From a virus: a DNA stretch of 48,637 nucleotides. Positions 1 through 48,637 of the stretch are shown here, in pieces (the stretch's first letter is position 1; each line of letters opens with the position of its first letter). The position numbers and the translations under genes are program-made. Under the pieces are notes generated by a model, which saw only the letters and a program-made list of their open reading frames with translations, searched no databases and was not told the origin of the DNA. The DNA is taken from IMG/VR virus record IMGVR_UViG_3300033996_001711, positions 1 to 48,637 of that record. One strand, written 5' to 3'.

Positions 1-1
1 A

Positions 2-283
2 GGCATCCTGATCATTCCAGGCCAAACAATCAGCCCAGCTTATCAGCGCCCGACTAGTACGTTTGCACTTGTGCCGATTGGCGGATTGGCACAATCCCCG
101 GATTCCCGACCGACTCGCCGTAGTATTGCGAAATGTGACAATCGCTTGCCCATGGCAGTGCATTATCACGATGCCGTTATGTCCCAGTTCTTTACCCTTA
201 GGAGCGCTGTTGTTAGCTATACCTTTCGGCCTTTCCAGTTCTTTATACTGCAGCGAACCATAAGCAGCGCTGATCAGCGCTGA
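2..283 (+). CDS. Partial hypothetical protein, 3' end only
   Basis: This frame is open from the left window edge to the TGA at 281-283, giving about 93 residues with no start that must be used; the N-terminus probably lies outside the window. The C-terminal part reads MSQFFTLRSAVVSYTF and then FQFFILQ. I recognise no family. The stop is followed at once by a strong hairpin, which fits a gene end. Base composition alone does not prove coding, and a chance open frame is possible. Confidence 0.35.
   Translation, partial: GILIIPGQTISPAYQRPTSTFALVPIGGLAQSPDSRPTRRSIAKCDNRLPMAVHYHDAVMSQFFTLRSAVVSYTFRPFQFFILQRTISSADQR
265..282. repeat. 18-bp perfect palindrome
   Basis: CAGCGCTGATCAGCGCTG reads identically on both strands. 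It overlaps the last codons of the partial upstream ORF and directly abuts a second hairpin (283-302). It could be a protein-binding site or part of a 3'-end structure. Confidence 0.6.
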
Positions 284-302
284 GAGGCTCCCAGGAGCCT
301 CT
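283..302. other. Strong hairpin without T-tract
   Basis: AGAGGCTCC and GGAGCCTCT form a 9-bp perfect inverted repeat with a 2-nt spacer (practically an 8-bp stem with a 4-nt loop). The following bases (GTGAGGCG) are not T-rich, so this is not a classical intrinsic terminator. It may be a 3'-end protecting stem or, together with 265-282, a cruciform. Confidence 0.5.
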
Positions 303-657
303 GTGAGGCGTTTCAGGCCTTCCCGGCTATCCCCACACCTAGAAGCGCTTTCCGCAGCTTTCCAGATGGGGCAAGGCGTTTCGGCCGTTACGGTTCGCCT
401 CGCTACTTTTTGGGCAATGGTTGACAGGATGGCGGGAGGCATGATTTGCGCGCGCATGCGCGTTCTTTCCTTCCCTGCAGGATCCTCCCAACCACGGGCG
501 CCAGACAATGGGCCAAACCATGAAAGCGGCGCAGTGCGCCGCATTGTGTGCCGGTGCTGGAGGCGGCACAGCATGCCGCGCCCTGGTCCGTTCTGGCGGC
601 AACAATGGGCCCATGGCAGGGAAGCGATTCCCGGCCGATTCCCTCCGCTTTCCTCTC
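303..657. other. Gene-poor stretch
   Basis: About 355 bp with open frames on both strands, none convincing: the candidates overlap one another and lack a start context. A 12-bp palindrome CGCGCATGCGCG lies at 451-462. An in-frame ATG at 508 would extend the next gene upstream by 50 residues, but that extension is Ala/Gly/Cys-rich and looks non-coding. Confidence 0.4.
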
Positions 658-978
658 ATGACCTTCTGCAATCGCCCGGACGCCTTTGAATTTCTGTCTG
701 CCGTATCACGTGGCCAGAAACGTGGCACCGTGAAAGCCATTAAGGCAGCGGCCAGAACCCTCGGGCTGATCGACAGCATCTCCCACGCACAGCACGGCTA
801 CCACGTAAGCAAGGGATGGGAGATCAGCCCTTGCCAGACCCTGAGGGACGTTGCTGAGGCTCTCCTATGGTCGTTTGCTTCTGCGCCCGTTCTGCCTGCT
901 GAAAAGGCGCGTGCACTCTATCGGCAGACCGTGAAAGGTCACCGCGTGGCGTGGGATGAACCGTCCGAGAACTTCTGA
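658..978 (+). CDS. Hypothetical protein, 106 aa
   Basis: I do not recognise this protein. From ATG 658 it reads MTFCNRPDAFEFLSAVSRGQ and ends in WDEPSENF. The central part (TVKAIKAAARTLGLIDSI) looks helical, and basic residues are spread throughout. I chose 658 over the in-frame ATG 508 because 658 follows a pyrimidine-rich leader (CCCTCCGCTTTCCTCTC) like those before the next two genes, while the 50 extra residues look non-coding. It is the first of three small genes in a row separated by polypyrimidine tracts, which suggests one transcript. Confidence 0.5.
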   Translation: MTFCNRPDAFEFLSAVSRGQKRGTVKAIKAAARTLGLIDSISHAQHGYHVSKGWEISPCQTLRDVAEALLWSFASAPVLPAEKARALYRQTVKGHRVAWDEPSENF

Positions 979-980
979 GC

Positions 981-1018
981 CTTTCTTTACTTTCCTTTCT
1001 TTCCCTTTCTTTCCTTCT
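981..1018 (+). promoter_or_regulatory. Polypyrimidine leader before the 1024 gene
   Basis: An almost uninterrupted C/T tract fills the gap between the stop at 978 and the ATG at 1024, ending in CTGAATCATG. There is no Shine-Dalgarno sequence. A matching tract ending in CTGATCATG precedes the next gene. U-rich leaders of this type can recruit ribosomes through protein S1; applying that here is inference. Confidence 0.5.
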
Positions 1019-1023
1019 GAATC

Positions 1024-1176
1024 ATGACAAGTCTCACCCCCGGCCAACTCATCGAACTGATCGCCCTGGTGGATGACAACAACCAGTTCAATGATGAAGA
1101 GGATGCTTTCAACTATTGGCAGGAGGTTTCCGATGCGTTGAAGGCAGATTATCGCAAGTGGTTTGAAACTTTCTAG
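1024..1176 (+). CDS. Small acidic protein, 50 aa
   Basis: ATG 1024 to TAG 1174-1176 encodes a 50-residue acidic peptide beginning MTSLTPGQLIELIALVDD and ending DYRKWFETF. The pattern (LTPGQLIELI, then NQFNDEEDAFNYWQEV) suggests two or three short helices and looks genuinely coding. It sits between two polypyrimidine tracts, 45 bp after one gene and 31 bp before the next. No family recognised. Confidence 0.55.
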   Translation: MTSLTPGQLIELIALVDDNNQFNDEEDAFNYWQEVSDALKADYRKWFETF

Positions 1177-1203
1177 CCTTTCTTTCTTTCCTTCTTTCTT
1201 TCT
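1177..1203 (+). promoter_or_regulatory. Polypyrimidine leader before the 1208 gene
   Basis: A C/T-only run begins directly after the TAG of the preceding gene and ends in CTGATCATG. It is nearly the same as the leader at 981-1018, so the two look like duplicated translation-initiation regions. Confidence 0.5.
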
Positions 1204-1207
1204 GATC

Positions 1208-1903
1208 ATGAAACTTTCTTCCCTTTCTTTTCACCTTTCTACTGTCAGCTCTAACGCTAAGACTGGGCCCATAGCCGTTAGCACGTCCTCCCGCGCCACG
1301 TGTTCTCCTTCCTGTCCTTTCTTTCAGAACGGATGCTACGCAGAATCGGGCCCACTTCTCCTACATTGGCGAAAGGTTACCGAAGGTCTGCGCGGTGTTA
1401 CATTCTCGGAATTCCTTTCTAGTCTTCTCAGCTTAGAAAGTGGGCGTCTGTTTCGCCACAATCAGGCTGGAGATTGCCCGCATACAAACGGCAGAATCAG
1501 CCGCACATTCATCCGCCGCATGGTAGCAAGTGTGCAACACTTAAAGGCCTTCACCTACACTCACCATGACATAAAGTTGGGAGAGAATCTTCAGCTTCTG
1601 AAATACGCTAACCGCAACGGTTTTACAATCAATCTCAGCACTGAGTCAGAAACAGCCGCCGATGATGCAATCGCCGCCGGATTACCTGCCGTGATGGTAG
1701 CTAACAGCGATGAAGAGCGCACAACGTGGCACACGCCGGCCGGGAACACTGTTCTAGTGTGTCCTGCGCAACGTTCAGACACTACCACTTGCGCCGATTG
1801 CAAGCTGTGCCATCATCGCGGCCGCAGGGTAGTGATAGCTTTCCTCGCCCATGGCACTGGAAAGAAGAAAGCTAACGCCGCAATCGCTCCCACTAGCCTA
1901 TAG
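1208..1903 (+). CDS. Cysteine-motif phage protein (CPxxCP...GCYA family), 231 aa
   Basis: Two cysteine clusters define this protein. The N-terminal one is in TCSPSCPFFQNGCYAESGP; the C-terminal one runs from VCPAQ through TTTCADCKLCHHRGRRVV to a late LAHGTG. I associate this layout with a phage protein family of unknown function (DUF7227-like, from memory); the clustered cysteines suggest a metal or Fe-S site. The middle (FTINLSTESETAADDAIAAG) looks like a beta-alpha unit. ATG 1208 is preferred to the in-frame ATG 1163 because the upstream codons fall inside the polypyrimidine leader and overlap the previous gene. A strong terminator follows 14 nt after the stop. Confidence 0.7.
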   Translation: MKLSSLSFHLSTVSSNAKTGPIAVSTSSRATCSPSCPFFQNGCYAESGPLLLHWRKVTEGLRGVTFSEFLSSLLSLESGRLFRHNQAGDCPHTNGRISRTFIRRMVASVQHLKAFTYTHHDIKLGENLQLLKYANRNGFTINLSTESETAADDAIAAGLPAVMVANSDEERTTWHTPAGNTVLVCPAQRSDTTTCADCKLCHHRGRRVVIAFLAHGTGKKKANAAIAPTSL

Positions 1904-1917
1904 GCTGCGAAACGATC

Positions 1918-1951
1918 GGGCCCTTACTTTATAGTGAGGGCCCCTTTCTTT
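1918..1951 (+). terminator. Intrinsic terminator
   Basis: GGGCCCTTACT (1918-1928) pairs with AGTGAGGGCCC (1933-1943), an 11-bp stem with one G-U pair and a TTAT loop, followed by CTTTCTTTCT. It closes the small-gene operon. Confidence 0.8.
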
Positions 1952-1974
1952 CTATGGTTGGGAGACAATTAGCC

Positions 1975-1995
1975 TATTGAGAGGCGTTCTCAATA
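1975..1995. promoter_or_regulatory. Inverted repeat, operator-like
   Basis: TATTGAGA and TCTCAATA form a perfect 8-bp inverted repeat around a GGCGT spacer. The GAGA/TCTC arms echo the TGAGAC/GTCTCA arms of the dyads at 2381-2418 and 2696-2717. It could bind a dimeric repressor or fold in RNA; ACATTTTT follows closely, so a weak terminator is the alternative. Confidence 0.45.
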
Positions 1996-2205
1996 AGACA
2001 TTTTTATCAGCATTGCTTATCAGTTGCAAAATGTTACAGGGAGCAGTAGTACGGGCGTTCTATCGCAGGGGGTCGGGGATACCCAAATTAGGAGCGACGT
2101 AATTTTCAATCCATTTTTTCCCCATATGCCACTTCCCAGTGCGCACTGACCGAACGATCTAGAGCTGAACGATGGGGAGTGAGGTCACCAAGATTGTTCG
2201 TCGTC

Positions 2206-2319
2206 TTATGGTTCTTTCAGGATGAGAGCTATGGCAAGGAGGACGAAAGTAAGGAGGATTAGGAGAGCAATAATTACGCTCCAGGAGGGATCAGTTGGTG
2301 AGGCGAGGGGATGAAGCAT
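2206..2319 (-). CDS. Tiny single-pass membrane protein, 37 aa
   Basis: On the minus strand, ATG (2319-2317) to TAA (2208-2206) encodes 37 residues. The start MLHPLASPTDPSW is followed by an unbroken hydrophobic stretch (about residues 13-34, including VIIALLILLTFVLLAIALIL) and ends KEP. This is a textbook single transmembrane helix with a short tail. There is no obvious Shine-Dalgarno. No family recognised; it could be a small host-membrane effector or an accessory lysis protein. The small size means a chance ORF is not excluded, although the purine-rich opposite strand offers no better reading. Confidence 0.45.
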   Translation of the reverse strand: MLHPLASPTDPSWSVIIALLILLTFVLLAIALILKEP

Positions 2320-2328
2320 GAATTTATG

Positions 2329-2380
2329 AAGGCCGCTTGCGAGAGGGTAGCTCCCCCAGGAGCGTCATTCATGCGGCCTT
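2329..2380. ncRNA. Structured element, stem with inner hairpin
   Basis: AAGGCCGC (2329-2336) pairs with GCGGCCTT (2373-2380), and the 36-nt loop contains a second hairpin, GCTCC (2350-2354) with GGAGC (2359-2363). The outer stem ends exactly where the nested dyad at 2381 begins. Either strand could carry it as RNA. It may be a terminator body or part of a small RNA. Confidence 0.4.
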
Positions 2381-2418
2381 AGTCTTACTATTGTCTCATT
2401 TGAGACTGTTTTAAGACT
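2381..2418. promoter_or_regulatory. Nested coaxial dyad, candidate operator
   Basis: Two perfect inverted repeats share one centre of symmetry: outer arms AGTCTTA (2381-2387) and TAAGACT (2412-2418), inner arms GTCTCA (2393-2398) and TGAGAC (2401-2406). The inner site resembles the dyad at 2696-2717. Coaxial half-sites are typical of cooperative repressor sites or origin elements. Confidence 0.5.
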
Positions 2419-2501
2419 GGCGATAGCTACGCACAATATGGGCGATCAAAAGAAAAGAAGAAAGCGAAAGGAGGTGGTAAGGAAGGAGCCCAGGAATGTA
2501 C

Positions 2502-2651
2502 CGCCTTGGGGGCTCAGCTCGTAGGGCTCCTAGCAAAGGCTTCTTAAAAGAAGGGAGTTGAGAGGAGGATGGTGGAGCTGAGCCGCTTGTTATCTATCGC
2601 CTTGGGGGCTCCTGCTCGTAGCGGCTCGCGGAGGCTTGAAAGCTGCTCGTA
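2502..2651. repeat. Short direct repeats with an inverted pair
   Basis: CGCCTTGGGGGCTC occurs at 2502-2515 and 2598-2611. GCTCGTA occurs three times (2517-2523, 2614-2620, 2645-2651). GGCTCAGCTC (2511-2520) is complementary to GAGCTGAGCC (2575-2584), and a CTTCTT/AAGAAG hairpin lies between them. The block could be an origin-like iteron set or a folded RNA. Confidence 0.5.
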
Positions 2652-2695
2652 ATGGAGCACACGCTACGCCTATTGTTATTGTAGAGCTAAATCTT

Positions 2696-2717
2696 ATGAG
2701 TCTTAAATGAGACTCAT
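2696..2717. promoter_or_regulatory. Inverted repeat related to the 2381 dyad
   Basis: ATGAGTCT and AGACTCAT form an 8-bp perfect inverted repeat around TAAATG. The internal GTCTTAAATGAGAC matches the GTCTCATTTGAGAC core at 2393-2406 at 12 of 14 positions. It lies about 105 bp upstream of the next plus-strand gene. Confidence 0.45.
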
Positions 2718-2822
2718 GCTATAGCAAGGAAGTGACAGTTAGGAAAGTGTCTTTTATTGGCAAATCAAGACAAAAGCAAGGAAAATAAGCGCTGTTAGCA
2801 TTACTTTCCCTTCTCCGCAACC

Positions 2823-3062
2823 ATGGGATATAACAACAGTCGCACGGGCTATGCCACAGTCGTCAGCTTTTGGAGAGTGTTCGTCTCTTCAGAAAGAGCA
2901 TGGCCTCGCACCATTCGGGACTTGCCTGCCATGGTCAAGCCCCCTAAGGAGCAGTTCTACCGTCCACGCGTGGCAGCGCATAGCGGCCATCAAATTGACC
3001 TCCTGGATTGGCACTTATCTTTAGATGAGACGCCACCGGCATGCTGCTATCCTGATTGGTAG
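2823..3062 (+). CDS. Hypothetical protein, 79 aa
   Basis: From ATG 2823 the protein begins MGYNNSRTGYATVVSFWRVF, contains VKPPKEQFYRPRVAAHSGHQ, and ends CCYPDW. A pyrimidine-rich leader (TTACTTTCCCTTCTCCGCAACC) precedes the start. It is basic and tryptophan-containing with no recognised domain. It ends 13 bp before the next gene's start, consistent with one operon. A real small protein is likely, but the function is unknown. Confidence 0.45.
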   Translation: MGYNNSRTGYATVVSFWRVFVSSERAWPRTIRDLPAMVKPPKEQFYRPRVAAHSGHQIDLLDWHLSLDETPPACCYPDW

Positions 3063-3075
3063 TTCCTCGTGTCCC

Positions 3076-3438
3076 ATGAGCTTCGCCAGTTCCCTGCTCT
3101 TCTCCATTGCAATGGATGCCTGCAAGGAAGACTTAGACGAAGCGCGAGAGCGTCTTGAAGCTTTTGAACTATGTAATGACAAGGTGACTGCTGCTGCGCT
3201 TGGCTATTTGCTTGCTAAGCAAGAAGAAAAAAGGAAGGAAGAGCAGGAAGAATGGATTTATGACCGCTTGTGTTCCATCATTGATAGTTGCATGGAGTGT
3301 GATGGCACCTACTACACAGAAAGTGCAGTGGAAGCCATTTTTGAAGTGTTTTATGATTGGTTAATTCACCACACTGAAAAGGACTGCGAAAAAGAACTTA
3401 CCAAATTGTTTAAGCCTTATATTGTGCAAAAGCACTAA
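3076..3438 (+). CDS. Acidic helical protein, 120 aa
   Basis: Starting at ATG 3076 (MSFASSLLFSIAMDACKEDL), the protein is dominated by charged helix: DEARERLEAFELCNDK, then AKQEEKRKEEQEEWIYDRL, with later cysteines in IIDSCMECDGTYYTE. A coiled-coil segment is likely around residues 20-75. An ATG at 3025 would extend it into the previous gene and adds a poorly coding leader, so 3076 is preferred. A terminator hairpin follows. No family recognised. Confidence 0.6.
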   Translation: MSFASSLLFSIAMDACKEDLDEARERLEAFELCNDKVTAAALGYLLAKQEEKRKEEQEEWIYDRLCSIIDSCMECDGTYYTESAVEAIFEVFYDWLIHHTEKDCEKELTKLFKPYIVQKH

Positions 3439-3468
3439 TTGCTACCATTTTCTTTTTCCATAGCCTTT

Positions 3469-3500
3469 AGCCTTAAGGAGCTAGTCTCTTTAGGGCTTTT
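3469..3500 (+). terminator. Intrinsic terminator abutting the next start codon
   Basis: AGCCTTAA (3469-3476) pairs with TTAGGGCT (3490-3497) with one G-U, extended by GAG/CTC inside, followed by TTT. The next gene's ATG begins at 3501, so the U-tract is also the leader of that gene. Confidence 0.65.
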
Positions 3501-3689
3501 ATGTGGGATGATCTTCCTAGCCCCTTTATGGTGGGAGCCATTAAGGTGTGGCCGGTCCATTCCAGGCCAGATTTTTCTTGGTTTGTAGCTTACGAAGGTA
3601 AGCCGTTCTATTTCAAAACCAAGAGCAGCGCCATGCTCTTCGCCAGGGACAAGCAGTCCATGGAAGACCCAGACGGGCTGTGCGACTAG
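3501..3689 (+). CDS. Small hypothetical protein, 62 aa
   Basis: The ATG lies directly after the T-run of the preceding terminator. The protein reads MWDDLPSPFMVGAIKVWPV and then FSWFVAYEGKPFYFKTKSSA, a beta-hairpin-like pattern that looks coding, and ends DPDGLCD. No Shine-Dalgarno is visible. I do not recognise a family; small proteins with a FVAYEGKPFYF-like core do occur beside metabolic genes in phages, but I cannot name one. Confidence 0.55.
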   Translation: MWDDLPSPFMVGAIKVWPVHSRPDFSWFVAYEGKPFYFKTKSSAMLFARDKQSMEDPDGLCD

Positions 3690-3764
3690 CGCCAATTGTG
3701 CAAAGATGTTGTGATTAAAGCTGGCACGATGGAAGTTTGAGCTAGGCTTTTTCCTGTTGTCACC

Positions 3765-3786
3765 AGCCCGCATGAGCGGGCTTTTT
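3765..3786 (+). terminator. Intrinsic terminator upstream of nrdA
   Basis: AGCCCGC (3765-3771), loop ATGA, GCGGGCT (3776-3782), then TTTT. The stem is 7 bp and perfect. The nrdA start lies 6 nt further on. Confidence 0.75.
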
Positions 3787-3792
3787 CGTCTC

Positions 3793-5238
3793 ATGAAGCT
3801 GAAGGAAGGAGCCAAGGCAGACAAGATTGCTCGCACAGGAAGAGTCCAAAATTGGATGGATGATACCAATGGACGCTTGCCCGTATCTTGCACAGTTTTT
3901 GTAGTTGAAGATTCAATGGAAGGGGAGGAAGGCATTGAAGCATCTTGGCGCTTTGTTTCCCATGGTCTGCGTAATGGTGCAGGAGTTGCTGTTCATTTAT
4001 CTAATTTGCGCGGCAAAGGGCATGAAAATGGCAAAGGGCTTGTAGCAAGTGGTCCTGTAAGTTTTGGCAAGATTTATTCCACTCTCAATGAAATTCTTCG
4101 TCGCGGCGGCGTCTATAAAAACGGGGCTGTAGTATTGCATCTTGATTATGACCATCCTGATGCGCTTGATTTCCTGCAAGCTTCTAGGCAAGAACTTCCA
4201 TGGGTGAAACGTTGTCTAAACGTAGACGAAAATTTCCTTGAACGTTCTTCTAAGGAGCTGATTGATACTCTCCTTAAAGGCATTGGCACTGGCGACATCT
4301 GGCTTAATAAGATTCGCTACAACGAAAAAGGCGAGCGCATTCGTGCCAATGTTTGCCTGGAAGTGTATCTCCCCCATCGTGGCACCTGCCTGCTGCAGCA
4401 TGTCAATATGGGCGCCTGCTCCATTGAAGACGTGACAGGGGCCTTTGTGGAGGGCATGGAGCAGCTCTGTGAGCTTCATGGCAAAACGGGCGTGGGCGCC
4501 ACAGGCGAATATCTTCCTTCTGTGATTGATAGACAAGTGGGGCTTGGCATGCTTGGGCTTGCTAATTTCCTTTCCCTCCATGGCATTTCTTATGCTGACT
4601 TCGGCAAAGCCCTGAAAGCCTTCAATCAAGAAGATCCGCGAGACTGGTATGAAATTATGGACAAGCCAGTGGGTAATGCCGTATTTGCCATCTTCCAAGG
4701 TATTAGTGGTGCTGCTGAAGTGGCTCGTGAAGCTGGAATGGAACGCGCCTTCTGCATTGCTCCTACAGCCTCTTGCTCCTACCGCTATTTAGATTCCAAA
4801 GGCTTTACGACAGCCCCTGAAATCGCCCCTCCCATTGCTCGTTTAGTTGATCGGGATAGTGGCACTTTCGGCGTGGAAAGCTTTGACTATGGGGAAGTGG
4901 AAATTGCTGCTGAAGTGGGCTGGGACAATTACAAACTGGTCGCAGATGAGCTGGTACGTCTGTATCAAAACACTGGTCTTTTCCATGGCTATTCGTATAA
5001 CTCATGGAGCGACATTGTTATTTACGACGAGGCCTTCTTGAAAGATTGGCTAGAATCTCCTCAGACAAGCCTCTACTATTCGCTGCAAGTTCTCCCGGAC
5101 ACGCAACGAAAAGATGATGCTTACGCTGCCTTAGACGACGAATTTAAGACCATGTTTGGACTCAGCGATACTGAGCCCTTAGGAGAGACTGTCTCTTGTG
5201 GCATAGATGCTGGTTTCTGCGCTGCATGTGCAGAGTGA
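3793..5238 (+). CDS. nrdA: Ribonucleotide reductase large subunit, class I, small phage type
   Basis: This 481-residue protein reduces ribonucleotides to deoxynucleotides with the beta subunit encoded next. The expected active-site set is visible: C33 (LPVSCTV), N186-C188-E190 (NVCLE), C209 (GACS), the phosphate loop IAPTAS, and a C-terminal reducing pair C476/C479 (FCAACAE). The tyrosine dyad Y428-Y429 (SLYYSLQ) corresponds to the radical-transfer pair of class I enzymes, arguing against a B12-dependent class II enzyme. It is much shorter than E. coli NrdA (761 aa) and lacks an N-terminal ATP cone, as in the cyanophage group once annotated as class II. ATG 3793 is chosen because an upstream TTG (3757) falls in the terminator hairpin. 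Confidence 0.92.
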   Translation: MKLKEGAKADKIARTGRVQNWMDDTNGRLPVSCTVFVVEDSMEGEEGIEASWRFVSHGLRNGAGVAVHLSNLRGKGHENGKGLVASGPVSFGKIYSTLNEILRRGGVYKNGAVVLHLDYDHPDALDFLQASRQELPWVKRCLNVDENFLERSSKELIDTLLKGIGTGDIWLNKIRYNEKGERIRANVCLEVYLPHRGTCLLQHVNMGACSIEDVTGAFVEGMEQLCELHGKTGVGATGEYLPSVIDRQVGLGMLGLANFLSLHGISYADFGKALKAFNQEDPRDWYEIMDKPVGNAVFAIFQGISGAAEVAREAGMERAFCIAPTASCSYRYLDSKGFTTAPEIAPPIARLVDRDSGTFGVESFDYGEVEIAAEVGWDNYKLVADELVRLYQNTGLFHGYSYNSWSDIVIYDEAFLKDWLESPQTSLYYSLQVLPDTQRKDDAYAALDDEFKTMFGLSDTEPLGETVSCGIDAGFCAACAE

Positions 5239-5265
5239 CCCATCCTTCTCCTCCTTTTGTTGATG

Positions 5266-5300
5266 GGGCCGCTTTGACGGCCCTCTTCTGTCTGTTTTCA
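5266..5300 (+). terminator. Hairpin between nrdA and nrdB, weak terminator
   Basis: GGGCCG (5266-5271), loop CTTTGA, CGGCCC (5278-5283), followed by TCTTCTGTCTGTTTT. The stem is solid but the T-tract is broken, so partial attenuation between the two subunit genes is more likely than a full stop. Confidence 0.5.
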
Positions 5301-5325
5301 TTCCTTTCCATCGCGCTTTCTAATA

Positions 5326-6060
5326 ATGACCGTCCTTGAAAAGAGCCCCTATTCAGCAATGATCGCCAAGAAGCGCCCCTGGCAAGCCACGCCAGTGGAC
5401 AATTCGCCTGTGAAGGAAGGCGCTGAATCCACGCTTTTCAAGACCATTGCTTTGCGCCACCTTGAACTGCCCGTGAAGGACTTGCTTGAGCAAGGCTTAC
5501 AGAAGGAACTGCCTTCCACTCCTGGCATCATTGAGGCGTTGCGCTCCAACCAGAAGGATGAAGAGCGTCATGATGAAGCGCTGAACTATGTTGCTGCCGC
5601 CTATGGCACTGACGAGAAGGCAGAGCGAGAAGTGCAAAACATCTTGAAGGTGTGGATGGAGCACCCCGCCCATCCAATTCATAAAGTGTCCATTATTGAG
5701 CGTTCTATCTTCTTCGTTGCCCTGCCGTTCTTCCGCTTCAATGGCAACATCGGCATGCGCACGGTGTCAGCAGACATTAGCCGTGACGAGCAAGTGCATT
5801 GTGGCGTTCATGGTTTGGTGGCCAAGGAACTGGGCGAAACGGAAACGGAAAGCCTTAATAAGCTGCGCATTGCCACTGCTGGCTGGCTGTTTGAGCACTT
5901 GGGCAAGAGCGATGATCAATGGCTCGACAAAAACGCTTGGATGCAGCGCTCTGAGCGCCTGTTCTGGGAAGGAAAGGCTTCTGGCATGGAAGACTCCCGT
6001 CGTAGCCGTCAAATCGCGTTCTTTGAAAGTTCAAACGTAAATCTTCCATGCTATGGTTGA
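5326..6060 (+). CDS. nrdB: Ribonucleotide reductase small subunit
   Basis: A 244-residue ferritin-like subunit that generates the radical for the adjacent alpha subunit. Candidate metal ligands are E79-x-x-H82 (KDEERHD), E125 (IIERSIFF) and E155-x-x-H158 (RDEQVHC). The position four residues after H82, where E. coli has the radical Tyr122, is Leu86, so a canonical tyrosyl radical is unlikely. It is shorter than most NrdB proteins (about 340-380 aa). The C-terminal tail (SSNVNLPCYG), normally the part that docks into alpha, is partly repeated at the end of the neighbouring endonuclease. The start follows a pyrimidine-rich leader. Confidence 0.88.
   Translation: MTVLEKSPYSAMIAKKRPWQATPVDNSPVKEGAESTLFKTIALRHLELPVKDLLEQGLQKELPSTPGIIEALRSNQKDEERHDEALNYVAAAYGTDEKAEREVQNILKVWMEHPAHPIHKVSIIERSIFFVALPFFRFNGNIGMRTVSADISRDEQVHCGVHGLVAKELGETETESLNKLRIATAGWLFEHLGKSDDQWLDKNAWMQRSERLFWEGKASGMEDSRRSRQIAFFESSNVNLPCYG
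6034..6047 (+). repeat. 14-bp direct repeat, copy 1, in nrdB 3' end
   Basis: AACGTAAATCTTCC, encoding part of NVNLP in the nrdB tail, recurs exactly at 6727-6740. Weaker similarity continues through the stop codons (CTAtGG...TTGAC against CTAcGG...TTGAC). The two copies bracket the homing endonuclease gene. Confidence 0.85.
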
Positions 6061-6089
6061 CATTTGATTCCCTTCTTATGCTATGATTA

Positions 6090-6114
6090 CGGGGTTAACC
6101 ACCCCGTTTTTTTT
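6090..6114 (+). terminator. Intrinsic terminator after nrdB, touching the HNH start
   Basis: CGGGGT (6090-6095), loop TAACC, ACCCCG (6101-6106), then eight Ts. The ATG of the endonuclease gene is the very next base (6115). Confidence 0.85.
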
Positions 6115-6756
6115 ATGGAAGAAATCTGGAAACCTATTCCTGGCTACGAAAATTTATACGAAGCCTCAAGCTTGGGTAATATTAGATCTGTAGACAGGAC
6201 TGTTTTAGATGAGCGAAATCAGAAGCAGCGCACGCGCACATTCAGGGGGAGACAATTGTCCCCAAATATCAATAAAGATAGCGGCCGTCATTCTGTCATG
6301 CTTTCTAAAGAAGGAAAGACAAAAAGATTCACAGTCGCTCGTTTAATTTGCCTGGCTTTTCATGGCTTGCCTCCAGAAGGGAAAAATTTAGTATTGCATT
6401 ATGACGACATTCATACAAATAATATGCCAGAAAACTTAAGGTGGGGCAATCACTTGGAAAATCTAGAAGATTGCGTTCGCAATAGAGGCTCTCATCCCCG
6501 TTACATTGATGGCAGAAGCAATCGCAAGAGAGGACCAGTCGGGGGCGCCATCTTAAATGAGTATCAAGTAAGAGTGTTGAGGCGACTTCCTGACCTACGC
6601 TCACTGCGAGGGTTGAGGGAAGACCTGGCCGAAGAGTGGGGAGTCGCTCCTTCTAGCATATCCAGCGCCAAATACAAACAAACAGCGTGGAACACGCTAT
6701 CTCCTGTGCCGCTATGGGAAATCGCCAACGTAAATCTTCCTTCCTACGGCTCTTGA
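6115..6756 (+). CDS. NUMOD4-HNH homing endonuclease
   Basis: The 213-residue protein starts MEEIWKPIPGYENLYEASS, a clear NUMOD4 DNA-binding motif followed by LGNIRSVDR. Next comes an HNH core of the HNH_3 type (LICLAFHGLPPEGKNLVLHY, DDIHTNNMPENLRWGN), then a helical DNA-contacting region (EEWGVAPSSISSAKYK). Such enzymes nick or cut alleles lacking them and spread by repair. The last residues, ANVNLPSYGS, duplicate the nrdB tail NVNLPCYG, so the gene appears to have inserted at the 3' end of nrdB and carries a copy of it. A TTG start at 6064 is possible but lies before the terminator. Confidence 0.88.
   Translation: MEEIWKPIPGYENLYEASSLGNIRSVDRTVLDERNQKQRTRTFRGRQLSPNINKDSGRHSVMLSKEGKTKRFTVARLICLAFHGLPPEGKNLVLHYDDIHTNNMPENLRWGNHLENLEDCVRNRGSHPRYIDGRSNRKRGPVGGAILNEYQVRVLRRLPDLRSLRGLREDLAEEWGVAPSSISSAKYKQTAWNTLSPVPLWEIANVNLPSYGS
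6727..6740 (+). repeat. 14-bp direct repeat, copy 2, at HNH gene 3' end
   Basis: Exact second copy of AACGTAAATCTTCC (first copy 6034-6047), read in the same frame as NVNLP. Spacing between copies is 693 bp, which defines the probable mobile unit. Confidence 0.85.
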
Positions 6757-6762
6757 CGCTGT

Positions 6763-6800
6763 GGGGCTTCCGCTATTGCTACATCGGAAGCCCCGCTTTT
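6763..6800 (+). terminator. Strong intrinsic terminator
   Basis: GGGGCTTCCG (6763-6772) pairs with CGGAAGCCCC (6785-6794), a perfect 10-bp stem with a 12-nt loop, then GCTTTT. It closes the nrd-endonuclease unit. Confidence 0.85.
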
Positions 6801-6859
6801 CCCGCATAGAAAGCCCCGTCTTTCTTGTCTAGAGTTGATTAAAGACTTCTTCAAAAGCC

Positions 6860-7072
6860 GTGGGCGAGCGCAGGACGTTTGACACCCCCATTCGCTGCAA
6901 ATGGAACGCGCCCATTCATAATTTATTGAAAGCCATTGATAATCACACTGAATTATTTCTTCTCCATGGAGACCCTTGGCATGCCAAAAAGGCAGCAGAA
7001 CTCAGGGCTTATGTTCACGAACTAAAAACTTGGATTCACAAAGAAGAACAAAATACCCTTGGTCAGATTTGA
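6860..7072 (+). CDS. Small helical protein, 70 aa
   Basis: Starting at GTG 6860, the protein reads FDTPIRCKWNAPIHNLLKAI, then HGDPWHAKKAAELRAYVHEL, and ends KEEQNTLGQI. The regular hydrophobic spacing and the HGDPWHAKKA segment look like a conserved small protein, and similar short proteins are found in cyanophages as far as I recall; the function is unknown. Its last six codons and stop overlap the 3' half of the minus-strand tRNA by 19 bp, so transcription of the two genes is antisense. It follows a strong terminator, so it needs its own promoter or read-through. Confidence 0.6.
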   Translation: MGERRTFDTPIRCKWNAPIHNLLKAIDNHTELFLLHGDPWHAKKAAELRAYVHELKTWIHKEEQNTLGQI

Positions 7073-7127
7073 ACTGACACTTGTCTGAGCTTAAATCAGA
7101 TGCCTCTTCCTATTGGGCTACAAGGGC
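7054..7127 (-). tRNA. tRNA-Leu(UAA)-like, short variable loop
   Basis: On the minus strand a full cloverleaf folds: acceptor GCCCTTG/CAAGGGT (7 bp, one G-U), D arm GCC/GGC (with a C-A mismatch at 13-22), anticodon stem TCTGA/TCAGA with loop TTTAAGC (anticodon TAA at 34-36), variable loop CAAGT, T arm GTCAG-TTCAAAT-CTGAC, discriminator A73. CCA is not encoded. Anticodon UAA reads UUA (leucine), yet bacterial tRNA-Leu normally has a long variable arm and this one has five bases. The tRNA is the last element of the minus-strand unit and overlaps the end of the plus-strand gene at 6860. Confidence 0.87.
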
Positions 7128-7131
7128 GTGA

Positions 7132-7184
7132 GACAGAACTTATCCCGCATTAGGGAATTAACAGGTGCGGCCTGTAGTTCTGTC
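7132..7184. ncRNA. Compact three-way-junction RNA candidate
   Basis: A 9-bp closing stem GACAGAACT (7132-7140) / AGTTCTGTC (7176-7184) encloses two hairpins: TCCC-GCATTA-GGGA (7143-7156) and ACAGG-TGCGG-CCTGT (7161-7175). All helices are perfect Watson-Crick. On the minus strand the element ends 4 nt before the 5' end of the tRNA. Hammerhead core bases are absent. It may be a processing signal, a small RNA or a tRNA-derived relic. Confidence 0.5.
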
Positions 7185-7198
7185 AACAAGAACCATGA

Positions 7199-7330
7199 AT
7201 GCTTCAACTCATCCACGGCATCTCCGAAACCAGCATTGACGAGGATGCTGGTGCCGTTGGCCAACGGGCTCCTGCAGGAAGCCCCAAAATCTTAGCAGCG
7301 CCAGCTCCAAAACACAACCGCTCCTTCTGA
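7199..7330 (+). CDS. Possible small protein, 43 aa
   Basis: ATG 7199 to TGA 7328-7330 encodes MLQLIHGISETSIDEDAGAV, then GQRAPAGSPKILAAPAPK and HNRSF. The composition is protein-like with a Pro/Ala-rich tail. The DNA is also rich in hairpins: ACCAGCAT (7229-7236) / ATGCTGGT (7245-7252), and the palindrome CGTTGGCCAACG (7255-7266). The stretch could therefore equally be a structured RNA region downstream of 7132-7184. No Shine-Dalgarno. Confidence 0.3.
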   Translation: MLQLIHGISETSIDEDAGAVGQRAPAGSPKILAAPAPKHNRSF

Positions 7331-7342
7331 GCACAATTGCTT

Positions 7343-7426
7343 ATGTACGTGCCTTGCCTCTCGCAGGGGCACTACAACTTCCCTTTTCTGACCATGAAGG
7401 ATAAACAACAGTCCAACCATGGCTAG
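7343..7426 (+). CDS. Possible micro-ORF, 27 aa
   Basis: ATG 7343 to TAG 7424-7426 encodes MYVPCLSQGHYNFPFLTMKD followed by KQQSNHG. No Shine-Dalgarno and no recognised family. It overlaps the 3' end of the convergent minus-strand gene by 4 bp. It is listed only because the interval is otherwise empty. Confidence 0.18.
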   Translation: MYVPCLSQGHYNFPFLTMKDKQQSNHG

Positions 7427-7653
7427 ATGTCATAAAGCTTGCATCGCGGAGAATCAGGGAACAGCGAACATTCCTTGTCCCACCAATCCCCTCTGTCTTT
7501 CTCTCCATTGAGCCAATAATATTGCTGCATGTGGTGAGCGTAGGCCTTTTCAGCCAACTTGCGATCTTCCATGCTCACGCCAGGCTCTTGCATGGCATAA
7601 GCGGCTTCAATGGCAGCGTGAAACGCCTCTTCAGCAGCCCGAGAAAGAACCAT
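7423..7653 (-). CDS. Small hypothetical protein, 76 aa
   Basis: The protein starts MVLSRAAEEAFHAAIEAAYA, is helical through SMEDRKLAEKAYAHHMQQYY, and ends in a tryptophan- and cysteine-bearing tail (GDWWDKECSLFPDSPRCKLY). It is the last protein gene of the minus-strand unit, 24 bp downstream of the previous gene and about 295 bp upstream of the tRNA. No family recognised; the amphipathic pattern supports coding. Confidence 0.55.
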   Translation of the reverse strand: MVLSRAAEEAFHAAIEAAYAMQEPGVSMEDRKLAEKAYAHHMQQYYWLNGEKDRGDWWDKECSLFPDSPRCKLYDI

Positions 7654-7677
7654 GGTGGAAACGCAAGTACGGCTAGT

Positions 7678-7866
7678 CTATTCAACGCTTTCTTTCTTTG
7701 CAAGTTGCTCCACCTTTAACTGCTGCTGCAGCTTTTTCAAGCGTGGCAGGAGCGAGGGTTCGTAAAAATGATCTGCTGCTAGCAGTTGAAGAGCAGTTTG
7801 CCTATCAGCTTCTAACAATGCAACAAGATACGACACCTCCTTCAAGGAAAGATAAAAATGCTTCAT
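7678..7866 (-). CDS. Small helical protein, 62 aa
   Basis: Begins MKHFYLSLKEVSYLVALLEA and continues with LLPRLKKLQQQLKVEQLAKK, predicting two helices, the second possibly coiled-coil. It lies 48 bp downstream of the terminase stop and 24 bp upstream of the next gene, all on the minus strand, so the genes are probably cotranscribed. Short FYLSLKEVSYL-type proteins are familiar from cyanophage genomes, but no function is known to me. Confidence 0.6.
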   Translation of the reverse strand: MKHFYLSLKEVSYLVALLEADRQTALQLLAADHFYEPSLLPRLKKLQQQLKVEQLAKKESVE

Positions 7867-7914
7867 TTTTCAAAAAAGTCGATAATTCTAAATTCCTGAA
7901 AATTCTAGTGGTGA

Positions 7915-9291
7915 TCAGCGTACCAGACTGTTCAGCCAATCAATATCATTATCCTTAGAGGCTTCAAGAATGGCACCAGCCAAGGCAAAAGCGTAGTCAT
8001 CTACTCCCACTTCTTTACCACCAGTTACTGCCCATTGCCCACTGCTTCTGTAGATAACACTGAGGTTTTTCAGTTGCTTGACGGCTTTCTCGTGAGGATA
8101 CATTTCAATAAGGCCAGCATTAAAGAGCTCCTTCATCTTGCTAAATGCTTTCATCTTGGTGCTAACGGACCAAGCAAGTTCAGCAATGGGGAAGTCTTTA
8201 GACATGCTTTGAATGGTGCCAGAACTGTTGAACTGGTCAAGCACAATACTTTGAAAATCGTAAATGCGGTGGTGCTCCCTAATCCATTCTTCTACCTTGG
8301 CAATATTCACTTCTTTCTTTCCGCCAATATCAAAATCAGGCTCAAAGGCGTGAAATTTGTCCACCACTAGGCGCTCACCTTCGTAATGCACAATGCAAGC
8401 AGTGTAATCATCTCGACCCACGCCACCACGAGCAGGGTCAAGGGCCAATACATATGTTCCCATTAGTTCACGCTGCGGAAACAAAATGCCCCTTTCTTTA
8501 TTCACGGAAATGTCAACAATCTCCGCTGCCAACAATGCAGAGTTGTTCTTGGCAAACTGAGCACCATATTCCACCCAGAACTTATCAGGGTCGCGTTTTA
8601 GTTCAGCTTCAAGGAACGGACACCCCCATGGCAAATTTGGATTGACTGTCCAAGTGGCCAGGTTTTCCGCTTGCATGAACGGGTAGTCACCAGACGTGGC
8701 TTCGCAATAGTGTTGATAGAACAAGCCATCAGTGAGCCATGGCGAAGACAGTTCCAGGATGCGACCGTGCTTGCCAAACTGAGCGATGGAGGGAGACAGG
8801 GCTTGGTAGATGGCACCGGCGCCACGGTTGGCATCGCCTTCAATGGCAAAGCTCAGCTCGTCCATGATTAGCATCACCACGGCTTTACCACGAGAAGCAC
8901 GAGCTGATGCGGGAATGGCCTGGAACACGCAATTATTGCTCACTTCAATCTCAGTGGCCGTCTCCCTAGTGATCTCACCCACCAAGGGAGAGTCCATCAA
9001 CAATTGACGGATGTTGTTCAGGGCAAGCTTGGCCTGGCTTTGATCGTTTGCAATGGTGAGGATGTAAAACTTTTCCGACTTTCTTACGCGCCTCTTGTAT
9101 TGATCTTCCAGAACAAAGCAGGCATAGAGCGCTGCAATGGAGGCCATGAGCGTCTTACCACAGCGTCGGCCTAGTGCCCACACAGCGTGCGTCTTGTCTC
9201 CACCAAAATAAGAATCAAGAATGCGCTTCTGCTCAGGCCACAACTCTAATTGCAGAACTAGCTTGGCAAATTCACTGCATTTAAGCTTCAT
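7915..9291 (-). CDS. terL: Terminase large subunit (packaging ATPase-nuclease)
   Basis: This 458-residue motor protein pumps DNA into the prohead and cuts it. The ATPase half has a Walker A motif G41-RRCGKT-47 and a Walker B VVMLIMDE (D144-E145), followed by the coupling segment LELSSPW. The RNase H-like nuclease half shows D285 (LALDPARGG), D352 (IVLDQFNSSG) and D431/D432 (VGVDDYAFA). Length is normal for TerL. The start ATG overlaps the stop of the upstream gene by 4 bp, implying translational coupling. It is oriented opposite to portal and all other structural genes, which is unusual. Confidence 0.92.
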   Translation of the reverse strand: MKLKCSEFAKLVLQLELWPEQKRILDSYFGGDKTHAVWALGRRCGKTLMASIAALYACFVLEDQYKRRVRKSEKFYILTIANDQSQAKLALNNIRQLLMDSPLVGEITRETATEIEVSNNCVFQAIPASARASRGKAVVMLIMDELSFAIEGDANRGAGAIYQALSPSIAQFGKHGRILELSSPWLTDGLFYQHYCEATSGDYPFMQAENLATWTVNPNLPWGCPFLEAELKRDPDKFWVEYGAQFAKNNSALLAAEIVDISVNKERGILFPQRELMGTYVLALDPARGGVGRDDYTACIVHYEGERLVVDKFHAFEPDFDIGGKKEVNIAKVEEWIREHHRIYDFQSIVLDQFNSSGTIQSMSKDFPIAELAWSVSTKMKAFSKMKELFNAGLIEMYPHEKAVKQLKNLSVIYRSSGQWAVTGGKEVGVDDYAFALAGAILEASKDNDIDWLNSLVR

Positions 9292-9773
9292 GCAAGTTCA
9301 TCCATGCTGCGCAACTTTTCTTTAGGGACAAAATATGCAGGGCGTCCACGGGCAGGATCAGCCCAATATTTCTCCTCCATCGCCTCTTCTCCATAGCACC
9401 AGCCATGGATGAGGGTGGTCTTGTCTTCAATCGTAACCAAGACAAACTTCTTTTTCGGACTTTCGTTTTTTTGGACGATCAAGTCATATTTATGCTTGCT
9501 TCTGGTTTTTACGTCAATGCCAGGCAGATCATCAGAGCCGCGCTTAGCTTCAGTTTCTTGATAAAGCAAAGGTTTCATGCCCAGATAAGAGGCCACTGCC
9601 ATTTCCCCCGCCGCGCCCAGTAGATGAATATCCAGAGCCTTGCTTCCCTTCCAGGCTCCGCCATTACGCCCGCGCAAGCCTTTGCTTTCATTAAAGCCCT
9701 GGCGCCTCAGTCCTTCCTCCATGGCCAATTGACGTTCTTCATCAGTGAAGACAAATTCAATGGGAGTGGGCAT
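9288..9773 (-). CDS. Possible PD-(D/E)xK-fold protein upstream of terL
   Basis: From ATG 9773 the protein has 161 residues. The order AAGEMAVASYLGM (E), GSDDLPGIDVKTRSKHKYDL (D...DVK) and KKKFVLVTIED resembles the core of the PD-(D/E)xK nuclease fold. The protein ends with the sequence WADPARGRPAYFVPKEKLR. The longer frame back to 9947 overlaps the portal gene on the other strand and is unlikely. Its position directly before terL, with a 4-bp overlap, suggests a role in packaging or DNA-end processing; a small-terminase role is the alternative, although no helix-turn-helix is obvious. Confidence 0.6.
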   Translation of the reverse strand: MPTPIEFVFTDEERQLAMEEGLRRQGFNESKGLRGRNGGAWKGSKALDIHLLGAAGEMAVASYLGMKPLLYQETEAKRGSDDLPGIDVKTRSKHKYDLIVQKNESPKKKFVLVTIEDKTTLIHGWCYGEEAMEEKYWADPARGRPAYFVPKEKLRSMDELA

Positions 9774-9788
9774 GATTAAATGGACATC

Positions 9789-9805
9789 GTGGCTACTGTA
9801 GCCAC
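9789..9805. promoter_or_regulatory. Dyad in the divergent terL/portal intergenic region
   Basis: GTGGCTA-CTG-TAGCCAC is a 7-bp perfect inverted repeat in the 66-bp gap between the divergently transcribed nuclease-terL unit and portal. That gap must hold promoters for both directions or none, so the dyad is a good operator candidate. Confidence 0.45.
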
Positions 9806-9839
9806 CAGTTAGCATGGATGCAACACATAATGCGGGAAA

Positions 9840-11885
9840 ATGTCGGAAGAAATCGTCAATCTTGGCCACAACGGCAATGAGAGCCTGCGAGTGGACGGTC
9901 TGGTGAATGCCCTCACAGGCATGGGCACTGGTCGCGACAAAAGCCAATTCACTTCCGCCCAGCCCATCGTCTTTCTCACACAGGAAGAACTAGAAAACCT
10001 TTATTCCGAGTGGATTCCCAAGCGAATTGTGGACATTGTTGCCGAACAAGCCACTAGAAAGGGTTTCAAGGTGCTGTTTGGTGGAGAAGGTGCTGCCGCT
10101 GAAGAGGTGGCTGGCATTGAGCAAATTATCGAGGATTTATACATCCTTGAGAACCTCGGTCTTGCTTGTAAAAATGCACGACTTTTTGGCGGCGCAGTTA
10201 TTCTTCTGTACATCGACGACGGGCGCCCTGCAAACCAGCCCGTAGATCGACGGAACATCCGCAGTATTGAAGGTATGGAAGTGCTTGATCGCTGGCAGAT
10301 TGCCCCAGTGATCAGCGAGGAAAGTCTCTACGACTATTCCAAGGCCACTTACTATCAAATCATTTCTGGCGACCTCATTCGCCAGCCACAACTCACTTAC
10401 ATCCACAAAGACAGGATCCTGAGGTTTGATGGGGAATGGCTTCCCTACAGGATCAGGCAGCGGAACTATGGGTGGGGGATGAGCAGTCTGCAGAGTGTTT
10501 ATGACAGCTTTCGCTTCTATTCCACTGGCATTAGTTCTGCAGCCACGCTTCTTACTGAATTTGACATCTTTGTGCATAAACTTCGCGGCCTGTCCACGAT
10601 GCTTGCTGCTGGCAAAGAAAAGGACGTGCGCGATCGCCTGATCTTGAACGACATGAGCAAGAGCGTGTATCGCGGCTATGCAATTGACGCAGAGAAAGAA
10701 GAGCTGGAATTCATTAGCCGCAACTTTGGTGGCATTGGAGAAATCCTGGAGAAACTGCGCATTGATATTATTGGCGCCTCACAAATTCCTCACACCATTC
10801 TTTTTGGGGAAAGCCCTAGCGGATTGGGCTCCACTGGCCGGAGCGAAGAGCGTGACTTTGCAAAAATGTTGGGTGACTATCAGGCATCTCGATTCAAGCG
10901 CCCAATCAAGCATCTCATGGAGATGATTCTTCTGAGCAAAGACGGTCCCACCAATGGACAAGTGCCTGATTCATGGCGCATTCATTTCAACGACTTGTTT
11001 GAACTGAATGAAAGGGAGAAGGCCGACGTGAGGGCTCGCGTGGCGGCAGTAGACGGCCGTTACATCCAACTTGGCGTGCTCCACCCGAAAGAAGTGGCAG
11101 AGGCCCGTTATGGCGGTTCTGAATGGTCAATGGAACTCACTCTCGACCCATCGCTTCCCCGTGAACTGCCGCAGCCCGGCGGTGAGATGAAAGTGCCTCC
11201 TGGTGGGCGCGACCCAATGAACGAAGAGAATGGCACTCTGCCGATGGACGGAAGCCGTGAGGTGCAAGATGCAGCAGGATTGTTCTTGCCTCGCGACCTT
11301 GAAAAGGTCAGGGGCGACGTGCAGTTCAAAGACAAGGATCTTCACCAGCAAGCCATTGCTGCTACAAAGTCAAAGTTCAAAGTATGGCCGAGCGCTTATG
11401 CCAGCGCATACATGGTTCAGAAATACAAAGAACTTTATTCCAAGAAGCACGGTGGTGGCAGTGGCTTCAAGGGGGACGATGGTGACGTGAATTACGACGA
11501 TCTTGACAAGTGGTTCAAGGAAGAATGGGTGAGGATTGGAGCCAATGGAGAAATCCTTGGCGAATGCGGCGGTCGCGAAGAGAAGGAAGGTAAGCCCAAG
11601 TGCCTACCCAAGGCAAAGGCCCAAGCCATGAACAAGGAAGAGCGACAGACGATTGTAGCCCGCAAGCGTAAAGCTGACCCTGATCCTGATCGTCGGGGAC
11701 CAGCAAAGCTTGTTAGCAGCAAAGTGGATGCTATTGAGCCCATGAAAGTGGAAGGGCTAATGCTTGCTGACATTGACGAGGCTGCGTTTATTTCGGACGA
11801 AGACATCGAGGATGCTATGAAGCAATGGAAGGAAGAAGCTCCAGCACAGTTCAAAGAGCTGCTAGAGGCTGACAATGCTGAATGA
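9840..11885 (+). CDS. Portal protein (DUF1073 type) with DUF5872-like C-terminal domain
   Basis: Residues 1 to about 440 match DUF1073 portals: QEELENLYSEWIPKRIVDIV, then NLGLACKNARLFGGAVILLY, then IIGASQIPHTILFGESPSGL. Portals form the dodecameric DNA channel at one capsid vertex. The C-terminal part (about 500-620) is a separate domain: KFKVWPSAYASAYMVQKYKE, DLDKWFKEEWVRIGANGEIL, CGGREEKEGKPKCLPKAKAQ, then SSK, which I associate with DUF5872. The very acidic tail (ISDEDIEDAMKQWKEE) follows. It is longer than most DUF1073 portals because of this extension. The minor head gene overlaps its end by 11 bp. Confidence 0.88.
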   Translation: MSEEIVNLGHNGNESLRVDGLVNALTGMGTGRDKSQFTSAQPIVFLTQEELENLYSEWIPKRIVDIVAEQATRKGFKVLFGGEGAAAEEVAGIEQIIEDLYILENLGLACKNARLFGGAVILLYIDDGRPANQPVDRRNIRSIEGMEVLDRWQIAPVISEESLYDYSKATYYQIISGDLIRQPQLTYIHKDRILRFDGEWLPYRIRQRNYGWGMSSLQSVYDSFRFYSTGISSAATLLTEFDIFVHKLRGLSTMLAAGKEKDVRDRLILNDMSKSVYRGYAIDAEKEELEFISRNFGGIGEILEKLRIDIIGASQIPHTILFGESPSGLGSTGRSEERDFAKMLGDYQASRFKRPIKHLMEMILLSKDGPTNGQVPDSWRIHFNDLFELNEREKADVRARVAAVDGRYIQLGVLHPKEVAEARYGGSEWSMELTLDPSLPRELPQPGGEMKVPPGGRDPMNEENGTLPMDGSREVQDAAGLFLPRDLEKVRGDVQFKDKDLHQQAIAATKSKFKVWPSAYASAYMVQKYKELYSKKHGGGSGFKGDDGDVNYDDLDKWFKEEWVRIGANGEILGECGGREEKEGKPKCLPKAKAQAMNKEERQTIVARKRKADPDPDRRGPAKLVSSKVDAIEPMKVEGLMLADIDEAAFISDEDIEDAMKQWKEEAPAQFKELLEADNAE

Positions 11886-12552
11886 CTTATCTTCGTTCAG
11901 CAGCGTCGTTATGTCTATCAGGATGGACGCTGAATGGTCTTATGACCGCCGCAGTGGACGTTATCGTGACGAGAAAGGCCGATTCCTAAGTAAAACATCA
12001 GTGGGTAAGCTTGTTGATGGTCGCATTGACAAGCTGGAGGCGCAACTAAAGCGTTTCACGCGGATGTTAGGAGACGGTTCAATTACGCTTGATCAATGGC
12101 AGGGAAGCGTTCGTGAAGCAATTAAAGCAGCGCACATTCAAGCAGCGACCATTGGCTACGGCGGAAGGGCCGAAATGGGCAGCGCGGAATATGGTCGCAT
12201 CGGCCAACGCCTCCGTGCGGAATACACTTATCTACAAGGTTTTGTACGTGACCTTTTGGATGGCCGTATTTCTGCCCCTATGGCTGTTGCTCGTATTGGC
12301 CTCTATGCTCAGAGCGTGCGGGGCTCTTATTGGCAAGGCACAGAAATGCGCGAGCAACAACGTGGGTTTTCGTTGATGCGCCGCATCTTGGATGCTCAAG
12401 CAGTGCATTGCCAAGACTGCCTTGGCTATGCAGCGCGTGGCATCGTGCCTATTGGCAGCGTTCCCATGCCTGGTGTGCGTTGTGCATGTGGAGCACGCTG
12501 CAAATGCACGGTTAAATACTTTAGGCAGCAACCACAAGCTGTGCCAGTATAG
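11875..12552 (+). CDS. Minor head / head morphogenesis protein
   Basis: The protein (225 aa from ATG 11875) is helical with a conserved C-terminal cysteine cluster: C179, C182 (VHCQDCLGYAARG), C203, C205, C209 and C211 (VRCACGARCKCTVKYF), with GIVPIGSVPMPG between. This CxxC...CxC...CkCtv pattern is typical of minor head proteins of the SPP1 gp7 / Mu gpF kind, which sit beside the portal inside the prohead. In-frame ATGs at 11911 and 11923 are alternative starts. It directly precedes the glycan island, which breaks the usual link to the protease and capsid genes. Confidence 0.8.
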   Translation: MLNDLSSFSSVVMSIRMDAEWSYDRRSGRYRDEKGRFLSKTSVGKLVDGRIDKLEAQLKRFTRMLGDGSITLDQWQGSVREAIKAAHIQAATIGYGGRAEMGSAEYGRIGQRLRAEYTYLQGFVRDLLDGRISAPMAVARIGLYAQSVRGSYWQGTEMREQQRGFSLMRRILDAQAVHCQDCLGYAARGIVPIGSVPMPGVRCACGARCKCTVKYFRQQPQAVPV

Positions 12553-12572
12553 TAAGGCAAAGCTTGAAGCCC

Positions 12573-13325
12573 ATGAAAGTCCTTTTAGGAGACACTGGTT
12601 TAATTGGCAGAGTTTTGCAGCAATCTACTAACTTTGATGCCACCTTTAATTCCAGCAACATTCACGAGCTGCCGAATATTGCCAATATGCCGGGGCAAGT
12701 AGACGAGCTGTATCTTGCATGTCTGCCCGCGACGAAGTGGCTAGTTAATCAAGACCCAGCAAAAGATTTAAACAATATTCTTTCCATTGTCGATGTATTG
12801 ACGACAGTTTGGGCGACAAAAGTAATTCTTATTTCTACCATTGATATTTATCAACATACTGACTGCGGAGCAAGTGAAGACTTTTGGACACATTTTGGCC
12901 CATTGGGTTACGGCTCCAACAGGCTTCTATTTGAAACACTTATCCAAAACACGCTTGCTTTTAACACTTGCATTGTGCGGCTCCCCGCTGTCTTTCATCC
13001 GCTCATTAAAAAGAACATTTTATTTGACTTGCTTAATGATAATAATGTGGAGCAAATCAACGGCAACTCGGCCTATCAGTGGTATCCACTTAATCGTCTA
13101 TGGCAAGACATTCAATCGGTAAAAGGCGAAGGTGTAATCAATCTGTTTCCGCCTCCCATTGAAACTTTGGACATTATTGACAAGTTTTTTCCGAATGCGC
13201 AAATCGCTTCTGGGGATCGAATTTCTTACGATTACAGCACCATGGCCACGCAAAGTGGTTATTGGCTTTCCAAGGATGAAGTGATGCAAGAGATGGAGGC
13301 ATTTATCAATGAAGCTCGGAGTTAG
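12573..13325 (+). CDS. NAD-dependent sugar epimerase/dehydratase-like protein
   Basis: At 250 residues this is a compact short-chain dehydrogenase-type fold. The N-terminal MKVLLGDTGLIGRVL carries the Rossmann G-x-x-G-x-x-G-like loop. LISTIDIYQ and FGPLGYGSNRLLFE occupy the positions of the Ser/Thr and the YxxxK pair of extended SDRs, but the lysine is replaced (Y-G-S-N-R), so catalysis may be altered. It is first in the glycan island and overlaps the next gene by 17 bp. ATG 12573 is used rather than the TTG at 12564. Substrate unknown; probably an NDP-sugar. Confidence 0.65.
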   Translation: MKVLLGDTGLIGRVLQQSTNFDATFNSSNIHELPNIANMPGQVDELYLACLPATKWLVNQDPAKDLNNILSIVDVLTTVWATKVILISTIDIYQHTDCGASEDFWTHFGPLGYGSNRLLFETLIQNTLAFNTCIVRLPAVFHPLIKKNILFDLLNDNNVEQINGNSAYQWYPLNRLWQDIQSVKGEGVINLFPPPIETLDIIDKFFPNAQIASGDRISYDYSTMATQSGYWLSKDEVMQEMEAFINEARS

Positions 13326-14028
13326 CGCGATTGGCTGGGAAGCCGAGGACCATTCTGAAATCGTGCTGCATCTTCCCGATGGCATTGAACTATTAGAAGC
13401 AGTGCCTTTTAAAAGGCACAGTCGTTTTTCTGGCTGTCTACAAAAATATTCTGCTCAATCGTTGTTCTACGGCATGGACATTGATGCGTTTTGGAATGAA
13501 CAGGCTTTTGATCTGTGCTTGGCAAAGTTAATAGCAATGGCGCAAAAATATGAATGGAAAAGAATGGTACTTGGCAGTCCAGGGTTGCGCAAAGATGACA
13601 GGCGTTATTTAATGGACGCGCTTGCAAGAAACAACGATGCGCTTGCCGCCATTGATTGTATTGTTTGCATTGAGCCCGTGGCTAAGCCATATGGTGGTGA
13701 ATACTTTTTCACGGTTGAAGAAATTGTTCAAAGCCTTGCCGAGTATTCTTTATCGCACGTAGCAACAATGATCGACACAAACAGTGCATGGCTAGAGAGT
13801 CAATGGCCAGAAGACGTGCTTCTTCAATACTTTCCATACATTAAGCATGTCCACATTAGTGACCAAAACATTGGCGCCATTATTTGCCAGGACAAGCACG
13901 AACGTTTTGCAGAGGCGTTGCGCAATACCGAGTATGAAGGCGGAGTGATTCGCGAGCTATTAAAGGCAAAAAACTATCCAGGTGAGTACGATTATTTCGC
14001 TCAAATTTACAAGCCATCCAGCATTTGA
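13309..14028 (+). CDS. Sugar isomerase/epimerase-like TIM-barrel protein
   Basis: The 239-residue sequence has the layout of the xylose-isomerase-like / AP endonuclease 2 TIM barrels: MKLGVSAIGW at the start, a strand with CIEPVAKPYGGEYF (metal-ligand Glu), TMIDTNSAWLES (Asp) and IKHVHISDQNIG (His). These proteins isomerise or epimerise sugars using a divalent metal. It overlaps the preceding epimerase by 17 bp and converges on the minus-strand FAD gene with a 22-bp 3' overlap. It is probably involved in making the sugar used by the neighbouring glycosyltransferases. Confidence 0.65.
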   Translation: MKLGVSAIGWEAEDHSEIVLHLPDGIELLEAVPFKRHSRFSGCLQKYSAQSLFYGMDIDAFWNEQAFDLCLAKLIAMAQKYEWKRMVLGSPGLRKDDRRYLMDALARNNDALAAIDCIVCIEPVAKPYGGEYFFTVEEIVQSLAEYSLSHVATMIDTNSAWLESQWPEDVLLQYFPYIKHVHISDQNIGAIICQDKHERFAEALRNTEYEGGVIRELLKAKNYPGEYDYFAQIYKPSSI

Positions 14029-14990
14029 CGCACTCGCTCTTCAATTAAGTAGATGCCTTGAATTTTGCCTGTGTAGCAAGACAGAAGATTGTCTTGCTGT
14101 TTGAATAATGGCGCTCGATAGGCACTGGCATTACTTCGCTTGCTTTTCATTGAAAGCACAATGCTGTGCTGAGAGAGATGGTTTGAAAAATCAGGCCAGT
14201 AATGACAAACGTGATTTTCTGCTTTACGTCTAAGCTGTTCCAACTGTTCCCTTGATGGTTCTTCGTTGACAGGAGCGACTGATTCCGTCGCAACGCTATG
14301 CACCACATGACTTAAAGAAACGGTGCCATCATGAAATGGATAAAAAGAAAACAATGGCCCGTCAATATAAGTAAGAGCGCCAAAAGGCAAAGGCTTTTGA
14401 ACGCTATAAAGAAACATTGCCACTGCTTCAAAGTATTCATTCTTTGATGGTTTCAATAGCGCATTATTAGTGCAATCAATTACCAAATCAAAGTCGCTTT
14501 TTAATCTTTCTACATCCTTGCTTGTAATTTCGCTTTGCTTGAACAATGGAGATAGCCGCTCAGAAAAGAATTTTTTGGCCTCTATGGGGGAAATGTAGCG
14601 CTCCTGTGTGCGCCAGACCATAGAAGTGTCACGGAGGAAGCTAGTCTCAACTTCTTCGTGTTGCCAAAGCAATGGAGGGAAAATAGTCTTAATAGTTCCA
14701 GCATCTAAAAGGCTCTCGTCCTCTGGCACTGCGTACAAATTATTTTTTACAGCATAAGTAAGTGCTCCATATTCGTGCATAAAACGATCAAAAGTGAGCC
14801 GACATAATGCGCGTGTGGCGGAATTTCTAGCGTAGTGGTAGCCAAGGTGAAGGCGGTTTTGGTTTACCAGTGAAGCGCCGTGGAATGGCTCATGCTCGCG
14901 ATCAAAAAGCGTGATGCAATATTCATTTCTAAGCTGATAGGCCAAGTGACATCCCACCCAGCCAGCTCCAATAATTGCCAAGCGTTTCAT
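14007..14990 (-). CDS. FAD-dependent oxidoreductase (DAO-like)
   Basis: MKRLAIIGAGWVGCHLAYQL is a classical dinucleotide-binding motif (GxGxxG), followed by ITLFDREHEPFHGASLVNQN (acidic end of beta-2) and a long substrate domain. At 327 aa it is close to D-amino-acid-oxidase-like proteins found in polysaccharide clusters. SFYPFHDGTVSLSHV and the C-terminal CYTGKIQGIYLIEE are typical late strands. It is on the minus strand within the plus-strand island and is translationally coupled to the upstream gene (1-bp overlap at 14990). Probable role: oxidation of a sugar or amino sugar. Confidence 0.7.
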   Translation of the reverse strand: MKRLAIIGAGWVGCHLAYQLRNEYCITLFDREHEPFHGASLVNQNRLHLGYHYARNSATRALCRLTFDRFMHEYGALTYAVKNNLYAVPEDESLLDAGTIKTIFPPLLWQHEEVETSFLRDTSMVWRTQERYISPIEAKKFFSERLSPLFKQSEITSKDVERLKSDFDLVIDCTNNALLKPSKNEYFEAVAMFLYSVQKPLPFGALTYIDGPLFSFYPFHDGTVSLSHVVHSVATESVAPVNEEPSREQLEQLRRKAENHVCHYWPDFSNHLSQHSIVLSMKSKRSNASAYRAPLFKQQDNLLSCYTGKIQGIYLIEERVRQMLDGL

Positions 14991-15685
14991 TAAATGTCAA
15001 TACAAAGGTGAGGTTGAACGCCTTGCCAATTACTTTTTGCTTTGGCTAGGTCCAATTGAGGGAAGTATTCAATGCGGCGTTGTGAGCCAGTGCCATACGG
15101 GTCGGCGTGCCCCTGGTAATTCCACTCGTCAGGGCCATGACTATCTAGATGGTAAACATGGCAATGTGCGTCTTGGAGTTTCCAAAGCATGTAATCCTCG
15201 TTTGGCACTCCCCATTGCTTCCACTGTTGAAGTGCTTCTGGAGAGCTGTCCATGTTTTTGATGGCCATTAAGCGATCTCGATGCTGCATGAGATAGTCGT
15301 GGCGATACAGGCCAATACTCATTGACGGCGTGTATTTCATTGCAACCTTTTCTGGTGCATCCACAGGAGGCTCATAGGCTAATTGCTTAAAGGCCGCGCC
15401 TGCAATGCAGGTGTCATGCAGAAGGAACCAATATTCGCTTTCCATGGATTGCTCAACAATTTCAATGAGCGGGGTGTATTCAAAAGAATTTTGCTGCGTT
15501 AGCAACATTGGAACGCCTTCGCAGTCTGTCAAAGTATGAGCAGTCTGTCCACCATTCACAATTAATATTTCCTCTGGTTCGATACCAGCCGCAAGCAAGC
15601 TTGGAATAATTACTGGAATGGTATGGGGCGCAAACTTTTTGCAAGTACTGATACAGAAGCGAATCGAGCCCTCTGGAAGTGCCAT
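14990..15685 (-). CDS. Putative glycosyltransferase-like protein
   Basis: The 231-residue protein opens FCISTCKKFAPHTIPVIIPS, resembling the first strand of a GT-A fold, then ILIVNGGQTAH. ESEYWFLLHDTCIAG has a buried strand ending in HDT, where GT-A enzymes have DxD, and GVPNEDYMLWKL resembles the ED motif near the acceptor site. No clear family can be named. It is the first gene of the two-gene minus-strand operon with the FAD enzyme and diverges from the GT4 gene across a 61-bp gap. Confidence 0.5.
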   Translation of the reverse strand: MALPEGSIRFCISTCKKFAPHTIPVIIPSLLAAGIEPEEILIVNGGQTAHTLTDCEGVPMLLTQQNSFEYTPLIEIVEQSMESEYWFLLHDTCIAGAAFKQLAYEPPVDAPEKVAMKYTPSMSIGLYRHDYLMQHRDRLMAIKNMDSSPEALQQWKQWGVPNEDYMLWKLQDAHCHVYHLDSHGPDEWNYQGHADPYGTGSQRRIEYFPQLDLAKAKSNWQGVQPHLCIDI

Positions 15686-15746
15686 TTAGTCCCCTTTTGT
15701 CATCAGTATAAAAGCCCACTAGGATGGCGAAGATTCACGAAGGATT

Positions 15747-16970
15747 ATGGCTCGCGTTCTTTATTGCGGTGACGCATTCGTTCAAACGGGCTTTGGACGA
15801 GTGGCTGAATACCTGCTCCCTGCGCTTGCTGAGAAGCACGAAGTGCATGTGCTCGCCACTAATTACCATGGCGACCACGATGAGGAGGCCATTAAATACA
15901 AAACTTACCCAGCCATGGTGCATGGCTCCGACCCATTTGGCGGCCATCGTATTGCCGAACTAGTTCAAACCATTAAGCCTGATCTCGTATGGGTGACGAA
16001 TGATCTGTGGGTGGCTATTAACTTGTGGGGGGCAGTAAAGACTCTCAGGGAAACAATTCCCTTTAAATTTTTTGTATATACGCCCATTGACAGCTATGGC
16101 ATTTTCCCTGAGCTAAATGGTCCAGTGAGCGAATGGGATGGACTCGCCACTTACACAGAATTTGGCAAAGAAGAGCTAGTCAAGATGGGCTATGAAAAGC
16201 CTATCGCCGTCATTCCACATGGCACGGACTTCACTAAATTCTTCCCCATTGACCCTCTTGAATGCCGCAAGGAGCTAGGCGTGCCAGGGGATACGTTTAT
16301 TGTCTTCAATGGCAATAGGAACCAACCACGCAAGCGCATTGACTTGACCATTAAAGGCTTCGTTGAATTTGCCAAGGACAAGCCTGACGCTCGCCTGTGG
16401 CTAAATATGGGAGCTAAGGATATGGGCTGGGAGTTGATTCCATTGTTTAAGCGCGTGGCGCGTGATGCAGGGTATGACGCTGCTGGCAAGCTTATTCTCA
16501 CTAGCCCGCATTTCTCCACGCATAACTGCCTTCCCATTGAACAATTGAACAAGGTTTACAACTCTGTTGATATTGGCCTAAACACCTGCATAGGCGAAGG
16601 ATGGGGCCTGGTGAACAGTGAGCACGCTGCTACAGGCGTTGCGCAAGTAGTACCCGACCACACAAGTCTTAAGGAGATTTTTAATGACATTCCACGCATC
16701 GCTTGTAACGGTTCCGAAACTGATAGAAACTATGGTTTAGAGCGTTTACTGCCTGACCCCAGTAGCGTTGCTGACATCCTTAATTACTACTACGAGGATC
16801 GTAATGCTTTGAAGGCTGCTGGTAATTGGTGCTACGAGCGCATTCACGAAAAGCAATTCACCTGGCCTGTCATCACCAAAAAGATGTTGCGCATCGTAAA
16901 TGAAGTGCTTAATCAAAAGCCAAGTGATCAAGAGTTTAAAGGTTTTGGCACCCCCGCAAAAATTGTTTAA
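15747..16970 (+). CDS. Glycosyltransferase, GT4-like (GT-B fold)
   Basis: A 407-residue GT-B enzyme. The N-terminal domain begins MARVLYCGDAFVQTGFGRVA; the linker PIAVIPHGTDFTKFFPID is the hallmark strand before the second domain, and NGNRNQPRKRIDLTIKGFVE is the donor-domain KR motif. NTCIGEGWGLVNSEHAATGV is the conserved E-x7-E region that binds the nucleotide sugar. Length is normal for the family. It has a GAAGGA 3-8 nt before its ATG. With the genes that follow it forms a plus-strand glycosyltransferase operon. Confidence 0.85.
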   Translation: MARVLYCGDAFVQTGFGRVAEYLLPALAEKHEVHVLATNYHGDHDEEAIKYKTYPAMVHGSDPFGGHRIAELVQTIKPDLVWVTNDLWVAINLWGAVKTLRETIPFKFFVYTPIDSYGIFPELNGPVSEWDGLATYTEFGKEELVKMGYEKPIAVIPHGTDFTKFFPIDPLECRKELGVPGDTFIVFNGNRNQPRKRIDLTIKGFVEFAKDKPDARLWLNMGAKDMGWELIPLFKRVARDAGYDAAGKLILTSPHFSTHNCLPIEQLNKVYNSVDIGLNTCIGEGWGLVNSEHAATGVAQVVPDHTSLKEIFNDIPRIACNGSETDRNYGLERLLPDPSSVADILNYYYEDRNALKAAGNWCYERIHEKQFTWPVITKKMLRIVNEVLNQKPSDQEFKGFGTPAKIV

Positions 16971-16975
16971 TCATC

Positions 16976-17689
16976 ATGCAAGTATCACAAATTTTTCTTT
17001 CTGATAACGGCGCCGAACTGTCACCATTCCTAGGACACGCCACGGGCACTGTACGTCAAGCATTTCCTGACGCAGACCATCACATTTACACCAAGGAAAC
17101 CCTTCGCGCCTTCATTGAAGCTAACTATTCAGGGGAAGTGCTATGGGCCTACGACTGTCTAAAGCCCTATTCGTATAAAGCTGATCTTGGCAGGTTTTGC
17201 TTGTTGAATAAGCTTGGAGGGTGGTACATGGACATTGCCGTCAGAATGGTAAATCCAGTGGAGGTGGGAGATCGTATTGAATTTTTGGCCTTCCGCGATA
17301 TTCAACGATTTAGCTACACCACTTGGGCCTGCGCGACCACTGTTCTTTATTCAAAGCCCGACAACATAGCACTGACTACTGCCATTGAAATGATTGTCAA
17401 CAACTGTCACGAACAGTACTACGGAATCACTCCATTGTGCCCCACTGGCCCAACATTACTAGGAGCAGCTCTTGCTGCAAATGGCGGCAATGCCAATTTC
17501 GTCTACGGCGATTATCTAGAACTGACACCCACGCACGAACAAAAGAATCGTGCCTTTGTGCTGCCCGATGGCACGATCATGGCGTGGAGCAAGCCTTCGG
17601 GAGGGGGCGACTTGACTGGCGTTGGGGCCAAGGGTGTAAACAATTACAACGAACTTTGGGCTGCGAGGCAGGTATATGCAACCGTCTGA
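16976..17689 (+). CDS. Glycosyltransferase, GT32-like (DxD sugar-binding)
   Basis: The segment LKPYSYKADLGRFCLLNKLG followed by GWYMDIAV is the DxD-type motif of the GT32 / OCH1-like family (usually KaDllRy...GGvYlDlD); here the acidic pair is reduced to MDI. PLCPTGPTLLGAAL is the second conserved block of the family. It lies 5 bp after the GT4 gene and its end overlaps the next gene by 14 bp. Probable role: adding a hexose to the glycan built by this island. Confidence 0.75.
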   Translation: MQVSQIFLSDNGAELSPFLGHATGTVRQAFPDADHHIYTKETLRAFIEANYSGEVLWAYDCLKPYSYKADLGRFCLLNKLGGWYMDIAVRMVNPVEVGDRIEFLAFRDIQRFSYTTWACATTVLYSKPDNIALTTAIEMIVNNCHEQYYGITPLCPTGPTLLGAALAANGGNANFVYGDYLELTPTHEQKNRAFVLPDGTIMAWSKPSGGGDLTGVGAKGVNNYNELWAARQVYATV

Positions 17690-18392
17690 TTGCGCAATTT
17701 ATGCCGTGTGCATTCCTGGCGAAGAAGTGCGTTACCAAGCGCAGTCTCAAATTATTCCCATCATGGGAGGAAGTTATAGTCTTAATGAAAAAGAACGAGA
17801 AAAGTTGCGACTAAAGGGTTACGCTTTTGACGATGAAAACGCTGACTATTCCTCCTTGAATAAATATTGGGGGGAGCTGTCTTGTATTCATTGGATGCTT
17901 AAAAATGCAAAACAAAGTAATATCGGAAATGCTCAATATCGGCGCAACTGGATAGAGCCAGCGGAGATTTGGTATGTAAAAGATACTTTATATGTGCCAG
18001 AATTTGCAGAGTTTAGCTGCAGCCTTGAGCAGCAATTTTATGGCGGACACTCGGGCTTTGATGCACCTGCTATCACGAAAGAGCTGGCGGATAGTGGCGC
18101 ATGGGTATTTACCAGAGAAGAGATTGATAAGCTGTGGGCTCAAAATTTATTCATTGGTTGCAACATGGCGCGTGGCCCGAGGATTCATTATCAATTATTC
18201 ATGGAAACATTATTCACCTGTTTGTCACCTATATGGAGCCGATACAAGGAGCGCTTTCTTTCTATTGATGGTTATGACAAGCGTGCCTTAGCCTTTATAG
18301 CTGAACGATTGATAACAGGCCTGGTGCTATATCGCGACAAATTCTTCCCTAATATGAAAATTGAAACAGCCCCAATAGGCTTTATTTCTTAG
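17676..18392 (+). CDS. DUF4422-like glycosyltransferase
   Basis: A 238-residue protein with several DUF4422 landmarks: YSSLNKYWGELSCIHWMLKN near the N-terminus, QYRRNW, EQQFYGGHSGF in the middle, and NLFIGCNMARGPRIHYQLF followed by a late RALAFIAERLITGLVLY. DUF4422 proteins are GT-A-like transferases found in capsular and O-antigen clusters. It is the last gene of the island, with 15 bp before the next head-associated gene. Translation probably reinitiates from the overlapping GT32 gene. Confidence 0.7.
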   Translation: MQPSDCAIYAVCIPGEEVRYQAQSQIIPIMGGSYSLNEKEREKLRLKGYAFDDENADYSSLNKYWGELSCIHWMLKNAKQSNIGNAQYRRNWIEPAEIWYVKDTLYVPEFAEFSCSLEQQFYGGHSGFDAPAITKELADSGAWVFTREEIDKLWAQNLFIGCNMARGPRIHYQLFMETLFTCLSPIWSRYKERFLSIDGYDKRALAFIAERLITGLVLYRDKFFPNMKIETAPIGFIS

Positions 18393-18407
18393 AGCGAAAT
18401 TTTTATC

Positions 18408-18665
18408 ATGACCAAAAAGCAAAAGCAAGCAAAAGTGTCTCGCGTCATGAAGGAATTCAAGGCAGGCACGCTGAAAAGCAGTAGCGGCGACCCCATTAAA
18501 AACTACAAGCAAGCGGTTGCAATTGCCCTCTCTGAAGCCGGCATGAGCATGCCAAAGAAGGATGCAAGCGAAGAGTACATGCGGGCATTCATTCGCCAAG
18601 TGCTTCAAGAAGAAGAGGCGATGGAAGAAGAAGGAGAAGAGGAGGAAGAACAGGGAAAGGATTGA
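18408..18665 (+). CDS. DUF6496-like small protein
   Basis: The 85-residue protein carries the short conserved core KVSRVMKEFKAGTLKSSSGD followed by KNYKQAVAIALSEAGMS, which I recognise as DUF6496-type, and ends in a strongly acidic tail (residues 60-85, mostly E). Such domains occur as small proteins or tails of portal/head proteins in phages and megaviruses; no function is known. The gene starts the head module after the glycan island and overlaps the next gene (TTGA). Confidence 0.75.
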   Translation: MTKKQKQAKVSRVMKEFKAGTLKSSSGDPIKNYKQAVAIALSEAGMSMPKKDASEEYMRAFIRQVLQEEEAMEEEGEEEEEQGKD

Positions 18666-19009
18666 GGGGAGATGCCCAGTCATTCTCCCCTCCATCGTCT
18701 GTACGGTCTTCCGCTCGTCGCGGCCTAGAACTGCGTAAGAAGCACGGCAAAGGCGGTCTTAGCACGCAAGAGGCTGGCAAGCAGGGCATTGGAAGTGGAG
18801 TGGCAAGAGCTTCTGATTTGGCTGGTGGCGGCGCCGTGAGCTATGCAACGATCAAAAGGATGGCTGCATTCTTCTCTCGCCATGAAAAGAACAAAAGCGG
18901 AGGGGAAGATGATGCTGGTTACATCGCATGGTTGCTATGGGGAGGAAACGCGGGTAAGGCATGGGCCAATCGCATTATTAAGATGGTTGAAAGCGCTAAA
19001 GATCAATGA
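18662..19009 (+). CDS. Phage head-associated small domain (SARRGLELR type)
   Basis: Apparent TTG start overlapping the previous stop. The protein (115 aa) contains SSVRSSARRGLELRKKHGKG, then GIGSGVARASDLAGGGAVSY, ATIKRMAAFFSRHEKNKSGG and DDAGYIAWLLWGGNAGKAWA. This domain is familiar as a short protein or a C-terminal extension of prohead protease/capsid genes in many phages; its role is unknown. With the DUF5872-like portal tail and the DUF6496-like neighbour it makes a group of three such add-on domains near the portal. Confidence 0.7.
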   Translation: MRGDAQSFSPPSSVRSSARRGLELRKKHGKGGLSTQEAGKQGIGSGVARASDLAGGGAVSYATIKRMAAFFSRHEKNKSGGEDDAGYIAWLLWGGNAGKAWANRIIKMVESAKDQ

Positions 19010-19314
19010 GCGAATACGTGCGGGTGATTGAAGAAGAGGAGGATGGCATTGGCGTTATGAAAGCGCTTGCCATTCTTTCTGCCAACGAGCACCGCAACAC
19101 CTCACAGTGGCGCCTCGTCGAAGAACAGCATTTCAAAAATGGACGCCTCGATGAAACCCACATTTTTGTCATCAATGCCTATGACAAGCCTGACGAGCAT
19201 TTTGATCAGGTGAAGATGCTGGTTTTTGAGGCTGAGGCTATTGCAAAGTCTTATGTGATGGAAGGTATTGAAAGTCAACTTGCAGAACTGTCGGATGAAG
19301 AGGACGATGATTAA
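19006..19314 (+). CDS. Acidic hypothetical protein, 102 aa
   Basis: Starts MSEYVRVIEEEEDGIGVMKA with a 4-bp ATGA overlap on the previous gene and ends LAELSDEEDDD. The middle (THIFVINAYDKPDEHFDQVK, then MLVFEAEAIAKSYVMEGI) looks like an alpha/beta unit followed by a helix. No family recognised. Cotranscribed with the two genes before it; its 3' end overlaps the convergent regulator by 4 bp. Confidence 0.6.
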   Translation: MSEYVRVIEEEEDGIGVMKALAILSANEHRNTSQWRLVEEQHFKNGRLDETHIFVINAYDKPDEHFDQVKMLVFEAEAIAKSYVMEGIESQLAELSDEEDDD

Positions 19315-19610
19315 TCTTCGCTTACTGCGGAGACTACAAATGTGGGATAGCCAAGAAGATACAAAATTGAAAGCTGAAAAGCAGAACTAAGCAAGCGTAT
19401 CTCCGCACAGTCAGGCGAAATAATACCTCGCTCCATTCGCGAAACGGTGGTTTGGTCGCAATGAAGAATGGCCGCTATGTCGCATTGTGACATGCCGCTG
19501 TTGAGACGAGCTTCTTTTATGCGCTGTCCAATCACTTGCCTACTTTCCTGCATGGAAAGCATGGGAGCTTTTACTTTTGTGGTGATGCGCCGATGCTGAA
19601 TATGCTGCAT
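19311..19610 (-). CDS. XRE-family helix-turn-helix regulator
   Basis: The 99-residue protein has a clear HTH_3 domain: IGQRIKEARLNSGMSQCDIA, then AILHCDQTTVSRMERGIISP and LSSAFQLSILYLLGYP. This is the Cro/CI-type fold that binds operator DNA as a dimer. A shorter start at an internal Met (residue 17 or 20) is possible. It sits alone on the minus strand between head genes, reading away from the protease promoter region at 19611-19671, which contains CTAAGTTAG and CTATC/GATAG half-sites, so it could control that interval. Confidence 0.82.
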   Translation of the reverse strand: MQHIQHRRITTKVKAPMLSMQESRQVIGQRIKEARLNSGMSQCDIAAILHCDQTTVSRMERGIISPDCAEIRLLSSAFQLSILYLLGYPTFVVSAVSED

Positions 19611-19671
19611 TTTTAGGCTGTATTTCCTAAGTTAGTCTATCTCGCGTTTTATTTCTTGATAGAGTATTGCC

Positions 19672-20865
19672 ATGAGCGACACCTGCTTTCGTTACGATGT
19701 AGCGCCGATTGACAAGTACGAAGTGACCCCTGAGGGTTATCTTCGTGCCTGGGCAACCATTGCGCGTACTGGTGTACAACATTACACCGACGCTGATGGC
19801 TCCATTCGTCGCGAATATCGTCCCGAAACCGAAGTGGCGTCTCCTGAAAGCTTGGCCTCATTTGCGGGCAAAGCAATCACTCTTGAGCACCCGCCAGTCT
19901 TATTAGATAGTGTTAATACCAAGGACTATCAAATTGGCTTCAGTGGCACTGAAGTGGTATATGACAACGGCTTTGTCCGTGCAGTTATGACTATCACTGA
20001 TAAAGATGCCATTGAGCGCATTATGCGTGGTGATGCGAAGGAGGTCAGCGCAGGCTATCGCGTCAATTACGAGGCGACTCCTGGTGTAACTGACAGTGGT
20101 GAGAATTACGATGGCATCCAAAAGGAAATCAACGGAAATCACATTGCTGTTGTTCGCAGAGGTCGCGCTGGCCCGCAAGTGAAGCTTCATCTAGATCGTC
20201 TGGATGCTGCCGATCCTTCTCTATTTACTCCCATTGAGGAACCATCTATGACTGCAAAAGTCAATTTTGATGGCGCTGAGTTTGAGGTGACCGAGAGCGT
20301 AGCTCTGGCGATCACCAAAGAACGGGAAGACGCCAAAATGTCCTACGAGGACATGAAGAAAATGTACGATGGCATGATGGCCAAAGCTTCCGAGATGAAG
20401 GAAGAAATGGACGCCATGCAAAAAGAAATGAAAGGTAAGTGCGACTCTGCCGAAGGGCGGGCCGATGCCCTTGCCGAAGAAGTGGAAAGCCTCAAGACTG
20501 ACCTTGACACTGCCAAGCAAGTGAATGTTGACAGCCTTGTTGAAGAGCGCATTGCGCTAATCGACAAAGCTCGTACTTCCCTTGACTCCGCTTTTGACTT
20601 TGCTGGCAAATCTGCCCGTGAAATCATGGAAGCTTCCATCAAGGCTATTCGTGGTGATGCTGATCTGTCGGAACGCTCCGATGATTATGTGACTGCGATG
20701 TTCGACACCTTGGCCGAATCTGCTCCTCGTGGCGATTCTGCTGCTACGGAAGAACTGCGTAAAGCCGTTGCTTCCATTGCTTCCCCAATGTCTGCTCCTT
20801 CGTCCTATATGGATAAGCTGCAGAATGCTTGGAAATCCCCTCTCTCCGTCTCTAAGGAGCGCTGA
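19672..20865 (+). CDS. Prohead protease (DUF2213 type) fused to scaffold
   Basis: Residues 1-185 match the DUF2213 prohead protease: VTPEGYLRAWATIARTGVQ, the likely catalytic His in AITLEHPPV, Ser in KEVSAGYRVNYE, and the strand EINGNHIAVVRRGRAGPQVK. From about residue 193 it becomes a charged coiled-coil scaffold (MKEEMDAMQKEMKGK, SAEGRADALAEEVESLK) with a C-terminal capsid-binding tail. Known protease-scaffold fusions cut the scaffold during maturation. An internal start at 20248 (see separate entry) would give scaffold without protease. A Shine-Dalgarno-free start; the next gene follows in 3 bp. Confidence 0.85.
   Translation: MSDTCFRYDVAPIDKYEVTPEGYLRAWATIARTGVQHYTDADGSIRREYRPETEVASPESLASFAGKAITLEHPPVLLDSVNTKDYQIGFSGTEVVYDNGFVRAVMTITDKDAIERIMRGDAKEVSAGYRVNYEATPGVTDSGENYDGIQKEINGNHIAVVRRGRAGPQVKLHLDRLDAADPSLFTPIEEPSMTAKVNFDGAEFEVTESVALAITKEREDAKMSYEDMKKMYDGMMAKASEMKEEMDAMQKEMKGKCDSAEGRADALAEEVESLKTDLDTAKQVNVDSLVEERIALIDKARTSLDSAFDFAGKSAREIMEASIKAIRGDADLSERSDDYVTAMFDTLAESAPRGDSAATEELRKAVASIASPMSAPSSYMDKLQNAWKSPLSVSKER
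20248..20865 (+). CDS. Scaffold protein from internal start
   Basis: Inside the protease gene and in frame (residue 193), an ATG at 20248 is preceded by GAGGA at 20236-20240 with 7-nt spacing, a better ribosome site than that of the full gene. It would give a 205-residue scaffold (MTAKVNFDGAEFEVTESVAL) consisting of the coiled-coil part only. The same nested arrangement exists for lambda C/Nu3. Confidence 0.6.
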   Translation: MTAKVNFDGAEFEVTESVALAITKEREDAKMSYEDMKKMYDGMMAKASEMKEEMDAMQKEMKGKCDSAEGRADALAEEVESLKTDLDTAKQVNVDSLVEERIALIDKARTSLDSAFDFAGKSAREIMEASIKAIRGDADLSERSDDYVTAMFDTLAESAPRGDSAATEELRKAVASIASPMSAPSSYMDKLQNAWKSPLSVSKER

Positions 20866-20868
20866 CCC

Positions 20869-21429
20869 ATGGCCGTAACTTTTACCACGTCAGGGACCGC
20901 TTCCGCTGGTGGTGTGCAACAGAGCTATGCTCTGACCCACGCTGCGCTTCTGGAAGGCCAACTCACTGACATCCGCGACAACACCATTGGCACCTATATC
21001 AACGAAACCGCAGTTGTCCTGCCTTTCGGTGATGTACAAGTGTACAACTCTGCTGGCACCGTTGCCAACTCTGCTAAAACCCTTTCCGCTAGTGGCGACA
21101 CCGTAGTTGGCATCAACGTGCTCACCTACGTTGACGAAACTGCGCTTAATAGCGACAACCGTCCTGGCGTAAAGATTGATCAAGTGCTGAACGTTGCCAA
21201 CGAAGGCGCAGTGGCTGTCTATGTGACTGGCGCTGTCAATCCTTCGTCTGTGGTTCGCGTGCTGTTCTCAGCAAGCGGCACTGGCAAAGCTGGTCAATTT
21301 AGCCATGCCTTTGCTTCTGGCAAAACTGTTCGCCTTTCCAATGCTCGTTTCCTTTCTGCTACCACTGGTAGCGGACTGGCGATCCTGGAACTGAATGGTC
21401 CTAGCTTCACTCTCTCCGCTGATTCTTGA
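20869..21429 (+). CDS. Capsid decoration (cement) protein-like
   Basis: The 186-residue beta-rich protein begins MAVTFTTSGTASAGGVQQSY and contains VLPFGDVQVYNSAGTVANSA, then GDTVVGINVLTYVDE and VKIDQVLNVANEGAVAVYV. Its position between scaffold and major capsid and the small beta-barrel pattern are those of capsid stabilising proteins. AAGGAG precedes the start by 9 nt. The gene ends 15 bp before the capsid gene. Confidence 0.7.
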   Translation: MAVTFTTSGTASAGGVQQSYALTHAALLEGQLTDIRDNTIGTYINETAVVLPFGDVQVYNSAGTVANSAKTLSASGDTVVGINVLTYVDETALNSDNRPGVKIDQVLNVANEGAVAVYVTGAVNPSSVVRVLFSASGTGKAGQFSHAFASGKTVRLSNARFLSATTGSGLAILELNGPSFTLSADS

Positions 21430-21444
21430 TAGGAGGCCCTACTA

Positions 21445-22359
21445 ATGTCTGATTTTCGCATGGACGAAGCGGGCCTGTTTCTTGAGCGTCAGCTTGAGTT
21501 CATCCGCCCCCAAGTATTTGAAGTCACTTATGCCGACATCAAATACCCCACCCTGCTGCCTGTAACCAGCGAAGCTGGTCCTGGCGCACAAACCTTCACC
21601 TTCCGCATCATGGACTCCACTGGAGAGTTCAAGCTGATTGCGGACGCTGCTGATGATCTGCCCCGTGCCGACATTAGCCAAGTGGAGAAGAGCATCAACA
21701 TCCGTTCGTTCGGCGGTAGCTTCGGCTACACCGTGCAGGAACTGCGTGCCGCTCAAATGGCAAACATTGCTCTTGAGCAACGTCGCGCTTCTGCCGTTCG
21801 TCGTGCTTACGAAGAGAAAGTTGAAGCCGTTGCAATGTTCGGTGAATCGAGCGTTGGCCTGGCTGGTTTCTTCAACAACGCCACTGTTGACGTTATTACT
21901 GCTGACAAGTGGTTCACTGGCACCACTGCTAGCGGCACTGCTCAAGACATGCTGGAACTGTTGAACTATGGCGTTAGCGCCATCATCAACGCCTCCAACA
22001 TGAAGGAGCAGCCCGACACCATCCTGTTGGCTTACGAGGACTACAACAAAATTAGCACCACTCGCAACTCCGATTCTTCGGACGTGACTGTGCTTGAGTA
22101 TTTCCTCCGCACCAACCCCTACATCCGTAACGTTGAACCTATCAACCAACTGGATGCAGACAACAGCGTTCTGAACACTAACCGCATGGTGGTGTACAAG
22201 CGTGACCCCGAGAAAGTGCAACTGCACATCCCCCAACCCCTGGAGCTTTTCCCGCCCCAGCAGCGCGGTCTTGAGTTCATTGTTCCTGCTCATGCTCGCG
22301 TGGGTGGTGTGGCTCTGTACTACCCCAAGAGCGTCATCTACGTTCAAGCTTCGGCTTGA
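21445..22359 (+). CDS. Major capsid protein (DUF2184 type)
   Basis: The 304-residue protein has the DUF2184 features: MDEAGLFLERQLEFIRPQVF, YADIKYPTLLPVTSEAGPGA, SFGGSFGYTVQELRAAQMAN, RRAYEEKVEAVAMFGESSVG and LEFIVPAHARVGGVALYYPK. This family adopts the HK97 fold and forms the icosahedral shell. TAGGAGG lies 10-16 nt upstream, the strongest Shine-Dalgarno I saw in the window, as expected for the most abundant virion protein. No N-terminal delta domain is present, consistent with a separate scaffold. Confidence 0.92.
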   Translation: MSDFRMDEAGLFLERQLEFIRPQVFEVTYADIKYPTLLPVTSEAGPGAQTFTFRIMDSTGEFKLIADAADDLPRADISQVEKSINIRSFGGSFGYTVQELRAAQMANIALEQRRASAVRRAYEEKVEAVAMFGESSVGLAGFFNNATVDVITADKWFTGTTASGTAQDMLELLNYGVSAIINASNMKEQPDTILLAYEDYNKISTTRNSDSSDVTVLEYFLRTNPYIRNVEPINQLDADNSVLNTNRMVVYKRDPEKVQLHIPQPLELFPPQQRGLEFIVPAHARVGGVALYYPKSVIYVQASA

Positions 22360-22412
22360 GCCTAGACAAGCAATGGGCGTTAAGCTAATTGACAGTTCTA
22401 ATTGAACACAAA

Positions 22413-22799
22413 ATGTTAATTGCTTACCGCCCTGAGCTTGAAAACCCGCCGCGTGAAGGTGGTTTTGGCATTATCACGGATACTGGCCTGATCCAACTGG
22501 CGCCTGGTCTTAATCAGGACATCCCAGAGCTTCAATGGAAAACCGCACGAGAGAATAAAACCGTCAAACGGTTGATGACTATCGGCGCCATTGAAGAAGT
22601 GAAAGAACAACTCACTGTGGAAACCATTCCTCAGGATGTTCAGACACTGGTCAACATGCCTCTGGTGGAAGCTTTTCGCATTCTTGAGGTGATTCACGAT
22701 CTGGATCAACTTGCAGAATGGAAGAAAAGCGAAGGGCGCGTCAGAATTCGTAATGCCATTACCAAGCGTCAAGAAGCAATCAAGATCGGGAAGGCTTGA
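22413..22799 (+). CDS. Hypothetical head protein, 128 aa
   Basis: From ATG 22413 it reads MLIAYRPELENPPREGGFGI, then DTGLIQLAPGLNQDIPELQW, MTIGAIEEVKEQL and a helical end. Not recognised. Lying between the major capsid and the head-tail connector, it may be a head completion or fibre-anchoring protein. An upstream start at 22389 would add eight residues but has no better context. Confidence 0.6.
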   Translation: MLIAYRPELENPPREGGFGIITDTGLIQLAPGLNQDIPELQWKTARENKTVKRLMTIGAIEEVKEQLTVETIPQDVQTLVNMPLVEAFRILEVIHDLDQLAEWKKSEGRVRIRNAITKRQEAIKIGKA

Positions 22800-22801
22800 T
22801 C

Positions 22802-23116
22802 ATGACCGTTACTTACGAAAGCTTTCTTACGCGCTTCCCCGAATTCACTCCCCATCCATCGGGAATTGTAAACGGGGCCATCACTGAAGCTACTGCCGAC
22901 GCCTCGGAAGATGTGTTTGGTGATCAAACTGATCGTGCAGTAAAGCATCTGACGGCACATATTATTGCCATTCAACTTGCACAAATGGGCGTTCAAATTG
23001 GCGCCACTGAAGGCAAAGTGTATGGCAAGGGGCTGGAGGCCACTCAATATGGCCAAGAGTTCAAACGAATGCTTGAAACCGTTGCTGGTTCTTTCTCCAT
23101 TGGCTTTGTCGCATGA
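22802..23116 (+). CDS. Head-tail connector (DUF4054-like)
   Basis: A 104-residue helical protein beginning MTVTYESFLTRFPEFTPHPS with the family pattern of FxxxFPEF near the N-terminus, NGAITEATADASEDVFGDQT, and AVKHLTAHIIAIQLAQ. DUF4054 proteins are adaptors that attach below the portal (HK97 gp6 role). The ATG at 22802 is preferred to an overlapping TTG at 22796. The next gene overlaps its end (ATGA). Confidence 0.75.
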   Translation: MTVTYESFLTRFPEFTPHPSGIVNGAITEATADASEDVFGDQTDRAVKHLTAHIIAIQLAQMGVQIGATEGKVYGKGLEATQYGQEFKRMLETVAGSFSIGFVA

Positions 23117-23502
23117 TTAACGGCCTCTCACCATTAGCTAATGCCACACTTGTGTGGTCGGTGGCTTCTGGTTATGCCGTTGATAGTGAAACTGGAAATT
23201 ACGTTTCCATTTCATCAGGTGTGACATACTACGCCAGTTTGAAGCAAAAGCGCAATCCGCAGTACGACTATTTGCTTGGTGCTGATAGTACGGCTGTCTA
23301 CATGGAGGGACGACTGACGGGGCCATTAGCACTGTCTGGTATCACTCCCGGAAGCTCCGCTGCTGCAACAATCAATGGGAGGGAAGGACGGTTTGAGCTA
23401 TTACCAAACGAGCAAATTGCTGACCATTATTGGCAGTTTCTCGGCACGCCAATCAGAGGAATTTTTAGACTGGTTGGCAAAGGAAGCGTTCAAAACGTTT
23501 GA
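23113..23502 (+). CDS. Putative head-closure protein
   Basis: The 129-residue beta-rich protein (NATLVWSVASGYAVDSETGN, VTYYASLKQKRNP, IRGIFRLVGKGSVQNV) overlaps the connector gene by 4 bp. In this position lambda-like phages encode the head-closure ring or stopper (SPP1 gp16 role). Assignment rests on synteny and length rather than a motif. Confidence 0.5.
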   Translation: MINGLSPLANATLVWSVASGYAVDSETGNYVSISSGVTYYASLKQKRNPQYDYLLGADSTAVYMEGRLTGPLALSGITPGSSAAATINGREGRFELLPNEQIADHYWQFLGTPIRGIFRLVGKGSVQNV

Positions 23503-23538
23503 CGCTTAACCATTTTCTTTCCCATTGAGGATTTTCTC

Positions 23539-24117
23539 ATGCTCTACCACCCGACTGAACTGGTTAAGAGCCAAGACGTTATTGTGCGTGTTGGCTCGAT
23601 TGCTGGCGCGGCTCGTCCCGTGATCACCCAGAGCGGCGCTACGTTCACCGTTAGCGGTGCTCCTACTCTATACACCCTGCAAGCCGCTACGACGGCTTCC
23701 GTGGCCTTTAACGACGGCAACACTGAGTTCTACCTGCTGGGCGGCGGCGGCTTCTCTGATAGCGTTATTGTTACTTCCCAGGCCACTGCTTCCGTCACTT
23801 CTTACTTTCAGAAGGATGTTGACGGCACTGTGTTCCTGCCGAATAGCTTTGACGAAGCCTTCCAAGTGATTTCCGCTTCGCGCTATGACAAGAACAATGA
23901 AGTGTACGTGGAAATCAATAAGCAACTCGGAGTGAGTGGCACCACTTACTACTACGATCGTGTGGCTTATACCGCTCGCGTTATGAACTACAACGAAAGC
24001 TATCCCGCCGATAACCTTGTGGAGGTCACCTTCGACCTGATCAGCCGTGGTCGAATCGGTATTCACCAGAACGCTGAGAATACCGGCAGCCTGATTCCGA
24101 CTGCTCCTAATAGCTGA
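23539..24117 (+). CDS. Major tail (tube) protein candidate
   Basis: The 192-residue beta-rich protein begins MLYHPTELVKSQDVIVRVGS and contains FYLLGGGGFSDSVIVTSQAT, DEAFQVISASRYDKNNEVYV and ARVMNYNESYPADNLVEVTF. A small beta-sandwich with long loops in this position, before the tail chaperones, suits the tail tube subunit. GAGG is present 11 nt upstream of the start. The following intrinsic terminator would let this gene be expressed at a higher level than the tail genes downstream, as expected for a highly abundant protein. Confidence 0.6.
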   Translation: MLYHPTELVKSQDVIVRVGSIAGAARPVITQSGATFTVSGAPTLYTLQAATTASVAFNDGNTEFYLLGGGGFSDSVIVTSQATASVTSYFQKDVDGTVFLPNSFDEAFQVISASRYDKNNEVYVEINKQLGVSGTTYYYDRVAYTARVMNYNESYPADNLVEVTFDLISRGRIGIHQNAENTGSLIPTAPNS

Positions 24118-24138
24118 CTTTCCTCCATCGTCTTTGCT

Positions 24139-24165
24139 AGCCTTCCTTTACGGGAAGGCTTTTTT
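24139..24165 (+). terminator. Intrinsic terminator before the 24169 gene
   Basis: AGCCTTCC (24139-24146), loop TTTACG, GGAAGGCT (24153-24160), then TTTTT. Perfect 8-bp stem. The GTG start of the next gene is at 24169. Confidence 0.85.
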
Positions 24166-24168
24166 ATT

Positions 24169-24576
24169 GTGAATATTGCACAACTGCGAGATACGATTAC
24201 AACGCTGTTAAGCGCCAGTCCGAACTTGGTGGGTTCTTACGCGCTGCCCAATGGCACTACGATTCCTGCCATCTATGTGGTGGGTCAACAAGGTGTGCCT
24301 TCAGAGTTTAAGGTAACTGGCCTAGAGGTGACAATGCGACAGTTTCCAGAAATTATTCCGCGTTCACCGCTGTGCGGCCTCAAAATGAATCAACTATGGG
24401 AAGTAGTTTTGGTGCAATATACTCCTAGTGAAAATACTTTGCCGATTGCAATGGATAGGATGGTAAGGCGTTTCCCCGACTCCACGCCAAGATATTTTCC
24501 TGGCGATGACGTGGCCTATGAGCGCTGTCGATTTGTCATTCCAGATATGATTTTACGGCCCTTGTATGGATCATGA
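24169..24576 (+). CDS. Tail terminator/completion-like protein, 135 aa
   Basis: GTG start 3 nt after the terminator T-run. The protein reads IAQLRDTITTLLSASPNLVG, then TIPAIYVVGQQGVPSEFKVT, and LKMNQLWEVVLVQYTPSENT. This alpha-beta order resembles gpU/HK97 gp10-like tail completion proteins that cap the tail tube. The call is by position and rough shape. It overlaps the next gene by 4 bp. Confidence 0.5.
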   Translation: MNIAQLRDTITTLLSASPNLVGSYALPNGTTIPAIYVVGQQGVPSEFKVTGLEVTMRQFPEIIPRSPLCGLKMNQLWEVVLVQYTPSENTLPIAMDRMVRRFPDSTPRYFPGDDVAYERCRFVIPDMILRPLYGS

Positions 24577-25031
24577 GTGGCATTGTTGTTGAAGCGAAGG
24601 TCATTGGCGGAGAAGGATGGGAGAAAAAACTACGTGCCGCTTTTGAAACCTGGGCATCAGAGGACATTGATGATGCCTATTGGGATGACCAATTTAAGGA
24701 TGATAGATGGGTCTATCAAAACGAAACAAGGCGCAAAAATGGGGAAGTGGTAGGCTCTCCTCGCGACATTTACGATTTGGGCGAGCTCTACGAAAGTGGG
24801 AGAGAATCTTTCAGGATTACTCAGGGATCGATGGATATCACTGCGTCATGGAATTGGGATGCAAAGAATTCTTCTGGCAGGGCATATGCGTGGTATGTTC
24901 ATGAAGGGCTTGGCACTAATGTCACACCTCGTCCATGGACCGACGAATTGCAAGTGCCTAGCAGATTTGAGGCCAGCAGTGTTCGCCTTGCGTTGAGACG
25001 TAGAATCAAGATTGCTTTCCAGGGCAAGTGA
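24573..25031 (+). CDS. HK97 gp10-like neck / tail protein, 152 aa
   Basis: Starts MSGIVVEAKVIGGEGWEKKL and continues through DIYDLGELYESGRESFRITQ to GRAYAWYVHEGLGTNVTPRP and WTDELQVPSRFEASS. The YAWYVHEGLG...RPW motif is typical of HK97 gp10-like proteins, which join head and tail. It overlaps both neighbours by a few bases, indicating translational coupling. Confidence 0.65.
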   Translation: MSGIVVEAKVIGGEGWEKKLRAAFETWASEDIDDAYWDDQFKDDRWVYQNETRRKNGEVVGSPRDIYDLGELYESGRESFRITQGSMDITASWNWDAKNSSGRAYAWYVHEGLGTNVTPRPWTDELQVPSRFEASSVRLALRRRIKIAFQGK

Positions 25032-25291
25032 ATATTGATTATTTGTGGAGCGAGGACCAAACAGTCCACGCTATCAACTGCTTAATTGAAGGCACAGCAT
25101 TAGAGGCTGGCATTTTGTGTCTTGTTGCTTGCGGAGAAACCACCATTAGAATTTCAAACGAAAGTCACTCTCTCCTTGTTGAAGTGCCGCCTGATTTTCG
25201 CTCAGGCCATGAACGAGTGAAGGTGTTCAACGCATTGCTAAACATTCTTGACCATGAGCAAATACAGCTTTCTTCTGGAAACCAAGACTGA
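25028..25291 (+). CDS. Small hypothetical tail-region protein, 87 aa
   Basis: GTG start overlapping the preceding stop. The protein reads MNIDYLWSEDQTVHAINCLI, then EGTALEAGILCLVACGETTI and IRISNESHSLLVEVPPDF. The alternation suggests a small alpha/beta fold. Its end overlaps the tail chaperone gene by 38 bp. No family recognised. Confidence 0.55.
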   Translation: MNIDYLWSEDQTVHAINCLIEGTALEAGILCLVACGETTIRISNESHSLLVEVPPDFRSGHERVKVFNALLNILDHEQIQLSSGNQD

Positions 25292-25805
25292 GGAGTTTTT
25301 TGAGCTTCTCCCCAATATCCGCATGAAGAAATATGGCGGATGGCTGGTAGCGGAAGCTATTGAGCAAGAGGAAATTAGCAAGCTGCAAAGCCAAGCAACC
25401 ATTCGCGCCGTTCAACTTGCAAAACGCATCGCCACGGCAAAAGACATTCCTCTTGATGAAGCATTCTCTTTGCTGCAAGGTGGTGCTGGCTCTATCACGG
25501 AAGCAGAACTCCTCGCTGAATACACAGAAGAAACTCTCAGCATGATTACCAGCGGGTCTTCCGTGGAGAGCACTAATGCTCGCATGGCAACTGCTTTCGT
25601 GCGTTCTCGCGGACAAGGACTGGTGGATGGCGAATGGCAGGATTTGGTTGATTGGGACTTGGAAGATACAAAAACTCTTCCCCGTCGAGCCATCGCTAAG
25701 GTGGTGGAATTCATCTCCGCTGAGCAAGAAGCAGAAATGAAGGGGGCTGTAGATGTGGCAAAAAAATCCCAGAAGAGGAATATTCCTCAACAGCAGAACG
25801 TCTAG
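25254..25805 (+). CDS. Tail assembly chaperone, gpG-like
   Basis: This is the unshifted product, 183 residues from ATG 25254 (MSKYSFLLETKTEEFFELLP), rich in helix with TNARMATAFVRSRGQGLVDG and a lysine-rich end. It lies immediately before the tape measure gene, as lambda G does, and ends with a slippery A7 at 25760-25766. Chaperones G and GT coat the tape measure and recruit tail tube subunits. A TTG at 25248 is a weaker alternative start. Confidence 0.8.
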   Translation: MSKYSFLLETKTEEFFELLPNIRMKKYGGWLVAEAIEQEEISKLQSQATIRAVQLAKRIATAKDIPLDEAFSLLQGGAGSITEAELLAEYTEETLSMITSGSSVESTNARMATAFVRSRGQGLVDGEWQDLVDWDLEDTKTLPRRAIAKVVEFISAEQEAEMKGAVDVAKKSQKRNIPQQQNV

Positions 25806-26233
25806 AAGCCCAAGCCAGGAAGTTCCTGACTTCTCTCACTCCATGGAATGATCTTTATTTTCGACTGTCCGCGTCGGATTTTAAGGATGAGCGATGGAGT
25901 GCGAGATGTTTTGGGCGTCAACGCGTGAGCGATGTCAAAGCAGCTCTAAAGTTTCTAGAGAAACACGACATTACTAAATACAACATTCAAAGCGTAGCCG
26001 TAGCAAAGCTTGGTGCAATGGCTGCAGGCATGATGGGCGGCAAGAAGGTTTCGGTGAAGCCAGAAAACTTCCTACCGTTTGATGCAGGAAAAGTCAAGAA
26101 AGATCATGGAGTTACAGACGAAAGCCTTATGGTGCTACAGCGTTTAATGAAGGAGCGCGTGATGAATGGACGAGTGATTGCCTTGCTTGCCGAGGAAATC
26201 AAAGCCTTTAGCGGACGCAACCAAGGGCAATGA
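25254..26233 (+). CDS. Tail assembly chaperone GT fusion by -1 frameshift
   Basis: If ribosomes slip back one base on A AAA AAA (25760-25766), frame -1 stays open from ATC at 25766 to 26233 and gives a 326-residue GT protein. The added T part starts IPEEEYSSTAERLEAQARKF, includes PWNDLYFRLSASDFKDERWS, and ends with the helical region VKAALKFLEKHDI through FSGRNQGQ. Reading the T part separately from GTG 25925 would lose the conserved-looking PWNDLYFRLS segment, so a fusion is much more likely than a standalone gene. Confidence 0.78.
25760..25788 (+). promoter_or_regulatory. Programmed -1 frameshift signal
   Basis: The slippery heptamer is A7 (25760-25766), read GCA AAA AAA in frame 0. Eight bases downstream the palindrome GAGGAATATTCCTC (25775-25788) can form a stem (GAGGA, loop ATAT, TCCTC) as stimulator. 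Location at the end of G is the same as in lambda. Confidence 0.75.
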
Positions 26234-26266
26234 TTATAGAATTGGTAACATAGAGGGTTTTGTCAA

Positions 26267-29200
26267 ATGGCGGTTCAAGACGCAGAACTTAAGCTGAAGG
26301 TAAGTCTTGACCTAGCTTTTTTTCGGCAGCAATTACTGGGACTAGGACAAGCGGCTGCTGGCACTTCAGTGCCCATCCAGGTTAAGTTCGACAGGCTTAG
26401 CGTACAGAATGAGCTGAATGCTCTTGGCGTCAATATCAGACGAAGAAATTATCGCTTAAATATTGAGACCAACTTATCTGCTGAAATTGCAAAAGCAGAC
26501 ACCCTGGCTCGCAAGCTTTCAGAATTAAGCGGACAAGTTAAAGCTGCTGCTGGGGGGACTTTTTCGCGAGGACCGCAGGGAGCTGCTGGTCTGGAACGCT
26601 TCATGCGCGAGCAAGGGCTCACTGGGCGTGCATTTAATGTGCAGCAAACTCAAGAGCAAATCGCGAAGCAAGCTATTTTATCTCGACTAGGAAAACGCTC
26701 ATTAATTAAGGGCGGATACAATATTGCGGGCTTAGAAAAAATTATTCGCGATCTCGGGGGTACACCGACTGGAAACAGAGGCCAACTTACAGCGCAAGCA
26801 AAAAAATTAGTAGAGGAAGCGGATGGCATTGCAGACGCTGTTTTTGATAATCTGAAAAATCTGCAAATGAAGCTGCGTCCCATTCGTGGACAAGCTCAAA
26901 CAAGCGCAACGCGCTCCATGCCCAATCTCAATGAGATGCTGGATCGCATGGCCAATTTGACCAGCAATCCTAGAGCTGCACAGCGCATGTTGCGCATGCT
27001 ACCGGAAAGCCGCGTTACGACTGACTTGGTTGGGGCCGCTAATCGTCAAGCAGCCTTTCAACAACAATTTCCGCAGGGATATACGCTTCCCGGGTTTAAT
27101 GCGCCCAGGGCTTTTGATCCACTGCTAAAGACAATTGCAAAGTCTTTTTCCGACTATGCGCGAACGGTTAATATTTCTAATCCATGGGTGGGTCAAATTG
27201 GCAATGGCATTGCAGGTATTATTGCGAAAGCGTCCACAAGTCCACAGGCTACGAGGCTTCTCCCTGCGGTTGGCGGCACAACGAGTCCACTGAATACACT
27301 GGAAGCTCGCTTGGCATCTAGTCGTGGAATGCTTGGCACCGGAGGTGGTGCTGCAGGCTCCTTATTTACAGGACGAGGTTCGGTAAATCCTGGGGTTTCG
27401 ATGCTCTCTCCAGTTGGAATTTCTGGAGGCTATCGCCAAATGGCAGCGGCGTTGGCAAATCAAGCAGCCAATCCCGCGTTAGCGCATAGACAAATAGCTG
27501 ATATTGGCTTTGGAGCTGTGCCAACTTCTGCCACTGGGCTTTCCGGGCAAGCATTAAATACAGTTCTCAATCAAGCATTTTTGCAACGCAGAGGATTGGG
27601 GGCTAGTGGTGCTCAGTCACGACCAATCTTTAGCACCGGTGGTGTCGCGGTACAACAAAACATTCCAGGAATGGCTTATCCGATGGCCGCTGGACTGGGT
27701 GGGTCAATGGGACAATTCCCCATGGCTGGAATGATGGGGCCGTCTACGCCCCTATCCATTAATGCGAGAACAAGCATGTTTGGAGGTGGAGGGGGATTGC
27801 CGCCTCGTGGGCCTTTTGGTGGCTTTGGAGGAACGGGAGGGATGGGTGGCCAGTTTAATCGAGCGCTTGGAAACATTCAATTACCCGGCGCCGGAATGGT
27901 GCGCGAATTGGGCGATGAATTTGGCATGGCAACAAAACAAGTGTTGCTATTTGGTACTGCTTACAAAGCATTAGCTTTCGCTACTTCTTTCCCCGCACAA
28001 GTGGGACAAGCAGTTGGCGCACTGCAGACTTTTAACAATACTCTCAAGGCAGTTTCTCCCACCGCACAAGAAGCAAAAAGTTCCAACGAATTAATCCTGG
28101 ATCTAGTCAGTAGGTATAACGTGCCATTGCAATCGGCCCGTGATGGCTTTACAAAGTTATATGCTTCAATGCAGCCAGCGGGTTTTAGTGGCGATGAAGT
28201 GAGGACTATCTTCACTGGCATCAGCAAAGCTGCTGCTGCGTTTGGCATGAGCGCAGATAAAGTTGATCGTGTGAATTATGCCTTTGCTCAGATGGCGAGC
28301 AAAGGTCAGGTAATGAGTGAAGAATTGAAGGGACAATTAGGCGACGTTTTACCTGGAGCGATGGCAATTTTCGCTGAAGCTGCTGGGTTTAAGGGACCAG
28401 ATGCCATTCAGAAATTCTCAGCAGCCCTGGAAGAAGGTGCCTATAAAGGAACGGCAATGAAAGTATTGCTGCAGAATGTTGGCACAATCATGAACAAGGA
28501 ATTCGGTCCTGGTGCGGAAGGGGCAGCAAGGACGTTCCAGGGTGCAATGAATCGCATGCAAAATTCACTTACGCTTCTTTACGAAGGTTTTGAACCCATT
28601 GCCGTTGGATTCTTAAATGCCGTTGTAATGCCGTTGACAAATGGCATTAAGCAAGTAACAGATGGGTTAAATGCTTTTCTCACTGGCACTACCGCTAAAA
28701 CCGCCGGTGGATTTGCCTTCGCTCAGCAGTTAGAAAATCTTCGTCCAACTTTCCAAGGTATTCAACAAAACGTGCAACAAGTGATTCCCGTGTTGCAACA
28801 GTTTGGGAAAGTGGCCTTGCAAGTGGCTCAAACACTGCTGCAGATTGCTGGCAATCCTTTCGTGGGTTACTTGGCTCGCGTGTATTTATCTGTGCTACCA
28901 CTGACACTAGCAATTCAGACATTAAATCTACGGGCATTGGTGCCAATGATTGCAAATTTCCTTAGGGCTATTCCAGCGTTTGTTGCATTTAACGCTGCTG
29001 CGGCGCAAGGGGTTACGACAAACAAGGCCCTGCAATTGGCAATGTACACAACAGGGCAAACTGCTGGAGTAACGGCTGGTCAAATTCGGACGGTCTCACT
29101 GGCGTTAAAAGCTGCATTTGCAAGCACGGTAATATTAGCCGTCGTGGCAGGTATTGGCATGATTATTGAAAGGCTTATGACAATGAACGCAAAAATGGAG

Positions 29201-30877
29201 GAAACAAGACAAAAAGCACTCAATGCTGCGCAAGCAATTCGCTCAATGTCCGCTACGGACGCAAGATCAACGGAGCAAAGGACGTCTATGGTGATTAACG
29301 ACCTAAAACGACTGCGGACTTCCAATGAGGATTTGACGCTTGGGAAGGATCGCGTTGTCACCGTTCCGGGTGATGTGGCCAAGCGCCTTGAAGCGGCTGG
29401 CGTTCCAGTAAGGTCGGACTTGCTTGGTAGAAAAGTAATTGAACGTGCAATGATAGAGTCCTATATACAGCAACAATCTGGAATCTCTGCAGAGGCTCGC
29501 TTTAGGCAAGGGCAGTTAAGTTTTGAGGATAAACAAGCCGCAACTCCTGCTGTCATTGCGCCTGTTCCACCTGCATCCCCAGACGGCTCCAAGCCTAAAG
29601 AGGGTAAGCGGATTCCAATTGAAGAGATCATGGATTATGAGAGTCAAAGAGCAATGCGTCTTAAGGCGTCCAATATGCAATTGGCGTTAGATAGGAAAAT
29701 TGCCGCCGCAAAAATGGCGGGCAATGATGCAGAAGCAGAATCGCTTGAAAGTCTCAGAGGCATATTAAAAATCAATGGTGAGATTTCCGAGTTGGAGACG
29801 TTTAGGAATATGCTGATCGACAAGGAGGCTCAACTTATTGACAAAACTTTTACAAAAAAGAAATATGAAGACAAGCTCAACGACACAAATGTAAAAATTC
29901 ACGAGCTCAAAAATGATCTGCAAAGTCAATACTTAAAGCTGCAAATTAGCGAAAAAGACCAACAAAAGAAGGCCGAAGAAGAGTTATCGAAGCGAATTGA
30001 AAAACAATTGCAACTTAATCGACTTATTGAAGATGCAGCAATTGCCGCTGGCACGATCACCCCAGGCGAGGCGAGAAAAAGAGCACAGCAAAGAGAATTT
30101 GATGATCAATTGTTAAGAGCCAAGGAGCTTGGTGCCACCCCAGAGCAACTCGTTGCTATTAAAGATTTCCAGGTCATGACTCCACAAGCGGGGTCTATTC
30201 AGGAAAAGCTTAAGCTCTTGCGTGAAGAGTTAGAGAAACTTGCTTCTACTCAGGAAACGGTGACGTTCTCCGCTAATGCCATTGGCGAAGCTTTTGCCAA
30301 TTCTTTCAAGAGCGTCATTAGTGGTGCATCGTCTGCCCAGCAAGCACTTGGTAGTTTCTTCCAAAGCATTGCAGACGCATTCTTGGATATGGCCGCACAA
30401 ATGATCAAGAAATGGGTTGAAATGCAAATCATTGGTCTTGCTCAAAGCCTGCTTTCTCCATTAACTAAAGTCCCAGGTTCTTCCATAGTCAAAGGAATGG
30501 ACGTGCCGATTGCACAAATGCCCGCCGGGATGCAATTTGCCAATGGTGGCATTGCCGCTGGCGGCTTCATGCCAATTACTCCATTCGCTAGTGGGGGCAT
30601 CGTCACTGGCCCCACGCTGGGCCTTGTAGGCGAGGGTCGTTACAATGAGGCAGTTATTCCCATGCCCAATGGCAAGAGCGTTCCAGTGGAGCTTGGCGGG
30701 GCCATGGGCAGCCCCATTACGAGCAACATCGTGGTCAACGTCAGCTCTGATGGTAAAACTTCTTCTTCTAACACTGGCTCCGATTCTGCCGGTCTTGGTC
30801 GCCGTCTTGAAGGCGCTGTGAAGCAAGTTATCGTGGATGAACTGCGTCCTGGTGGTCTTCTGTCGGGGAGGCGCTAA
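26267..30877 (+). CDS. Tape measure protein
   Basis: At 1536 residues this is the largest gene, and it fixes tail length. The N-terminus (MAVQDAELKLKVSLDLAFF) is followed by a Gly/Ala/Pro-rich linker. A tape-measure domain spans about residues 550-740 (VLLFGTAYKALAFATSFPAQ, LDLVSRYNVPLQSARDGFTK, ASKGQVMSEELKGQLGDVLP). There are hydrophobic segments near 850-980 (VILAVVAGIGMIIERL) and charged coiled coil around 1130-1250. The tail has ANGGIAAGGF and FASGGIVTGPTLGLVGEG repeats typical of tape measure C-termini. Using the general rule of about 0.15 nm per residue, the tail would be about 230 nm long (inference). Confidence 0.92.
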   Translation: MAVQDAELKLKVSLDLAFFRQQLLGLGQAAAGTSVPIQVKFDRLSVQNELNALGVNIRRRNYRLNIETNLSAEIAKADTLARKLSELSGQVKAAAGGTFSRGPQGAAGLERFMREQGLTGRAFNVQQTQEQIAKQAILSRLGKRSLIKGGYNIAGLEKIIRDLGGTPTGNRGQLTAQAKKLVEEADGIADAVFDNLKNLQMKLRPIRGQAQTSATRSMPNLNEMLDRMANLTSNPRAAQRMLRMLPESRVTTDLVGAANRQAAFQQQFPQGYTLPGFNAPRAFDPLLKTIAKSFSDYARTVNISNPWVGQIGNGIAGIIAKASTSPQATRLLPAVGGTTSPLNTLEARLASSRGMLGTGGGAAGSLFTGRGSVNPGVSMLSPVGISGGYRQMAAALANQAANPALAHRQIADIGFGAVPTSATGLSGQALNTVLNQAFLQRRGLGASGAQSRPIFSTGGVAVQQNIPGMAYPMAAGLGGSMGQFPMAGMMGPSTPLSINARTSMFGGGGGLPPRGPFGGFGGTGGMGGQFNRALGNIQLPGAGMVRELGDEFGMATKQVLLFGTAYKALAFATSFPAQVGQAVGALQTFNNTLKAVSPTAQEAKSSNELILDLVSRYNVPLQSARDGFTKLYASMQPAGFSGDEVRTIFTGISKAAAAFGMSADKVDRVNYAFAQMASKGQVMSEELKGQLGDVLPGAMAIFAEAAGFKGPDAIQKFSAALEEGAYKGTAMKVLLQNVGTIMNKEFGPGAEGAARTFQGAMNRMQNSLTLLYEGFEPIAVGFLNAVVMPLTNGIKQVTDGLNAFLTGTTAKTAGGFAFAQQLENLRPTFQGIQQNVQQVIPVLQQFGKVALQVAQTLLQIAGNPFVGYLARVYLSVLPLTLAIQTLNLRALVPMIANFLRAIPAFVAFNAAAAQGVTTNKALQLAMYTTGQTAGVTAGQIRTVSLALKAAFASTVILAVVAGIGMIIERLMTMNAKMEETRQKALNAAQAIRSMSATDARSTEQRTSMVINDLKRLRTSNEDLTLGKDRVVTVPGDVAKRLEAAGVPVRSDLLGRKVIERAMIESYIQQQSGISAEARFRQGQLSFEDKQAATPAVIAPVPPASPDGSKPKEGKRIPIEEIMDYESQRAMRLKASNMQLALDRKIAAAKMAGNDAEAESLESLRGILKINGEISELETFRNMLIDKEAQLIDKTFTKKKYEDKLNDTNVKIHELKNDLQSQYLKLQISEKDQQKKAEEELSKRIEKQLQLNRLIEDAAIAAGTITPGEARKRAQQREFDDQLLRAKELGATPEQLVAIKDFQVMTPQAGSIQEKLKLLREELEKLASTQETVTFSANAIGEAFANSFKSVISGASSAQQALGSFFQSIADAFLDMAAQMIKKWVEMQIIGLAQSLLSPLTKVPGSSIVKGMDVPIAQMPAGMQFANGGIAAGGFMPITPFASGGIVTGPTLGLVGEGRYNEAVIPMPNGKSVPVELGGAMGSPITSNIVVNVSSDGKTSSSNTGSDSAGLGRRLEGAVKQVIVDELRPGGLLSGRR

Positions 30878-30880
30878 ATT

Positions 30881-31234
30881 ATGACCCAACCCACTTTTGC
30901 CATTGCTTGCGAATACGGCCTTACGGTTCAACGTGGTAATCGCACAAAGCGCGTACAATTTGGCGATGGTTATGAGCAAATCAGCCCCGAAGCGATTAAC
31001 AATGACATTCGTTCTTACCAAATTGATACTGTTCCTATTTCAGACGAAGCGGCCATCGCCCTTGACGCTCAACTCTCAGCGTTGAATGGCGACTTCTTCT
31101 ATTCACAGTTCTTCATGGATGACCGCAAATATAAATATCGACTAGAGCCAAATCAATGGCAATGGAGAACCATTGGTCCCAACAGTAATGTGTTTTCCTT
31201 TTCCGTAAGGAGGATATATGACCCTAGAAGCTGA
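30881..31234 (+). CDS. Minor tail protein, lambda gpM-like
   Basis: The 117-residue protein has the family motif TKRVQFGDGYEQISPEAINN followed by DIRSYQIDTVPISDEAAIAL and a C-terminal beta strand VFSFSVRRIYDP. Lambda gpM-like proteins belong to the tail tip complex next to gpL. It begins 3 bp after the tape measure stop and overlaps the gpL-like gene by 17 bp. Confidence 0.85.
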   Translation: MTQPTFAIACEYGLTVQRGNRTKRVQFGDGYEQISPEAINNDIRSYQIDTVPISDEAAIALDAQLSALNGDFFYSQFFMDDRKYKYRLEPNQWQWRTIGPNSNVFSFSVRRIYDPRS

Positions 31235-31901
31235 TGTGCAACAAGGATGGCATGATGCCATTGTTGAACTGTTTGATCTTGATCTAGAGCCCATTACAGG
31301 GGATCCTCAGGATAAGTTTTATTTCACCACGCAGTTGAAGCCAGACGATGCAAAGATTATCTGGCAAGGACGCACTTACGAACCGTTGCCTATTTTGGCG
31401 GCAGGTTATGAACGCAGCACCACCGGGCAAGTTGCTCAACCATCGCTCACGGTGGCAAATGTCCTAGGAACATTTACGCAGGTCATCAGCAGCCTTGATG
31501 ACATGGTGGGAGCAAAAGTAACAAGGCGCCGCACTTTGGGCAAATATCTTGATGGAGAACCGCAAGCGGATCCCACTCAGGAATTCCCATTGGACATCTT
31601 TTTCATTGAACGCAAAACAGCAGAAAATGCGCTCACCATTTCTTGGCAACTTGCAAGCGTCTTAGATCTAGAAGGCTTGTCATTGCCACGTCGCATTGTC
31701 ACGCAAAATTACTGTCAATGGAAATACAGAAGTAGCGAATGTGGCTATGTAGGAGGGCCAGTGGCGACAGTGAATGATACGCCCACGTCCAACCCAGATC
31801 TTGATATTTGCGGCAAAAGAGTGCAAAGTTGTCAGCTAAGATTTCCAAACCAATCTCTTCCTTTTGGGGGATTTCCTGGGGCAATTAGAGGAAGACAATG
31901 A
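31218..31901 (+). CDS. Minor tail protein, lambda gpL-like, with four cysteines
   Basis: A 227-residue tail-tip protein. The N-terminal part (LEPITGDPQDKFYFTTQLKP, ILAAGYERSTTGQVAQPSLT, LDDMVGAKVTRRRTLGKYLD) is typical of the gpL family. The C-terminal domain has C156, C165, C188 and C195 (NYCQWKYRSSECGY, DICGKRVQSCQLRF); lambda gpL uses such a set to hold an iron-sulphur cluster. AAGGAGG precedes the ATG closely. It overlaps the next gene by 4 bp. Confidence 0.88.
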   Translation: MTLEADVQQGWHDAIVELFDLDLEPITGDPQDKFYFTTQLKPDDAKIIWQGRTYEPLPILAAGYERSTTGQVAQPSLTVANVLGTFTQVISSLDDMVGAKVTRRRTLGKYLDGEPQADPTQEFPLDIFFIERKTAENALTISWQLASVLDLEGLSLPRRIVTQNYCQWKYRSSECGYVGGPVATVNDTPTSNPDLDICGKRVQSCQLRFPNQSLPFGGFPGAIRGRQ

Positions 31902-32599
31902 GCTGGCAATCGCTGAAAGACGAGCTGAGAAGCTATGCACACTCAAAGCCCAACGAAGAGGTGTGTGGAATTATTGCAAAGGGCGAATTCTTTCCCTGCT
32001 CAAACATTCATTCCTCTCCATCGGAAAATTTTGGCATTTCCGCTGAAGACTACGCAAAAGCGGAGCGCCTGGGAATTGAGGCCATTTTTCATTCGCACAC
32101 TGGCTTCAACCACAGATTTAGTAAGCATGATATTGCGTCATGCAAGACAATCAATTTGCCATGGGTGATGTATTGCATTGGCACTAATAGTTGGCATGAA
32201 ATGGATCCCACCGGCAATGCGCCCTATTTGGAAAGGCCATGGATTTATGGTGTGTATGATTGCTATGGCCTGGTAAGGGATTATTTCAGAAAAGAATATG
32301 ACATTACGCTTGATGATTACGAAAGAGAAAGTGAGTTTGAATGGAGAAGCAGCGAGTGGCGCATGTTTGAAAAGAACTTTGTTGGACAAGGCTTCGTAGA
32401 AATTGACAAGCCTCAAAGAGGGGATGTGTTGCTAATGCAGCTTCAGTCTGATTTCCCAAACCATGTGGGTATTATTCACGATCCCAGTAAGAATATCTTT
32501 TACCAGCATTTGCTAGATAGACTGTCTGAAGCCAATGTCTATGGTGGTTATTGGCGAAAATGTACAGTTAAAGTGTTGCGCCACAAGAGCCTGTTGTAA
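31898..32599 (+). CDS. Tail assembly protein, gpK-like (JAMM + NlpC/P60)
   Basis: The 233-residue protein fuses two enzymatic folds as in lambda gpK. The N-terminal JAB/JAMM domain has E20-E21-VCG and the metal motif H65-S-H67-x7-S75-x2-D78 (FHSHTGFNHRFSKHD). The C-terminal NlpC/P60 domain has D121-C122 (VYDCYGLVRDYF), GDVLLMQL and H189 (FPNHVGII), i.e. the catalytic Cys and His. It likely processes gpI or cuts peptidoglycan crosslinks. All key residues appear intact. It ends one base into the next ATG. Confidence 0.88.
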   Translation: MSWQSLKDELRSYAHSKPNEEVCGIIAKGEFFPCSNIHSSPSENFGISAEDYAKAERLGIEAIFHSHTGFNHRFSKHDIASCKTINLPWVMYCIGTNSWHEMDPTGNAPYLERPWIYGVYDCYGLVRDYFRKEYDITLDDYERESEFEWRSSEWRMFEKNFVGQGFVEIDKPQRGDVLLMQLQSDFPNHVGIIHDPSKNIFYQHLLDRLSEANVYGGYWRKCTVKVLRHKSLL

Positions 32600-33237
32600 T
32601 GAAACTGATTGAAGTGAAACTGTTGGGAGAATTGGGCCGTAAGTTTGGCCGTAAGTTTCGCTTCATGGCGTCATCGCCTCGTGATGTGATGTCAGCTCTT
32701 TGCAATCAATTGGAAGGCTTCAAGGAATACATGGCTTCAGCTCACGAGAAAGGCGTGGGCTTTCGGCTGGTCAATGATAATGATGAAGGCATGGATTACG
32801 ACAATCTGATCATGCCTTGTAATCGCTTGATTATTGCCCCCATCGTTACTGGTGGTGGTTCAGTGGGCCGCATTCTTTTGGGCGTAGCGTTGGTAGCACT
32901 GTCTTTTGTGAGCTTTGGCGCTGGTAGCGCTTTTGCTGGCTTCACCACTGCAGCGATGGCAAAAACTGCTGGCACTGCAGCAGGCTTTTCTTTGGGTAGT
33001 GGCATTTTGTTCAACTTGGGCCTCGGCTTGGTATTGACTGGTGTTGCCTCTTTGCTCACGCCTCAGCAGCAAGTTGCCACTCCTTCAGACTCAGAGCGTA
33101 AAGATAGCTTCTTGTTTGATCGAACCACGGAACTCACCACTCAGGGTCAGCCCATTCCATTGCTTTATGGCCGCTTCCTTGCGGCTTCTCCATTGGTTGT
33201 TTCGTCTGCAATCAGCACCCAACAGGTGCCCGTGTAA
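32599..33237 (+). CDS. Tail assembly protein, gpI-like
   Basis: Residues 1-80 form a ubiquitin-like domain (MKLIEVKLLGELGRKFGRKF, RLVNDNDEGMDYDNLIMPC), followed by a Gly/Ala-rich hydrophobic region (GRILLGVALVALSFVSFGAG, then LGLGLVLTGVASLL) and a C-terminal IPLLYGRFLAASPLVVSSAI. This is the lambda gpI layout, and the ubiquitin-like domain could be the substrate of the adjacent JAMM domain. The ATG overlaps the preceding stop by 1 bp. 212 residues, normal length. Confidence 0.82.
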   Translation: MKLIEVKLLGELGRKFGRKFRFMASSPRDVMSALCNQLEGFKEYMASAHEKGVGFRLVNDNDEGMDYDNLIMPCNRLIIAPIVTGGGSVGRILLGVALVALSFVSFGAGSAFAGFTTAAMAKTAGTAAGFSLGSGILFNLGLGLVLTGVASLLTPQQQVATPSDSERKDSFLFDRTTELTTQGQPIPLLYGRFLAASPLVVSSAISTQQVPV

Positions 33238-35354
33238 TGCAAGAATTCATTCGCGATAAGGAAGGCGGATGGACCGCTTACATTACTGGTGCTGGAGGCG
33301 GCGGCGGCGGTAAAGGGAAAAGTGGTGGACAGAACCGTCCAGAGGAAGATCCAGAATCTCTTAGGAGTCGCTCAGAGGCGACTGTCGTAGGCATTTTCTG
33401 TGAAGGGGAAGTAGAAGGTTTTGAGGATGGCGTGGATCCCCTCACCCGCATCTACCTGGATAATGTGCCCATCAAGAACATTGACGGTAGCTTCAACTAT
33501 GGCGTGAATACTTTCTTTACGGGAAGCCCCGGAAGCGCCAATGGCAAAGGAGGGTTGCAGCCCGAAATTGCAGCATCCATTCCATCGCTTAACCGAACTA
33601 GCGCTACTGGCGCCGTCAACTCTTTAGTGGTCGATTATCGAACTGGCACGCAAAATCAAGACTCCATGCCCGGCTTTGATGACGTGCGTATAGAGCAGCC
33701 AGTAGGGGTGAAATTAACTAGAACAGCGGGTTCAGTCGTAAAGACAACAGTCAGTGATTTGCTTGACAAAATTCGCATCAGAATTGGCATTGGAGCGCTT
33801 TTTTATATTGACAAGGAAAGCGGTGATGTGAAGGGGCGTTCCGTCACCTTTAATGTCAAAATTCGTCCCGATGGTGGTTCCAACTTTGTCAATGAAGACA
33901 AAACCATCACAGGCAAAAGCAGAGGGCCAGTTGATTTTGAATATGAATATGACCTTCAAGGTAACGGTCCATGGGTGGTGACAGTAGAGCGTGTTACGGA
34001 AGATCCGACCTCCACTACTATCAGTGATGATTTGTTTTTTAAGGCAATTGTTGGCATCTATACGCGTTCCTTTCGCTATCCAAATACGGCATTATTGGGC
34101 ATCAAAATTGGTGCAGAAAATTTCACTGCAGTGCCTCAAGTTAGTGCAGACATGTTGGGCGTCAAGATCAAAGTACCTACTAACTACGATCCAATTCTGC
34201 GGACTTATAGCGGCATTTGGGACGGCACTTTTAAGACAGTTTGGAGCAACAATCCGGCCTGGGTGTTCTATGACCTGCTCACAAATAAACGTTATGGAGC
34301 GGGAGAGTTTATTGACGAAGCTCAAGTGGATAGATACAGCCTCTATCCCATTGCCCAGTATTGCGATGAACTCGTGCCAGACGGCAAAGGTGGCTTGGAA
34401 CCGCGCATGGTTTTCAACGCTTACATCACAGACAGGGCTGGCGCCTATGAAGTGCTTAATGCAATGGCAGCGGCTTTCCGAGGTATGTTGTATTTCAGCG
34501 AAGGCACAATTGTCGCCATTCAAGACAAGCCAAAGCAAATTAGCAAAATCTTTTCTCCCGCCAATGTCATCCAGCAAACTGATGACAGTGGAGAAATGAG
34601 CGAGCCGCCTTTTTCTTACGAAGGCACAGCAAGAAAAGCCAGGAAGACAGTGGCGTTGGTTTCATGGAATGACGCCTCTGATAACTACAAAGCCAAGGTT
34701 GAATACGTTGAAGACCGGGAAGGCATTGATCGCTATGGCTATAGGGAGACGGAAATTAGAGCTTTTGGTACGACAAGCCAAGGACAGGCTCAAAGGATTG
34801 GGCGATGGACGCTGCTGAGCGATCAACTAGAAACGGAAATCATCACTTTTAAGACAGCCACTGAAGGTTTCTTTGTACTGCCCGGAGAAGTTATTGGCAT
34901 TGCTGATCCAGCAAAAGGAGGCAAACGCTTTGGAGGCAGAATTCTTGGTGCCACCACCACTTCCCTTTCCATTGATTCTTCTTTCGTCATTGCCTCTGGC
35001 AATTCGTATCAGGCCAGTGTGATGCTGCCCAATGGCGTTGCCCAGACGCGTACTGTCACTAATGCTGCAGGCACCACAGACACGCTGACGGTCTCTCCAG
35101 CCTTGTCTGACACGCCTCTAATTGGAGCCCCATGGGTGTTACAAGAAAATAACGATGGAGTAAGGACATTTAGGGTGGTGTCGGTAACAGAGGACGATGG
35201 GGTGGTAACGGTATTAGGTGCTTTGTACGACGAAAGCAAATTCATTCTTGCCGACACAAGCACGATCTTGGGCCTCACTCGCACTTCCATTGCTGGCCCT
35301 CAAGTGGTGCCAGCAGTTGCTGGGGGCAGCATTATCCTAGAGGTGCCCATCTAA
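33237..35354 (+). CDS. Tail tip attachment protein, gpJ-like
   Basis: Begins MQEFIRDKEGGWTAYITGAG with a GGGGGK linker, then RSRSEATVVGIFCEGEVEGF, the standard opening of J proteins. Later blocks include SGIWDGTFKTVWSNNPAWVF and YDLLTNKRYGAGEFIDEAQV. At 705 residues it is well below lambda J (1132 aa): the C-terminal fibronectin-like and receptor-binding parts appear to have been moved to separate genes downstream. The protein forms the central tail tip that contacts the host. Confidence 0.88.
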   Translation: MQEFIRDKEGGWTAYITGAGGGGGGKGKSGGQNRPEEDPESLRSRSEATVVGIFCEGEVEGFEDGVDPLTRIYLDNVPIKNIDGSFNYGVNTFFTGSPGSANGKGGLQPEIAASIPSLNRTSATGAVNSLVVDYRTGTQNQDSMPGFDDVRIEQPVGVKLTRTAGSVVKTTVSDLLDKIRIRIGIGALFYIDKESGDVKGRSVTFNVKIRPDGGSNFVNEDKTITGKSRGPVDFEYEYDLQGNGPWVVTVERVTEDPTSTTISDDLFFKAIVGIYTRSFRYPNTALLGIKIGAENFTAVPQVSADMLGVKIKVPTNYDPILRTYSGIWDGTFKTVWSNNPAWVFYDLLTNKRYGAGEFIDEAQVDRYSLYPIAQYCDELVPDGKGGLEPRMVFNAYITDRAGAYEVLNAMAAAFRGMLYFSEGTIVAIQDKPKQISKIFSPANVIQQTDDSGEMSEPPFSYEGTARKARKTVALVSWNDASDNYKAKVEYVEDREGIDRYGYRETEIRAFGTTSQGQAQRIGRWTLLSDQLETEIITFKTATEGFFVLPGEVIGIADPAKGGKRFGGRILGATTTSLSIDSSFVIASGNSYQASVMLPNGVAQTRTVTNAAGTTDTLTVSPALSDTPLIGAPWVLQENNDGVRTFRVVSVTEDDGVVTVLGALYDESKFILADTSTILGLTRTSIAGPQVVPAVAGGSIILEVPI

Positions 35355-35752
35355 TGGCTTACAACGAAGCAAGGTGGAACTTTCCGCAGTATTCCGCCTA
35401 TTCCATTCTCAATGCAGCAGTGAATCCAGCAGTCTGCTGGAACCCTCCGCAGAACAATCCTTTCATCGCATCGTTTGAAGTGGATTTTTTGGACACGGCA
35501 GATAATCAATGGATCAGGATTGGTACAACGGCAGCCAATTACATCCGGTTCCCTTCAGACGTTTATGTGACCAATAGTTCATATAGAATTAGAATTGCTA
35601 CCATTGGCATTAACGGTAGACGCTCGCCATACGCTTATAGCACTGTGGTGTTAGCCAGCCCGTTGGTGTTTGACTTTACCGCCAGCCAAGACGTGCGCTT
35701 TTCGGACGGTACAATTGTTCCAAACCAGCGCCTCCTTTTCCTGATCCTTTGA
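35354..35752 (+). CDS. Fibronectin-III-like tail protein, 132 aa
   Basis: Starts one base inside the J stop codon. The sequence FIASFEVDFLDTADNQWIRI, YIRFPSDVYVTNSSYRIRIA and IGINGRRSPYAYSTVVLASP has the strand pattern of a single FN3 module. It probably supplies a piece that is fused to J in other phages. No further domain. Confidence 0.6.
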   Translation: MAYNEARWNFPQYSAYSILNAAVNPAVCWNPPQNNPFIASFEVDFLDTADNQWIRIGTTAANYIRFPSDVYVTNSSYRIRIATIGINGRRSPYAYSTVVLASPLVFDFTASQDVRFSDGTIVPNQRLLFLIL

Positions 35753-35753
35753 T

Positions 35754-36164
35754 ATGGCAAATCTTTACGGGCTTGATGCCATTGGCAATGCCGCCTACGT
35801 GAAAGCCACTGGAGCTGGAAGCAATTCCGATCCTTACGTGGTGCAGAATGATTTGTTCAATGCTGCATTGAAGAGTGCTCAAATCACCAGCTCCGCTAGT
35901 GCTGATGTGATTGCTGCAGTGGCGAGCAATAAATTGCGCGTCCTCTCCATGGCCATTACAGCATCATCCGGCTGCACCGTCAAGCTGCAAAGTGGAGGAA
36001 CCACTGACAGAACGCCTCCCTTCCATATTGCAGCAAATGGCAATATCACTCTCTCCAATCCATTGGGTCTTTTTGAAAGCGTTAGCGGGGAAAAAATTAA
36101 TGCAGTGGTGAGCGGTACGACCACTTATTCCGTGTTCCTTTCCTATCGTGAAGTGGCAGCATGA
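35754..36164 (+). CDS. Beta-sandwich virion protein, 136 aa
   Basis: MANLYGLDAIGNAAYVKATG, then NKLRVLSMAITASSGCTVKL and GNITLSNPLGLFESVSGEKI. The strands and the overall plan resemble small phage proteins with a galactose-binding-like or head-fibre fold, and they are similar in layout to the 48211 protein. One cysteine. It lies 1 bp after the FN3-like gene and overlaps the next by 4 bp. Confidence 0.55.
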   Translation: MANLYGLDAIGNAAYVKATGAGSNSDPYVVQNDLFNAALKSAQITSSASADVIAAVASNKLRVLSMAITASSGCTVKLQSGGTTDRTPPFHIAANGNITLSNPLGLFESVSGEKINAVVSGTTTYSVFLSYREVAA

Positions 36165-36871
36165 GCACATTTGTTGCTACAAGTTTGGCGCCACAAATTG
36201 ACTTGCGCCTGTTGCGTAGGGATTATTTTGATGGCGTTAGCTTCCTTTTGCAAGATGAAGATGGCGAACCGTTTGATTTAGCAGACGTGCAAGTGTGCGC
36301 GGCTGTGTGGAAAAAGACAGGCGAGACCACTGCAAGCTTAGTAACTTCCTTCAACATTGAAGAGCAAGAACCATTGCGGAATGGCCAAGTGAGGCTTTGG
36401 CTTACTTCCGCACAAACATCGTTGATCTGGGATGCCGCTGCAAATAGTGGCCCTGCCAATATTAGTCAAGCGTTTTTTCCGTCCGCTTATACCGCCGAAA
36501 ACTCTAGCGATTCCTTGACTGCTTCGCCGTTGACATGGGACATTCGCATTGAAAAGCGGGAGTACGTGGCCAATTTGATTAGTGTCAGTAGCGGTGTTTT
36601 CATTGCGCAAACAAATCATGGCCTTGGCGCCACTGAGAGAACTGTTTTTAGTGGCACCACTACGAGTGGCATTAATTACGATGGCACAAGCGCTCGTATT
36701 TACAGCGACTTAACCAATATCACCTACGCTTCTCCTTATTCTTTTACCATTGCTTCTCTTTCTGGCGTTACCAACGCCGCCCTGGGGGGCAGTGTTTATA
36801 GACTAAGGCAAGATACTGTGGCCGCTGGTAGCGTTTTTGTTGGCACCACTTTCTCCAATTGTTTTCCCTGA
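36161..36871 (+). CDS. BppU-like baseplate/fibre protein, 236 aa
   Basis: The N-terminal half (IDLRLLRRDYFDGVSFLLQD, GEPFDLADVQVCAAVWKKTG, LTWDIRIEKREY) follows the pattern seen in BppU-type N-terminal domains, where a short protein arm docks on the tail tip. The C-terminal half (LISVSSGVFIAQTNHGLGAT, YASPYSFTIASLSGVTNAAL) is an additional beta domain resembling ubiquitin-activating/IPT-like modules often found in fibres. Exact family uncertain. Confidence 0.5.
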   Translation: MSTFVATSLAPQIDLRLLRRDYFDGVSFLLQDEDGEPFDLADVQVCAAVWKKTGETTASLVTSFNIEEQEPLRNGQVRLWLTSAQTSLIWDAAANSGPANISQAFFPSAYTAENSSDSLTASPLTWDIRIEKREYVANLISVSSGVFIAQTNHGLGATERTVFSGTTTSGINYDGTSARIYSDLTNITYASPYSFTIASLSGVTNAALGGSVYRLRQDTVAAGSVFVGTTFSNCFP

Positions 36872-36877
36872 GGAACT

Positions 36878-38623
36878 ATGGCTGAGTTAAAAGAAGGCGT
36901 AGCAGTTGTCACGGTAGGACGCACTGCTCCAATTCCTCCTGGGCAACAAACAATGGCAACGAGTTTGCCTGTGGTGATTGCTAGTGATCAAACGCCCATT
37001 CCAGTGGAAGTGGCAAACCAGCAAATCAGCGAAGTTAGCTTGAGTTTGCTTGGCGTACCTCGTGCTGAAGTGGCGCTTGGCATCTTTGCTGATGTCACTA
37101 CTTACGACATCAACCCAAATGAATGGGCAAGTGAAGGCGGTGGTGCCACCACTCATATTCCCAATGAAAGCGCAGCCAAAGTAACTCTTGGTAGCGCCAA
37201 TACCAATAACTACCAGATCTTAAGCAGTAGGCGTTTCTTTCGTTATCAACCAGGGCGAGTGAGTGCAGCCACGTTTGGCGTGAGAAGCACAACTTCCAAT
37301 GATTCTACCGACATCAAAAAATTTGGTGCTTTCGATAAGCGCGATGGTTATTACATTGAAGTGCAGGGTGGTGGACAAACGGATTCTGCTAGCAAAGAAT
37401 TTAATTGTTACTGCGTAAGGCGCACCAGTGCCTTTGAAAGCGACGAGGCTGGCATTCGCACTCCCAATGCTTTAGACGGCGACATTGGCACGGCTGGCAC
37501 TGATTTAGTAATCGTTCGCGCTGGTCTTACTTATATCCATGCAGGTCTTTTTGATCGAAGTGTTCGCGGGGCTGGTGGAGTTAACATTGGCAGCATTGCC
37601 TCTTCAGACGGCACCACTAGCGTTTCCGGTTCGTTTATTTCAGTGGAAGCGCCTTATCGTTATACCTACGAATACCGAGTGCCGCGTAAATATTTCAGCC
37701 ATGATCGCCTTGATGGTGAAACAAAAGCTCAGTATTACGCTGACAAAACTCCAGGCCGCAATTCGTTCTCCCTGTCCATTGGAGGCACTGCATCTAATCC
37801 AACAGTTTCCTACACCAACGGCAGTTCAGTAATCAATGTCAATGGAGACATTGTTACTGATACCAGTATTTGGAACATTGACTTTTCAAAAGTGACAATG
37901 TTCAAGATTGAATATAGCTGGTATGGAGCTGTGGGCGGACATTTCTTGGCCTACGTTCCTGACGCCACCACCACGGGAGAGGCGCGATGGGCACGAATGC
38001 ACCATATACGGGCCTCCAACCAGCTTACGAGTCCTAGCCTGGCCAACCCCACTCTTCCCATCTCTTACCTTGCTCAGAAGGCTACAAGCGCCAATGAGTG
38101 TGCGCTGTACAAATACGGGGCTTCTTACTATATTGATGGTGGCGATAAGGGCACTGTTACTGCCCGCTCAGAAAGCAATGCTGCTGATCGCACCGTCACA
38201 ACAAGTGGCACCATGCTGATTGGCTTGCAAGTTAAGGAAAATATCAATTCCATCCGCAATCGAATGCAAGTGTATCCCACTCGACTGGGAGTGGGCAGCA
38301 GCGACAGGGCGGTTGTTAAGCTCATCAAACGACCAACAACTGTTTCGGGCACTCCATCGTTTACCAGTGCTGACACTCTGAGCCCTGTTAATGTCACAAC
38401 AACAAGTGGTGTAGTAACAGTAAGTGGTGGAACAAACGTAGCGACGTTTTTTGTTGGAGCTGGCGGTGTAGATATTGATTTATCTCCATACTTTGGTTAC
38501 AACAAAGACTATCTTTCCTACCCATTGACTGCAGCAACTGGCGACACTCTGTATGTGTTCGCTCAGGGCATCGGAGCCAGTGCAAGCATGAGCGCCTCCC
38601 TAACATGGGAAGAGCAAGTGTAG
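36878..38623 (+). CDS. Tail fibre/adhesin, paralogue A
   Basis: A 581-residue beta-rich fibre. Motifs shared with the next gene are FFRYQPGRVSAATFGVRSTT, VTMFKIEYSWYGAVGGHFLA, YYIDGGDKGTVTARSE and the end SMSASLTWEEQV. It starts MAELKEGVAVVTVGRTAPIP after GAGG. The DNA of the shared segments is also very similar, so the genes are recent duplicates. A third, diverged relative is at 45433. Domain role unknown; a receptor-binding or collar fibre is the best inference. Confidence 0.7.
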   Translation: MAELKEGVAVVTVGRTAPIPPGQQTMATSLPVVIASDQTPIPVEVANQQISEVSLSLLGVPRAEVALGIFADVTTYDINPNEWASEGGGATTHIPNESAAKVTLGSANTNNYQILSSRRFFRYQPGRVSAATFGVRSTTSNDSTDIKKFGAFDKRDGYYIEVQGGGQTDSASKEFNCYCVRRTSAFESDEAGIRTPNALDGDIGTAGTDLVIVRAGLTYIHAGLFDRSVRGAGGVNIGSIASSDGTTSVSGSFISVEAPYRYTYEYRVPRKYFSHDRLDGETKAQYYADKTPGRNSFSLSIGGTASNPTVSYTNGSSVINVNGDIVTDTSIWNIDFSKVTMFKIEYSWYGAVGGHFLAYVPDATTTGEARWARMHHIRASNQLTSPSLANPTLPISYLAQKATSANECALYKYGASYYIDGGDKGTVTARSESNAADRTVTTSGTMLIGLQVKENINSIRNRMQVYPTRLGVGSSDRAVVKLIKRPTTVSGTPSFTSADTLSPVNVTTTSGVVTVSGGTNVATFFVGAGGVDIDLSPYFGYNKDYLSYPLTAATGDTLYVFAQGIGASASMSASLTWEEQV

Positions 38624-38629
38624 GCATCT

Positions 38630-41011
38630 ATGACAAGTTTTTCTGAATATTATCAGGTGCCCGAGGATGCCCAGCCAGCGGGAAGCGAGCTTATTGACGC
38701 AGAATTGATTGACTTCCTAACGGGAGATTCTTTAATTGACCCTGTAGATCAAGAAGTCTTGACGGGTGACGCGAAAGGCACTTTGGTGCTCGTTGAGGAT
38801 GAAGGGCTAACTCCCGTAACGCTTAGGAATTCCACTGGAGCCAACGTTTCAGTGGATGTGGTGAATACAAGTCAAAGCGAAGTAGAAGTGAGTTTGCTTG
38901 GCATTCCTCGTAGCGAGACAGCGCTAGGGCTTTTTGATGCCGTAAATATCTATGGAGTGAATGATAAAGAGTTTTATGCGGGTCCAATTGCCGCTGGATA
39001 TGTTTATAACCAGGATCCAAGCGATTGGACTTTTGCTGATGAGTATGGCTATTTCTGGAGGCATATTCCAGCAGAAAGCGCATTGCAAGCATATTCTTTC
39101 CCACCGCCATTGAGCTTCACTTATCCAGTGGATGATAATACAGGGCGATTTCCTGGTGGACGTAGCGATGGCTCGATGACAACTTTTTGGGAAAGTAAAC
39201 GCGCCTTTCGTTATCAACCAGGGCGCGTCACTGCTTTTACTTTTGGCGTGAGGATGTCCACTGGCAGTGATTATGAAGGAGAGGTTGTGAAATGGGGCTG
39301 CAGAAATGCTGTAGGGGATGGTTATTATTTTCAGCTAGACAAGGGCGGTGATTTATTCGTAGTACGCACTTCTCCTGATTTAGGCACAGCAAAAATTGGG
39401 CGTGACAACTGGAATGGTGATCCCATTCAGCCCAATGTAGGTAGCACTGGCTGGAACTTGGACTTGTCTCGCGTGACAATGTTCAAGATTGAATTTAGCT
39501 GGTATGGAGCTGTTGGCGCTCGCTTCTTGGCGTATGTGCCAATTAATCATGATGAAGCGCGATGGGTGACGCTGCATTATTTCTTTGCGGAAAATCAGTT
39601 CCTTTTTCCCAGCCTTCGCAATCCCTTCTTAAAGCTTTTCGTAGAGGCACGCACCACTGCGGGGGCAACGTCTCCTGCATTCATCAATTTATACGGCAGC
39701 AGTGTTTACATTGATGGTGGAGATAAAGGCACTGTTACAACTGGCGCTGTAGGTCTTGATGCGCCCAAGCCGATCAATAGCACTCCTAGGGCGATTCTTG
39801 GCTTGCAAGTTAAAAGCAGCATCAATGGGGTGGAAAACAAGAAATCCATATTTCCAAACAACTTATCAGTGTATGCCACCACTGACACACGGTTTGACTT
39901 GGTCTTTCAAGGCAATGGAATTTGCGCGGGAGAGAGTTATTTTTATGGCAATGGTACGAGTATCACTGCAAATGCAGCCTCAGGCATAACTGTAATTCGC
40001 GCTGGAGCAAATACACTTACCACTCCATCGGGACAATTTTTTCCTGATGTGAGGAATGAGCTGGGAGGGGCAGTGGACTACAGAAGTGGTCGCCGCGTAA
40101 AAGTGGTTGGACCAGGCATCCTGGCCACTCATGTGGCAGCCCTTTCCGATGACTTAACTCGCATTACTACCGATGCTTTTCTTCCTGAAGGCATCACAAG
40201 TATTACGTTGGGGCGAATGAATAACTACGTTGTGAGCAGTGGATTTGTTGGGAGCGGAGTCACTCAAGGCACGATTTTTAGAACTTTTGTGAATGGCTAT
40301 GCCCGTATAGGCCTGCTACCCAATGCCTCTGGGCTCTCTTACAATCCATCATCTGACTCTGTATTATGGGTGGCGTCAGACTATCCCGCTCTTTTATTTA
40401 ACCGATTTGGGCAACTTGTTGGAGAAGCTCGTTATCCAAGCGATTATATTTGCAATCAAGCGACAGATTTTAGCATTGCATTTCCGACCAGTGGTACTAC
40501 GACCCTTAGCGCAGCAGGGCGGTCAATTACCATTTCTGGCACCAATCCATGGCCCATTCGTTTAGTGGTAGAAGCTCATGCGGACGCCGTGGTTTCGGAC
40601 GTGGTACTGGCTCAGCAACCATTGGCTGTGCGTCTATATCCTGGCAGCGGCTCTAGCCAGGCACAAACATCGTGGCCACTAAGCAGTGGCTTCACTCAAA
40701 ATGCCACTGCAGCAGGCGGCACTGATTATGTTGCCAATCATTTCGTAGATAGTCTTGCCGATCCATTGAGCGCCGCATTGGTAGACAAACAAGGCTTGCG
40801 CGTCCTAAAAGGAGGCCAGCGTGTGGCAACTTACTTTATTGCCAGTGGCGAAAGCCGTCAGTTTGATCTCAGCTCACTATTTGGTCCTGATAAGATGTTT
40901 ATAACAGGCAGTCCAGGAAGCATTGAAAGCACGGGAGCACTTTTTGTTGTTGCCACTGCTCGCACTGCATCAGGAGAGGCCAGTGCAAGCATTAACTGGG
41001 AGGAACAATAA
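38630..41011 (+). CDS. Tail fibre/adhesin, paralogue B, with a large insertion
   Basis: A 793-residue paralogue of the preceding protein: AFRYQPGRVTAFTFGVRMST, VTMFKIEFSWYGAVGARFLA, VYIDGGDKGTVTTGAV and the end SASINWEEQ. Relative to paralogue A it contains about 200 extra residues (roughly 420-690, including GVTQGTIFRTFVNGYARIGL), placed between the GLQVK block and the C-terminal beta domain. The N-terminus (SEYYQVPEDAQPAGSELIDA) is unique and acidic, perhaps a docking arm. Confidence 0.68.
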   Translation: MTSFSEYYQVPEDAQPAGSELIDAELIDFLTGDSLIDPVDQEVLTGDAKGTLVLVEDEGLTPVTLRNSTGANVSVDVVNTSQSEVEVSLLGIPRSETALGLFDAVNIYGVNDKEFYAGPIAAGYVYNQDPSDWTFADEYGYFWRHIPAESALQAYSFPPPLSFTYPVDDNTGRFPGGRSDGSMTTFWESKRAFRYQPGRVTAFTFGVRMSTGSDYEGEVVKWGCRNAVGDGYYFQLDKGGDLFVVRTSPDLGTAKIGRDNWNGDPIQPNVGSTGWNLDLSRVTMFKIEFSWYGAVGARFLAYVPINHDEARWVTLHYFFAENQFLFPSLRNPFLKLFVEARTTAGATSPAFINLYGSSVYIDGGDKGTVTTGAVGLDAPKPINSTPRAILGLQVKSSINGVENKKSIFPNNLSVYATTDTRFDLVFQGNGICAGESYFYGNGTSITANAASGITVIRAGANTLTTPSGQFFPDVRNELGGAVDYRSGRRVKVVGPGILATHVAALSDDLTRITTDAFLPEGITSITLGRMNNYVVSSGFVGSGVTQGTIFRTFVNGYARIGLLPNASGLSYNPSSDSVLWVASDYPALLFNRFGQLVGEARYPSDYICNQATDFSIAFPTSGTTTLSAAGRSITISGTNPWPIRLVVEAHADAVVSDVVLAQQPLAVRLYPGSGSSQAQTSWPLSSGFTQNATAAGGTDYVANHFVDSLADPLSAALVDKQGLRVLKGGQRVATYFIASGESRQFDLSSLFGPDKMFITGSPGSIESTGALFVVATARTASGEASASINWEEQ

Positions 41012-41568
41012 TGGCCTTCGTTGGACTCGTTGCAAATCGCAACCTTGCCGATGCGGGTAGTGCAGAAATTGCTTGGGATAATTTAGGGGCAGGCATTAGT
41101 TACACATTTAACAATGTAACAACCAGCGGAGTCGTTATCAGGGGAGCAGATATTCTGGCGATCACTGGTATTAATAGGGTTAGCGCAAGAGATTTATTAC
41201 TTCTTCAGGGACTCACTAGCAATGCCCAGACAAGGCTTAACACCATCAGTCAACAGGTGGCTTCTGGTGTTGTCCTGCAAAATAATGCACTGCTGCGAGC
41301 TTCTCCATCTTCCATCGGGAATTATTCGCTCAATGGCAATCTTTCTGCGCAAAGCATTCGTATCAATGGAGTGCCGGTGCAGTCTTTAACCACTTCACCC
41401 TTTTCTGGCGCCACTGCTATCGCTTCTGTTTTGTTGGATAATGTTATAATTTCAAGCAATTTTACTGTTCAAAATACTACTAGTCTTGGTACAATTTCGT
41501 CGCCAGAGGTAGCTATTCCGGTTGCGGATGGTGGCTACATTTATTACCTAAGAGCAGGGCAATCATGA
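41011..41568 (+). CDS. Tail fibre with NL-D...NLG N-terminal module, 185 aa
   Basis: Starts MAFVGLVANRNLADAGSAEI, then AWDNLGAGISY: an N-terminal module found in several phage fibres (N-L-x-D...A-x-x-NLG). The rest is Ser/Thr/Asn-rich beta fibre. It overlaps both neighbours (1 and 4 bp) and belongs with the next two genes, which begin with the same kind of module. Confidence 0.6.
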   Translation: MAFVGLVANRNLADAGSAEIAWDNLGAGISYTFNNVTTSGVVIRGADILAITGINRVSARDLLLLQGLTSNAQTRLNTISQQVASGVVLQNNALLRASPSSIGNYSLNGNLSAQSIRINGVPVQSLTTSPFSGATAIASVLLDNVIISSNFTVQNTTSLGTISSPEVAIPVADGGYIYYLRAGQS

Positions 41569-42905
41569 CACAGCAGTTTGGTTTTCGTGCTTCTAGGAGC
41601 CTCGCAGAGGTTGAGAATAGAGACGCATGCTGGGACAATTTAGGAATTGATAGACGCGACTTGGCGTTGCTGGTTGGGACAAGCGCTGCTGGCGTGACGG
41701 AAGGAGATTATTTCAATTGCAAAAATTTGACCACTTTTTTAGAGCCACAAATTAGTGGGCTAACAGTAAGCGCTGGATCTGGCCTGGTGGCCATGCTTGG
41801 CAAGATTAGCAAAAATGGAGATACTGGCATTGGCACACTTTCTGGCTCTACCGTCAACAACGACAGGGCTTATTACAATGCTGCATTTGATATTATTTCG
41901 GCTTCAACAAATAGCTTCTTTTCTCCTACTACAACATCTGGATACAGCGCTGGCGCTCAATACTTACTGGGCCCTGTTTCCCTGCCCAACTTAACCATTA
42001 GCGGCTTTAATTTCACAGGCGATACCAAACAGTGGTCTGAGTATTTCGTCAAATATCGCAATCACTTAAGACTAACTGATAGTGGGGGAACCCAACGTTT
42101 TTCTCCATTGTACCTAGCTCCACCCACGGTACTTGATTCAAATGTGTTGTGGCTTGACGCAGAATTTAGTGAAATAACCCTAGATGGGGATAAGGTGGGG
42201 CGATGGGAAGATGTATTACGCCGCGCTAATGCCTCGCAAGCCGAAGCAAGCTATCGCCCAACATTTGTAACCAATGACCTTGACAACAGGCCCGCTGTTC
42301 AATTTGATGGCACGGATGATTTCTTGAATATTGGCACGCTTGGGGCAACGCTTCCAACGGCAGCAACTCTTGTCGTTGTTTTTAGCCTTAGTAGCGCACT
42401 GACGACAGGGGATTCTGTTTATTCTATTGTCAGCTCATTGGCGAATATTTCCAGCTCGTGGAGAAATGGAAGTGGTAGCGGTGCATGGGGATTGTTCACC
42501 AACAGCATCATTTCTAGCTTTCCAGTTGACATGCCAGTTAATGGCACTGTAATTGCCAGCGTGCGAGCAAGTAGTGCCTATGGTCTTGAATTTAGGCTTG
42601 GCGGCATTAGACAGTCTTTCATTGCTCCTCCTTCTTATTCTTACTCCAGCGCAGGCAATTTTGTCATTGGCGTGAGTGATTCGGTGAGTCGCTCCAATGC
42701 TTTTCAAGGAAGAATTAACGCTTTGGCCTTGTTCAACGAAGTGTTGAGCGATGCTGAGCTGTTCTCGCAGGAAGAATATTTCAGGTGGAGAAATGGCTTT
42801 GTCTACAATCCAGATGCCGCTGATTTATCATTTACAAAGGTAATCCATGACGAAAGGCAGAACCAGTTTCTGTTGGAAGACAATTCTGTGTTAGAGGCTG
42901 GTTGA
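41565..42905 (+). CDS. Tail fibre with LamG-like domain, 446 aa
   Basis: N-terminal module FGFRASRSLAEVENRDACWD followed by NLGIDRRDLALL. A LamG / concanavalin-like domain occupies about residues 185-440: VLWLDAEFSEITLDGDKVGR, WEDVLRRANASQAEASYRPT, PAVQFDGTDDFLNIGTLGAT and GRINALALFNEVLSDAELFS. LamG domains bind carbohydrates, so this protein is a likely receptor-binding or glycan-binding fibre. Confidence 0.72.
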   Translation: MTQQFGFRASRSLAEVENRDACWDNLGIDRRDLALLVGTSAAGVTEGDYFNCKNLTTFLEPQISGLTVSAGSGLVAMLGKISKNGDTGIGTLSGSTVNNDRAYYNAAFDIISASTNSFFSPTTTSGYSAGAQYLLGPVSLPNLTISGFNFTGDTKQWSEYFVKYRNHLRLTDSGGTQRFSPLYLAPPTVLDSNVLWLDAEFSEITLDGDKVGRWEDVLRRANASQAEASYRPTFVTNDLDNRPAVQFDGTDDFLNIGTLGATLPTAATLVVVFSLSSALTTGDSVYSIVSSLANISSSWRNGSGSGAWGLFTNSIISSFPVDMPVNGTVIASVRASSAYGLEFRLGGIRQSFIAPPSYSYSSAGNFVIGVSDSVSRSNAFQGRINALALFNEVLSDAELFSQEEYFRWRNGFVYNPDAADLSFTKVIHDERQNQFLLEDNSVLEAG

Positions 42906-43435
42906 TTATGACTCGCGGACTGGTTCGTAAAAACAATTTAAGGGATTTGACGAATGCCGAGCAGGCCAGGACTAATCTTGGCCTGCAAAATGATGATTAC
43001 CAAAGAATTAAGGGGCTTTTTCTCTCGTCTGGCGTGAGCAATTTAGACGTACAAAAAATTGCCAACTCTTCCACTAATTTTCAAAGCCAAGTTAATGCTT
43101 CGACCGCTCTGCTTGGCACTATCACTCCTGCTCTATATGCCGACAAGGTGGGTGACACCCTTTCTGGAACGTGGACAAATAGTGGCAAGATAGGGGCCAG
43201 TGGCATTGTGGTTAGTGGCATCACTCGCCCTGGAAGCACTGATGCATTATTTTTGCGCTCTTCCCCATTGTCTTCTCTTCAAATTGAAACGGCATCAGGC
43301 GTGGTACTACCGAGTGGCTTGGTTGTGAACAACCTTACCAGTAGCGGCAATGTTGTCATTGCTTCTGGGAAAGTGGTAAATCGTACGATGGTAATTGGCA
43401 TTAGGGGGGTGCCTTATAAAATTGATCTGGCTTAG
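42902..43435 (+). CDS. Tail fibre with NL-D...NLG module, 177 aa
   Basis: MIMTRGLVRKNNLRDLTNAE followed by QARTNLGLQNDDY is a clear copy of the N-terminal fibre module (Asn-Leu-x-Asp-Leu...Ala-Arg-x-Asn-Leu-Gly). The remainder is a short beta-rich shaft (SGIVVSGITRPGSTDALFLR) ending in VNRTMVIGIRGVPYKIDLA. Overlaps the preceding gene by 4 bp. Confidence 0.6.
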   Translation: MIMTRGLVRKNNLRDLTNAEQARTNLGLQNDDYQRIKGLFLSSGVSNLDVQKIANSSTNFQSQVNASTALLGTITPALYADKVGDTLSGTWTNSGKIGASGIVVSGITRPGSTDALFLRSSPLSSLQIETASGVVLPSGLVVNNLTSSGNVVIASGKVVNRTMVIGIRGVPYKIDLA

Positions 43436-43476
43436 GCACTGATAGACTATCATTAATTCCTGTTTAGCTTGCGATT

Positions 43477-44553
43477 GTGACCAAAATTTCTCAACTTTCG
43501 TCCATTGGTGATTCACTGGCCATTGGTGATCAGTTTTTGATTAGGGACATTGACGACGCAGTCACCCCTAATAAAAGCGTCACGATTAGTGGCATGACGA
43601 GAGCGCTGGATACCGGCACGTTGCTAGCACCAGCGCTGGCCTTTGCTTCTGATAAAAATACCGGCATCTACAGCCCTGGCGCAGACACGCTGGCCTTCGT
43701 CGAAGGCGGCACCGAGGCCATGCGCATCGACAGCTCCGGCAACGTGGGAATCGGGACCACTAGCCCTACCGCACCGCTACACGTAAACGGAAATATTGCT
43801 TTAGACAATGAAGTATTAAACACGCCTAAATATATTAACTTTCGTGCTAACGCAGTTGCTACTGAATATGGCGGAATAAGGTGGTATAACTTCCAGTGGA
43901 ACACTACAATAAGAGCTTCAATAGTATCCGGGCCTGACGGATCTGTTGCCAACGGATATTTAGCATTTTGTACAGGTGTTAGCGGTAACGACGCCACCGA
44001 AAGGATGCGCATCGACAGCTCCGGCAACGTGGGGATTGGCACAACAAGCCCCAGCACATATGTTCAAGACAATGGTCTTGCAGTATACCGCAATGCAAAT
44101 AACTCTCAACCCAATTTTAGTGTAGTCAATGCAAGCGCTAGCGGTAACGCGGCATCAGTTTTACAAATACTTGGTAGCGGTGGAAGTTGTTTAATCTCGA
44201 CTACATCTTCAGGATGGACAGACTACGGTATTATTAAGAGCGCCTCTACAACTGTTGAGTCACGAAATAACTGGCTTTCATTTGGTGCGCCGAATGGTTT
44301 TATTTTTGGAACGGGCGCGACACCGTATGTAGAAAAGATGCGCATCGACAGCTCCGGCCGTGTGGGGATTGGGACTAGTAGCCCCACCACGCTGCTAGAT
44401 GTAAACGCGGACACCATTCGCGTGCGCACTGCCCGCACACCAGCATCTGCATCTGCTAGCGGCGCTACCGGCGAAATCTGCTGGGACGCCAACTACATCT
44501 ACGTCTGCACGGCGACAAACACATGGAAGCGCACGGCAATCAGCACATGGTGA
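43477..44553 (+). CDS. Tail fibre with MRIDSSGNVGIGTTSP repeats
   Basis: GTG start. The N-terminus (GDSLAIGDQFLIRDIDDAVT) is a fibre-docking type. Three copies of MRIDSSG(N/R)VGIGT(T/S)SP follow at about 43720, 44005 and 44338, separated by unrelated beta spacers. This repeat is widespread in phage fibres, including those of cyanophages, where it acts as a shaft/joint unit. The C-terminal TGEICWDANYIYVCTATNTW and TAISTW is a common trimer-forming end. The repeat DNA is GC-richer than the spacers. Confidence 0.78.
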   Translation: MTKISQLSSIGDSLAIGDQFLIRDIDDAVTPNKSVTISGMTRALDTGTLLAPALAFASDKNTGIYSPGADTLAFVEGGTEAMRIDSSGNVGIGTTSPTAPLHVNGNIALDNEVLNTPKYINFRANAVATEYGGIRWYNFQWNTTIRASIVSGPDGSVANGYLAFCTGVSGNDATERMRIDSSGNVGIGTTSPSTYVQDNGLAVYRNANNSQPNFSVVNASASGNAASVLQILGSGGSCLISTTSSGWTDYGIIKSASTTVESRNNWLSFGAPNGFIFGTGATPYVEKMRIDSSGRVGIGTSSPTTLLDVNADTIRVRTARTPASASASGATGEICWDANYIYVCTATNTWKRTAISTW

Positions 44554-44596
44554 TGTCTACCGCAAGTCAGACGGCACCTTGATGATCGCTTACTAG
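44552..44596 (+). pseudogene. Possible shifted fibre C-terminal remnant
   Basis: In the +1 frame directly over the stop of the preceding fibre, codons read DVYRKSDGTLMIAY and then TAG (44594-44596). The strikingly protein-like end suggests a cut remnant of another fibre C-terminus, or a shifted extension, rather than chance. It is short, and no start is visible. Confidence 0.3.
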
Positions 44597-44639
44597 GCAC
44601 GCTCACCCCAGCCACAGTTCACCTACCACCACCTGACCC

Positions 44640-44957
44640 ATGACTACCACCACTGAGTACACCTGGGGCATCGCCCAGATGGAGCGCCACACCGCTGACG
44701 GCTATGTTTATACCGCCCACTACACCGTGGACGCCAATGACGGCACCTATTCCGCTGGTGCCTACGGCAGTGTCGGCTTCCAGCGCCCCGAAAACTTGAT
44801 TCCTTTTTCTGATCTCACCCAGGAACAGGTGATTGGCTGGACGCAAGAAGCCCTTGGCGGTGATGAAAAGGTTGCTGAAATTGAAGCAGCTCTCCAAGGC
44901 CAGCTTGATGAGCAGCACGCTCCCACGAAAGCCGCAGGGCTTCCTTGGGCCAGTTAA
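44640..44957 (+). CDS. Small fibre-region protein, 105 aa (DUF7936-like)
   Basis: MTTTTEYTWGIAQMERHTAD continues GYVYTAHYTVDANDGTYSAG and AYGSVGFQRPENLIPFSDLT, ending in a helical region QEQVIGWTQEALGGDEKVAE. I associate this protein with a small family common in cyanophages (DUF7936, from memory); the function is unknown. No Shine-Dalgarno. Confidence 0.65.
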   Translation: MTTTTEYTWGIAQMERHTADGYVYTAHYTVDANDGTYSAGAYGSVGFQRPENLIPFSDLTQEQVIGWTQEALGGDEKVAEIEAALQGQLDEQHAPTKAAGLPWAS

Positions 44958-44982
44958 GCTTTAACTTCCTTCTCGTTTTTCA

Positions 44983-45129
44983 ATGGCAGTAAAAAGCAAA
45001 GGCGGCAGTGCAGCCCTTAAGCGCCAGCATGAGCCAGGGCCCCCTAAGACCACTTCCATTGGACAGGGCCAAAATTCGCGTCCACGCAGGCGTGGGAAAA
45101 AGCCTACAAGAGGCCAGGGAAAAGGCTGA
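44983..45129 (+). CDS. Small basic protein, 48 aa
   Basis: ATG 44983 to TGA 45127-45129 encodes MAVKSKGGSAALKRQHEPGP and then TTSIGQGQNSRPRRRGKKPT, RGQGKG. It is strongly basic, without hydrophobic core, and probably disordered. Similar short MAVKSK... proteins occur among cyanophage virion genes, to my memory. A terminator follows 17 bp later. Confidence 0.55.
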   Translation: MAVKSKGGSAALKRQHEPGPPKTTSIGQGQNSRPRRRGKKPTRGQGKG

Positions 45130-45145
45130 TTGACGGCTCACCATG

Positions 45146-45175
45146 AGGAGGCTACCATTCTGGGGCCTCCTTTTT
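45146..45175 (+). terminator. Intrinsic terminator before the 45182 gene
   Basis: AGGAGGC (45146-45152), loop of 12, GCCTCCT (45165-45171), then TTTT. Perfect 7-bp stem. The next gene's ATG is 6 nt after it. Confidence 0.75.
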
Positions 45176-45181
45176 CATGCC

Positions 45182-45433
45182 ATGCCTTTCGTCAACACCA
45201 TTTCCTTTGCCCATCGCTTTTCTGATGATGAAGCGATGGAAGGGTATTGTTCCTACAAAGAAGTTAATCACACCTATAGCGGAGATGGCGCCCAGGCGGT
45301 TTCACGAGCCTTCTTTGAATTTATGATGGCCTGCGGCTATCTTCCCCATAGCATTATTGAGGCAATGCAGGATATTAGCAGCGAGTACAAAAGAACCTGC
45401 GGCTACAATAAGGAAAAGACAATGGAAAAATAA
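45182..45433 (+). CDS. Small hypothetical protein, 83 aa
   Basis: Starts MPFVNTISFAHRFSDDEAME and contains GYCSYKEVNHTYSGDGAQAV, ending KEKTMEK. An in-frame ATG at 45143 would place the first 13 codons inside the terminator hairpin and is rejected. The sequence resembles small proteins that accompany fibre genes in cyanophages. It overlaps the next gene by one base. Confidence 0.55.
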   Translation: MPFVNTISFAHRFSDDEAMEGYCSYKEVNHTYSGDGAQAVSRAFFEFMMACGYLPHSIIEAMQDISSEYKRTCGYNKEKTMEK

Positions 45434-46659
45434 TGGGGCAAGTAATTGCTGGCGGCGAACAGTTTGAAACCCACATAGAGGCTGATCATAGGGGTCGCGT
45501 GCTGCAAAGCGGCCCTGACAGCGGAATGGTCGATGCCTTTGGTCGCCAGCGCGTCAGCGCTCCCTACACGCTGTTTGATAGCACGCTGCGCTATGACAAG
45601 CGGCCAGATCAATGGTTTGAAGTTGTTTCTGGAGGTGGTAGCTCGACATTCTTGCCAAATGAGTGCAGTGTTGCAATGACAGTTGGTACGGCTTCTGGAA
45701 GCACAGTGCTTCGCCGTACTAAACAAAACTTTCCTTACCAGGCAGGCAAAAGCCTGATGATCATGCAAAGCTTCGCTGGCGCCACTCTTGCTGCTGGCGT
45801 CACTCAAGAAATTGGCTTTTTTGATAATAACAACGGCGTTTTCGTAAGGGCTAGTGGCACAACCATTCAATTCGTGGTAAGAAGTTTTGCTACTGGAGCA
45901 GTGGTTGAAAATGTGGTCAACCAAAGCAATTGGAACATTGACACGCTGCCATCTTTGAACTTTGCCAAGGCTCAAATTTTCACTGCTGATCTTGAATGGT
46001 TAGGAGTGGGGCGTGTGCGTTGCGGGTTTGTTATTGATGGTGAAGTGACGTATTGCCATGAATTTCAACATGCCAATTTGATTGATTCTGTCTATATGCA
46101 AACGGCAATTTTGCCATTGTCCTATCGCATTCACAACAGCACTGCACAGGCTTCTGGTCGCACCTTAAAGCAGATTTGTTGCAGTATTTTAAGCGAAGGA
46201 GGCTATGAGCCAGATGGGGCAATTTATTCGATTAGCCATGATTTAGGGGCGGTTGCTAATGCAACTGGAGAGCGTGTTACTGCTGGCATTCGCATGGCAA
46301 GTGGTCGTACTGGCAATGTCATTCTTCCTGTGCGGATTTCTACGACCACTGCTTCCAACGATGTGGTGCTATGGCGTTTGCGCTTAAATCCAACCGTGTC
46401 TGGCGTTACTTGGGTGCCTGCGGACAATGGAAGGGGAAATGTCGAGACTATTACCAGCGCCACATCGGTGTCTGGTGGCACTGTAATTGACTCTGGATTT
46501 GTTTCACAGGGATCAGCAAATAACTATGCAGTGGCAGAAGCCATTCGTCTTGCTTTGGGGCAGAATGCGTCTGGCGTGAGCGACACCTTAATTTTGACAG
46601 TAGACAGCAATGTTAGTGCTAAAGCCCTTGGGATGATTGGATGGGTTGAAGTGGCGTAG
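45433..46659 (+). CDS. Virion adhesin, paralogue C
   Basis: A 408-residue relative of the 36878 and 38630 proteins, more distant. It keeps the order of blocks: DAFGRQRVSAPYTLFDSTLR, TKQNFPYQAGKSLMIMQSFA (cf. FFRYQPGRVSAATFGVR) and NFAKAQIFTADLEWLGVGRV, FVIDGEVTYCHEFQHAN (cf. VTMFKIEYSWYGAVGG...), ending SAKALGMIGWVEVA. The early GRVLQSGPDSGMVDAFG segment is common in T4-like and siphovirus cyanophages. Role likely in the fibre complex. Confidence 0.65.
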   Translation: MGQVIAGGEQFETHIEADHRGRVLQSGPDSGMVDAFGRQRVSAPYTLFDSTLRYDKRPDQWFEVVSGGGSSTFLPNECSVAMTVGTASGSTVLRRTKQNFPYQAGKSLMIMQSFAGATLAAGVTQEIGFFDNNNGVFVRASGTTIQFVVRSFATGAVVENVVNQSNWNIDTLPSLNFAKAQIFTADLEWLGVGRVRCGFVIDGEVTYCHEFQHANLIDSVYMQTAILPLSYRIHNSTAQASGRTLKQICCSILSEGGYEPDGAIYSISHDLGAVANATGERVTAGIRMASGRTGNVILPVRISTTTASNDVVLWRLRLNPTVSGVTWVPADNGRGNVETITSATSVSGGTVIDSGFVSQGSANNYAVAEAIRLALGQNASGVSDTLILTVDSNVSAKALGMIGWVEVA

Positions 46660-46715
46660 GATAGAACTGTAACAAGGCAATAGTTGTAGACTGTTCTAAT
46701 GATGCCAAGCGAAAT

Positions 46716-47057
46716 GTGGATCCAGCACGTTACGACATAACTATTCATCAAGGCGCCACCTTTCAAATGGCCCTTCAATACAAGGATAGTGCTGGCACGC
46801 CAGTCAACATGAATGGTTACGCCTTGGAGGCTGAGCTATGGAATCGCACTGGCACTGCAAAACTTGCCAATTTTGCCACTCCATGGACCGTTCAATCCAG
46901 TGGCATGTTTAATTTGCGGCTTTCCAGTGCTGTCACATCCGGCATCACAGAACAAGGGCAATACGATTTAATGATTACGGAGCCGGGTGGTGATAAATAC
47001 TACTTATTGCAAGGCACTGCTTATATTGACCTGGGGCTGACTGGACGAGGATTGTGA
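46716..47057 (+). CDS. BppU-like small tail protein, 113 aa
   Basis: GTG start. The protein reads [20 protein letters not shown], then [20 protein letters not shown] and a beta end. The order (ITIHQGATF...G-pV-N-GY) is typical of the N-terminal module of BppU-type fibre adaptors, which attach fibres to the tail. It ends in the start of the collagen-like gene, so the two are translated together. Confidence 0.6.
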
Positions 47058-48211
47058 TGGCTGGCAATATTACTATCACGCAAGACAACACGCAACTTGT
47101 CATTACAGAAGAGAGCGGCAATGAAGTGGTGGTTCTTGCCACCAGCTCTCCCTCTATTGTTCTGAGTGGAGACGGGCCACAGGGCGCAATTGGTGTTACA
47201 GGCGCAACTGGCGTGCAGGGTGTCACTGGCGTTCAAGGGGCCACGGGCATTACTGGCGCCAGTGGTCCAGTGGGTGCCACTGGAGTGCAAGGCCCAACGG
47301 GAGCAACTGGCGTGGTGGGCGTTACAGGCGCTACGGGCGCCACTGGCGCTCAAGGGGCCACGGGCCCGGTGGGTATCACTGGAGCCACTGGTGCTACCGG
47401 CGTAATTGGCGTTAGTGGCGCTACTGGGCCAATTGGTGCCACAGGGGTGATTGGCCCCACTGGTGTGTCAGGCCCCACTGGAGCGACTGGCGCCCTGGGC
47501 GCTACTGGCGTTCAAGGGGCCACGGGTGCCACGGGAGTAGTGGGCGTGTCTGGTGCTACTGGCCCGGTGGGAATCACAGGGGCAACTGGTGCAATTGGTG
47601 TGTCAGGAGCAACAGGCGCCACTGGTGCAATTGGTGTGTCAGGAGCGACAGGCGCCACTGGTGCGACGGGCATTGGCATCACAGGTGCTACTGGTGCTAC
47701 TGGCGTGGTTGGCGTGAGTGGCGCCACGGGGGCCATTGGATCCACGGGTATTCAAGGTGCTACTGGACCTATTGGGCCGACTGGTGCAACAGGTGTAGCG
47801 GGAGACACTGGCCCAATTGGAGCCACTGGTGCTTCAGGCGTTCAGGGCGCGACGGGGGTTCAGGGCGCCACTGGCGTTATTGGTATCACTGGCGCTACTG
47901 GAGTTACTGGTGCCACGGGAGTTGTGGGTGTTAGTGGTGCTACGGGCGTACAAGGCGCTACTGGCGCCACAGGTCCCGCAGGGGATACTGTTACCATTGG
48001 AGCCAATGCCGCAGATGTTCTTTCTGCTATAGCAGGGGAAATTACCGCAGACGATGCTGCTGATGACAAGATTGTTTTTTGGGATGACAGTGCAAGTAAG
48101 TTGACATATCTTACAGTAGGAAGTAACTTGACTATTTCCGGCACTACAATTTCAGCTAGTGGCGGCGGGTCTGTCAGTGTTGATCCTGTTATCGCTGGGA
48201 TGATTTTCTGA
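47057..48211 (+). CDS. Collagen-like tail fibre (GATGxx repeats)
   Basis: 384 residues. After a short beta N-terminus ([20 protein letters not shown]), about residues 38-310 are Gly-x-y triplets dominated by GAT, GVT and GVS (for example [19 protein letters not shown]), a triple-helix-forming shaft. The C-terminal part ([37 protein letters not shown]) is a beta domain. Triplet repeats make the DNA prone to length change. The 47054 GTG is an alternative start; ATG 47057 overlaps the previous stop. Confidence 0.82.
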
Positions 48212-48570
48212 TGGCTGCTCCAAACCTTAAAAACCCAACGACAATCCTGGGACGCACAGCCCGTTATGCCGTCACGACGAGCTTGGCCGCGGCCCTGAGC
48301 AACAGCGCCGCCAGCGGTAAGGTGCTGAAGATCAACAGCATCTTCTGCGCCAATGTGGATGGCGTGAATGCTGCTGACATCAGCGTGAGCATCTTTGATG
48401 GGACAACTGATCGCTACATTGCCAGGACGATTGCAGTGCCTGCTGACGCTACGCAAGTGCTCAGCACTAAAGAGACGTACTTCTACCTAGAGGAAGGCGA
48501 CAGCATCCGTGCCTTGGCCAGTGCGGCAAGCGACTTGGAACTGGTGATCGGCTACGAGGAGATCAGCTAA
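48211..48570 (+). CDS. Small beta-sandwich virion protein, 119 aa
   Basis: Reads [20 protein letters not shown], then NGVNAADISVSIFDG-like strands and AVPADATQVLSTKETYFYLE, EGDSIRALASAASDLELVIG. This layout is shared by small virion proteins of many phages (head or tail decoration) and resembles the 35754 protein. It starts one base before the end of the preceding gene. Confidence 0.6.
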   Translation: MAAPNLKNPTTILGRTARYAVTTSLAAALSNSAASGKVLKINSIFCANVDGVNAADISVSIFDGTTDRYIARTIAVPADATQVLSTKETYFYLEEGDSIRALASAASDLELVIGYEEIS

Positions 48571-48637
48571 TGAGACTTGGACTGATTGGCGGAACGGATA
48601 GCAAGCGCACCAGCGGGGTGTATCAGCCCGAGGACGT
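48570..48637 (+). CDS. Partial virion protein, 5' end only
   Basis: The ATG overlaps the preceding stop (TAATG). The visible 22 residues start MRLGLIGGTDSKRTSGVYQP; the frame is open to the right edge. The SGVYQP-type opening is common in short fibre-region proteins. Nothing more can be said from the fragment. Confidence 0.45.
   Translation, partial: MRLGLIGGTDSKRTSGVYQPED

Follow-up and report, generated by a model that had tools for sequence, protein, structure and literature searches.

A homing-endonuclease element that very probably occupies the last codons of cyanophage nrdB by exchanging the C-terminal end of the gene

The nrdB locus and its features

The window, that is, the whole stretch of DNA that was analysed, is a 48.6-kb virus record of IMG/VR, the nearest isolate being Synechococcus phage S-CBS4. 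The features of its nrdB locus are listed in Table 1. The identity of NrdB rests on the PHROG and RefSeq names, with the window protein matching PHROG 6799 'ribonucleotide reductase class Ia beta subunit' at an E-value of 2e-104 and being 46-69% identical to the NrdB proteins annotated in cyanophages in RefSeq, because the profile search of the PDB gave matches to the beta subunit of ribonucleotide reductase (RNR) that are all sub-threshold. Despite the insertion, the nrdB frame is uninterrupted and has the full length found in the relatives, with the protein ending in ...FFESSNVNLPCYG. The protein of the gene behind it ends in ...WEIANVNLPSYGS and matches NUMOD4 (E-value 4e-17) and HNH_3 (1e-6) in Pfam, both above the cut-off. 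In the alignment of the family the HNH_3 residues H95, D97, D98, N102, N103, N107, W110 and N116 are invariant. The AlphaFold model of the nuclease is of low confidence (mean pLDDT 54.9, below 50 in the C-terminal part) and was set aside.

Table 1. Positions of the features at the nrdB locus of the window
Feature	Position	Strand	Remarks
nrdB	5326..6060	+	class I ribonucleotide reductase beta subunit, Cyano SP type; 244 aa
Upstream tail NVNLPCYG-stop	6034..6060	+	differs from SYGS/SYGAA of empty relatives
14-bp direct repeat AACGTAAATCTTCC, first copy	6034..6047	+	exact match
Extended -10-like element TGCTATGAT	6079..6087	+	upstream of the nuclease in all lineages in the alignment; putative promoter
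GC-rich hairpin (6089-6107) and T-run	6089..6114	+	directly before the nuclease start codon; conserved
Homing-endonuclease gene, NUMOD4 and HNH_3	6115..6756	+	213 aa; conserved start ATG at 6115
NUMOD4 domain	6121..6306	+	Pfam, residues 3-64
HNH_3 nuclease domain	6340..6462	+	Pfam, residues 76-116
14-bp direct repeat AACGTAAATCTTCC, second copy	6727..6740	+	exact match
Displaced native nrdB tail (relic) NVNLPSYGS-stop	6727..6756	+	in the nuclease frame; original stop codon of nrdB
Native 3' flank of nrdB	6757..6810	+	shares 88% identity with the DNA that immediately follows nrdB in L008
Inverted repeat GGGGCTTCC / GGAAGCCCC and T-run	6763-6771 / 6786-6794	+	probable nrdB terminator

The first-pass annotation had noted the paired tails NVNLPCYG and NVNLPSYGS and the 14-bp repeat, and its coordinates and sequences are confirmed here. 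The two copies of the repeat lie 693 bp apart from start to start and are embedded in 32 nt with 78% identity. The repeat by itself is weak evidence, because under a Markov null a repeated 14-mer turns up in a 3.5-kb region in about 3% of the trials and because a second exact 14-mer pair (4710/4905) is present in the same region. With a chance repeat of equal length nearby, we rejected the DNA repeat as stand-alone proof, and it is the comparative evidence presented below that decides on the reality of the tail duplication as read from sequence. The 14-bp identity is peculiar to the allele of the window, the tail copies elsewhere differing in their codons.

It is noted that the allele is not an artefact of assembly, because it recurs in three further IMG/VR contigs, two of which (L005 and L006) have 3 and 0 mismatches, respectively, to the window across 6.7 kb, while the third (L088) is identical to the window in its NrdB match and in its nuclease. 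A group I intron carrying the endonuclease gene was also rejected, with the nrdB frame of 244 aa uninterrupted and with the Rfam search of the window giving no group I or group II intron; the earlier remark that the layout is not that of a group I intron thus holds.

Ahead of the nuclease gene, the HNH copies have in common the -10-like pattern TG.TA...T, and in a simple scan of this upstream region no strong -35 passed. The hairpin has seven pairs in the alignment, with 93.5% of the cells paired and lower values in the slid controls, and three of the pairs covary by changes on both sides; as a single sequence, the fold of the window hairpin is not exceptional (z of -0.63). The hairpin may act in a terminator-like manner or in translational control. 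An RNA starting about 7 nt behind TATGAT (6082-6087) would begin within the 5' arm of the hairpin, so that the hairpin would form in the RNA reading through from nrdB but not in that from the internal promoter. The expression of the homing-endonuclease genes (HEGs) of the T4 type is controlled by such a hairpin arrangement (PMC2988022), which the succession of TGCTATGAT, covarying hairpin and T-run before the nuclease start appears to resemble.

Elsewhere in the window, a tRNA-Leu(TAA) gene lies on the minus strand at 7054-7127, with a comparable position in several relatives, and a block of the sugar/glycosylation type, composed of a xylose-isomerase-like protein, an FAD oxidoreductase, several glycosyltransferases and a DUF4422 protein, lies amid the head genes at 13309-18392.

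Native and imported tails in related phages

In class I RNR the tail of NrdB is essential for docking, with tail peptides of the beta subunit binding to alpha. Among the cyanophage sequences, the motif N..LP.Y is kept in 52 of the 52 distinct HEG-free tails examined; that empty relatives might lack the NVNLP tail had been named beforehand as an outcome against the insertion. In 12 of 12 divergent NrdB proteins L240, P241 and Y243 are invariant, the only invariant residues of the tail being these L, P and Y, which is consistent with a tail that NrdB needs.

The native tail of the window can be recognized from the empty allele L008, with 96% NrdB identity, where nrdB runs into NVNLPSYGS-stop and then into the terminator region, and where positions 703-789 correspond to 6725-6810 of the window, i.e., to the sequence behind the nuclease. 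Since both the tail and the terminator of L008 match the distal copy of the window, the distal copy is the native one and NVNLPCYG is a replacement. This bears out the first-pass reading that the insertion re-created the tail upstream and left the old end fused to the endonuclease. The upstream tail of the window would have arrived with the element, and in sister lineages an imported left border, CCTATGTATTCTTAGAGA, is directly seen. Note that the closest relative of the window, L009 (97% identity in DNA and 99% in NrdB), has a different 3' flank, so that the stand-in for the empty parent of the window is L008 (about 89%) rather than a near-identical genome.

Between nrdB and the phosphoesterase gene of L009 (4040-4590) there is no NUMOD4-HNH gene; another HNH-like ORF (CCGHE...CHIVPSSLGG) lies there, and the spot behind nrdB is therefore a site of nuclease turnover. 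The calcineurin-like phosphoesterase gene itself lies behind nrdB in L007, L008, L009 and S-CBS4 and is deleted in the window and in all copies of its HEG-bearing allele, with a remnant of about the last dozen codons (LIKDFFKSRGRA) in the window near 6832-6867, within the segment 6811-6870. In another group of loci (L011, L012, L019, L026, L150 and L156) the 3' flank 'TAGTGCTATA...' and then the tRNA-like GGTTCGATTCCCAGCAGCGCCC stand just behind nrdB or the relic, ARAGORN calling tRNAs near this flank in only a few loci.

The NUMOD4-HNH family was collected by an IMG/VR search with the window nuclease. The nuclease lies directly behind nrdB in 11 of 11 lineages (the window, L089, L090, L091, L092, L094, L095, L099, L150, L155 and L156), the other 10 proteins being 59-65% identical to that of the window. 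A displaced N..LP.[YC][GS] tail is present within 75 nt of the nuclease stop in 10 of these 11 lineages versus 0 of 62 distant NUMOD4 nucleases, so that the other outcome named against the insertion, the repeat at the ends of unrelated HNH genes, did not occur in this set. In the 11th lineage, L092, the relic is reduced to KA, two codons, and the stop; compared with the empty phage L038, L092 is 84% identical to the left of the insert and 97% to the right, the right match starting exactly at these codons. In almost all cases the relic begins at the Asn codon of N-x-x-L-P, and the alignments place the right junction within the N-x-x-L-P codons or immediately before them. The upstream and downstream tails form pairs such as NTSLPMYS versus NTSLPSYGRA and NVNLPMYS versus NNDLPQYGRA. 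Where dS can be computed, the dN/dS of the nuclease is 0.04-0.06 (about 0.05), which by this measure indicates strong purifying selection on the nuclease. A bacterial source was rejected, bacterial genomes holding distant relatives only (up to 41%).

The nuclease and nrdB have different histories. NrdB groups the window with L095 (83% identity, support 100/98), whereas their nucleases are only 61% identical and the nuclease data reject the pairing (AU p of 0.023). The L095 nuclease is instead 84-86% identical in the nuclease core to those of L089, L090 and L092, with which its NrdB shares only 62-63%, and the nrdB data reject this grouping (AU p of 0.0026). Since L095 shares with L089, L090 and L092 both the nuclease and the left border CCTATGTATTCTTAGAGA, composed of the PMYS-stop codons and the bases downstream, the tail end and the nuclease move together. 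The identity matrices and AU tests thus argue that the nuclease spreads horizontally and independently of the host gene. The nuclease tree itself has modest internal support and no starred branches, with the window on a long branch.

A natural pair with and without an insert comes from cultured phages and involves a second nuclease family. In phage S-B28 a gene of the endonuclease VII type stands behind nrdB and is followed by the relic SNVNLPQYA-stop, and this insert is absent from the isolates 7B11-B and WH11-B. The nucleases of S-B28 and L018 match Pfam PF02945 Endonuclease_7 (E-values 3e-25 and 3e-24) and thus have the catalytic domain of the DHHRN/F-CphI-like homing endonucleases, that of S-B28 being of the F-CphI type (PMC6083498). 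Between S-B28 and 7B11-B, nrdB is identical over nt 1-639 and differs at 27 positions in the last 78 nt, the swapped 78 nt in S-B28 having 11 synonymous and 6 nonsynonymous codons. Behind the S-B28 nuclease the native end AGTAATGTCAACCTCCCCCAATACGCTTAG is unchanged with respect to 7B11-B, and the flanks differ by only 2 mismatches in 1.65 kb downstream and 9 in 2.1 kb upstream. This looks like one recent conversion event that brought in a foreign 3' end of nrdB together with the nuclease and had its right junction in the tail codons. The gene next to nrdB in 7B11-B starts within the nrdB tail, which may explain why the relic was retained in S-B28.

Among the other loci with this nuclease type, L322 has a nuclease 62% identical to that of S-B28 and has the imported DNRNLP tail motif in common with it, and L018/L021 show a third arrangement, where the gene stands behind NVNLPAYGQG-stop and is followed by PLPSYGKA-stop and a flank matching the empty L020. 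No clear relic was seen behind the EndoVII-type genes at nrdB of L143, L322, S-CBS4, S-SRP01 and DSL-LC07.

A proposed pathway of tail exchange and its alternatives

The alignments give the native tail, the same codons as insertion point of many lineages, the co-transfer of tail and nuclease, the exact junctions of S-B28 and the scars of decay; from these we infer that the nuclease cleaves the tail codons and spreads by break repair, i.e., by homing. We consider it highly probable that a homing-endonuclease element resides in the final codons of an essential phage gene by exchanging the C-terminal end of that gene. Based on this proposal, the nuclease would cut nrdB in co-infecting phages that have no HEG there, close to the conserved N-x-x-L-P-x-Y codons, and the repair of the break would copy in the 3' end of the donor nrdB with its own tail and stop, the promoter, the hairpin and the nuclease gene. 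With the right junction at the N-x-x-L-P codons, as seen in the sequences, the native tail of the recipient is pushed behind the nuclease as a relic, which is probably non-functional, while NrdB stays at full length with a foreign tail that presumably works. As the insert splits the halves of the target, the filled allele should resist cleavage by the nuclease that it encodes. The nuclease would later decay by internal deletion, with the imported tail staying because nrdB depends on it.

The same data could be read as ordinary mosaic recombination of cyanophages at the end of nrdB, with the nuclease as a passenger rather than the driver of the exchange. Phage genomes do recombine at gene ends, the flanks here are strongly mosaic, and the cleavage by the nuclease is itself deduced from sequence. 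However, mere recombination would not be expected to make the junctions of two unrelated nuclease families coincide at the same codons, nor to leave a relic tail in nearly all HNH cases when the great majority of the surveyed nuclease-free nrdB loci are without such relics, and a passenger is also at odds with the strong purifying selection and the conflict between the nuclease and nrdB trees. We thus regard this explanation as improbable, though the least improbable of the alternatives.

It could also be supposed that the tail was duplicated first, by slippage or unequal exchange within nrdB, and that a nuclease landed between the copies by chance, with no homing involved. The 14 identical bases shared by the window copies are what a recent local duplication would leave; in the other lineages, however, the two tails differ in codons or residues, and the same arrangement with the same nuclease is repeated in 11 lineages. 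The pair S-B28/7B11-B contradicts the supposition, since the upstream tail of S-B28 is foreign and its downstream tail is exactly that of the empty allele. The duplication-first order is accordingly rated still less probable than passive recombination.

We return to the homing element and consider its right end. In most of these genes the nuclease stop codon is supplied by the displaced tail, in various ways: the nuclease reads into the relic and stops at the own stop of nrdB in the window, L089, L090, L150 and L092; it stops at a TAA or TGA hidden out of frame in the Leu-Asn codons of the relic (CTAAAT, CTGAAC), at exactly the same position, in L091, L094, L099, L155 and L156; the S-B28 nuclease stops at the TAA inside AGTAAT; and L095 and L018 have a stop codon of their own. 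Because this usage points to an open right end, the fusion in the window would be one outcome of such an element and not evidence of a functional fusion. That NVNLPSYGS docks the nuclease on NrdA alpha, localising it to the reductase or interfering with the latter, is conceivable from the binding of beta tail peptides of class I RNR to alpha and from the intact in-frame relic of the window and L089/L090. It is nevertheless very unlikely, as the tail is in frame in a minority of the lineages only, five reading the relic out of frame, the fused relic of L150 (NTNLPSCGRA) has no Tyr, and the distant relatives of the nuclease have no such tail.

The nuclease can also be lost. In L014-016 the deletion has removed it but spared the left border, the relic and some of the promoter region, and in L126/L128/L139, L129, L130, L137/L140, L246 and L275-281 the imported tail is kept with other endpoints of the deletion, from which we conclude at the sequence level that the nuclease is lost by internal deletion leaving the imported tail in place. 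Some alleles of the deletion type could descend from donors in whose lineage the nuclease was never present; loss is favoured because a promoter remnant is retained in L014, L129, L246 and L275. This bears on the suggestion in the first-pass annotation of a ready-made repeat for clean excision, which the internal deletions do not support. An excision system restoring the empty allele is equally unlikely as the docking role: recombination across the exact repeat that brackets the insert would give a normal nrdB, and a precise excision is possible in principle, but none was seen among the loss alleles, whose endpoints vary with the left border and sometimes the relic kept, and most alleles have no long exact repeat.

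Relation to known mobile elements

Known sites of phage HEGs are introns, inteins, intergenic positions and gene-splitting positions such as that in Aeh1 nrdA (PMC2988022, PMC10448857), and a survey of phage RNR genes, in the part available, records splits and no end replacement (PMC3653736). In the open-licence literature no phage precedent was found for the replacement of a C-terminus by an HEG. Whether homing by tail exchange constitutes a distinct and recurrent lifestyle of phage HEGs besides introns, inteins and intergenic sites, in which unrelated nucleases converge on an essential gene at its 3' end, bring a substitute C-terminus on their left side, keep an open right end with the stop supplied by the target and leave a host gene that can no longer do without the imported tail, is a question on which we are evenly divided. 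The exchange explains the odd paired C-termini in cyanophage genomes and makes the C-terminus of the reductase tradable between phages by a selfish gene. The cultured S-B28 with the insert and the empty 7B11-B and WH11-B offer a direct test system for the homing, the target recognition and the cost of the foreign tail.

Among phage systems, the free-standing HEGs such as the T4 seg/mob genes and F-CphI home without an intron (PMC2988022, PMC6083498). As in these, the nuclease here lies beside a conserved gene, is present or absent in related phages with co-conversion of the flanks, is polymorphic at a fixed site (L008 versus the window, S-B28 versus 7B11-B) and has domains of the homing type (NUMOD4 and HNH_3). 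By contrast, those genes lie between genes or near an intron, whereas the insert here is within the reading frame, whose end it replaces. An HNH homing endonuclease within a phage gene with neither intron nor intein is exemplified by mobE in Aeh1 nrdA and mobA in T4 gene 60 (PMC2988022). Aeh1 mobE is alike in being an intron- and intein-free insertion in a ribonucleotide reductase gene, and a further likeness is expression control of the hairpin type, which is putative here; mobE and mobA differ in that the gene is split into coding pieces, while here nrdB persists as a single intact chain and the old piece is given up.

The closest likeness is to mobile ORFs of mitochondria that replace the C-termini of genes, i.e., atp6 of Allomyces macrogynus and atp6, atp9, cox2 and nad3 of Glomus sp. 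(PMC3630166). There too an essential gene has an endonuclease ORF in its 3' end and is made complete by a divergent C-terminus that was imported, its native one stands behind the ORF and agrees with the empty relative (as found here with L008 and S-B28), and some of the ORFs are in phase with the gene, as here. The differences are that those ORFs are mitochondrial and of the LAGLIDADG/GIY-YIG types, whereas the nucleases here are from phages and of the NUMOD4-HNH and EndoVII-like types, and that the phage element has a swapped end of a few codons to 26 codons, a conserved putative promoter and hairpin, and a nuclease stop derived from the relic. A route known from fungal mitochondria, by which an HEG survives inside a reading frame by replacing the end of the gene, thus appears in phages, and judged from its sequence the phage element works like a mitochondrial C-terminal-replacing ORF and is not a member of that group.
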